Shown in pieces: positions 1-40,659 of a DNA stretch of 40,659 bases (position 1 is the stretch's first letter; every line of letters begins with the position of its first letter). Source of the DNA: an uncultured Synergistales bacterium. Lineage in GTDB: Bacteria; Synergistota; Synergistia; Synergistales; Aminobacteriaceae. The notes below the pieces were generated by a model. That model ran no database searches, was not told the origin of the DNA, and saw only the letters and a program-made list of their open reading frames with translations. Where the stretch lies: NCBI GenBank assembly GCA_905233525.1, contig CAJOEW010000002.1, positions 1 through 40,659 on the forward strand, in the 5' to 3' direction. The translations under genes and the position numbers were made by a program.

Positions 1-911
<911 letters not shown>

Positions 912-1073
912 AAATTGTGAGTTAAAAATAAATCGTTCCTGACTACTCAAACTGAAAACTCATATCTCGTCTGTAATCTATTATCAAATTTCTAAAAACT
1001 TCTCGGTGTTGCTCTTGCGCTCTGTCTTATCTCATCGCTTTGAGAACCAACCGCCTCAAGCACAACGACGGAT

Positions 1074-1101
1074 ATTATACACGCACTTTTTTTTATGTCA
1101 A
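1074..1101 (-). promoter_or_regulatory. Consensus sigma-70 promoter of the rRNA operon
   Basis: On the minus strand TTGACA (1096-1101) and TATAAT (1074-1079) are both perfect and separated by 16 bases. An A7/T8 tract at 1103-1117 lies just upstream of the -35 box, where an UP element would sit. The transcript would start near 1067 and carry a leader of about 155 bases before the 16S gene. Confidence 0.85.
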
Positions 1102-1118
1102 CAAAAAAATTTTTTTTA

Positions 1119-1146
1119 TTGCATTTTCCTGCAAATAGCCTACAAT
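1119..1146 (+). promoter_or_regulatory. Promoter of the NhaC-type antiporter gene
   Basis: TTGCAT (1119-1124), a 16-base spacer and TACAAT (1141-1146) form a good promoter. It lies back to back with the rRNA promoter; the two -35 boxes are 17 bases apart across a shared A/T tract. Transcription would start near 1153, giving a leader of about 43 bases before the TTG start. Confidence 0.6.
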
Positions 1147-1195
1147 TTGCGCCGTTTTACATATTATGTTTACTCTCATTTAGGAGGAATGTTAT

Positions 1196-2776
1196 TTGTG
1201 TCGTCGTCCAGGTCTTTTACTTTCGATTTCTGTGCTCTTTATTAGCGCGCTTATTGTGACATTTGGAGTTGTTGATGTTGAGACAGCTTCAGGAAGTCAT
1301 ATCGGTTTAGGTTTACCGGCTCAGGTGCCTTTGTTGTTTGCTACTATATTTGCTGCACTCGTCGGAGTTCTTTATTTAAAGCAGTCATGGAAAAAAATGG
1401 AAGAAGGAATTTCCGACGCTATTCAAGTTTCTATTCAAGCTATTATTATTTTGGTGTTAGTCGGTTGTCTTGTAGGTTCATGGATTCAAAGCGGAGTCGT
1501 TGCTACGATGATTTATTACGGACTTGAAGTTATGAATCCGAGATATTTTTATTTGGCCGCGTTGATTATAAGTGTAGTTGTTGCGTTAGCTACCGGATGC
1601 TGCTGGACAACAAGTTCAACGGTCGGTGTTGCGTTAATCGGTATCAGTGCAGGTCTTGGCCTTCCATTGCCTATTACAGCAGGTTTTATTATTTCAGGTG
1701 CTTATTTTGGAGATAAGATATCGCCGTTATCTGATACGACAAATTTAGCTCCGGCTGTTTCAGGAAGCGAATTATTTGATCACGTAAGGGCGATGATGTC
1801 TACAACAGTACCAACGTTAATTTTGACGGCTTTAATAGCTTTCATGATGGGAGATTCGGCTCAAGGATCGGACGGCGGAAGAATTATTCTAATCCAAAAC
1901 ATGATGAGAGCCGAATTTGATATTTCGTTACTAGCATTTATACCGCCTGCAATAATTTTATTGATGGCAACGTTAAAAATTTCAGCTATTCCTGGAATTA
2001 TCGCAGGTATTACAGCAAGTATTATTATCTCATTAACACGGGGATCTTCTGCTCATGAGACTATGAACGTATTATTTTCAGGTTATGTCCCTGAGCATTT
2101 GAACGCATTCGCACAAGCAGCAAGCCCTGAAGCAATACATGAGATCGCGCGTAATTTTGCCAGTGCATTTCCTGAGGGTTCGCCTGCTTTGTCTGTGAGT
2201 CCTGAAGTCTTTTCAAAGGTTGGAGAATTGTTAACGAATCTTTTCACGCGCGGCGGTATGACATCAATGCTTGAAACTATATGCTTGATCGTCGTAGCTT
2301 TATCGTTAGGCGGAATAATGGAAGTGTGCGGATTTTTAACAGTCATTCTTGAAGCTCTTATGAAGCATGTAAAATCGGTATTCGGTTTAATCGCGTCTGT
2401 GCTTGCTTCGTCATTTATAGCGAATGTATTTTTGAGCGAGCAATATTTATCGATAATAGTTCCCGGCAGAATGTTCAGAAACGCATTTAATTCTAAAGTC
2501 TGGCCGAACGGTAAAAGATTAGCTCCTGTAATGTTATCGCGTTCACTTGAAGACAGCGGAACAATGACATCGGTATTAGTTCCATGGAATACTTGCGGCG
2601 TTTATGTAAGCTCAGTCTTAGGAGTTGCGACGCTTGATTATTTGCCATATTGTTTTATGAATTGGCTTAATCCTCTTGTATCATTAGCTATGACATTTTT
2701 TGGAATTGCTATTATATGGCGCGAGCCTGAACCTCAAAAAGCAGAAGAGGCAATGCTTGCTACAGAAGTTGCTTAA
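1196..2776 (+). CDS. nhaC: NhaC-family Na+/H+ antiporter
   Basis: This 526-residue inner-membrane protein has about 11-12 hydrophobic segments. It carries the family signature in its middle part: an ATGCCWTTSSTVG stretch near residues 136-148, followed by GAYFGDKISPLSDTTNLAP. Members exchange external protons for sodium, or sodium-coupled organic acids in the MleN branch; the substrate cannot be told from sequence. The start is TTG at 1196, chosen because AGGAGG at 1182-1187 is 8 bases upstream; the ATG at 1189 is in another frame. The gene stands alone between the rRNA operon and a terminator. Confidence 0.88.
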   Translation: MCRRPGLLLSISVLFISALIVTFGVVDVETASGSHIGLGLPAQVPLLFATIFAALVGVLYLKQSWKKMEEGISDAIQVSIQAIIILVLVGCLVGSWIQSGVVATMIYYGLEVMNPRYFYLAALIISVVVALATGCCWTTSSTVGVALIGISAGLGLPLPITAGFIISGAYFGDKISPLSDTTNLAPAVSGSELFDHVRAMMSTTVPTLILTALIAFMMGDSAQGSDGGRIILIQNMMRAEFDISLLAFIPPAIILLMATLKISAIPGIIAGITASIIISLTRGSSAHETMNVLFSGYVPEHLNAFAQAASPEAIHEIARNFASAFPEGSPALSVSPEVFSKVGELLTNLFTRGGMTSMLETICLIVVALSLGGIMEVCGFLTVILEALMKHVKSVFGLIASVLASSFIANVFLSEQYLSIIVPGRMFRNAFNSKVWPNGKRLAPVMLSRSLEDSGTMTSVLVPWNTCGVYVSSVLGVATLDYLPYCFMNWLNPLVSLAMTFFGIAIIWREPEPQKAEEAMLATEVA

Positions 2777-2817
2777 AAATTACCGAGCTTACAAAATTTA
2801 TATTACGAAAAAAATTT

Positions 2818-2852
2818 CCCTCTACGACCAAAAATCGCGGAGGGTTTTATTT
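2818..2852. terminator. Bidirectional terminator between nhaC and the convergent pyruvyl transferase gene
   Basis: CCCTC at 2818-2822 pairs with GAGGG at 2840-2844. Downstream is a T-rich run and upstream an A-rich run, so both strands give a hairpin followed by T residues. The stem is short and its upper part imperfect. Confidence 0.65.
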
Positions 2853-2884
2853 TTTTAAACATATTTATGAAATTACGCACGCGG

Positions 2885-4157
2885 TTAATTTAATTCTAAG
2901 CAATCGCGCAAATAACTCATTGAGATCTCACGCCAGGCATTTAATTTTTCATCGACAGCTCCATAATCAATACCACCTTCAGGAATTTTTGAGCCGCTCC
3001 TGTAAATACGATCGCTTATTCCGAGACGCGATAATATGTCTTTAATTTTATAAGAGTACTCGCCGAATGATATAAAATTCTTTTTAAAATTGATTGAAAA
3101 CGCTGTACCGTGAAATGAACTAGTGAAAATTATTTCAGCATGATCGATCAGCCATAAAAATTCATCCGGTGTCGTTAAATAATGCTCAATATCTTCCCAA
3201 TTAAATATGTCTATGATCTTCATGTCACCGCAAATTTTCTTCATGGCCTGCGATTGCTCTTTATCCAGGCGTCCAAATGAATACAACAGCGCATATTTTT
3301 CAGGGATATTATACGAAGGTTTCTTTGAGATTTTTCGCCATTGTTCAGCCGTAATTAAGAACGTCGGATCAATTACTTGAATAGCTTCACGCCCTGTAGT
3401 TTGTTTAATTAAATCACAGCCTTCAGATTCGCGGCATGATAATTTTTTAAACGCCGATAAATATTTTTTATTAAGCTCGTAAAATTTTTTATCGAATTTT
3501 TTAAAGCCAAAGCTCGGAGCATAATTAACACGCTTATTTTCAGGCATGAACGCGAGATAAAAATATTCGAGATCTTCTTTTGTACCGCTCCAATTACGCC
3601 AGACCATATCACTACCTGTTACAGCGTATTTATACTCGTCAAATTTTGTATTTAAAGCCTGTTCATACGTTGAAGGGATTCTATTGCAGATATATTCATC
3701 ATCGAATTTATCAAAAGCCTTTGTCCTGCGCTGATTGATCTGCTCAAAATTTCCTGTTAGTTTTCTGCGCTGTTCCTGTTGCTGTTCCTGTTTAAAACGT
3801 TTGATATTATCGCGCCATAATTTATATTTCTTTGAACCTAAAAACGCCAGAATGTGTTTGACAAAATTTTTTGAGCATTTTTTTAAGCATGAAGTTACAG
3901 AAATTTTATCAGCACTTCGCGGCATATTTGACCATAAATTATAAACATCGAAGCCAAACGATCTCAAAACTTCCTGTAACGCATAATTCTGTAATTTATT
4001 TCCGTGATTGGCATCATATTCAACGCCGGTGTGAAGTGTTACGAGTAATATTCTACCGCTGTTCTTGAGCCGCTGTTCTTGAGCCGCTGTTCTTGAGCCG
4101 CTGTTCTTGAGCCGCTGTTCTTGAGCCTATATTATTAAAATTATCACTTTGCGACAT
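2885..4157 (-). CDS. Phase-variable polysaccharide pyruvyl transferase (out of frame here)
   Basis: The intact product would be about 428 residues of the polysaccharide pyruvyl transferase family (PF04230), which adds a pyruvate ketal to surface polysaccharide. Visible marks are the N-terminal GNKLQNYALQEVLRSFGFDV segment, TGSDMVWR, SCRES, VIDPTFLI and SSFHGTAFS. In the continuous frame the first start codon is a TTG at 3967, which lies downstream of the conserved N-terminal strand, so it cannot be the real start. The only suitable start is ATG 4157, with AAGGAGA about 15 bases upstream. Between it and the domain lie five copies of a 14-bp unit. With five copies the ATG frame stops at TAG 4053-4055 after 34 codons; six or three copies would join the two parts. 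Present state: OFF. A 12-bp direct repeat at 3769-3792 encodes a Gln/Glu-rich stretch, in frame. The gene is monocistronic and convergent with nhaC. Confidence 0.85.
4056..4125 (-). repeat. 14-bp tandem repeat, five perfect copies, in the 5' coding region
   Basis: In coding orientation the unit is CTCAAGAACAGCGG. Copies are 4056-4069, 4070-4083, 4084-4097, 4098-4111 and 4112-4125, all identical. As 14 is not a multiple of three, each gain or loss shifts the frame. The unit has no stop codon in any coding-strand frame. Three copies encode the 14-residue string RTAAQEQRLKNSGS. Confidence 0.97.
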
Positions 4158-4235
4158 TTTCGTTTTGTCAATCTCCTTTTTGCGTATTTTTCACATACTC
4201 GAATAAAGAAAACTACTTAATTTATTGCTATAGCG

Positions 4236-4241
4236 TATAAT
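4236..4241 (+). promoter_or_regulatory. Probable -10 box of the transketolase operon
   Basis: A perfect TATAAT lies 43 bases upstream of the transketolase ATG in the divergent region. No good -35 box is seen at 16-18 bases spacing, so the call rests on the -10 and on position. Confidence 0.45.
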
Positions 4242-4283
4242 ATACCAAACTTGCATTTTTTTGAGGGAGGTACTTGTAGACAC

Positions 4284-6215
4284 ATGACGCTAAAAAACTT
4301 GAACGGCCTTAATTTTAATAAGCTCTCCGAAAATCAGATCACTGAACTCGAACAAGCCGCCAAACGTGCCCGCATAAATTCCTTGACAATGATACAGGGT
4401 GCAAACAGCGGTCATCCGGCAGGCGCTTTTTCAAGCATAGAAATGCTATTGAGCGTCTATGGTCTGGCTAACTTGACACCGGAAAATGCTGACAGCTTTG
4501 ATCGCGATAATATAATAATTTCGCATGGCCATGTATCCGCCGGCGTGTATGCTGTTCTCGCTGAATACGGATTTGTTGATATTGAAGACGCTGTAAAAAA
4601 TTTCAGACGTTGTAAAAGCGCTTTTCAAGGCCATGTTGTTCGCGAAGTTCCCGGAATCGATTGGAGCACTGGAAATTTAGGTCAGGGACTCTCAGCAGGA
4701 GTCGGTTATGCATTAGCTCAACGCGCAAGAAATTATAAAGGCCATGTCTACGTTTTAACAGGCGATGGCGGTCAAACAAAAGGACAATTAGCTGAAGCAA
4801 GACGAGTCGCTGTGAATGAGAAATTAAATAATATTACGGCTCTGATCGATTTGAATGAACATCAGATCTGCGGCGATATAAATGACGTAATGCACTGTAA
4901 TATAAAAGCTTTATGGGAGGCTGACGGCTGGTATTATATCGAATGCAACGGACATGATTTTAACGAATTATTTGACGCAATTAAAAAAGCTCGTGAATTA
5001 GATTCTCCGTGCGTGATAGCTTGTAAAACCGTTATGGGTAAATTCGGCGGCGTTATGGAAAATACAAGCGAATATCACGGTAAAGCAACAGGCGAAAAAA
5101 ATTATTACGACATAATAAAATCATTGGGCGGCGATGAAAATTTATTAGCCAGCGTTAATGATTACCGTAAAAAAAATTTAATTCCTGAATATCACGGACG
5201 TTTAATTAAACCTATTGAGCCTGTGTTAGAATTCGGAGAACGCTTCAGATATTCACCAGATATTAAAACAGATAACCGTTCAGCTTTCGGAAATGTATTA
5301 ACTCAAACAGGCGAATTAAATTATAAAAAAACAAATCATACTCCAATTTTAGTCTTTGATTGCGATTTAGCACCTTCAGTAATGACAGCCAATTTTAAAA
5401 AATCTTGTCCAGATAATTTTATTCAATGCGGTATACAGGAACACGCTACAGCAACAATTTCAGGAGCAGCTGCCGCAGGCGGTACGTTATCATTATGGGC
5501 TGATTTCGGTATGTTCGGACTTGATGAAGCTTATAATCAACATAGACTTAACGATATAAACAACGCCGGTAATAAACTCGTGTTAACTCATACAGGTTTA
5601 GACGTGGGCGAAGACGGCGAAACTCACCAATGTATTGATTATGTCGGTCTTATGCGTAATATGTTCGGTTGGAAAATTCTTGTGCCTGCCGATCCTAATC
5701 AGACCGATTTAATTACTCGCTGGATGTTAAAAACTCCTGGCTGTATGTGTCTTGCAATGGGACGCAGCAAAGTTGATGTTATCCCTGAATTTTATGACGA
5801 AGATTATAAATTTGAATATGGTAAAGCCGTTAAATTACGTTCAGGAAAATCTGGAAGTATTTTCGCTCTCGGATATATGACTCAAACGGCGTTAAAGGCT
5901 GCTGATAAATTAAAGGCTGAAAGTAATATCGATGTCAGCGTTTATTGCGTGTCCTGTCCTTTGGAAGCCGATATAGAAGCAATAACAGAAGCCGCTGAAA
6001 CAAATTTTATAATCACGCTCGAAGATCATCACGTAAGAACAGGAATAGCTCCAGTAATCGCTATGGCAATGGCTGAAAATAATTTACACACGAAATTTAA
6101 AAAGCTCGGTGTTTCGCATTACGGTTTGTCAGGATCTTCACAGGAAGTCAGAAAATTTATGGGCTTGACCGTCGACGGAGTTATTGAAAACGTAAATGAA
6201 CTCTTGCGAAAATAA
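4284..6215 (+). CDS. tkt: Transketolase, full length
   Basis: This thiamine-diphosphate enzyme moves two-carbon ketol units between sugar phosphates in the non-oxidative pentose phosphate pathway. It has 643 residues, the usual length of a one-chain transketolase. Visible are the N-terminal GANSGHPAGA and SHGHVSAGVYA histidine motifs, the cofactor motif GDGGQTKGQ ending in NN about 25 residues later, and the pyrimidine-domain motif CGIQEHATATISGAAAAGG with its catalytic Glu. The usual acidic residue after GDG is Gly here. I start at ATG 4284, with GAGGGAGG at 4263-4270; an in-frame TTG at 4251 lies before that site. The end overlaps queH by 20 bases. Confidence 0.92.
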   Translation: MTLKNLNGLNFNKLSENQITELEQAAKRARINSLTMIQGANSGHPAGAFSSIEMLLSVYGLANLTPENADSFDRDNIIISHGHVSAGVYAVLAEYGFVDIEDAVKNFRRCKSAFQGHVVREVPGIDWSTGNLGQGLSAGVGYALAQRARNYKGHVYVLTGDGGQTKGQLAEARRVAVNEKLNNITALIDLNEHQICGDINDVMHCNIKALWEADGWYYIECNGHDFNELFDAIKKARELDSPCVIACKTVMGKFGGVMENTSEYHGKATGEKNYYDIIKSLGGDENLLASVNDYRKKNLIPEYHGRLIKPIEPVLEFGERFRYSPDIKTDNRSAFGNVLTQTGELNYKKTNHTPILVFDCDLAPSVMTANFKKSCPDNFIQCGIQEHATATISGAAAAGGTLSLWADFGMFGLDEAYNQHRLNDINNAGNKLVLTHTGLDVGEDGETHQCIDYVGLMRNMFGWKILVPADPNQTDLITRWMLKTPGCMCLAMGRSKVDVIPEFYDEDYKFEYGKAVKLRSGKSGSIFALGYMTQTALKAADKLKAESNIDVSVYCVSCPLEADIEAITEAAETNFIITLEDHHVRTGIAPVIAMAMAENNLHTKFKKLGVSHYGLSGSSQEVRKFMGLTVDGVIENVNELLRK

Positions 6216-6759
6216 TCCACAGGAAATTTTATTACATATATGCTGCGCTCCTGACGGAACTGTGCCAACGATTGATTTAAAGTCTCAAGGCTGGAACGTC
6301 AGGGGATTTTTTTACGGCAATAATATTCACCCGATCGAAGAATATAAAAAACGTCTTGAGGCCATAAAAATTTTGTCTGATAAAAATTCCGTCGATATTA
6401 TTATTCAAGAATATGATCCTGAAAAATGGCTTGATGAAACAAAAGGACTTGAACATGAACCTGAAGGCGGCCTGCGTTGTGAAAAATGTTTTGAACTTCA
6501 ATTTGAGGCGGCAGCGCGTGAAGCTGTAAAGCTCGGAATAAAAATATTATGCACGACTTTGACAATAAGCCCTCATAAAAATGTTAATAAAATTTTTGAA
6601 ATCGGTAAGGCCATCGCAAAAAAATATGATCTCGAATGGCTTAATATAATCTGGCGAAAAAATAACGGCTTCTTACGCTCAACAAAATTATCGCGCGAAA
6701 TGGGCTTATACCGTCAAAATTATTGCGGATGTTTTTTTAGTATGCGCGAATCTTTTTAA
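6196..6759 (+). CDS. queH: Epoxyqueuosine reductase QueH
   Basis: QueH (DUF208) carries out the last step of queuosine formation at the tRNA wobble position, reducing epoxyqueuosine in organisms lacking QueG. The 187-residue protein shows the paired cysteines of the family: LLHICCAPD near residues 12-20, CEKCFELQFEAAAREA near residue 95, and QNYCGC close to the C-terminus. These ligate an iron-sulfur cluster and a neighbouring metal. It starts within the transketolase coding end and is probably translated by coupling. I see no other queuosine gene here. Confidence 0.9.
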   Translation: MNSCENNPQEILLHICCAPDGTVPTIDLKSQGWNVRGFFYGNNIHPIEEYKKRLEAIKILSDKNSVDIIIQEYDPEKWLDETKGLEHEPEGGLRCEKCFELQFEAAAREAVKLGIKILCTTLTISPHKNVNKIFEIGKAIAKKYDLEWLNIIWRKNNGFLRSTKLSREMGLYRQNYCGCFFSMRESF

Positions 6760-6812
6760 GGAGATTGGTAAAATGATTTAAATATAAAATTTAAATCGGA
6801 GCTTAAATAAAT

Positions 6813-8624
6813 TTGAGTATATCTTTATATCGCAAATACCGGCCTCAAGATTTTACGAGCGTTTATGGTCAAGAGGCCGCCGTGAAAATAATTCTTAATT
6901 CAATTTCAAAATCACGGATCGGCCATGCTTATTTATTCTCAGGATCAAGAGGCTGCGGTAAAACTTCTGTAGCTAGAATTTTTGCTAAGGCGTTAAATTG
7001 TACTAATCCTAAAAATTTTGAACCTTGCTGCGAATGTAAAAACTGTATCGACATCACCGCAGGACAATCGCTTGACGTGATAGAGATAGACGGAGCTTCA
7101 AGCAACGGCGTTGACGAAATTAGAGAATTAAAATCTCATGTCGCGCTCACACCGTTTAATTCACGCTATAAAATTTATATAATCGATGAAGTTCATATGT
7201 TATCAACTGCTGCATTTAACGCGCTCCTGAAAACTTTAGAAGAACCGCCGGAATATGTTGTATTTATTCTCGCAACAACAGAGCCTCATAAAGTGCCGGT
7301 TACTATCAGATCGCGCTGCCAGCATATCCCGTTTCATTCGATCAGCCCTGAAAATATATTCGCCCGCCTTAATGAAGTATGTAAGCTCGAAAATATTAAG
7401 GCTGAAGCTGACGCATTATGGGAAATTTCAAGACAGGCTGACGGAGCTTTACGAGACGCTTTATCATTATTAGAACAGGTTATAGCAGCCGGTGATGTTA
7501 CGTTAAAAAATATTGAAAGCATGTTAGGAGCTGGAAGCCGTCCGGAATTTGAAAGATATATAATAAAAATCCGTGAAGACATTGCAAGCGCTTATCCTGA
7601 AATTAAAAAAATGCTCGACGCAGGCGCAACACCATTAAGAATTTTTGAGGAAATTTTTTCACTCGTTAAAGATTTATGGCTGTCGTCTAAATATCCTGAT
7701 ATGATTGACACGCTCGGAATTTCTGAACAAGATCGCGACTTCTTAAAATCTGAGTCAAAACAATGGCCGGTGAAACGTCTGCAAAGAATTTTAAATGCCC
7801 TCGTTAAAATCATGGCTCAAGCTAAATCAGGGATTCGTCAAGATATTTTGGCAGGCTTGTTCGTTTTTGAGCTTGAAAAATCGGAAAATGAACCTGAACA
7901 AATTCAATCACAGCGCCAGCATTTTAATCAAGATCGGCCGCTCGCGCGTATGTATGTTTCACAAAATACACAGGCATTAAATACACAGCCTCAAATAATT
8001 TCTGATAATAACGAAAAAAATGAGACGCAGAAAAATTCGCAGTCATTCACGGAATTAAACACGCTGCTAAATATTTCGCCGGATGATTATGATCCTGTAT
8101 TGTCTGAAAAAATTATTAACACTGCTCACGAAAAAAATTTTGTTGTGTATTGCGGATTGATCGGAAGTAAAGCTGCAACACGCGAAAATAAATTAGTGAT
8201 CATGTTCGATAATGAATACGCCTTTACTGTAATGAAATTATTCGTAAATTCTTCGGAGATTAAAAAAATGTTCTCCGATTACAGCGAAATTATTTTTAAT
8301 TTCAAAGGCAATATATTTAAATGCGCAGGCGATGTCAAAAATTCTGCTGATTCAAATTCTTCATCGCAAGGCGTTCAAAAAAATATCACGTTTGAAAATT
8401 TTGAGACTGCACCCTTACCAGAACAACAGACGCAAATTATTAAAACAGAAACAAGACGCAGTATATCAGGTGCAGAAAAATTTATTGATGAATTAAAACG
8501 CTTAGGAGTAAAAGCTGAAATACTCATTAAAAAACATGCTGATGAGTCTGAAAACGATGACGACTCCGAAATTGATAATAATATAAATTCTGATAACGAT
8601 AACGAGGAGAGCGATCAAAATTGA
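6813..8624 (+). CDS. dnaX: DNA polymerase III subunit tau/gamma
   Basis: This is the AAA+ ATPase of the clamp loader, which opens the beta clamp and ties together the replicative polymerases. The 603-residue protein has Walker A GSRGCGKTS at 44-52, a zinc-type cluster (C63, C72, C75, C78), DEVH at 125-128 and the sensor region ATTEPHKVPVTIRSRC at about 154-169. The C-terminal third is hydrophilic and poorly conserved, as in tau. The start is TTG 6813 with CGGAG about 12 bases upstream. An AT-rich inverted repeat separates it from queH. Its stop overlaps the dnaE start by four bases (TTGA). Confidence 0.93.
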   Translation: MSISLYRKYRPQDFTSVYGQEAAVKIILNSISKSRIGHAYLFSGSRGCGKTSVARIFAKALNCTNPKNFEPCCECKNCIDITAGQSLDVIEIDGASSNGVDEIRELKSHVALTPFNSRYKIYIIDEVHMLSTAAFNALLKTLEEPPEYVVFILATTEPHKVPVTIRSRCQHIPFHSISPENIFARLNEVCKLENIKAEADALWEISRQADGALRDALSLLEQVIAAGDVTLKNIESMLGAGSRPEFERYIIKIREDIASAYPEIKKMLDAGATPLRIFEEIFSLVKDLWLSSKYPDMIDTLGISEQDRDFLKSESKQWPVKRLQRILNALVKIMAQAKSGIRQDILAGLFVFELEKSENEPEQIQSQRQHFNQDRPLARMYVSQNTQALNTQPQIISDNNEKNETQKNSQSFTELNTLLNISPDDYDPVLSEKIINTAHEKNFVVYCGLIGSKAATRENKLVIMFDNEYAFTVMKLFVNSSEIKKMFSDYSEIIFNFKGNIFKCAGDVKNSADSNSSSQGVQKNITFENFETAPLPEQQTQIIKTETRRSISGAEKFIDELKRLGVKAEILIKKHADESENDDDSEIDNNINSDNDNEESDQN

Positions 8625-11600
8625 GGCCGTTTGTTCATTTACACGTTCACACGGAATATAGCTTACTTGACGGCGCAATACGTACAAAAGATTTGGCCGC
8701 TAAAGTTTCAGAGTGGAATGAAAAATACGTAGCGATCACAGATCATGGAGTACTTTACGGCGCGGCAGAATTTTATGAGAGCTGCAAATCAAAAGGCGTT
8801 GAACCGATCTTAGGCTGTGAAACATATGTAGCTCCGGAAGGAATTAACGCGCCTAACGGTAAAGGACGCAACCATTTAATTTTACTCGCTGAAAATATGA
8901 CAGGCTGGCATAATTTAATTAAGCTCATTTCAATTGCAAATACTGACGGATTTTATTACAAGCCTCGAATAGATCATGAATTGCTGGCAAAATATCATGA
9001 GGGCTTAATCGCTTCGTCTGCATGTTTAGCCGGTGAAGTCGCGCAGTTAATTTTAGCAGGCAATGTGAAAGAAGCTGAAGAGCGTGCAGTGTTTTATCGT
9101 GATTTAATGGGTGAACGTAATTATTTTTTAGAGATCATGCCGAATTCATTGCCTGAACAGCAAATTGTAAACACTGAGATAATAAATATCAGCGAACGCA
9201 CAAAAATTCCTGTTATTGCTACTGGTGACGCGCATTATTTAAACGAGAGCGATTATTCATGGCATAAGATGTTATTAAAAATAAATACTCATGCTGATAA
9301 AAATGATGATGCTTTCGGATTTTCAAACAACGATTTTTATTTAAAAACACCTGAAGAATTTAATGACGCTTTCGCATATCATCCTGCTGCACTCGATAAT
9401 ACTTACGAGATTGCCCAACGTTGCGCCGGTGTTGAGATTGTGCCTAAGAAAAAAGATTATATACTGCCGGCATTAAAATTATCTGAAGGCGTTACACCTG
9501 AACAGGATTTAGCTCATAAAGCCCACGAAGGTTTAATAGCACGCTTTAACGGAAATGAACCGCCTAAAAATTATTTTGAACGTCTGGAATATGAATTAGG
9601 CGTTATAAATCAAATGGGCTTCGCTGCATATTTTTTAATTGTGTCCGGAATTATTCATAAAGCACGCTCGCGCGGTATACCAATTGGACCTGGAAGAGGA
9701 TCGGCTGCCGGTTCGATCGTTGCATGGAGCTTAGGAATTACAGAATTAAATCCGCTTAAATATAATTTGCTGTTTGAAAGATTTTTAAATCCTGAACGTA
9801 TTTCAATGCCTGATATTGATACTGATGTTTCTGATAAAGGACGCGACGAATTATTAAAGCTCATATCAGATGAATACGGAAAAAATAACGTAGCTCAAAT
9901 TATTACGTTCGGACGAATGAAAGCCCGCCAATCTGTAAAAGATATTGGGCGCACAATGGGACTTGATTATGCAGTTGCTAATAATCTCGCTCAATTGATA
10001 CCGTTAGACGCAAAAAATTTAAATGACGCTATTGAACATTCTCCTGATCTTAAAAAACAATATGAAACGGATCTAGGCTCCAATAATATTTTCAACATAG
10101 CGAAAAATATTGAAGGTCTCGCACGCCATACTTCACAACACGCAGCAGGAGTCGTAATAACGCCCATGCCTGTAACTGATGTAGTACCGGTGAAAAGATT
10201 GGGCGCTGATAATGATAATCAAATCGTGACTCAATTCACAATGGAATACGTCGAAAAGCTTGGCCTCGTTAAAATGGATTTCTTAGGATTAAATACGCTC
10301 TCAATTATTCAGGACGCGTTGCAAAATATTAAAGATAATCACAAAGAAATCCCGGACTTGAATAAAATTAACGACGAAATGAACGATCCGGCGACTTTTA
10401 AAATTTTGAGCGAGGCTGATACAATGGGCGTGTTCCAACTTGAAAGCGACGGTATTAGATCCATGCTTAGAAAATTAAAAATTGACCGCTTCGAAGATTT
10501 AATAGCAGCTCTCGCAATGTACCGGCCTGGACCTCTTGACAGCGGAATGGTGGATCAATACATCAAATGCAAGCACGGCGAAGCACAACCAGAATATCCG
10601 CATGAATTATTACATGATGTCTTGAAAGAAACTTACGGCGTAATACTTTATCAAGAACAGGTCATGCAGTGCGCTTCTGTTTTAGCCGGTTATTCTTTAG
10701 GTGAAGCTGATATTTTACGGCGTGCCATGGGAAAAAAGAAAGTTGAAGTCATGCAGGAACAACGAGCGAAATTTTTGGCCGGCGCTGAAAAAAATAATAT
10801 CGATCCAAAAAAAGCAGGCGAAATATTTGACAATATCGAAAAATTTGCCGGTTATGGTTTTAATAAATCTCACAGTGCCGCGTATGCTTTGATTTCATAT
10901 GATACGGCGTATTTAAAAGCTAATTACAAAATTGAATTCATGGCCGCGTATTTATCAAGCCAAATGAAATCTAAAAAAGAAGTCTTAGGCCATTACGTTC
11001 AGGAAGTCAGACGCAGCGGTATAAATGTTTCACAGCCTGATATAAATTTTTCAAACGAGAATTTCACGCCTGTTAATGACGGAATAATTTTCGGGCTTGG
11101 TGCAGTTGCGAGAGTCGGTCATAATGCTGCAGAGATGATTATCAAAACTCGTGAGAATGAAAAATTTAAAAGCTTATGGGATTTTATGCAGCGTATAGAT
11201 CTTTCAGAGGTTAACAGAGCTGTAATTGAGAATTTAATAAAATCAGGAGCTTTTGACAAAATCAATAATAACCGCGCTCAAATGATCGATGCCGTGCCTA
11301 AATATCTCGAGAGTATACAAAAAGCTGCTAAGGATAAATCTCAGATAGGTTTGTTTGAAAACGTCGACGCAGGAATTGAGACAGAGCCGCAATTAGAAAA
11401 TATACCTGATTATGATGAACGCACGCGCCTGAATTTTCAAAAGGAAGTCACAGGATTATATATATCCGGTCATCCTTATGAAGGTGTTGCGCAGAAAATA
11501 AAACCTTATACGAATTGCGCAATAATAGATCTTCAAAAATGGAAAAATAATCAAATCAGGCCATGTATCGGAGGTCTTATTAACTCGATTGTACCTAAAA

Positions 11601-12034
11601 CAACTAAAAAAGGCGATGCAATGGGCGTGATCGAAATTGAAGACTCTGAAAATAGTATAACGTGTATAGCATTTCCTGCGGTATGGTTAGAAATACACGA
11701 GAAAATTTTATTGGGAGAAGCTTGCTTGATTGAGGGCAGGCTCGACGACCGCGGACAATTGTTAATCGAAAAATTATTCACGCTTGATGAGATCGAATCA
11801 CGTGCTAAAAAATACGTAAATATAAAATTTGACATAGACCGAAATTCAGCATTCAATATAAAAAAATTTGTTACGGCAATTCATGACTGTAGAGGGAATT
11901 CTAAAATAATGCTTGAAATTCATGACGAACGCGAAATATTTTACGTGAGCCTTGAAAATGAAACAGCTTCACCGGAAAAATTAAAAGAACATTTGCCGCT
12001 CGTATTCCCTGGTATATCATTTGAAGTGTCGTAA
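8621..12034 (+). CDS. dnaE: DNA polymerase III catalytic alpha subunit
   Basis: This is the replicative polymerase, 1137 residues, of the DnaE class with no inserted exonuclease domain. Order: PHP domain (1 to about 205, with HLHVHTEYSLLDGA at the start and its metal-binding histidines kept), palm and fingers with catalytic acidic residues D398 and D400 in PDIDTD and D553 in KMDFLGL, a helix-hairpin-helix region near 880, and a C-terminal OB fold near 990-1060. The start TTG at 8621 overlaps the dnaX stop, so the two polymerase subunits are likely made by coupled translation. The intact PHP residues make intrinsic phosphatase or nuclease activity possible; that is inference. Confidence 0.95.
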   Translation: MRPFVHLHVHTEYSLLDGAIRTKDLAAKVSEWNEKYVAITDHGVLYGAAEFYESCKSKGVEPILGCETYVAPEGINAPNGKGRNHLILLAENMTGWHNLIKLISIANTDGFYYKPRIDHELLAKYHEGLIASSACLAGEVAQLILAGNVKEAEERAVFYRDLMGERNYFLEIMPNSLPEQQIVNTEIINISERTKIPVIATGDAHYLNESDYSWHKMLLKINTHADKNDDAFGFSNNDFYLKTPEEFNDAFAYHPAALDNTYEIAQRCAGVEIVPKKKDYILPALKLSEGVTPEQDLAHKAHEGLIARFNGNEPPKNYFERLEYELGVINQMGFAAYFLIVSGIIHKARSRGIPIGPGRGSAAGSIVAWSLGITELNPLKYNLLFERFLNPERISMPDIDTDVSDKGRDELLKLISDEYGKNNVAQIITFGRMKARQSVKDIGRTMGLDYAVANNLAQLIPLDAKNLNDAIEHSPDLKKQYETDLGSNNIFNIAKNIEGLARHTSQHAAGVVITPMPVTDVVPVKRLGADNDNQIVTQFTMEYVEKLGLVKMDFLGLNTLSIIQDALQNIKDNHKEIPDLNKINDEMNDPATFKILSEADTMGVFQLESDGIRSMLRKLKIDRFEDLIAALAMYRPGPLDSGMVDQYIKCKHGEAQPEYPHELLHDVLKETYGVILYQEQVMQCASVLAGYSLGEADILRRAMGKKKVEVMQEQRAKFLAGAEKNNIDPKKAGEIFDNIEKFAGYGFNKSHSAAYALISYDTAYLKANYKIEFMAAYLSSQMKSKKEVLGHYVQEVRRSGINVSQPDINFSNENFTPVNDGIIFGLGAVARVGHNAAEMIIKTRENEKFKSLWDFMQRIDLSEVNRAVIENLIKSGAFDKINNNRAQMIDAVPKYLESIQKAAKDKSQIGLFENVDAGIETEPQLENIPDYDERTRLNFQKEVTGLYISGHPYEGVAQKIKPYTNCAIIDLQKWKNNQIRPCIGGLINSIVPKTTKKGDAMGVIEIEDSENSITCIAFPAVWLEIHEKILLGEACLIEGRLDDRGQLLIEKLFTLDEIESRAKKYVNIKFDIDRNSAFNIKKFVTAIHDCRGNSKIMLEIHDEREIFYVSLENETASPEKLKEHLPLVFPGISFEVS

Positions 12035-12056
12035 ATTTTGAGGGAGGTTATAAAAA

Positions 12057-13829
12057 ATGTTTGTGAAGATCGTTTGTACAATCGGTCCGGCCAGTGATAA
12101 TTATGATACGTTAAAGGCAATGGCTGAAGCCGGAATGAATGTAGCGCGCTTAAATTTTTCACACGGCGATTACGAAGGGCATGGAAAAAAATTAAAGTTG
12201 ATACGCCGAGTCGAAAGAGCTGTAAAAAAACCTATAGCGGCATTGCTTGATACAAAAGGCCCTGAAATTCGTACAGGACATATGCAGGACGGCGAAATAA
12301 TGTTAAATTCAGGCGATAAAATTATTTTATCAGCGTGTGACGAGCCGTTTATAGGAACACCTGAAAAAGTTTTTGTAAATTATAAATTGATGCCTCGCGA
12401 AGTTACGCCCGGCCAAAGTATTTTTATTGATGACGGCGCTTTAAATCTCGAAGTGCTGGAAATTAACGGAGATGATATTACTTGTAAAATAATCGTTGGA
12501 GGCCCGTTACGCGACACAAAAGGCATTAACATTCCCGGCGCTGATTTAACAATGCCTGCGTTATCGGACAAAGATAAACAGGATATCGCATGGGGAATTC
12601 AGCACGGCATGGAATATTTAGCGGTGTCATTCGTGAAAACCCGTAAGGATATTATCGAAGTAAGGCGCTTGATTCAATCTTACGGCGGCAATATGAAAGT
12701 CTTAGCCAAAATTGAAACTAGACAAGCCGTTGATAATATTGCTGAAATTGTTGATGTCGTTGACGGTGTAATGGTGGCACGCGGAGATCTAGGAGTCGAA
12801 ATGCCTACGGAAGATGTACCGCTCGTTCAGAAAAAAATTATAGACATGTGCAGAGTACAAGGTAAAGTTGTTATCGTAGCTACTCAAATGTTAGACAGCA
12901 TGATCAGAAATCCAAGACCAACAAGAGCAGAAGCTTCTGATGTTGCTAACGCTGTACTTGACGGCACGGACGCTGTAATGTTATCAGGAGAAACGGCTTC
13001 AGGAAATTATCCGGTTGAGGCTGTTGCGACAATGCGTAAAATCGTTGACAGAGCCGAGCGCGATTTAGGCATGTGGGGAATTCATAAACACGATAAAAGA
13101 AAAAATATAAATCCTTTAGCGGCGATTCCTGTACCTGATGCTGTGAGCGGTGCTGCTGTTTTAATTGCTCAACAAGTAAAAGCGCCGGCAATTATTTCGT
13201 TGAGCAGAAGCGGTTTAACAGCACGCATGATAAGTAAACACCGCCCTGAATGTCCGATTTTAGGATTAACGCCTTCTCAACAGACTTGGCGCGAGCTTGC
13301 TTTGTGGTGGGGAGTTCAGCCTGTGAGATTGTCTGAAATGTCTGATATTAACGTTGCTGCAAAAGAAGCTATTAACACGTGTGTAGCAAAAGGTTTATTA
13401 CCGGAAGGCGAATTAGTTGTAATTACGGCCGGCGTTCCAGTTGGCAGACCAGGCTCAACGAACGTTGTAGAGGTTTTAACAACAGGAACAATTTTATTAT
13501 CAGGCACGCCCTTATCACATAAAAATGCCGTCGGAAAAGTCTGTATAGCACGCACTCCTGAAGAAGCATTAGAAAAAGCTACGCCAGGTTGTATTTTAGT
13601 CGTAAGACAGTTGAGCGAAGAATATAGACCTGTTCTTGAAAAGGTAGGAGCGGTTTTATTTGAGAGCGGATTATTATTTGCTGAAGGTAATACGTTAGCA
13701 ATTGATTATAATTTGCCGTGTATTGTAGGAGTTGCTGATGCCTTTTCGACTTTGATGGACGATGATACAGTTTCAATCGATGGCTCGCGCGGACTTGTAT
13801 ATAAAGGCGTTGTAAGGCTGGTTGTATAA
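12057..13829 (+). CDS. pyk: Pyruvate kinase with extra C-terminal domain
   Basis: The enzyme converts phosphoenolpyruvate and ADP to pyruvate and ATP in glycolysis. The 590-residue chain begins with FVKIVCTIGPASD, has the metal and PEP motifs LAKIETRQAV and VMVARGDLGVE, and the MLSGETASG signature. After about residue 475 comes an extra PEP-utilizer-like domain, as in Bacillus enzymes. Where that domain normally has a TSHAA-type phosphohistidine motif, this protein reads SGLLFAEGNTLA, so the histidine is missing. The start ATG has GAGGGAGG upstream. cdaA follows after 9 bases. Confidence 0.95.
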   Translation: MFVKIVCTIGPASDNYDTLKAMAEAGMNVARLNFSHGDYEGHGKKLKLIRRVERAVKKPIAALLDTKGPEIRTGHMQDGEIMLNSGDKIILSACDEPFIGTPEKVFVNYKLMPREVTPGQSIFIDDGALNLEVLEINGDDITCKIIVGGPLRDTKGINIPGADLTMPALSDKDKQDIAWGIQHGMEYLAVSFVKTRKDIIEVRRLIQSYGGNMKVLAKIETRQAVDNIAEIVDVVDGVMVARGDLGVEMPTEDVPLVQKKIIDMCRVQGKVVIVATQMLDSMIRNPRPTRAEASDVANAVLDGTDAVMLSGETASGNYPVEAVATMRKIVDRAERDLGMWGIHKHDKRKNINPLAAIPVPDAVSGAAVLIAQQVKAPAIISLSRSGLTARMISKHRPECPILGLTPSQQTWRELALWWGVQPVRLSEMSDINVAAKEAINTCVAKGLLPEGELVVITAGVPVGRPGSTNVVEVLTTGTILLSGTPLSHKNAVGKVCIARTPEEALEKATPGCILVVRQLSEEYRPVLEKVGAVLFESGLLFAEGNTLAIDYNLPCIVGVADAFSTLMDDDTVSIDGSRGLVYKGVVRLVV

Positions 13830-13838
13830 ATTTAAATC

Positions 13839-14681
13839 ATGTGGTCAACTGTTCGCAGCATTCTTGATATAGCTATAGTCTCGTTTATTATATACAGGAT
13901 TTTAGCTTTACTTGTTGGAACTCGCGCCGTTCAGCTTGTTAAAGGAGCGGCGTTGATTTTAATTATTTGGTTCTTATCAGCGTCATTACATTTCAGATTA
14001 TTGAGCTGGGTTTTATCAAATGCGTTATGGCTGTCAGGATTTGCTTTGCCTATAGTTTTCCAGCCTGAAATGCGAAAAATGTTAGAAGAGATCGGACGCG
14101 GACAATTTTATTTTTTTAAACGCGGGCTTTCAACAGATGAAGCAGCAGTACGTGTAAAACAGATTGCAGGCGCGTTAAGTTATCTCAAAGCTCATCAAAT
14201 AGGAGCGTTATTAGTTTTTCAGCAGGAAGTCGGTTTAGGCGAATATTTTCAAACAGCTATTCACATTAACGCAAATATCACGCAGGAGTTAATAATTTCT
14301 ATCTTCTGGAAAAATAATCCATTGCATGACGGCGCAATAATTTTAAATCGACATGAGATCATCGCCGGAGGTTGTTATTTACCGTTAGCTGATGTGCCTG
14401 AAATTTCGCGCTGGTATGGTACACGTCATAGGGCAGCACTTGGAATTTCTGAAGTATCTGACGCGATTGTGTTAGTAGTTTCAGAACAGCGCGGTGAGGT
14501 TTCATTGGCAGCTAAAGGGCGTTTATCAAAGAACTTAAAAGATTTTCAGATCGAACGCCTGTTAACTCATTACTTTGCAGGCGAACAGAAAATAACAGGC
14601 TGGAAGGAATGGCTGAAAGAGATCGGCGGATTATTTTGGACAACGAAGCGCGAGCCTGAAGCAGGAGGTCTCGTGAAATGA
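13839..14681 (+). CDS. cdaA: Diadenylate cyclase CdaA
   Basis: CdaA makes the second messenger c-di-AMP from two ATP at the inner membrane. The 280-residue protein has three N-terminal membrane helices within the first 75 residues, then the DisA_N cyclase domain with HDGAII (DGA at 164-166) and GTRHRAALG (RHR at 196-198), the nucleotide and metal sites. The pairing with cdaR directly downstream, overlapping by four bases (ATGA), is the classic arrangement. The usual third gene, glmM, is absent. The start ATG has no clear ribosome binding site and may be coupled to pyk. Confidence 0.95.
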   Translation: MWSTVRSILDIAIVSFIIYRILALLVGTRAVQLVKGAALILIIWFLSASLHFRLLSWVLSNALWLSGFALPIVFQPEMRKMLEEIGRGQFYFFKRGLSTDEAAVRVKQIAGALSYLKAHQIGALLVFQQEVGLGEYFQTAIHINANITQELIISIFWKNNPLHDGAIILNRHEIIAGGCYLPLADVPEISRWYGTRHRAALGISEVSDAIVLVVSEQRGEVSLAAKGRLSKNLKDFQIERLLTHYFAGEQKITGWKEWLKEIGGLFWTTKREPEAGGLVK

Positions 14682-15910
14682 AGAAAATTAATTTTGATTT
14701 TGATGATTTCTTAGCGTCGCCGATTGTCCTATGGTTTATAGCGATAGGCTTATCTGTTTTGATGTGGTTTCACGTCACAGCAGCCGATGAGAAAGAATAT
14801 ATAACAAGAACTTTTTCATGCAATCTTGAATATAGAAATCTCGATCCTCAAATTTTATTGCGCAGTAAATTATCAGAGATTGAGATCGAAATAAAAGGCC
14901 CTGAAGATAAAATGGCGCGTCTTGATTATGACATGATCAAAGCTTACGTTGACGCTAAAAATTTAACAGCAGGCAACCGTTATACAGAAGATATCAGCGT
15001 AGAATTACCGGACGGAATAATTTTAGTTTCGTCTTTTCCGTCTCAAGTTGTTTTGGATTTGATTAGACAAGTTACGCGCTTAATGCAGGTTGGAATTTTA
15101 TTGCCTAATGATATTCCTGAAGGCCAATATGTTGAAGGAGTCGAGATCATCCCAAAAGAAGTAGGCATAAAAGGAGCTGAGGACGATCTCGCAAAAATTG
15201 GATCTGTCAGAATCACACCATCGATTAAAGAATTGCAATCCGGTCAAGAATCTTTCATGGCTGTAAAATTTGTGCAGTCCGAACCTTTTACGGGCGATGT
15301 TACGGTTGAACCGGCTCAAGTACGTTTTAAAGGTACGCTCGTAAGAGGGCTTCCACGTAAGCGCGTTCCTGTAAACGTAAAATTAACAGGTGAACTTGAC
15401 GGCGATTACGAGATTACTTCAGTTACGACAGATCCTTCTGAAATTCAAATAGAAGGCGAAGCTGAACAACTTGCTAAAATTGAAGCGATTGATACTGAAA
15501 CTGTAGATATCTCTTTATTAAGCTCAAATCAAGTTATCGCAGTGCCGTTAAAATATTCTGATATGGATGGAATAACGCCGCTTAATACGAAATCTGTAAG
15601 GCTTACTTTACAATTAAGCGAAGTTCATGCAGAAAAACGCCTTAGCAATATTCCGGTCGAGCTTAAAAATTCTGACGCGTCTGTAAAATGGCGTGTTAAT
15701 CCTGAACATGTAAGCGTTGTTATCGAGGGCAGGCCGTCACTAATTGAAAAGCTCACGCCTGAAAATTCGGAGTTAAAAGCTTTTGCTGACATGTCAAATA
15801 TTTTTATGACACCTGTTATCTTACCGGTAAGAACTGAAATAAATTCAAGCGATGTCTTTAAAGTCGTGCGTGTTGAACCTCAAAACGTAACTGTTGAAAA
15901 TTTTAAGTAA
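14678..15910 (+). CDS. cdaR: CdaR, YbbR-domain regulator of CdaA
   Basis: This 410-residue protein has one N-terminal membrane anchor (about residues 11-32) and an extracytoplasmic region made of about four YbbR repeats, each a beta-rich unit ending in a PSEI/PEHV-like turn. YbbR proteins bind CdaA and tune its activity. The start overlaps the cdaA stop, and a terminator follows. Confidence 0.9.
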   Translation: MKKINFDFDDFLASPIVLWFIAIGLSVLMWFHVTAADEKEYITRTFSCNLEYRNLDPQILLRSKLSEIEIEIKGPEDKMARLDYDMIKAYVDAKNLTAGNRYTEDISVELPDGIILVSSFPSQVVLDLIRQVTRLMQVGILLPNDIPEGQYVEGVEIIPKEVGIKGAEDDLAKIGSVRITPSIKELQSGQESFMAVKFVQSEPFTGDVTVEPAQVRFKGTLVRGLPRKRVPVNVKLTGELDGDYEITSVTTDPSEIQIEGEAEQLAKIEAIDTETVDISLLSSNQVIAVPLKYSDMDGITPLNTKSVRLTLQLSEVHAEKRLSNIPVELKNSDASVKWRVNPEHVSVVIEGRPSLIEKLTPENSELKAFADMSNIFMTPVILPVRTEINSSDVFKVVRVEPQNVTVENFK

Positions 15911-15918
15911 ATAAAATT

Positions 15919-15993
15919 AAATTCTGTTCAGATTTTAACGCCTTGTCTTGATAATTTTTTAATCAGGCTTAAAACGAAGAACAGAATTTTTTT
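15919..15993. terminator. Bidirectional terminator between cdaR and the sugar cluster
   Basis: AAATTCTGTTC at 15919-15929 is complementary to GAACAGAATTT at 15979-15989, followed by a T run on the plus strand. Inner sequence (TTTTAACGCC against GGCTTAAAA) adds imperfect pairing. The minus strand also ends in a T-rich stretch, fitting two convergent units. Confidence 0.75.
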
Positions 15994-16009
15994 GTCAGCG
16001 CGGTAATTT

Positions 16010-16100
16010 TTTTGCAGGATCTATAGTTTTTAGTAATAGTTCGATAATTTTTTCGCGCGCTTTCATAGTTTTTAGCAATCGTTTTATAATTTCGCGTAAT
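16010..16100 (-). repeat. Imperfect direct repeat behind rfbC encoding a repeated 11-12 residue helix
   Basis: On the minus strand, starting inside the rfbC end, the second frame is open from about 16123 to a TGA near 16003. It contains REIIKRLLKTM followed by REKIIELLLKTI, which align with one extra codon. No start codon with a ribosome binding site is visible before a TTG/ATG inside the repeat. It may be a decayed gene end, a tiny peptide gene or chance. Confidence 0.35.
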
Positions 16101-16647
16101 CCTTGAAGCTCATCAAGTGCAAATCCTTTTCGCTTATAATTAAATTATTAACGCCTCCGATTTTTTCAAAAGGCCACGAAATATTTATATCAGGATCGTT
16201 ATACATAATGCCGGAATCTCCTTCAGCGTAAAAAACTTCTGCACATTTATATGACACGATCGAGTCTTCAATTACGAGATAACCATGGCCAAAATATTCA
16301 GGGATTAGCAAAGAATTCATATTACCGCCGGTTAAATCGAAGCCCAAATATTTTCCGAACGTAGGCGAATCTTTTCTAAGGTCAACAATTACGTCATATA
16401 CATGGCCGCTGACACACCTCACTAATTTAGCCTGCTGCTTAACAAGTTGAAAGTGAGTCGCTCTGATTACGCCGCGTTTTGATATTGTGTAAAAGACTTC
16501 TTTTAAATTATGTTCGATTCCGTTAGCTTTGAATGTGTCGATGTTGTAATCCTTAATCAATCCTCCGCGCTCGTCTGAAGCATAAAACGGTTTGATAAAA
16601 TACGCGCCTTTCAAACTCAATTCCTGAAACTCAAATTTTTGTATCAT
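16084..16647 (-). CDS. rfbC: RfbC-like sugar 3,5-epimerase
   Basis: The 187-residue protein belongs to the dTDP-4-dehydrorhamnose 3,5-epimerase cupin family. It shows RATHFQLVKQQAKLVRC (catalytic His in THFQ), GHVYDVIVDLRKDSPTFG, and the C-terminal NDPDINISWP. Because the cluster makes CDP-linked sugar and has no rmlA/B/D, the substrate is more likely CDP-4-keto-6-deoxyglucose (AscE-like) than the dTDP form; that is inference. I prefer ATG 16647, three bases after the glf stop with GGGAGA upstream, over ATG 16662 which lies inside glf. It is the last gene of the cluster. Confidence 0.85.
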   Translation of the reverse strand: MIQKFEFQELSLKGAYFIKPFYASDERGGLIKDYNIDTFKANGIEHNLKEVFYTISKRGVIRATHFQLVKQQAKLVRCVSGHVYDVIVDLRKDSPTFGKYLGFDLTGGNMNSLLIPEYFGHGYLVIEDSIVSYKCAEVFYAEGDSGIMYNDPDINISWPFEKIGGVNNLIISEKDLHLMSFKDYAKL

Positions 16648-16649
16648 GC

Positions 16650-17801
16650 TTAAATCTCCCATTTGTCTTGAAAAATTTTTAATGCTCTTAATATTACCTG
16701 ATCCATATTGTAATATTTAAAATCAGCTAAACGTCCGCATAATGTTAAATTTTTAAAACGCTCTGAATAATTTTTATATTGCTCGTAAATTTTCTGGCTC
16801 TCATTCGTTAAAACAGGATAATAAGGCTCGTTAAACCTGTCTGAATTTTTATCATAAGCTCCTGAATATTCATATGCAACACATGTCCAGCCGCCGCAAT
16901 CCTGTTCAGGAAGTTTTGAATATTCTGTTATGCGCGTGAAATCTTTGACTTGAGGATGAGCCACGATCGCAACTTCTTGAAAGCTTCGTACGTTCAAATA
17001 TTTATATACAAATTCAAGCGATCTATACGGCAAAATTCCAAATCTATAATTAAATAATTCATCAACAGCGCCGGTATAAATAATATTAACAATTTCGCCG
17101 TCGTATAAAATATTCTCATGATTAAACGAAATATGATCGAGCGCGTTAATTTTTGTGATAATGTTTATATTTTCATGGCCTGTTAAATTTTTATACATGG
17201 CTGTAAAACCTTCTGCCGGCATAAATTCGTAAGTGTCATAAAAATATGTATCGCCGTATGACAAAACAACAGGCACGCGTTTTAAAACTGACGGATCAAT
17301 TTTTTCTGGAGCTATTCCCCATTGTTTTGAAGTGTACGGCCTGTAATCTTTCTCGAATAAAAATTCAGCAAATGATTTTATTTTAGGCTCGTCCGAATTT
17401 AAAAGCTCAACGACTGTTACAGAATTACGACCGCCATAATATTCACGTAAAATTTTTTTGAGCGCTTCGGCTTCGTCTGTGCTGTAAAATTGATCAATCG
17501 TCTTGAAATTAAACGGCGTGGGAGTGTTTATCCCGTCAACAACAGCCTGGCATTTTGTTTTGTATGGTACAGGCTCGCAAAATCTCGTAATGAATTTATA
17601 TACGCTGTCGTCATTTGTGTGTAACGTGTGAGGACCGTATTTTTGAAGCTTTATATTATGTTCTCCGTTAAAATCGTAAGTGTTGCCTGCAATGTGACCG
17701 CGTCTTTCAACGATCAGGACTCTATAATTTTTCTCAGCCAGTTTACGCGCAAGAACTCCTCCAGCAAGACCGGCACCAACGATTATGAAATCATATTTCA
17801 T
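16650..17801 (-). CDS. glf: UDP-galactopyranose mutase
   Basis: Glf is a flavoenzyme that turns UDP-galactopyranose into UDP-galactofuranose, the donor for galactofuranose in surface glycans. The 383-residue protein starts with the FAD motif VGAGLAGGVLARKLAE (8-15 core). It continues with ERRGHIAGN, the substrate-side YGPHTLHT, and FEKDYRPYTSKQWG. Near the C-terminus GRLADFKYYNMDQ closes the FAD site. Length is typical. The start overlaps the upstream reductase stop by four bases (ATGA). Confidence 0.95.
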   Translation of the reverse strand: MKYDFIIVGAGLAGGVLARKLAEKNYRVLIVERRGHIAGNTYDFNGEHNIKLQKYGPHTLHTNDDSVYKFITRFCEPVPYKTKCQAVVDGINTPTPFNFKTIDQFYSTDEAEALKKILREYYGGRNSVTVVELLNSDEPKIKSFAEFLFEKDYRPYTSKQWGIAPEKIDPSVLKRVPVVLSYGDTYFYDTYEFMPAEGFTAMYKNLTGHENINIITKINALDHISFNHENILYDGEIVNIIYTGAVDELFNYRFGILPYRSLEFVYKYLNVRSFQEVAIVAHPQVKDFTRITEYSKLPEQDCGGWTCVAYEYSGAYDKNSDRFNEPYYPVLTNESQKIYEQYKNYSERFKNLTLCGRLADFKYYNMDQVILRALKIFQDKWEI

Positions 17802-18736
17802 TTTTTATTATTCTCCAAAATTTTTTTAAGCCATTCGATTGTTACAGCGATGCCTTCATTAAAATTTATTTCAGGTTTAAATCCGGTATCTTTAACAAGT
17901 TTTTGTGTATCATATTCGCTTTCAGGTAAAGAGCGTCCGTTAAAAGCTATTTCGCCTAAATGAAGCTCTATACCAGGATCAACCGTATCGCGAATAATTT
18001 TTATATATTCCTTTAATTTTCGTGCCTGCGTGCTGCCTAAATAATAAGCGCAATTATTTTTACCGTTCATGGCCGTCATAAATATAGCTTTTGCCGTGTC
18101 AGTTATATACGAAAAATCATAGACTTGTTCACCGGCTGTAAAGGCTGCTCGTTCACCTGTTAAAAATTTTTTCGCGGCCATGTTTATAAAATTATTAGTA
18201 TTATTTCCAACGCCGTAAGTATTTGAAATATACACCCAAATATGATCAATATTGAGCCGGTTGCATTCAGCTTTAGTCATCATGTGCGCCGAAACCTTAG
18301 CAACGCCGTAAATACTTGTGCTGTTAGGTGTAGCTCCGTCTTCCAGGTGATAATTTAAAACATCTCTTTCAGCAAGAGTCCCGGCACCTACAAAACGTTT
18401 AACGCCGATTTTTGCGAGAGCGTTAATTAAATTCATCGAGGCCATGACGTTATCAATCTGCATTTTATAATCAGCTCTGTCAATTCCTGTTGAACCGCTC
18501 CAAGCCAAATGAATACACGTATCAATATTTTCATGTTCATGTAAAATTTCAGGCAGCATTTTTATATTTTCCATATCGCACGAAATAAATTTCACGCTGT
18601 TTAAATTTTTAATGCTCTCATCGATTTTATTAAGATCTCTAATTACGGCGTATGTAAAAATTTTTTCACGGCTCAGAATTTTTAAAATTTCCCTTCCGAT
18701 AAAACCTGAAGCGCCTGTCAAAATTATCCTCTTCAT
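17798..18736 (-). CDS. NAD(P)-dependent sugar-nucleotide reductase/epimerase B
   Basis: This 312-residue extended short-chain dehydrogenase has the nucleotide-binding motif TGASGFIG near residue 8 and the active-site YGVAK motif near residue 145. A WSGST motif near residue 77 stands where related CDP-abequose/paratose synthases have similar residues. It resembles the adjacent reductase A over its full length, so the pair arose by duplication. The likely role is reduction or epimerization at C4 of a CDP-4-keto-6-deoxy sugar. The ends overlap both neighbours by four bases, so translation is coupled. Confidence 0.8.
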   Translation of the reverse strand: MKRIILTGASGFIGREILKILSREKIFTYAVIRDLNKIDESIKNLNSVKFISCDMENIKMLPEILHEHENIDTCIHLAWSGSTGIDRADYKMQIDNVMASMNLINALAKIGVKRFVGAGTLAERDVLNYHLEDGATPNSTSIYGVAKVSAHMMTKAECNRLNIDHIWVYISNTYGVGNNTNNFINMAAKKFLTGERAAFTAGEQVYDFSYITDTAKAIFMTAMNGKNNCAYYLGSTQARKLKEYIKIIRDTVDPGIELHLGEIAFNGRSLPESEYDTQKLVKDTGFKPEINFNEGIAVTIEWLKKILENNKK

Positions 18737-19722
18737 GCCGCGAGACCTCCTGAAATAAATTCGGACGAGGGCTTAATTTTTAGAGATCGATCCCCCCCCT
18801 TGTGTAAATTACGTAGCCAGTCGTATGTATTTTTAACACCGTCAGAAAATTTTACTTGTGCTTTGAAGCCGCAATCATGTTCAGTTTTTGATGTGTCAAA
18901 AGTTTCAAGAGGCATATTTGTTCCGGTAAATGGCACGTCACCGAATAATAAATCAGCTTCAGGCGCAAGAGTGTCTTTAATTTCGATTATAAATTCTCTT
19001 AACGGTTTAGCTTGCGAGCTTCCTATAATGTATTCATGAAATGGCTTGCCGTTCTCAGTGATTAAATAAAATGCCCGTGCAGCGTCAGTTATATAAACGA
19101 AGTCATAATTTTGAACCGCTGATGTAAATTGTAAAGGCTCGTTGTTCATAATTTTTCTCAAGGTCGTATTCAAAAACCTCGGTGACATTTCTCCAGGGCC
19201 GTAAGCATTCGTGATCATTGGCCATAATAAATCTATACCGATATTTGCAGCGACGGATTTGCAAATACAATGAGCCATAAGTTTACACATACCGTATATA
19301 TATGCCATGCCTGGTAAGCTGCCTTGAGAATGTACAACAGCTTCGACTTCATACTCCATAATGCTGCCTGCACACACGAATTTTTTACAGCCGATCGATT
19401 TTGCAAATTTTAAATTTTCAACAGTGTCGCGGACGTTTTTTAATTGAAGCTCGTAATCTGTGCGTGCATTTCCTGCTGAACCGTTCCATGCAAAATGTAT
19501 ATAAGCATCATACGAATCTGATGAAGCTGATTTTAAAAGCTCGCGCATTTGATCAATATTTGAGACATCGCACGAAATATATTTTAAATTTTCAGAAGGC
19601 TGTAAACGTTCAGGGCTTGCTTTACGTCCAACAGCTATTACATCACAGCCGCGCGACAGAAAATATTTAGCCGTTTCGCTTCCGACAAAACCATCAGCGC
19701 CGGTTATTATTACGTTATGCAT
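18733..19722 (-). CDS. NAD(P)-dependent sugar-nucleotide reductase/epimerase A, with an 8-G tract near the 3' end
   Basis: The 329-residue protein has TGADGFVG near residue 8, YGMCK near residue 145 and FAWNGSAG near residue 75; it is a paralogue of reductase B. I start at ATG 19722, with AAGGAG 10 bases upstream inside the rfbG end; an open frame extending further upstream has no support. Compared with B it has about 20 extra C-terminal residues after WLRNLHKGG. These are read through an 8-G tract (18792-18799). One G fewer would end the protein five residues past the tract-encoded Gly pair with no loss of domain, but would remove the stop/start overlap with B. Confidence 0.8.
   Translation of the reverse strand: MHNVIITGADGFVGSETAKYFLSRGCDVIAVGRKASPERLQPSENLKYISCDVSNIDQMRELLKSASSDSYDAYIHFAWNGSAGNARTDYELQLKNVRDTVENLKFAKSIGCKKFVCAGSIMEYEVEAVVHSQGSLPGMAYIYGMCKLMAHCICKSVAANIGIDLLWPMITNAYGPGEMSPRFLNTTLRKIMNNEPLQFTSAVQNYDFVYITDAARAFYLITENGKPFHEYIIGSSQAKPLREFIIEIKDTLAPEADLLFGDVPFTGTNMPLETFDTSKTEHDCGFKAQVKFSDGVKNTYDWLRNLHKGGDRSLKIKPSSEFISGGLAA
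18792..18799 (-). repeat. Poly-G (8) tract in reductase A
   Basis: Eight C residues on the plus strand (G on the coding strand). Seven G gives the tail IDL then stop; nine gives GSISKN then stop; eight gives the long tail ending in GGLAA and an ATGA overlap with reductase B. G/C runs of this length are rare in this AT-rich sequence. Confidence 0.7.
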
Positions 19723-19726
19723 TTTA

Positions 19727-20815
19727 TTAAGACTCCTTGAGAAATTTTTTAATTTGTTCTGACATGCATTGATTAACATCGCCGCCGGATAACCAAATTT
19801 TTGTCCATTCGACTGTTTTTTGAACGGCCTGATCAATATTCCAGCGCGGCCGCCAATTAAAAACGGATTTTAATTTTGAGCAGTCCAATTTTAAAAAATT
19901 AGCTTCGTGATAATTATCATTATTGAGCGATAAATTTTCCCATGCTGCTCCGTCCTGCCAATGTTTTATAAATAAATCAGCAAGTTCTCCGGTTGATATA
20001 CAGTCGCTTTCATTTGGGCCAACGTTATAAGATCCTGAGCAATCAGAATTATTATATTGAGCTGCCGCTATCATGAGATAAACAAATAACGGCTCTAAGA
20101 CATGCTGATACGGTCTAATTGAATAAGGATTTCTGACGGCGATTTTTTCATGTTTCATCATTGCACGCACGCAGTCAGGTATTATGCGGTCAATCGAAAA
20201 ATCTCCGCCGCCTATGACATTACCGGCTCTTGCTGTTGAAATTCTGACGTTATGATTATTAAAAAAGCTTCGTGCGTAACTATGAGTGATCAATTCCGAA
20301 CAAGATTTTGAATTTGAATAAGGATCGTAGCCGTCAAGTTCTTCATTTTCGCGGTAACCGTAAAACCATTCGCGGTTTTTGTATACTTTATCTGTAGTGA
20401 CGTTCAAAAAAGATTTCACGCACGTATTATTTCTCACGCATTCGAGTATATTAACCGTGCCGATCGTATTAACTTCGTAAGTATAGGCCGGATTTTTATA
20501 ACTTTCACGTACAATAGGCTGCGCTGCCATATGAATAACGATCTCAGGCTGAAAATCATCAAATGCATTTTTTAAGCTCGTGTAATCTCTGATATCGCCG
20601 GTAATATTTTTAATTGATTGGCCTGCGTTTGATATTTCGAATAAATTATAGGGCTTCGTGGGAGGCTCAAGAGAATAGCCTGCGGCATTAGCATTAAATT
20701 CACTCAAGATCTTACACAGCCATGAACCTTTGAAGCCTGTATGACCTGTTATAAAAATTTTTTTACCGCGATAGAAATCAGGGATATCAGCGAACGGATT
20801 TTTATTTATGTTCAT
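19727..20815 (-). CDS. rfbG: CDP-glucose 4,6-dehydratase
   Basis: It converts CDP-glucose to CDP-4-keto-6-deoxyglucose, the branch point for CDP-linked 6-deoxy and 3,6-dideoxy sugars. The 362-residue extended short-chain dehydrogenase begins after a short lead with FITGHTGFKGSWL, has HMAAQPIVRESYKNP, a catalytic YDPYSNSKSCSE (Tyr and Lys), and NVIGGGDFSIDRIIPD, a signature of this dehydratase. It starts four bases after the rfbF stop. Confidence 0.95.
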   Translation of the reverse strand: MNINKNPFADIPDFYRGKKIFITGHTGFKGSWLCKILSEFNANAAGYSLEPPTKPYNLFEISNAGQSIKNITGDIRDYTSLKNAFDDFQPEIVIHMAAQPIVRESYKNPAYTYEVNTIGTVNILECVRNNTCVKSFLNVTTDKVYKNREWFYGYRENEELDGYDPYSNSKSCSELITHSYARSFFNNHNVRISTARAGNVIGGGDFSIDRIIPDCVRAMMKHEKIAVRNPYSIRPYQHVLEPLFVYLMIAAAQYNNSDCSGSYNVGPNESDCISTGELADLFIKHWQDGAAWENLSLNNDNYHEANFLKLDCSKLKSVFNWRPRWNIDQAVQKTVEWTKIWLSGGDVNQCMSEQIKKFLKES

Positions 20816-20819
20816 TTTA

Positions 20820-21596
20820 TCAGCTCCAAATTTTCCAGAGGGCTTCGCCTTTAGTCCAAAGCTTTTCGAGTTTTTGTTTTTCGCGTAAAGTGTCCATACA
20901 TTGCCAGAAACCTTTATGAGTGTAGGCCATGAGTTCGCCGTTATTTACGAGAGCTGCAAGAGGTTCAGTTTCAAGCACGGTATCATCGCCATCAATATAA
21001 TCAAAAATTTCAGGATTCATGACCATAAAGCCGATATTGATCAAATTTCCGTCCAGGCTTGATTTTTCGCGGAATGCTTTAACGATGCCATTATCATTTA
21101 TTTCCAAAACGCCTTTATTCTGACCGAAATTATAAACAGAGATCGTACCGATTTTTCCGTGCTTTTTATGAAATTCCAGAAGCTCTTTTAAATTAACATC
21201 GCCAACGCCGTCGCCGTAAGTAAGCATAAAAGGTTCATCGCCGATATAATTTCTAATACGTTTAACGCGTCCGCCTGTTTGAGTATTCAAGCCGGTATCA
21301 ACTACAGTAACTTTCCAGGCTTCAGCGTGTTTATTATGAACTGTCATTGTATTACCTTTCGTGAAATCAAAAGTAACGTCGGACGTATGTAAAAAATAAT
21401 CTGCGAACCATTCTTTAATTACATGCTGTTTATAGCCTGCGCATATTACGAACTCATTAAAATTTTGCGCCGAATAAATTTTCATGATATGCCAGAGTAT
21501 GGGCATTTCTCCGATTTCGAGCATTGGTTTTGGTTTGAACTGCGACTCTTCAGATATACGAGTGCCATAACCTCCAGCTAAGATAACAACTTTCAT
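20820..21596 (-). CDS. rfbF: Glucose-1-phosphate cytidylyltransferase
   Basis: It forms CDP-glucose from glucose-1-phosphate and CTP, the first step of the CDP-sugar pathway. The 258-residue protein has the nucleotidyltransferase signature LAGGYGTRISEE, then KPKPMLEIG and LTYGDGVGDV with its metal-binding Asp. Length is typical. Its ATG shares one base with the stop of the intact upstream glycosyltransferase frame (TAATG), and AGAGGAA lies just upstream. Confidence 0.95.
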   Translation of the reverse strand: MKVVILAGGYGTRISEESQFKPKPMLEIGEMPILWHIMKIYSAQNFNEFVICAGYKQHVIKEWFADYFLHTSDVTFDFTKGNTMTVHNKHAEAWKVTVVDTGLNTQTGGRVKRIRNYIGDEPFMLTYGDGVGDVNLKELLEFHKKHGKIGTISVYNFGQNKGVLEINDNGIVKAFREKSSLDGNLINIGFMVMNPEIFDYIDGDDTVLETEPLAALVNNGELMAYTHKGFWQCMDTLREKQKLEKLWTKGEALWKIWS

Positions 21597-22668
21597 TATT
21601 TAATTCCTCTTATGAAGTCATAAAATTTTTTTAATCCAGGGATTTTACGAAGCTCATTTTTAACAAGCCACAAGCTCATAATACGCCATGGATGATTTAT
21701 TATTGACAAAGATTTTTTTGACAATCTGCCGGGATATTTTGAATTTAAAGCTAAGGCTAATTCCTTAAATTTTTGCGGATACATTTTTACTTCGCTGAAT
21801 TTAACTTTACGAGGTTCCAAGCCGTAATGACGCGCGTAAAATTCGTTTGCTAGGTCTTCTCTGAAACGAAAACAACAGCGCCGTAAATGACTACGCCATA
21901 AACGCATAAACGTGTAATCATACAAATCGTCATTAACAAACTTCAGCGTATTCATATGAATTATATATCTTTCAAATTGGTGCATAATCTCAGACGGAAA
22001 CCACCAAACTTTTTTGCCTTGCTCCTGACTTGCGGACTTGAATTTTTGATATGTATGGTTTGAAACTGTGTTTCTGATCTTTTCGCAAAGAACGTTCCCC
22101 CCCCCCCGTACGTAATTTCTGCAGCAGCAAAATCTAAAGGAAGGTAGCCAAAATTTTCGTATGCTTTCGAAGTGTCCTTATTCTCTAAAAATTTTTTTAT
22201 TAACTCGGTTTTGAATGTATAGCCTGATGGATGCAACGTTTGATAGGCAAAATGATTAAAAGCCTCTTCGCCCGATTTAAAAAATTTCGTCTTGCTCTCG
22301 TCAGATTTATCATAAGCGCAGTACATAAAATTAGGCTTATGTTCATTAAGAAAATTTATAAGATTTGGGACTTTGTCGCTATGCATAACTTCACGGCTTA
22401 ATAATAAAAATGCATATTCACCGTCAGCATATTTCCAACACTCAAGCAAATTTGCATTATGGCCTATATTGTGATCGTTAACATGTATTTTCAATCGAGG
22501 ATCATTTATTTCGCTTAATAACTCTACCGTATTATCGTCAGAATGATTATCAACAACAACACAATCTAAATCGCTGCCCTCATATTTCAAAATGCTTTCA
22601 ACCGTCATTTTTGTGATCTCAGCACGATTATATGAAGTTACTATTACGCTTAAAAACGGCTCGTTCAA
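21596..22668 (-). CDS. Phase-variable family 2 glycosyltransferase (split at an 11-G tract)
   Basis: The GT-A fold starts with LSVIVTSYNRAE and has VVVDNHSDDNT and NDHNIGHNANLLECWKYADGEYAFLL. After residues AAEITY the coding strand has 11 G. In the present frame the protein runs on as GGGGTFFAK and stops at 21961. In the frame one step over, the sequence directly after the tract reads NVLCEKIRNTVSNHTY and continues openly for about 160 codons, through VWWFPSEIMHQFERY to a stop at 21596 that overlaps rfbF. Nine or twelve G would give one chain of about 357 residues. Present state: OFF. The start is TTG 22668 with AAGGAG 10 bases upstream; GTG 22680 overlaps that site. A TATAAT at 22707-22712 (minus strand) is a possible promoter of the cluster. 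Confidence 0.88.
22097..22107 (-). repeat. Poly-G (11) tract in a glycosyltransferase gene
   Basis: Eleven C residues on the plus strand, G on the coding strand. It is the longest G/C homopolymer in the window, and the frame breaks exactly here. Multiples of three G restore the full gene; 11 do not. Confidence 0.97.
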
Positions 22669-22719
22669 AATATAAATCACTCCTTGAAAAAATTAAATAC
22701 GTCCGGATTATACAGGCTG

Positions 22720-23202
22720 CTAATTATTTTTACTACTTACGCCGCCGATAAGCATTGTTAAAAAATCCATGACGGCATTTACTTGCGAAGATGTTTTCAC
22801 GCCGGTTTTACACCACACAGCAAAATGTTCGCAATTATTTAACGCAAGATTATATCCGCCTTGGCCAAGTTTACTACGTGCGCGCGCTATTGTTTCATCC
22901 GGTGAATATAATTTGTAATTCATGAGCTGTAAATTTTTGAAAGTCTGCCAAATTTTAAATAATCCGTTAGCTTTTTGTGTAATTAAATTTACGGGCGGAT
23001 GTTCTGGGAATTTGCACACGCTATATTTTTCAGCACCGTTTAAAAATTCTTCTAAGCTCGTTTCACGCACAACACCGTTAAAATCATTTGGGCCTGTCGC
23101 TCCTGTGTAATGTATAACTCGTTCACCGTCAGCTATATATATTCCAAAATGTGAATACAACCCGCGGTTAACACGAATTACATCGCCGTTTGAAGCTTGC
23201 AT
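22720..23202 (-). CDS. LRAT-like (NlpC/P60 superfamily) protein
   Basis: The 160-residue protein shows the lecithin:retinol-acyltransferase-like core: GDVIRVNRGLYSHFGIYI with H18, a second His at 31 (VIHY), and the NNCEHFAVWCKTG box with the nucleophile C124. Such papain-like proteins act as acyltransferases or thiol hydrolases; the substrate is unknown in bacteria. There is no signal peptide, and a weakly hydrophobic stretch lies near the C-terminus. AGAGGTG precedes the ATG. It lies just upstream of the glycosyltransferase and divergent from the family 92 gene, but a link to the glycan pathway is only by position. Confidence 0.82.
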   Translation of the reverse strand: MQASNGDVIRVNRGLYSHFGIYIADGERVIHYTGATGPNDFNGVVRETSLEEFLNGAEKYSVCKFPEHPPVNLITQKANGLFKIWQTFKNLQLMNYKLYSPDETIARARSKLGQGGYNLALNNCEHFAVWCKTGVKTSSQVNAVMDFLTMLIGGVSSKNN

Positions 23203-23264
23203 AAAAAATCACCTCTGAATTAGAATTATGCTGTTCATTATAATTTTAATAGAGGTGTTTACGT

Positions 23265-24255
23265 TTGCATAAGCTTAAAAATTTTTTAAAAAGTTTCATG
23301 CCGTCGTCAGTCTGGAAGATTCTCAGAAGGATCAAATCTTTTATCAAGTCGATCATATTAGGCGCAATAACATTACCGCAATCATTAGCCTTATATTTTT
23401 CGCGTGAGCCTGATAATTTCAAATACGATATCGCAATCGCAACCATCATGAAAAATGAAGGCGCTTATCTCGAAGAATGGATTAAATATCATTTGCTTGT
23501 CGGTATTAAAAAATTTTATTTATACGATAACGAAAGCACGGACAATACAAAAGAAGTTTTAAAACCATACATTGAGCGCGGTATAGTTGATTTAATTTAT
23601 TTCCCTGGTAAAGGCCAGCAAATCCCAGTATACCGTGATGCCGTAAAACGTTATAAATATGACTGCCGTTATATTGCTTTCATCGATGTTGACGAATTTA
23701 TCAGACCAATGGATCAAAATAAAAGCGTCGTTGATGTTGTTAATGAAATATTCTCGCTCGCTAATAGAAAACGTGCCGCAGGACTAGTAATCCCTCGTAA
23801 AACATTCGGTAATTCAGGATACGTAAAACCACCGTTGACGGGGGGTACTGAGCAATTTTACTTATTGTATTCCTGAAAAACATATGGCAGATCGAACAGG
23901 CCGCTACAGTTTGGGAAGCTCTGTTAAAACGATCTTGAATCCCAGAAAAATTTTACTCAAATGTTTAAGCACACACTCACCAGAATTTTTTGATAATGTA
24001 CTCTATGTAATAGACGAAAATATAAACCGCGCTCCAGCTTACTGGAATAATATAATCCCTAAAAAAATTATCATTCACCATTATTTCACGAAATCAAAAG
24101 AAGAATTCATGGCCAAAAAAGTCGGCTCTATCGGTGTCGGTAGCGGAACCGTATGGACATTAGAATATGTAACAGAATCTTTTGAGGCACGTAATTTTAA
24201 TGATGAGCAAGATACTTCAATGCTGTACTACGTCGAAAAAATGAAGAGCTTGTAA
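23265..24255 (+). CDS. Family 92 glycosyltransferase (DUF23), split at a 6-G run
   Basis: The N-terminal part (23265-23876) has a basic, hydrophobic lead, then IMKNEGAYLEEWIKYH, FYLYDNESTDNT, the metal-binding AFIDVDEFI and FGNSGY. After PPLT comes a run of six G (23840-23845) and the frame ends at TGA 23876. In the next frame the sequence after the run reads GVLSNFTYCIPEKHM and stays open to 24255, with SSVKTILNPRK and HHYF, the normal C-terminal half of the family. Five or eight G would join the halves into about 330 residues. The start is TTG 23265 with AGAGGTG 7 bases upstream. A second start at ATG 23884 is available but would make only the C-terminal half. Present state: broken or OFF. 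Confidence 0.78.
23840..23845 (+). repeat. 6-G run at the frame break of the family 92 glycosyltransferase
   Basis: Six G at the exact point where the family similarity changes frame. A run of six is short for slippage, so an earlier contraction from eight, a fixed mutation or an assembly error are all possible. Confidence 0.75.
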
Positions 24256-24258
24256 TTA

Positions 24259-24267
24259 TGCTACAAT
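24259..24267 (+). promoter_or_regulatory. Extended -10 promoter before rseP
   Basis: TGC followed by TACAAT (24262-24267) matches the TGnTATAAT extended -10 form that recurs in this window. Transcription would start near 24274, about 43 bases before the rseP TTG. No -35 box is clear. Confidence 0.5.
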
Positions 24268-24316
24268 CTCCTGAAAAGTAGCATGATGATTTAAAAATTC
24301 AGGAGGTTGTTAAAAA

Positions 24317-25360
24317 TTGCTGTTAGCGTTAATTTCGTTCGTGATAGTGATTTTTATATGCGTGCTCGTTCATGAGTTCGGACATTATATTACGGCTAAA
24401 TTATTAGGCGTTCAGGTTCATGAGTTCGCGTTAGGAATGGGACCGGTTATAAAACAGGTCAGGCGAAATAATATGTTATGGTCTTTGCGTGCGATCCCTA
24501 TTGGAGGATTTTGCAGGCTCGCAGGCATGGACGAAGAAGAAGACGATGAAGAAGTTATACCAGGAATGGGATTTGATGAGCAGCCGGCCTGGAAGAGATT
24601 TTTAATTTTATTCGACGGCGCATTTTTTAATATTATCCTGGCTGTGATTCTTGCTGCATTGTTTTTGTATGGCCATGGCGTTATTGATACTGAACGCTCT
24701 GTAATTGGTGAAATAATACCGGATTTACCTGCAGCACGCGCCGGAATTCAAGCTGGTGATGAAATTTTAAGCGTAAATAATATTAAAGTCTCAAAATGGC
24801 GCGAAATGTCTGACGCAATTAAAGACGAAAGCTTAAAAAATAATAATGTCACTCTCGAAATATCACGCGCCGGAAAAATTTTTACGCTCGAATTAAATAT
24901 ACCTATGAATCAAGAATACGGCCGTCCGATGTTAGGTGTAAGTCCTTCGTATAAACGTTACGGATTTATTCAAGCTTGTAAAAGTTCAGCAGGATATATT
25001 TATAAAATTACGTTATTAACTTTGCGCGGAATATATGATCTTGTAATGCAGAAACAAGAAGTCGACGTAACAGGCCCGGTAGGGATCGCTTCAATGTCAG
25101 GCCAAGCTATGAAGTCTGGTTTTTTTGGCTTTATCATGTTTATCGCGATGATCTCGTTAAATTTAGGAATATTTAATTTATTTCCGATACCAGCGCTTGA
25201 CGGAGGAAGAATTTTATTTGTAGTGCTGGAGATGATTTTTAGACGCAGACTCCCTCAAAAGATCGAAGGCTGGATACATATGGCAGGCTTTATATTTTTA
25301 ATATCGCTGATAATTTTAATAACCTGTAAAGATATTTATAATATTTTCATGACTCATTAG
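24317..25360 (+). CDS. rseP: Site-2 protease RseP (zinc metalloprotease)
   Basis: RseP cuts membrane-bound substrates such as anti-sigma factors and signal peptide remnants. The 347-residue inner-membrane protein has HEFGH at 19-23 in its first helix, a PDZ domain at about 125-195, and the third zinc ligand in PIPALDGGR (D295), with helices at both ends. The start is TTG 24317 with AGGAGG at 24301-24306. It leads an operon with ispG and hisS; the common neighbour dxr is absent. Confidence 0.93.
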   Translation: MLLALISFVIVIFICVLVHEFGHYITAKLLGVQVHEFALGMGPVIKQVRRNNMLWSLRAIPIGGFCRLAGMDEEEDDEEVIPGMGFDEQPAWKRFLILFDGAFFNIILAVILAALFLYGHGVIDTERSVIGEIIPDLPAARAGIQAGDEILSVNNIKVSKWREMSDAIKDESLKNNNVTLEISRAGKIFTLELNIPMNQEYGRPMLGVSPSYKRYGFIQACKSSAGYIYKITLLTLRGIYDLVMQKQEVDVTGPVGIASMSGQAMKSGFFGFIMFIAMISLNLGIFNLFPIPALDGGRILFVVLEMIFRRRLPQKIEGWIHMAGFIFLISLIILITCKDIYNIFMTH

Positions 25361-25372
25361 GATTAAATTAAA

Positions 25373-26425
25373 ATGACAAGACAAGTAAATATTAACGGAC
25401 TCACAATCGGCGGAAATGCTCCTGTTCGTGTTGAAAGCATGTTGAAAACAAGATTGAATGACCGCGAAGAATGTATATCTCAATGCGAAAATTTATTAAA
25501 TGCAGGCTGTGAACTCGCTCGCGTAGCTTTTCCGGATAAAAAATTTTTTGACGACCTGAAATTTTTAACGGCTAATACAAAATTAACACTCATGGCCGAT
25601 ATACATTTTGATCCGAAACTGGCATTACTAGCTATGGAAGCCGGCTGCAGATCAATCAGAATCAATCCCGGCAATATGAATTTAAATGCACTTAATGATG
25701 TAATTGATACCGCGAAAAATTTAGGCGTTGTTATTCGTATTGGTGCTAACGGCGGATCAATATCTCAGGCTCAATTGGATCAGGCTCACGGCGACCGCTC
25801 AAAAGCTTTATTCATTGCAGTACGTGAACAGGCAGATTTATTATTAGCGCGAAATTTTGAGAACGTGATTTTATCCGCGAAATCTTCTGATGTTATCGAA
25901 TGCATTAACGCCAATAAAATGATCGCTGAAAATTATCCTGATTTTCCTGTACACATAGGTTTAACAGAAGCAGGCTATGGAGATTCAGGAATAGTTAAAG
26001 GCGCTGCATGCATATCAAATTTATTATTACAAGGTATAGGCAATACTTTACGGGTATCATTAACAGAAGAGCCGGAACGAGAAATTAAAATAGGCTATGA
26101 AATTCTCAAGGCTTTAAATTTACGTACTAGAGGCGTTAATTTGATCTCTTGTCCAACATGCGGAAGACGAAGAACAGATGTTAAAAAGCTCGTTAAAATC
26201 GTTGAGCCGCTGTTAAAATTTATGCCTGACGGAATTTCTGTTGCTGTTATGGGCTGCGAGGTAAATGGCCCTAAAGAAGCTAGACACGCTCAATTTGGAA
26301 TCGCAGGCACTCCTAAAGGCGCAATGTTATTTAAATCTGGTGAAGCCGTCGGAGAATATGAATTTGATGAGCTTGCGAAAGTGTTGCCGGAATTTCTAGA
26401 GATAAAGAATTACAAAGGAGCTTAA
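25373..26425 (+). CDS. ispG: 4-hydroxy-3-methylbut-2-en-1-yl diphosphate synthase
   Basis: IspG is the iron-sulfur enzyme that converts MEcPP to HMBPP in the MEP isoprenoid pathway. The 350-residue chain has the TIM-barrel N-terminal part (ESMLKTRLND, RINPGNM) and the C-terminal cluster domain with SCPTCGR (C260, C263) and MGCEVNGPKEA (C295, with the conserved Glu at 302). Length is typical of bacterial enzymes. It starts 12 bases after rseP. Confidence 0.95.
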   Translation: MTRQVNINGLTIGGNAPVRVESMLKTRLNDREECISQCENLLNAGCELARVAFPDKKFFDDLKFLTANTKLTLMADIHFDPKLALLAMEAGCRSIRINPGNMNLNALNDVIDTAKNLGVVIRIGANGGSISQAQLDQAHGDRSKALFIAVREQADLLLARNFENVILSAKSSDVIECINANKMIAENYPDFPVHIGLTEAGYGDSGIVKGAACISNLLLQGIGNTLRVSLTEEPEREIKIGYEILKALNLRTRGVNLISCPTCGRRRTDVKKLVKIVEPLLKFMPDGISVAVMGCEVNGPKEARHAQFGIAGTPKGAMLFKSGEAVGEYEFDELAKVLPEFLEIKNYKGA

Positions 26426-26434
26426 ATAAAAATA

Positions 26435-27673
26435 ATGTCAACAATTATTGCACCAAGAGGCACGCGTGATATTTTGCCTTGTGAAAGTTATAAATGGTCA
26501 TACGTCATAAATACTGCTGCTGAAACTATGAATGATTTCGGCTTTAACGAGATATTTATACCGTTATTTGAACATACAGAATTATTTGCTCGCGGTGTAG
26601 GTGAAACGTCTGACATCGTAGAAAAAGAGATGTACACATTCACAGACAGAGGAGGCCGCAGCATTACATTAAGACCTGAAGCTACAGCCGGAGTAATGAG
26701 ATCAGCTCTTGAAAATAATTTATGCGCTCAGGGAAATTTTGCGAAGCTCTGGAGTTATGGACCTATGTTCAGATATGAGAGGCCGCAAAAAGGACGTTAC
26801 AGGCAGTTCTATCAAATTGACGCGGAATGTTTAGGAATACAAGGCGCTGAAGCTGATATAGAGATAATAGATCTTTCGATTGAATTATTTAAACGCCTTG
26901 GCCTTAAAAATCTGGAAATAGTTTTAAATTCAGTCGGTTGTGAAAAGTGCAGACCGGTTTATCGCGAAAAACTTGTTAATTATTTTAAACAGCATGAGAG
27001 CGAATTATGTGAGACTTGTTTAAACAGGCTCGATCGCAATCCGTTGAGAATACTTGACTGCAAAAAAGAACAATGCGGGAAAATTTCGGACAATGCGCCT
27101 GATATTTATGACTCGTTATGCGATGAGTGTAAAGATCATTTTAAAAATTTGCGTGACGGTCTTGAGCGTTTAGGATTCACGTACAAAATAAATAAACGTC
27201 TTGTGCGTGGACTTGATTATTATACAAAAACCGCTTTTGAAATTTTGTCAGGCGATCTTGGTGCTCAAAATGCTGTTTGCGGTGGAGGACGTTATGACAA
27301 TTTAGCAGAAGCAGCAGGAGGATCTCATTTACCTGGCGTTGGATTTGCATGCGGTCTCGATCGTGTAATAATAGTTATGGAAGAACAAGGCTGTAATTTC
27401 GGCGAAATACCTGCACCAAAAATTTACGTTGTGGCTCGTGATGATGAAGCGCGCGCAAATTCTCAAATAATCACTCACAAATTAAGAGCTAATAAAATCG
27501 CAGCCGTAAATGATATTTCAGGCAGAAGCTTTAAAGCTCAAATGAAAGCCGCTAATAACTGCAAGTATATTTGTTTTGTGAATGCCGCCGGAGAATTGGA
27601 ATTAAAAAATATTTCCGACGGAGTGCAAAAAAATTTAAGCCTGGATGAAATTATAGAATGCCTGAAAAAATAA
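26435..27673 (+). CDS. hisS: Histidyl-tRNA synthetase
   Basis: This class II synthetase charges tRNA-His. The 412-residue protein has motif 2 (RPEATAGVMRS, then FRYERPQKGRYRQFYQIDAE), the His-specific LVRGLDYYTKTAFEI, GGGRYDNLAEAAGG, and motif 3 GFACGLDRVI. A C-terminal anticodon domain follows from about residue 330. It is the last gene of the rseP operon. Confidence 0.97.
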   Translation: MSTIIAPRGTRDILPCESYKWSYVINTAAETMNDFGFNEIFIPLFEHTELFARGVGETSDIVEKEMYTFTDRGGRSITLRPEATAGVMRSALENNLCAQGNFAKLWSYGPMFRYERPQKGRYRQFYQIDAECLGIQGAEADIEIIDLSIELFKRLGLKNLEIVLNSVGCEKCRPVYREKLVNYFKQHESELCETCLNRLDRNPLRILDCKKEQCGKISDNAPDIYDSLCDECKDHFKNLRDGLERLGFTYKINKRLVRGLDYYTKTAFEILSGDLGAQNAVCGGGRYDNLAEAAGGSHLPGVGFACGLDRVIIVMEEQGCNFGEIPAPKIYVVARDDEARANSQIITHKLRANKIAAVNDISGRSFKAQMKAANNCKYICFVNAAGELELKNISDGVQKNLSLDEIIECLKK

Positions 27674-27709
27674 ATATTCTCAACAAAACTTACTAACTCA
27701 AAAAAAATT

Positions 27710-27744
27710 CCCTCCCTGTGAAAATTCAGAGAGGGTTTTATTTT
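27710..27744. terminator. Bidirectional terminator between hisS and metK
   Basis: CCCTCCCTG (27710-27718) pairs with CAGAGAGGG (27727-27735) with one wobble, followed by T-rich sequence on the plus strand and, on the minus strand, by the complement of the A7 run at 27701-27707. It serves both convergent genes. Confidence 0.8.
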
Positions 27745-27755
27745 GCAAACGTGTT

Positions 27756-28955
27756 TTAAATTTTTGCGGCCTTTCTTAATTCTTCTGCACGGTCTGTTTT
27801 TTCCCAGCCTGGCAAATCCGGTAAATCGATTCTTCCCATATGTCCGTAAGCTGCGAGAGCTTTATATTGAGGCTTACGAAGATCAAGATCGCGGATTATT
27901 GCAGCCGGTCTGAAATCAAAATGTTCACGCAATAATTTTGATATGGCTTCGTCGCTGATCTTACCTGTTCCAAATGTATTAACGTTCAATGATACAGGCT
28001 CAGCAACTCCTATCGCGTAAGCAACTTGAATTTGACACTCGTCAGCAATTCCTGAAGCTACGATATTTTTTGCTGCGTAACGGGTCATATATGCGCCGCT
28101 TCTGTCAACTTTCGTAGGATCTTTACCTGAAAATGCTCCGCCTCCGTGTGGAATCCATCCGCCGTAAGTATCAACAATTATTTTGCGTCCGGTTAATCCT
28201 GTGTCAGCCATAGGGCCGCCTTTCACAAAACGTCCTGTAGGATTCACAAATATGCGCGTGTCTTTATCGATTAAATATTCAGGTATAATCGGCTTTATAA
28301 CTTTTTCGATCATGTCCGCCCGGATTTGTGTTAATTCGGCTTCCGGATGATGCTGCGTTGAAATTACAATCGTGTCAGCATGAACAGCTTTTCTATTCTC
28401 GTATTTTAATGATACCTGCGTTTTTCCGTCAGGTCTTAAATAATTTATAGTGCCGTCCTTACGAATCTTTGTCAATTGACGCGCAAGAGCATGAGCTAAA
28501 GCTATAGGCATAGGCATAAATTCTTTTGTCTCATTCGTAGCATAACCGAACATCATGCCTTGATCGCCTGCACCTGTTTTAGCTATATCGGCTTCAGTTA
28601 AATTTTTATCGCGGATTTCAAGAGCGTTATCAACACCCTGAGCTATATCGCTTGATTGTTCGTCAATAGCTGTTAAAACTGAACACGTATCACCATCAAA
28701 ACCATATTTAGCACGCGTATAACCGATTTCATTTACAACTTCACGCGCAATTTTTGGAATATCAACGTAAGTATTAGTTGTTATCTCGCCAGCGACCATT
28801 ACTAAACCTGTCGAACACATAACTTCACAAGCTACACGGCCTGCAGGATCGTCTTTTAAAATTGCGTCAAGGACTGCGTCAGAAATTTGATCGGCGACTT
28901 TATCCGGATGACCTTCTGTAACGGACTCTGATGAAAAAATAAAGCTATCTGACAA
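27756..28955 (-). CDS. metK: S-adenosylmethionine synthetase
   Basis: MetK makes SAM from methionine and ATP. The 399-residue protein shows [20 protein letters not shown] at the start, the [16 protein letters not shown] hexapeptide region, and [16 protein letters not shown], the P-loop-like signature. I start at TTG 28955, with AGGAGG 11 bases upstream; longer open sequence upstream runs through the riboswitch and is not coding. Expression should fall when SAM is high, through the SAM-I riboswitch upstream. Confidence 0.97.
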
Positions 28956-28990
28956 TTTATAAATTACCTCCTGAAAAATAAATTTTACAA

Positions 28991-29146
28991 AAAAAAAACA
29001 CCCTCCAGAATAAATCAAGAGAGTGCATAAATTTTTTAATTCCTCCCTCTCATCATCCAGCTTAACAACGCTGCCGGTATTGGCACTTGACTTAAACAAG
29101 TTGCCGGGCTTCATAGGGCCGGTCCCTCCACCTCTCTCGATAAGAG
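28991..29146 (-). promoter_or_regulatory. SAM-I (S box) riboswitch with intrinsic terminator, controlling metK
   Basis: The aptamer is 29047-29146 on the minus strand. P1 is CTCTTATC pairing with GATGAGAG. The conserved core AGAGGTGGAGGGAC, then GAAGCCCGGCAAC, and AAGTGCCAATACC are visible in order. It is followed by a terminator hairpin (CACTCTC against GAGGGTG, 28999-29025) and a T-rich run toward 28991. SAM binding would favour the terminator, an OFF switch for metK. Confidence 0.95.
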
Positions 29147-29165
29147 TTTTTTATAAAGCGGTCTT

Positions 29166-29193
29166 ATTCTAATTCATATTACTTTGAATACAA
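29166..29193 (-). promoter_or_regulatory. Promoter of the SAM riboswitch-metK unit
   Basis: TTGTAT (29188-29193), a 16-base spacer and TAGAAT (29166-29171) on the minus strand place the start near 29159, about 13 bases before the riboswitch. The promoter overlaps the stop codon of rpsD. Confidence 0.55.
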
Positions 29194-29787
29194 CTCAACC
29201 GCGAGAATTTCATTTACATCGATCGGAAGCTCATCGCGCATTGGTTCACGAATAAGAGTTGCGCTGAATTTGCTTTTATCCTTTTCAATATAAGGCACGT
29301 TAAACGATACAAGGCCGTTAAAATTTGCTTCGATAAGGGCGTTAGTTCTGCTCTTTTCTTTTAACGAGATAACATCATTAACTTTCACGCCATATGACGG
29401 AATATCGACTTTATTGCCGTTTACGAGAATATGTCCGTGTGAAACGAATTGACGAGCCTGACGGATCGAACGTGCGAAACCGATCCTATAAACGAGATTA
29501 TCAAGCCTGCATTCAAGAGATTTTAATAACGCAACACCTGTCATCTCATTGCTCTTTTTTGCCATGTCGAAATATCTTGCGAACTGGCGCTCTAAAATTC
29601 CGTAATAGGCTTTAATTTTCTGTTTCTCTAATAACTGAAGCGCGTATTGTGAAATTTTCTGTCCTGTACGTGCCGAAGCTGCAGCCGCTTTCTTAGGATC
29701 TGAACGCTTCATCGCCTTAGGATGTCCGCAAACATTCACGCCCAAATGCCTGCATAATTTAAATCTAGGTTCTCTGCGAGTTGCCAT
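29179..29787 (-). CDS. rpsD: 30S ribosomal protein S4
   Basis: S4 is a primary assembly protein of the small subunit and binds 16S rRNA. The 202-residue protein has the usual N-terminal domain, with two cysteines (CRHLGVNVC) left from the zinc form, and the S4 RNA-binding domain ([29 protein letters not shown]). I start at ATG 29787; AAGGAGAG lies about 15 bases upstream and no nearer in-frame start exists. It stands alone, away from the usual S13-S11-RpoA cluster. Confidence 0.95.
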
Positions 29788-29842
29788 TTTATTTAGTGAT
29801 ACTCTCCTTAAAAATTCAAACAAGATTTTTTAATTTGACGCT

Positions 29843-29871
29843 ATTTTAAACTAAAGGCAAAATTTTAACAA
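29843..29871 (-). promoter_or_regulatory. Promoter of rpsD
   Basis: TTGTTA (29866-29871), a 17-base spacer and TAAAAT (29843-29848) on the minus strand. The start would be near 29836, giving a leader of about 50 bases. Confidence 0.55.
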
Positions 29872-29926
29872 CCAACGGCCAATCTTTACGAAAATATCAA
29901 AAAATTTTTAAGCGTGCCTGTAATTT

Positions 29927-30271
29927 TTATATATACATGCGCAAACTTTTTAATAGAATACGCTGTTTTTCATTATCAAGTGCAATATCTTTCATTAGTT
30001 CGCGCTGTTCGTCCCTATGTTTTTGGTCGCGCTCTTCGATGAATTTTTTACGCTCCTGAATTTTTCTAAGCTCGCTCGATTTTTTCATGAGGTCGTTATG
30101 ATTGTCCCAAGTTTTGAACGTTGCATTATCTACACTTGCTTGAGCTGCGCGGTGTAATTCTAATGCCTCGTCCCTGTTGTGCGGAGCTGACTTCGATTTT
30201 TTAAGCGCACTGCTTTCTGGCAATTCATCCCAAATGCTGCCGTATAAATAATTATTTTGATTGACCTGCAT
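29927..30271 (-). CDS. Small charged coiled-coil protein, unknown
   Basis: I do not recognise this 114-residue protein. Residues 1-30 are polar with a short hydrophobic patch (YLYGSIWDEL). Residues about 55-110 are very rich in Lys, Glu, Arg and Gln and predict a long amphipathic helix or coiled coil (SSELRKIQERKKFIEERDQK). There is no signal peptide or membrane segment. AGGAGGTG is well placed before the ATG, so translation is likely real. It is divergent from the cbiK-like gene, with a palindrome between them. Confidence 0.6.
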   Translation of the reverse strand: MQVNQNNYLYGSIWDELPESSALKKSKSAPHNRDEALELHRAAQASVDNATFKTWDNHNDLMKKSSELRKIQERKKFIEERDQKHRDEQRELMKDIALDNEKQRILLKSLRMYI

Positions 30272-30296
30272 TTTAATTGCACCTCCTGATTTATAA

Positions 30297-30320
30297 TAAT
30301 TATCGTGCGTGCGATAATTA
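30297..30320. promoter_or_regulatory. Palindromic operator candidate between divergent genes
   Basis: TAATTATCG, six bases (TGCGTG), then CGATAATTA is a perfect palindrome with 9-bp arms. It lies 26 bases upstream of one start and 33 bases upstream of the other, within both likely promoters. The spacing of TATCG-N6-CGATA is like sites of CRP/FNR-family regulators; the regulator is not in the window. Confidence 0.55.
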
Positions 30321-30352
30321 AATTAAAATTTTTAAAAGGGAGATCTTTTTTT

Positions 30353-31243
30353 ATGACGAAATTTTTTTCAGCACTACTGCTTGTTTTAATGTTAGCTTTT
30401 TCTTCTTATGCCGATGAGCCTGAAAGCAATGACAAACGAGCGATCTTAATCGTTTCATTTGGAACATCAATGCCTGAAGCCCGTAAAGCTATTGATAATT
30501 TATTTGACGCTGCTAAAAATAATTTTCCTGATTATGAAATCAAATTAGCTTTCACGTCGAATATTATACGCAGGAAAATCGCACGCGAGGAAAATTTAAA
30601 TATTCAAAATCCTGTGCAGGCTTTAGCAGAATTAAATGACTCAGGCTTTAAAAAAGTTTACGTAATTCCCACTCACATAATACCAGGTGAAGAATATGAC
30701 GAAATAAAAAACGTTGTCGAAGCTTTCAGAACTTTAAGTAAATACGGCTTCAAAGAAATTAAATTAGCTCGTCCGTTCCTGAATAATTATAAAGACTGCG
30801 AGGCCATGGCAGAAATTTTAATATCGCGCTTTAAAGATTTTCTCGAAAAAAATTCAGACACCGCGGTAATTTTAATGGGACATGGAACGCCTGAACACCC
30901 TGCAAACGCTTTATACGCTTTATTGCAGCTGGCTTTGAATAACAAAATGCCGAACAGAATTTTTTTAGGAACAGTCGAATCAGCACCCAGCATTGATGAT
31001 ATTTTGCTTGGCCTTAAAAATAATCTTGATATAAAAAAATTAGTCCTTTCGCCTTTCATGATAGTAGCTGGCGATCATGCTAATAACGATTTAGCCGGCG
31101 AAGATGACGAAGAATCATGGCTGAATATCTTAAAGAAAAACGGTTACGCAAATATCACAACTTATCTTCACGGCATGGGCGAAGATGAAAAAATTGCAGA
31201 TATGTTCATTAAAAAATTAAATGCGCTCATCAACGAAGACTAA
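30353..31243 (+). CDS. cbiK: Exported CbiK-like sirohydrochlorin cobaltochelatase
   Basis: CbiK inserts cobalt into sirohydrochlorin in anaerobic cobalamin synthesis. The 296-residue protein has a signal peptide (MTKFFSALLLVLMLAFSSYA), then SFGTSMPEARKAI, the metal-site histidine in LMGHGTPEHPAN and the second in MIVAGDHANNDLAG. Periplasmic relatives occur in Desulfovibrio (CbiKP), where a role in heme or metal handling has been proposed. I start at ATG 30353, with GGGAG nearby; an upstream open extension lacks a ribosome site and would bury the signal peptide. It is followed by a FecCD-type permease. Confidence 0.85.
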   Translation: MTKFFSALLLVLMLAFSSYADEPESNDKRAILIVSFGTSMPEARKAIDNLFDAAKNNFPDYEIKLAFTSNIIRRKIAREENLNIQNPVQALAELNDSGFKKVYVIPTHIIPGEEYDEIKNVVEAFRTLSKYGFKEIKLARPFLNNYKDCEAMAEILISRFKDFLEKNSDTAVILMGHGTPEHPANALYALLQLALNNKMPNRIFLGTVESAPSIDDILLGLKNNLDIKKLVLSPFMIVAGDHANNDLAGEDDEESWLNILKKNGYANITTYLHGMGEDEKIADMFIKKLNALINED

Positions 31244-32194
31244 ATTTTTTTTTGGACGCTGATTTTTTTAGCAATAATAATTTTTATATGGCGCATTATG
31301 CTCGGTGAATGGGTTATGCCTGTTCGTCGAGTGTTTTATTTTTTATCGCCGTTCGCAAATGAAAATGATTTAAAATCGCCTGAAGCTTTAATCATACGTC
31401 AAATAAGGCTTCCAAGAATTTTAAGCGCGTTCTTAACAGGAGGCATATTAAGCGCGTCAGGGATTATATTACAGGGCTTATTATCGAATCCAATGGCGGA
31501 GCCGTATACATTAGGAATTGCATCAGGCGCGGCTTTTGGAGCTTCGATCGGGATTTTGTCAGGAGTATATTTTGTCGTTCCAAGCGCATTATTTGGAGCG
31601 TTAGGAGCTTTATTTATCGTCAAGTTAATATCATCAAGCGGAAGCCGTGAAAAAATTATCTTAGCCGGAATTATAACGAATGCTTTTTTATCATCAGGCG
31701 TTACGTTTATAAAAGCTATAGCCGGTGAAAAATTATATGCCGTTGTCTTATGGCTTATGGGAAGTTTTGCCGGCGCTGATTTTAATGACGTGTACAGAGT
31801 TTTAACAGGAGCGTTTTTAATTTTCATTCCTGGAATAATTTACGCGCCGTATATAGACGTTATGAGCTTAGGAGATGAGCGCGGCCTTATACTCGGAATA
31901 AATGAGTCCCGCGTGCGTAATATTTTATTATTCACAGCTTCAGCCGGTGTAGCATTAAGTGTCAGTTCATTCGGGATAATAGGCTTTGTCGGTTTAATTG
32001 TACCTCATGTTTTAAGAATTATCATCGGAGCGCGGCATAGACAATTGATTTTAATGAGTTTTTTATTCGGCGGAACGTTATTATTATTTTCGGACGGCAT
32101 TGCACAAACCGCGCGTGAAATTCCTGCAGGAGTCATAACAGCTTTAACAGGAGCGCCTATATTTTGCTGGTTACTTGTGAAAAATCGGAGCTGA
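31221..32194 (+). CDS. FecCD/BtuC-type ABC permease, first helix out of frame at a T9 run
   Basis: This membrane subunit belongs to the importer class for iron-siderophore, heme or cobalamin. The clear part is from ATG 31298: LPRILSAFLTGGILSASG, GLLSNPMAEPYTLGIASGAAFG, and near the end GFVGLIVPHVLRIIIG, a family signature. That start lacks the first membrane helix. The helix is present directly upstream (WTLIFLAIIIFIW) with no start codon, separated from the cbiK stop by an open stretch containing nine T (31245-31253). With one more T, ATG 31221 would read MRSSTKTKFFFWTLIFLA and run into the permease, about 324 residues, the normal length. No ATPase or binding protein follows. Confidence 0.75.
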
Positions 32195-32197
32195 CGC

Positions 32198-32231
32198 AAA
32201 AAAAAACGATCTCCGAAAAAATTCAGAGACC
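32198..32231 (-). terminator. Terminator of the histidine kinase gene
   Basis: On the minus strand GGTCTCT (32225-32231) pairs with GGAGATC (32208-32214), including wobble pairs, followed by nine T (32198-32206). The convergent permease may also end here, but its T run is weaker. Confidence 0.7.
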
Positions 32232-32248
32232 GCATAAAATTTTAATAT

Positions 32249-33580
32249 TTAAACCTGCTGCATTGAAATGCTCACGGAAAATTTATTATTATCAGTTTTA
32301 ATAATCATCGTGCCGTTATATCTATTAACGGTATTTTGTACACTCAATAATCCTAAGCCGTTCGTTTTATTTTCAGGTCTTGGCAATCCGTTATCACCGA
32401 AGATAATTTTTTGCCTTAAAGGATTTTCAACGACGAGTCCTAAACTTTTCCATGATAACATCGAAGACTCGACATTAACGACACGCAGATCAACAGGTAA
32501 ATTTTTTACGGCCTCGATGGCATTATCAAGCAAATTTCCAAGCACTGCGCAGTAATCAAATTCTTTAACGGGCATATTTGAAGGCAGTTCTAAATTCCAT
32601 TTAACAGCTATTTTATTATTTGCTGCTATTTCGTCATAATAAACGGCTACAGCGTCAACAGCAGGATTATTAACGCAGATGTTTTTATACTTTTCCGATG
32701 ATGTTTCTTCAAATTGTTTGAGATAATTTTTTAACTCGTCGATCTTTCCTTCAGCAGCCAGCCCTGATAAAACTACGGCATGTTGTTTCATGTCATGTCT
32801 TAATGATCTAGTTTCATCGACATATTTTTTAAGAGCGTTATATCTTTTGCTTTCCATTGTGAGGAACATATTTTCTTGTTTGATTTTGGCATTCGCTGTT
32901 AATTTTTCAGTAACGAACCATAAAATGTGATAAAACATTCCGCACATCAAGACTAAAAATAACATCACTACGAGGCCGATTTCCCTGACTCGTCCTGTTA
33001 AAATGACGCTGGGATTTACGGGCTTGCTCCAATCTAGAATAAGAGCCAGTACAGTCGGAACGATTATTAAATATTTCCAGACCTGTTCAACTTGAATTTC
33101 ATTTAATAATTTTGGCATTCTGTAACTAATCACCTGATAGAACAGCATACAAAACACGAACGCGATTCCAAGTGATACGAATCCTGAAACGAGAGTATAC
33201 GGAATCTCAGGATTATGAATCTCTACCTGAGCCATAGAATAAATTGCGCACGTGTCAGCAAATTGGCACATTGTAACGGAACTGATGAAGCAGAAGAATT
33301 TTTTATAAAAGCTTAAATCAACTGAGTACACGAATAAAGCGAATAAAATTATTGTGCACGGAATCAATATATATCTGGTTTTAAGGGAATATAACGCTGC
33401 AGCATAAGATCCCAGCAAAATTATTAACAACACAAAAAAATATGCAGCCATAAAAAAATGCATGCGTTTAAATTTTAAATTTTCGAGCACCGGTTTTACA
33501 GTTGAAAATAATAGAGGCAGCAGCATAAGAAATTCAAGAACATAACGCAACATCAGTCCAAAAAATTCCGCGTAATTCAT
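32249..33580 (-). CDS. GHKL-type sensor histidine kinase (AgrC-like)
   Basis: The 443-residue protein has six or seven hydrophobic segments in its first 225 residues. A phosphoacceptor motif follows, SLRHDMKQH (H262). Then come a GHKL ATPase with N box NLLDNAIEA and a C-terminal GLGLLSVQNTVNRYNG, as in the quorum-sensing and LytS/AgrC branch. I start at ATG 33580, with GGAGG 12 bases upstream. No LytTR or other response regulator lies next to it, so the partner is unknown. Confidence 0.85.
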   Translation of the reverse strand: MNYAEFFGLMLRYVLEFLMLLPLLFSTVKPVLENLKFKRMHFFMAAYFFVLLIILLGSYAAALYSLKTRYILIPCTIILFALFVYSVDLSFYKKFFCFISSVTMCQFADTCAIYSMAQVEIHNPEIPYTLVSGFVSLGIAFVFCMLFYQVISYRMPKLLNEIQVEQVWKYLIIVPTVLALILDWSKPVNPSVILTGRVREIGLVVMLFLVLMCGMFYHILWFVTEKLTANAKIKQENMFLTMESKRYNALKKYVDETRSLRHDMKQHAVVLSGLAAEGKIDELKNYLKQFEETSSEKYKNICVNNPAVDAVAVYYDEIAANNKIAVKWNLELPSNMPVKEFDYCAVLGNLLDNAIEAVKNLPVDLRVVNVESSMLSWKSLGLVVENPLRQKIIFGDNGLPRPENKTNGLGLLSVQNTVNRYNGTMIIKTDNNKFSVSISMQQV

Positions 33581-33690
33581 AAATAAAAAATACCTCCAAA
33601 AAAAATGGCAAAACGCCGTCAAATATTTTATTATAAATTTCACAGCTTGTATAAATGCATTTGCGTAAATTCTTTAACGATTACGCAGGC

Positions 33691-33718
33691 TTGACAAAAT
33701 TTTACCAGCCGTTAAAAT
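33691..33718 (+). promoter_or_regulatory. Promoter of tRNA-Cys
   Basis: TTGACA (33691-33696), a 16-base spacer and TAAAAT (33713-33718) place the start near 33725, about 13 bases before the tRNA. Upstream, between the kinase gene and this promoter, is the inverted repeat GCGTAA/TTACGC (33664-33669 and 33681-33686), of unknown meaning. Confidence 0.7.
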
Positions 33719-33737
33719 ATCAAGCGCTTTTCGATTC

Positions 33738-33811
33738 GGCGGCATAGCCAAGTGGTAAGGCAGAGGACTGCAAATCCTTTATCCCCGGTTCGAGTCCGGG
33801 TGCCGCCTCCA
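33738..33811 (+). tRNA. tRNA-Cys (anticodon GCA)
   Basis: The acceptor stem GGCGGCA pairs with TGCCGCC. The anticodon loop CTGCAAA sits on AGGA/TCCT, giving anticodon GCA. The T arm CCCCGGTTCGAGTCCGGG is standard, and the 3' CCA is encoded. It stands alone; the next 166 bases hold only the upstream region of the glycosyltransferase gene. Confidence 0.96.
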
Positions 33812-33887
33812 AATGAAAATTTCACCTGTTGAAAAAATTGACAAAGAAAATATCAAGCTTAAAATGTTTAGCGCGCGTAAGAAATAA

Positions 33888-33896
33888 TGCTAAAAT
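33888..33896 (+). promoter_or_regulatory. Extended -10 promoter of the family 8 glycosyltransferase gene
   Basis: TGC followed by TAAAAT (33891-33896). The start would be near 33903, about 75 bases before the ATG. No clear -35 box. Confidence 0.45.
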
Positions 33897-33977
33897 TTTA
33901 TTGTTTGGTATGTTATTATCAACGTTACAAAAATTCTTTTAATACTTACGCAAATTTCACTGAAAGGAAGTATTTAC

Positions 33978-35135
33978 ATGGGTACCAGCGGAGCTGAAAA
34001 TACGCAATTAAGATCCGGTAGTCCAACTTTAAACGACAGCACGACAGCACGACAGCACGACAGCACGACAAGCCCAAATTGTGTCTCGACACCAGATGAA
34101 AATTTAGAAAGAATTCATGTAATTTTAGCTTTTGGTGATCCGTCTTATCCTCAATATGCCGGCGTTGTAATGGTTTCAATTTTTGAGAACACGAGCCACC
34201 CTGTTACAGTTCATATTTTTCACGATGACACCCTAACGGACGATAACAGACAAAAATTTTTACGTACAGCAGAAAAATATTCACAACAAGTAAATTTAAT
34301 AGACGTTAGTTTTTACAGAGATAAAATTAAAAAATCTATAGGCGCATTTTTAAAATTTCCAATTGGAACGACGTACAGATCATTTATTCCAGACGTGCTT
34401 AATAATTTGGAGAAGGTCATTTATCTTGACTGCGATATTGTCGTAAACATGGACATTTACGAATTATGGAAAATTGATTTGCAAAATAACAGCTTGGCCG
34501 GAGTCATTGACTGTCAATTTTATTTAGAGCGTGATCTGCTTGAATGTTTCCATGTTTGGTTTCATTTGATCGGCATCAGCTTAGATAAATATATAAATAG
34601 CGGCGTGCTTTTAATGGATTTGGAACGCGTAAGAAAGAAATTAAATATGTCGTATGAATTTCAAAAGTTCATAATCAGATACAGAAATTTAACACGTTTT
34701 GTTGATCAAGACGCTATTAACATGTTATTTAAAGACGATATCAAAATAATTGACGCTCGTTTCAATGAATACAGGCTTGATAAAGTAGATATTGCTCCTG
34801 AAAATTGCATTATTCACGCTTGGGCAAGTAAACCGTTTAAAAAAATTGCCGGCCATGTTTCTGATCGCTTATACTGGAAATATTATTTAAAAAGCGCTTG
34901 GGGAGAACATGACACACCGGAAGATCTCATAAAAAAAATTTGCGATATAGCCGCCGGCATTCCTGAACCGACGAAGCAAAAGAAATCTATTTTTAAGAGT
35001 TCCATTTTTTATAAAACAATGAGAAAAGCGTCAAAGAAATGTTCCATCGAGTTTAGAAAGATAATCGCTCTGTGTGTTAAAAATATTATTTACAAGCTAC
35101 AATATAAATCAGCTCTTAAACGTTTGGGCAGCTAA
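33978..35135 (+). CDS. Phase-variable family 8 glycosyltransferase (in frame here)
   Basis: This family, which includes LPS galactosyl- and glucosyltransferases, transfers hexose with retention. After a non-conserved N-terminal tail of about 45 residues the 385-residue protein has VILAFGDPSYPQYAGVVMVS, FPIGTTYRSFIPDVL, the metal-binding YLDCDIVV (DxD), YINSGVLLMDLERVR, FVDQDAINMLF and IIHAWASKPFK. All are typical. The tail contains 4.75 copies of an 8-bp repeat, which the present frame reads through. One copy fewer ends at a TGA and one more at a TAG, both within about 20 codons. Present state: ON. ATG 33978 has AAGGAAG upstream. The gene is monocistronic. Confidence 0.92.
   Translation: MGTSGAENTQLRSGSPTLNDSTTARQHDSTTSPNCVSTPDENLERIHVILAFGDPSYPQYAGVVMVSIFENTSHPVTVHIFHDDTLTDDNRQKFLRTAEKYSQQVNLIDVSFYRDKIKKSIGAFLKFPIGTTYRSFIPDVLNNLEKVIYLDCDIVVNMDIYELWKIDLQNNSLAGVIDCQFYLERDLLECFHVWFHLIGISLDKYINSGVLLMDLERVRKKLNMSYEFQKFIIRYRNLTRFVDQDAINMLFKDDIKIIDARFNEYRLDKVDIAPENCIIHAWASKPFKKIAGHVSDRLYWKYYLKSAWGEHDTPEDLIKKICDIAAGIPEPTKQKKSIFKSSIFYKTMRKASKKCSIEFRKIIALCVKNIIYKLQYKSALKRLGS
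34033..34070 (+). repeat. 8-bp tandem repeat (4.75 copies) in the 5' coding region
   Basis: The unit is ACGACAGC: full copies at 34033-34040, 34041-34048, 34049-34056 and 34057-34064, then a partial ACGACA to 34070. Eight is not a multiple of three, so each change shifts the frame. The unit has no stop in any coding-strand frame. Confidence 0.97.
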
Positions 35136-35234
35136 ATCATAAAATAATCTGCTACGAAAATAACGCAACATAATTTTGTCAGGTACCGCCGAATTTGTAA
35201 TTTAATTCAGGCCGTGTGTTTTGCTTAAATGCTT

Positions 35235-35263
35235 TTGCACGTATCCTTTCACGCGTATAGAAT
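35235..35263 (+). promoter_or_regulatory. Promoter of the LprI-like gene
   Basis: TTGCAC (35235-35240), a 17-base spacer and TAGAAT (35258-35263), with the start near 35270 and AAGGAG just downstream. Confidence 0.5.
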
Positions 35264-35286
35264 TATAAAACAAAGGAGTGTTCATT

Positions 35287-35922
35287 ATGAAGCGTTTATA
35301 TTTTTTGATTGCGATGATGTGTTTAATTTCTGCGCCGGCATTTGGATTGAGTGACGCTGAATATCTCAAAATGAAAAAGGATCCGAAATTTGCCGCGGCT
35401 GACAAAGAATTAACACAAACATACAACGCAGCAAAGAAAATTATGAGCAAGTCTGAATTCAACGAGTTAATACGGTCTCAACGCGATTGGATTGCCAAAG
35501 ACCGCGATGTCCGTGCTGAAACTTTTATGGAGAAAGGCTGCTCAAGAGTCGAAGCTTACACGCAGGCAACAATCGAACGAGCAAAAGGAATCCGCGCAAG
35601 ACTTGAAATAATTCAAAATTGTGTAGTAGACGATATTGGTGACATTGACGACGCATATTTTGATAACGGTAATGGCGTGAATATGCATTTATCTTTAATA
35701 AGCCGCGCTGAATATTGGTTTGAAGTGTCATTCACAAGCAAAGGCGTTAAAATTTCTATGTACGGTCATTTTGATCCGAATGATAATACAATCAAACTCG
35801 ACAATGACAATTTAAAAGCCGTCTTAACATTCAAAGACATTGACACCGTAAACGTAAAAGTAAACAGCGCACTTAATAGAGCTTTTAATTCGAACGCGAA
35901 CGGAAAATACACAAGGCATTAA
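35287..35922 (+). CDS. Secreted LprI-like (DUF1311) protein
   Basis: The 211-residue protein has a signal peptide (MKRLYFLIAMMCLISAPAFG) and then a helical LprI-type domain, about residues 20-110. It contains DKELTQTYNAAKKIM and SQRDWIAKDRDV, which match the family pattern of LN..Y..l and QR.Wi..RD. Family members include lysozyme inhibitors; whether this one inhibits lysozyme is unknown. The C-terminal 100 residues are not recognised and look beta-rich. I start at ATG 35287; a GTG at 35278 overlaps the AAGGAG site. Confidence 0.75.
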   Translation: MKRLYFLIAMMCLISAPAFGLSDAEYLKMKKDPKFAAADKELTQTYNAAKKIMSKSEFNELIRSQRDWIAKDRDVRAETFMEKGCSRVEAYTQATIERAKGIRARLEIIQNCVVDDIGDIDDAYFDNGNGVNMHLSLISRAEYWFEVSFTSKGVKISMYGHFDPNDNTIKLDNDNLKAVLTFKDIDTVNVKVNSALNRAFNSNANGKYTRH

Positions 35923-36098
35923 GGAAAATAATGACAGGCAATAAAAAAAACTCCATGGCCATAAAAACTGCGGAGCTTGTTATAAAATTCAAACGTCCTA
36001 TAAAAAATTCATATTGATTAGAATAATAACAAGGCGATCAATAGTTTTTATAAATACATCGCGTTAACGTACAGCATAATTTTATTGTGATACGGCCA

Positions 36099-36107
36099 TG
36101 CTATAAT
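36099..36107 (+). promoter_or_regulatory. Extended -10 promoter of the surface hydrolase gene
   Basis: TGC followed by TATAAT (36102-36107) matches TGnTATAAT perfectly. The start would be near 36114, about 40 bases before the ATG. The preceding 36 to 170 bases behind the LprI-like gene show no gene, only a weak hairpin near 35950-35980. Confidence 0.6.
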
Positions 36108-36153
36108 AACCGGAATTTTCTGATTAAAATTTAACAAAAAGGAATGTAATAAT

Positions 36154-38493
36154 ATGAAATCCTTAACGCGTAAAATATTATGGTGTGTCTGCGTTTTGTC
36201 TTTAATGTCATTGCCGGCACATGCGAAATTTTCTGCACTTGAACGCGGAAGCACTGCAGGAAGAATTATTTATGCCGTCTCAAATAATGCTTATCTCGCT
36301 AAAAACGGACAGGCAATAACAGAAGCAAATATATCAGGTCTTAGCGCTGCTGATTACGGTAAAACGGGACTTATCGCTGACGGAAATTCACGGCTCATTC
36401 TTCGTTATCAGTCATCGCAGCCAGGCACGGTTGCATTCAGCATATCTCCGTCAATTTCAGGCTCAAGGCTTGAAAGTTTCACAAACAGACAAGAGATCAC
36501 AGCGCCATTAAACACAGTAAGCACAGACAACGGCTATCAGGCTTCGGCGGTCTTAATTGCTCCTGAAACATGGCCTGATAATATAAATTATCCTAGCGGA
36601 AATTTTACAGTTACAGCAACTTTCACACCGACAAACGGAAGCGCAACAACTGAATCTCTGAATCTCACACTTAAAGCGCCTTCAGTAATTTTGATTCATG
36701 GAGCATTCGGAGATAATGAAAGAATGTTCGGTTATGTTGCAGGCTCAAATACTGGTGTATGGCATAAGCTCGAAAGCGCCGATTTAAACGTAGTAAGCTG
36801 GAATTATGACAGTAAACAGCCTCCGAAAACTTTAATCGCAACCAATACTAACGGACTAGCTCAAATAATTTCAGACACCCTCAATAAACTTAATGCACAA
36901 GGCTTCGCGGCAACAAGAGTCGATCTCGTTACACACAGTTCAGGCGGATTGATGGCGCGTCAATATTTACGGACTGACGTTGATACGGGAAATAATACAG
37001 CAAATTCTTACGGCCTCGGAACAGTTCGCAGAGTCGTAATGATCGCTTCTCCTAATCTTGGAACGCCTATAGGTTCGTATCTTTCCGGTAATTTCTCATC
37101 GCTTCCATCGAGTTGGCAAAATTGGGCGGCTAAAGATTGGTGGGAAGGCATAGGACACTTTTTAATAAAAATACTCGCTTCAAACAGTAATTATTATTCT
37201 GACGAGGTTATGAGCGATGTATCATTAAGCAGTTCATATCTTGCTGGACTTGGTTATCCTGGTATTCCGTTCCATTCGATTTACGGCAAAATAAAATCAG
37301 ACGAAGACAAAATAAACCAGCTCTTTGACAATGTCGTAAATAAAGATGTTGTAGCTTTAAGAAAAATTAAATGGCTTCCAGAGCGTCTTGTTGAAAATCT
37401 CACATCTTCAAAGCTCGGAGTCATAAGCGGGATTCTGTCAAATTTATCTGATGATATACGTTTTAAGGAATTGCTCGGCGCATTGTTTGGCGATGATGAT
37501 CATGATTTAATCGTATCAGAAACAAGCGCAAAAGATAATTTTCCGTCAAATGCCGTAACATCATTCACAGGACTTGAAACGCACAACCATATCGTTATAG
37601 CGAGACAGGATGATGTCGGCGAAAGGGTGCTCGCTTTGCTTAAAGGCAGTACTGATAATTTCAACATAAATACGGCTTCGTCAGCTGAATATAATGCGGC
37701 CTTTGATACTGCAGCGGATTCATTCAGTAAATATCTCAACGCCAGTGAAAGCGATTACTACAGCGAATATTATGACGATTCACTGACTATAGAAATATCA
37801 GAATTAAAAGATGAAGAAGATAATACACAGAGCATACAAATTTCCGGTAAATCATCTTCAATTTTCAGCAATGATATTTATATTGTGCTTGATGACGGTG
37901 AAGGAGCTACCAAATTTTTTGCTGTACAGCCGACAAACGAGCTTACATTCAGTGTAAATATATCGGCCGGCAGTTATGATAAAGGACTCTATGAAGTTTC
38001 ATATTTAACAGTTCAGGACGGCGAGTTAAAAGTCTCTGACTCTAAAATAATTGCATTTCCTCCGCAATTTGACAGCAATGTAACGCCTGATTTGCATTGG
38101 ACATCAACGGGAAATATTTACGCCTATGTCGGTGAAGAAATTCCTGCAGGACTCATTATTGAAGCTGACAGTGTGAAATATGATATCTCATCGACAATGC
38201 TTGGTGTTACGTCATATGAATTTTCAGATACAAGCGTTGCTGAAATTACGAGTCTGGGAGAAATTAAAGCTCTCAAAGAAGGAACAACAACAATAACGGC
38301 ATCTGCTTACGGTCAAAAAGCGAGCGTTAATTTTATAGTCAAGACGGCATCATCAGAATCAGATACAACAAATGATATTCTCGCTTCGTCTGAAAACGTT
38401 AATCTAAGCTCATCAAGCAGTGGAGGCTGTAACACATTTTCAGGAAGTTTAATTCTTTTGGCCGTTATGGCGCTGTTCACGAAGAAACGTTAA
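36154..38493 (+). CDS. Surface alpha/beta-hydrolase (lipase-like) with Big_2-like domain and Synergist-CTERM signal
   Basis: The 779-residue protein has a signal peptide (cut after about A24), a beta-rich N-terminal domain to about residue 175, then an alpha/beta-hydrolase domain beginning VILIHGAFGDN (oxyanion HG). The nucleophile elbow is DLVTHSSGGLMAR with Ser262; the usual first Gly of GxSxG is Thr260. Candidate acid and His residues are in GDDDHDLIV and GLETHNHIVIA. A bacterial Ig-like (Big_2) domain lies near 690-745. The end has a Ser-rich stretch, SGGC (C759), a hydrophobic helix and TKKR, the Synergist-CTERM layout for surface anchoring. It probably attacks lipids or other esters outside the cell; the substrate is unknown. 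A strong terminator follows. Confidence 0.82.
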   Translation: MKSLTRKILWCVCVLSLMSLPAHAKFSALERGSTAGRIIYAVSNNAYLAKNGQAITEANISGLSAADYGKTGLIADGNSRLILRYQSSQPGTVAFSISPSISGSRLESFTNRQEITAPLNTVSTDNGYQASAVLIAPETWPDNINYPSGNFTVTATFTPTNGSATTESLNLTLKAPSVILIHGAFGDNERMFGYVAGSNTGVWHKLESADLNVVSWNYDSKQPPKTLIATNTNGLAQIISDTLNKLNAQGFAATRVDLVTHSSGGLMARQYLRTDVDTGNNTANSYGLGTVRRVVMIASPNLGTPIGSYLSGNFSSLPSSWQNWAAKDWWEGIGHFLIKILASNSNYYSDEVMSDVSLSSSYLAGLGYPGIPFHSIYGKIKSDEDKINQLFDNVVNKDVVALRKIKWLPERLVENLTSSKLGVISGILSNLSDDIRFKELLGALFGDDDHDLIVSETSAKDNFPSNAVTSFTGLETHNHIVIARQDDVGERVLALLKGSTDNFNINTASSAEYNAAFDTAADSFSKYLNASESDYYSEYYDDSLTIEISELKDEEDNTQSIQISGKSSSIFSNDIYIVLDDGEGATKFFAVQPTNELTFSVNISAGSYDKGLYEVSYLTVQDGELKVSDSKIIAFPPQFDSNVTPDLHWTSTGNIYAYVGEEIPAGLIIEADSVKYDISSTMLGVTSYEFSDTSVAEITSLGEIKALKEGTTTITASAYGQKASVNFIVKTASSESDTTNDILASSENVNLSSSSSGGCNTFSGSLILLAVMALFTKKR

Positions 38494-38505
38494 AAAAAAA
38501 TTTTT

Positions 38506-38539
38506 TCCAGGAATCAAATCAAGGTTCCTGGATTTTTTT
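38506..38539 (+). terminator. Terminator behind the surface hydrolase gene
   Basis: TCCAGGAA (38506-38513) and TTCCTGGA (38525-38532) form a perfect 8-bp stem followed by T7. Confidence 0.92.
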
Positions 38540-38605
38540 ATTGGCTGTAATTCTTTTAATATAATTCCTGAGTAAGATAAAAAAATTCTCACGCATTCTA
38601 ACATG

Positions 38606-38611
38606 TATAAT
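38606..38611 (+). promoter_or_regulatory. -10 box directly before the DUF4405 gene (possible leaderless transcript)
   Basis: A perfect TATAAT lies 7 bases before ATG 38619, so transcription would start at or within two bases of the start codon. No ribosome binding site is present. The -35 match is weak. Confidence 0.5.
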
Positions 38612-38618
38612 TAAACGC

Positions 38619-39338
38619 ATGATCAAATTCAAACGTGTTGTAGATATTTTAATGACTTGTTTTTTAATATTCCTGATGTCGTTTCAAGTTGTTGCTCTGA
38701 AATATCACGAGTACGCCGGCGCAGTAATGTTTTTAATTGTGATCGCGCATAATATTTTAAATTACAGGTGGTACAAAGCATTATTCAAAGGATTTTACAA
38801 GCCTGCACGAATTTATCAGACAGCCGCAAATTTATTGTTAATGGCAGTTTTTTTAATGACTATATTAAGCGGTTTCGCCATATCAGAAAATTTTGAGTTT
38901 TTAAATATTCCTTCAATGATTGCAGTTATGCGCGTCATGCATTTGAGCTGCTCATATTGGACATTTGCTTTAATGGGTGTTCACGTTGGTTTTCATTGGG
39001 GAATGATGTCGGCTAAGATAAAAATAAACAAAGTCCTTGCAAATATAATCGTGATATTGCTTTCAGGTTACGGATTATTTTTAAGCATACGCTCCGGAAT
39101 TTTTGATTACATGTTTATGAGGACGTTATTCGCGTTTCTTGATTATGAAAAATTTTTCATGCTTGTATTAGCTGAATATATTATCATGCTCGGATTTTTT
39201 ATAACTTTCGGATTTCAGAGCATGAAATTATTAAATCTTAAAGGCCGTGCGAAAATTTTACCCTCTATAATTTTATTGAGTATATTTATCATAGGCGCGG
39301 TATTAAATTATTTTTACGGAGGTGCTGAAAATTTTTAA
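38619..39338 (+). CDS. DUF4405 membrane protein, cytochrome-like
   Basis: The 239-residue protein has about six or seven membrane helices. It resembles DUF4405, a family of small b-type cytochromes found with flavinylated electron-transfer systems. Candidate heme histidines are in KYHEYAGA and IAHNILNYRW near residues 29-49, in MRVMHLSCSYW near 108, and in GVHVGFHWGM near 120-128. Its electron partner is not in the window. It overlaps the DUF4491 gene by 17 bases or fewer. Confidence 0.72.
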   Translation: MIKFKRVVDILMTCFLIFLMSFQVVALKYHEYAGAVMFLIVIAHNILNYRWYKALFKGFYKPARIYQTAANLLLMAVFLMTILSGFAISENFEFLNIPSMIAVMRVMHLSCSYWTFALMGVHVGFHWGMMSAKIKINKVLANIIVILLSGYGLFLSIRSGIFDYMFMRTLFAFLDYEKFFMLVLAEYIIMLGFFITFGFQSMKLLNLKGRAKILPSIILLSIFIIGAVLNYFYGGAENF

Positions 39339-39621
39339 CTGGTCAGGAATAATAATAGGTCTTGTAAATATTTTCATAATCGGAATATTTCATCCTGTTA
39401 TTATAAAAGGCGAATATTATTTTACGTCAAAGATATGGCCTGTATTTTTAATACTCGGTTTGATTTCGTGCGGAATGTCTTTAGCCGTTAACAATGAAAT
39501 TTTATCAGCCATATTAGGTATATTAGGCTTTGTATTATTCTGGTGCATAAAAGAAATAAAAGAACAGAGCGAGCGCGTTAAAAAAGGCTGGTTCCCTAAA
39601 AATCCAAAACGTAAAAAATAA
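39322..39621 (+). CDS. DUF4491 small membrane protein
   Basis: The protein of up to 99 residues has three membrane helices and the family pattern: NWSGIIIGLVNIFIIGIFHP, then EYYF, and a conserved end GWFPKNPKR. Function is unknown. The start is unsure: GTG 39322 overlaps the GGAGG site (39318-39322), and the best spaced codon is ATT at 39331, which would give M(I)FNWSG as in relatives. It is coupled to the upstream DUF4405 gene. Confidence 0.78.
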   Translation: MLKIFNWSGIIIGLVNIFIIGIFHPVIIKGEYYFTSKIWPVFLILGLISCGMSLAVNNEILSAILGILGFVLFWCIKEIKEQSERVKKGWFPKNPKRKK

Positions 39622-39624
39622 TTA

Positions 39625-39633
39625 TGCTATAAT
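39625..39633 (+). promoter_or_regulatory. Extended -10 promoter of the zinc-ribbon gene
   Basis: TGC followed by TATAAT (39628-39633), identical to the site before the surface hydrolase. The start would be near 39640. Confidence 0.6.
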
Positions 39634-39671
39634 ACGCAACCGTTAAAATTCGTAATGGAGGTCAATTAAAA

Positions 39672-39923
39672 ATGAGTGAAAAATTATGTCCAGTGTGCAA
39701 TAAAGAATTAGTTTTAGAAGAAGCCGGTTATCCTATGGGCAGTGCTTTCTTAAAGAGCGACAGGATACACGTTGACATTTATTCTTGTCCTGAGTGCCAT
39801 AGAGTAGAATTATTCCAGGCAAATAGCGATATGGTTAAATGCCCAAAATGCGGAACTCTTCACAGTGCAAAAGAGGAATGCGCGATCTGTGCTCTTAATA
39901 AGGCATTAGACGGCGAGAGATAA
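39672..39923 (+). CDS. Small double zinc-ribbon protein
   Basis: The 83-residue protein has four CxxC-like knuckles: CPVC (6-9), CPEC (39-42), CPKC (57-60) and CAIC (70-73). This is enough for two zinc ribbons. The first pair frames a hydrophobic beta stretch typical of small nucleic-acid-binding or chaperone-like ribbons. I cannot assign a function. GGAGG is well placed upstream of the ATG and a terminator follows. Confidence 0.75.
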   Translation: MSEKLCPVCNKELVLEEAGYPMGSAFLKSDRIHVDIYSCPECHRVELFQANSDMVKCPKCGTLHSAKEECAICALNKALDGER

Positions 39924-39948
39924 TAATTTATTTTTAATGATAAAAATT

Positions 39949-39988
39949 TTTCCCTTCAGCTGAAACAGAGCCGGAGGGAATTTTTTTT
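39949..39988. terminator. Bidirectional terminator between the zinc-ribbon and nuclease genes
   Basis: TTCCCT (39950-39955) pairs with AGGGAA (39975-39980), followed by T8 on the plus strand; the minus strand has a T-rich run too. Both convergent genes end here. Confidence 0.8.
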
Positions 39989-40019
39989 GATCATACGAAA
40001 TTTTTTCAACCGCGCTTAA

Positions 40020-40547
40020 TTATTTTTTCCAGAGACCTTTTTTTGAGCGCATGGCCTCGAGTTCGAATTTTTTAAAAATCTCAGCATATTTTGTATTTGG
40101 TTTAATATTCATAGTTTTTGCATAGCCGTCAAGAATTAAACGCGCATTAAACATTTTGAGCCTAATATTTTCTTCGTCAATTCTTTCAGGAATTTCAAGC
40201 CATATATACGCGAGATGCCTTTTATATTTATCAAGCGGTGAAACGTCATATTCGAGCCAGATTTTTTTATTTGATAAAATTTTTTTTGTGAAGGCGCTTG
40301 CTTCTTTTCCATAGAACTGCACAGGCTTTTTAGGATGAACTGTTTCTGGAGTGTCAGCACCAATCAAACGCACGCGTAAATTTTTCCCGTCAGCATTTAC
40401 GATAATAGTATCGCCGTCGACTGTGCGTGTAACTGTTGCAGGTATGAAATCAAAATCATTATCCGAGCGTCCGTTGAAATATATAGCTAATACTATAACG
40501 AACAATAAAAATAATTGTTTAGGCGTTAATTTTCTCAAATCGAACAT
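40020..40547 (-). CDS. Membrane-anchored thermonuclease (staphylococcal nuclease family)
   Basis: The 175-residue protein has an N-terminal hydrophobic anchor or signal (QLFLLFVIVLAIYF), then an SNase OB fold with TVDGDTI, the catalytic RVRLIGADTPE (Arg and Asp) and KRHLAYIWLEI. These calcium-dependent enzymes cut DNA and RNA outside the cytoplasm, often to feed on nucleic acids. I start at ATG 40547, with GGTGA upstream; GTG 40559 has no ribosome site. Confidence 0.88.
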   Translation of the reverse strand: MFDLRKLTPKQLFLLFVIVLAIYFNGRSDNDFDFIPATVTRTVDGDTIIVNADGKNLRVRLIGADTPETVHPKKPVQFYGKEASAFTKKILSNKKIWLEYDVSPLDKYKRHLAYIWLEIPERIDEENIRLKMFNARLILDGYAKTMNIKPNTKYAEIFKKFELEAMRSKKGLWKK

Positions 40548-40604
40548 TTTTTTAATCACCGGCGTTTATTATAAACTTTACACGGCATGATGTTTTAGCC
40601 TTTG

Positions 40605-40613
40605 TGCTACAAT
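40605..40613 (+). promoter_or_regulatory. Extended -10 promoter near the window end
   Basis: TGC followed by TACAAT (40608-40613), the same form as before rseP. The start would be near 40620. Confidence 0.45.
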
Positions 40614-40647
40614 ATACGAGAAATTTTAATGAAAGGCGATAATAATT

Positions 40648-40659
40648 TTGAGCGCACAA
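40648..40659 (+). CDS. Start of a gene running off the window
   Basis: TTG 40648 with AAAGG about 11 bases upstream and an extended -10 promoter before it. Only four codons (MSAQ) are seen, so nothing can be said about function. Confidence 0.35.

Follow-up and report, generated by a model that had tools for sequence, protein, structure and literature searches.

How can an enzyme be made from a reading frame that has no start codon of its own? The question arises on the minus strand of the window, the whole 40,659-nucleotide stretch of DNA analysed here, where a Pfam match and frame analysis delimit a polysaccharide pyruvyl transferase-type enzyme frame at 2885-4048. As the initial annotation had claimed, no ATG, GTG or TTG occurs in this frame ahead of the first conserved strand. 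The frame is open across a tandem array that sits between a start codon, ATG 4157, and the conserved domain, and whose unit is not a multiple of three: the 14-bp GGCTCAAGAACAGC is repeated 5.14 times over 72 bp (4056-4127, minus strand), with 100% identical copies according to both sequence reading and TRF. The frame that begins at ATG 4157 passes through the array and terminates after 34 codons at TAG 4053-4055 (leader reading frame 4053-4157, minus strand, OFF state); the five copies and the stop right behind them had both been pointed out at the start, and both stand. By register arithmetic, five copies are out of frame, and copy numbers divisible by three are in frame. The continuous frame of 428 codons, initially predicted for six or three copies, is correct for six, but three copies give 414. 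The unit has no stop codon in any of the three frames. As assembled, the window gene is OFF.

Upstream of the leader lies a Shine-Dalgarno-like AAGGAG (SD; 4173-4178, minus strand), whose spacing of about 15 nt from ATG 4157 is long, yet within the range of this genome. It belongs to a conserved module described below, together with TTGACA (4166-4171, minus strand), the -35 element of the promoter that we call P2; at the window locus TTGACA is intact, and the matching -10 part is degraded. Shuffled sequence of the sampled genome contained no array of comparable size, which rules out a chance origin, and the 14-bp unit is absent elsewhere in this genome and in its relatives, which rules out a dispersed repeat. 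The gene itself looks like an islet: in two relatives, transketolase and the gene next to it adjoin, with no such gene in the flank.

The enzyme matches PF04230 with E=1.7e-30 and 107 bits, against a gathering cut-off of 25.3, over profile positions 1-277 of 280. A PDB sequence search with it gave no match. Its fold resembles GT-B enzymes; yeast Pvg1p (5ax7), a known pyruvyltransferase, is among the fold matches (E=1.7e-4, TM 0.40-0.46), with GT-B epimerases ranking above it. The name "pyruvyl transferase", given initially, is thus backed by the Pfam match, but as a superfamily-level call for a protein with a GT-B-like fold. A pyruvate-ketal surface epitope would follow from this predicted activity.

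Four further PF04230 genes are found in the same genome, and three of them have other arrays at the same place: ACGACAGC arrays at C10 and C16, and a TGTCC pentamer array at C4, with the leader out of register at all three. The fifth PF04230 gene of the genome, C49, is diverged and array-less. Relatives from the same genus have, at this point of their PF04230 genes, a TGATG, CGACCAG, GACCA or CACAG array or a short ACACG one; a few lack an array and start in the usual way, and the array-less orthologues L104, L109 and L016 begin with an ordinary SD and ATG. Relatives in named genomes were found with an alignment query, a single-protein query having given no match. The close ones are Synergistaceae/Synergistales assemblies, mostly from ruminant gut (red deer, reindeer, goat), one of them labelled Fretibacterium, and their orthologues carry GCACA, TCACA, ATCGAAC and other units; the orthologue nearest in sequence, at 55% identity, has its GCACA array after another leader. 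In the red-deer assembly, three PF04230 genes have a common leader of their own. Among 68 homologues from other lineages, no non-triplet array was seen in the flanks (up to 3 kb on each side). The switch genes of the genome under study are dispersed singles, unlike the PF04230 genes of some relatives (L016, L018, L109), certain of which are clustered directly behind the end of a WbaP-like sugar transferase; in a reindeer assembly (L007 / L105, G012 C15), two PF04230 genes, partly fused, lie behind one TGATG array.

The array of the window gene has much company. At least 30 arrays, with units of 5-14 bp and never a multiple of three, were found in the sampled part of the genome (about 1.05 of 1.64 Mb, chosen partly around matches, so that array densities are not unbiased). 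The 14-bp unit, singled out initially, is present but is merely the longest of this set; the commonest length is 7 bp. Nearly all these arrays are at the 5' ends of genes of surface-polysaccharide type. Among the proteins encoded behind them are GT8, DUF4422, PF04230, DUF6625, bacterial sugar transferase, MBOAT acyltransferases, methyltransferases, UbiA, DUF2142, FrhB_FdhB_C, FkbH, MaoC, SDR, DUF2284 and radical SAM proteins, as well as an O-antigen-polymerase-like protein that has no Pfam match and is named from its look. At about 30 of the loci the enzyme frames are intact over 300-600 codons. Sequence from the same genus (393 kb) yielded three non-triplet arrays, two of them at sites picked for a PF04230 match, and sequence from other families within the order (377 kb) contained arrays of 6- and 9-bp units and no other unit lengths. 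When fused proteins of the relatives were scanned, 18 of 20 had a Pfam match; 17 of these 18 belonged to families that commonly take part in making surface glycans (glycosyltransferases, sugar transferases, acyltransferases, glycerophosphotransferase, methyltransferase, DUF4422), and the remaining one was an ATP-grasp protein. A weak recurring stretch resembling TAATTATGCCC / TTATTGTCTC lies directly 3' of many arrays.

The arrays relate to their enzymes in two ways. Of 99 sites, we classed 48 as fused, where one frame runs at least 100 codons into the enzyme, and 36 as coupled, where a separate gene begins shortly downstream. At the fused loci inspected by eye, the stretch from array to enzyme is free of start codons. 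In the coupled class (L070, L081, L087, L092, L304, L333, L350 and others), a ribosome-binding site of its own precedes the downstream gene, and the array frame stops 0-14 nt past the next start at 28 of 36 loci, compared to 26% in the control (p=8e-11), often in an ATGA or TAATG overlap; an early test of coupling with few loci was weak, and with 36 loci the signal is clear. None of the 49 distinct units is a multiple of three in length, and a stop codon occurs in one of the 49 on the sense strand versus 19 of 49 on the antisense strand (p=6e-6). The depletion of stops on the sense strand only, together with the coupling geometry, indicates that the arrays are translated in any register, and neither property fits an untranslated array of the hmw type. 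Among fused loci the leader is in the productive frame at 15 of 45, and among coupled loci at 6 of 27. This proportion, near one third, fits free drift of copy number and is equally the null value, so that we do not count it as evidence.

A conserved module precedes the arrays, in the order promoter P1, SD, start codon, P2 (TTGACA-N15-18-TATAAT) and array. TTGAC stands just behind the SD in 13 of the 14 non-cassette leaders of the genome that were examined first, and in 12 of 395 ordinary starts, which rules it out as a general trait of translation starts here. Most leaders have a TATAAT-like hexamer 15-18 bp past TTGAC, and the array start usually falls between -1 and +2 nt from where this hexamer ends; at the fixed register, 13 of 16 unique loci score at least 9/12, versus 0.6% of random positions. 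A near-consensus P2 between ribosome-binding site and array is likewise seen at L304-L389. We searched for the module alone, with the pattern AGGA-N1-5-TTGACA-N16-18-TAHAAT, and obtained 102 matches in 25 genomes of the same genus, compared to 5 with the pattern reversed; 16 genomes from other families yielded 3. An array lies directly behind the module at 73 of the 86 genus sites read, compared to 3.1% in a control under the same lenient criterion; the units at these 73 sites are 7 bp long in 60 cases, 5 bp in 11, and 8 and 14 bp in one case each.

P1 is an extended -10 promoter, present at 69% of loci versus 5% in the control, usually 25-45 nt ahead of TTGACA. Scored as a two-hexamer promoter it gave background values only, and extended -10 scoring rose above background. 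P1 can supply RNA that bears the SD and the leader, and RNA from P2 would begin inside the array, without the leader start, a transcript for which a simple frame switch has no use. What, then, might P2 be for? In the gonococcus, the promoter of the pilE G4-associated RNA fires into the variable element, and pilin variation depends on its transcription (PMC3547852). P2 may, in a similar way, render the array mutable. P2 might be a dedicated mutability element, with RNA synthesis from inside the array opening the strands and driving copy-number change, and AAAGGAG-TTGACA-N17-TATAAT-array might be a portable self-destabilising cassette grafted onto unrelated glycan genes genus-wide. We put this forward tentatively, as a possibility that is less likely than not; alternatively, P2 may have a side effect on expression or be a relic of the origin of the cassette.

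The second switch gene of the window illustrates how leaders are shared. It encodes a GT8 glycosyltransferase (33978-35135, plus strand; PF01501, E=1e-30) and, by frame analysis, is ON, its leader being in register with the enzyme; a tRNA-Cys gene (33738-33811) precedes it. TRF finds 4.75 copies of the 8-bp unit ACGACAGC in the leader (34033-34070, plus strand), and the segment 33946-34040 on the plus strand is a cassette of 5'UTR, SD and leader (ATGGGTACCAGCG...). This cassette occurs also at C10, C16, C28, C34 and C43 and, in diverged form, at C3 and C50, so that eight loci of the genome, counting C2, have a common leader (GAAAGGAAGTATTTACATGGGTACCAGCG...) fused to unrelated enzymes, with arrays of 8-, 10- or 11-bp units. 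In the five closest copies, the 90 nt ahead of the array are 93-97% identical without gaps, and the arrays are 22, 30, 34, 38 and 86 bp long; array length has changed faster than its surroundings. Array length thus differs between near-identical cassette copies within one genome, and it differs between species as well. A second cassette (AGGAGGTCTTGACATGAACGACGAA...) is found at C9, C6, C46 and C58. Given one cassette on unrelated enzymes with different arrays, the leaders may be mobile, or recombination may homogenise them. Contigs C50 (L082, 14352-14450) and C47 (L251, 1-99) have a common 99-bp end that stops exactly at AAAAAGGAGCTTGACA, which places a fork of the assembly graph within a switch module; this may be coincidental, 99-bp overlaps being common in the assembly.

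Taken together, the window gene is very probably a reading-frame phase-variable (contingency) gene, one of a genus-wide system. Translation would start at ATG 4157 and run through the 14-bp array, whose copy number slippage would alter; only one register in three would give the pyruvyl-transferase-type enzyme, and with five copies, as at present, translation would stop at once. Genus-wide, the conserved 5' module fronts single, dispersed surface-polysaccharide genes, with the array fused in frame to the enzyme in the fused class. In the coupled class, the array is part of a leader peptide that terminates across the start of the next gene, and the frame would act via translational coupling. Many genes switching independently would yield a combinatorial surface coat. 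Slippage in living cells, the change in expression and the surface phenotype are what we infer from the DNA. Switching by copy number, already proposed in the initial annotation, has gained from the orthologues, whose arrays at this site differ and are likewise non-triplet, from about 30 further arrays, from the stop-free sense strand and from the near-identical cassette leaders with different array lengths.

Could the switch be mainly transcriptional, with P2 a working promoter, the array at its start site tuning initiation or RNA stability, and the frame effect secondary? The near-consensus P2 in fixed register with the array would be at home in such a scheme, and so would the ribosome-binding sites that downstream genes of the coupled class possess. 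It would, however, not require non-triplet units or a stop-free sense strand, the P2 RNA of fused genes would have no start codon, and the -10 part of P2 is poor at the window locus. We consider this account improbable, while an additional transcriptional effect of the arrays, beside translation, is conceivable.

Frame switching also has to be weighed against simpler accounts of the OFF state. The array lengths come from a metagenome-type draft assembly and could be consensus or misassembled; the 99-bp k-mer overlaps at its contig ends, and the fact that most fused loci read out of frame, would agree with a true copy number that is constant and in frame, or with a dead gene. Yet dead genes would not keep frames of 300-600 codons at about 30 loci, the pattern is repeated in many independent assemblies, and at 72 bp the array fits inside the assembly overlap, which makes artefact or decay very unlikely. 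Contig breaks at arrays (6 of 85 ends) were dropped as a sign of polymorphism, since 99-bp overlaps occur at many ordinary ends. It is scarcely credible that the enzyme is always made, via a non-canonical in-frame start or ribosomal frameshifting, the array being a tolerated coding repeat: an ATA codon does stand just ahead of the first strand, but the window locus lacks an SD behind its array, orthologues that have no array start from a normal SD and ATG, and the non-triplet stop-free arrays and the module would be left unexplained.

These observations point to phase variation of surface glycans on a large scale in gut bacteria that are known chiefly through metagenomes and that probably change their coats at random. 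Pathogens are where such switches are usually studied; here they are seen outside them, with a preference for heptamers, and we found no phase-variation study of Synergistetes in the open-licence literature. The strict register of P2 and array is a sequence-encoded clue to the mutability of tandem repeats, and the leader common to unrelated genes suggests that a cassette is the form in which the ability to switch spreads. Annotation of this genus will miss many genes or call them truncated, because their start lies across an out-of-frame array.

Contingency loci with simple sequence repeats (SSR) in the coding region are a classic feature of surface-glycan genes in Haemophilus, such as the LPS genes of H. 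influenzae (PMC2651432), and in the phasomes of Campylobacter and Neisseria (PMC6321876, PMC5953494), and rarer penta-, hepta- and octanucleotide loci have been catalogued in H. influenzae (PMC2651432). The loci described here resemble them in having a non-triplet array in the 5' coding region of surface-glycan genes, with copy number setting the frame. They differ in that most units are heptamers, the array is fixed to TTGACA/TATAAT, one class is coupled through a leader peptide, one leader serves non-homologous genes, and the lineage is Synergistaceae. In the opa genes of Neisseria, CTCTT arrays lie in the signal-peptide region, and a repeat-bearing leader is likewise common to several dispersed genes; the opa genes, however, are homologous to each other, whereas the enzymes downstream of the leaders here are unrelated. 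Haemophilus hmw1A and hmw2A also have 7-bp units near the promoter, but those arrays are outside the coding region and act on expression level, whereas ours appear to be translated and are stop-free (PMC2651432). The gonococcal pilE G4 RNA, an analogy for P2 only, also starts inside a variable DNA element, but at pilE a G-quadruplex drives gene conversion, and here the element is a tandem array and the role of P2 is putative (PMC3547852). The frame logic is thus already known; the differences are in the length of unit preferred, the fixed register of promoter and array, the existence of a coupled class, the leader shared by unrelated genes, and the lineage.
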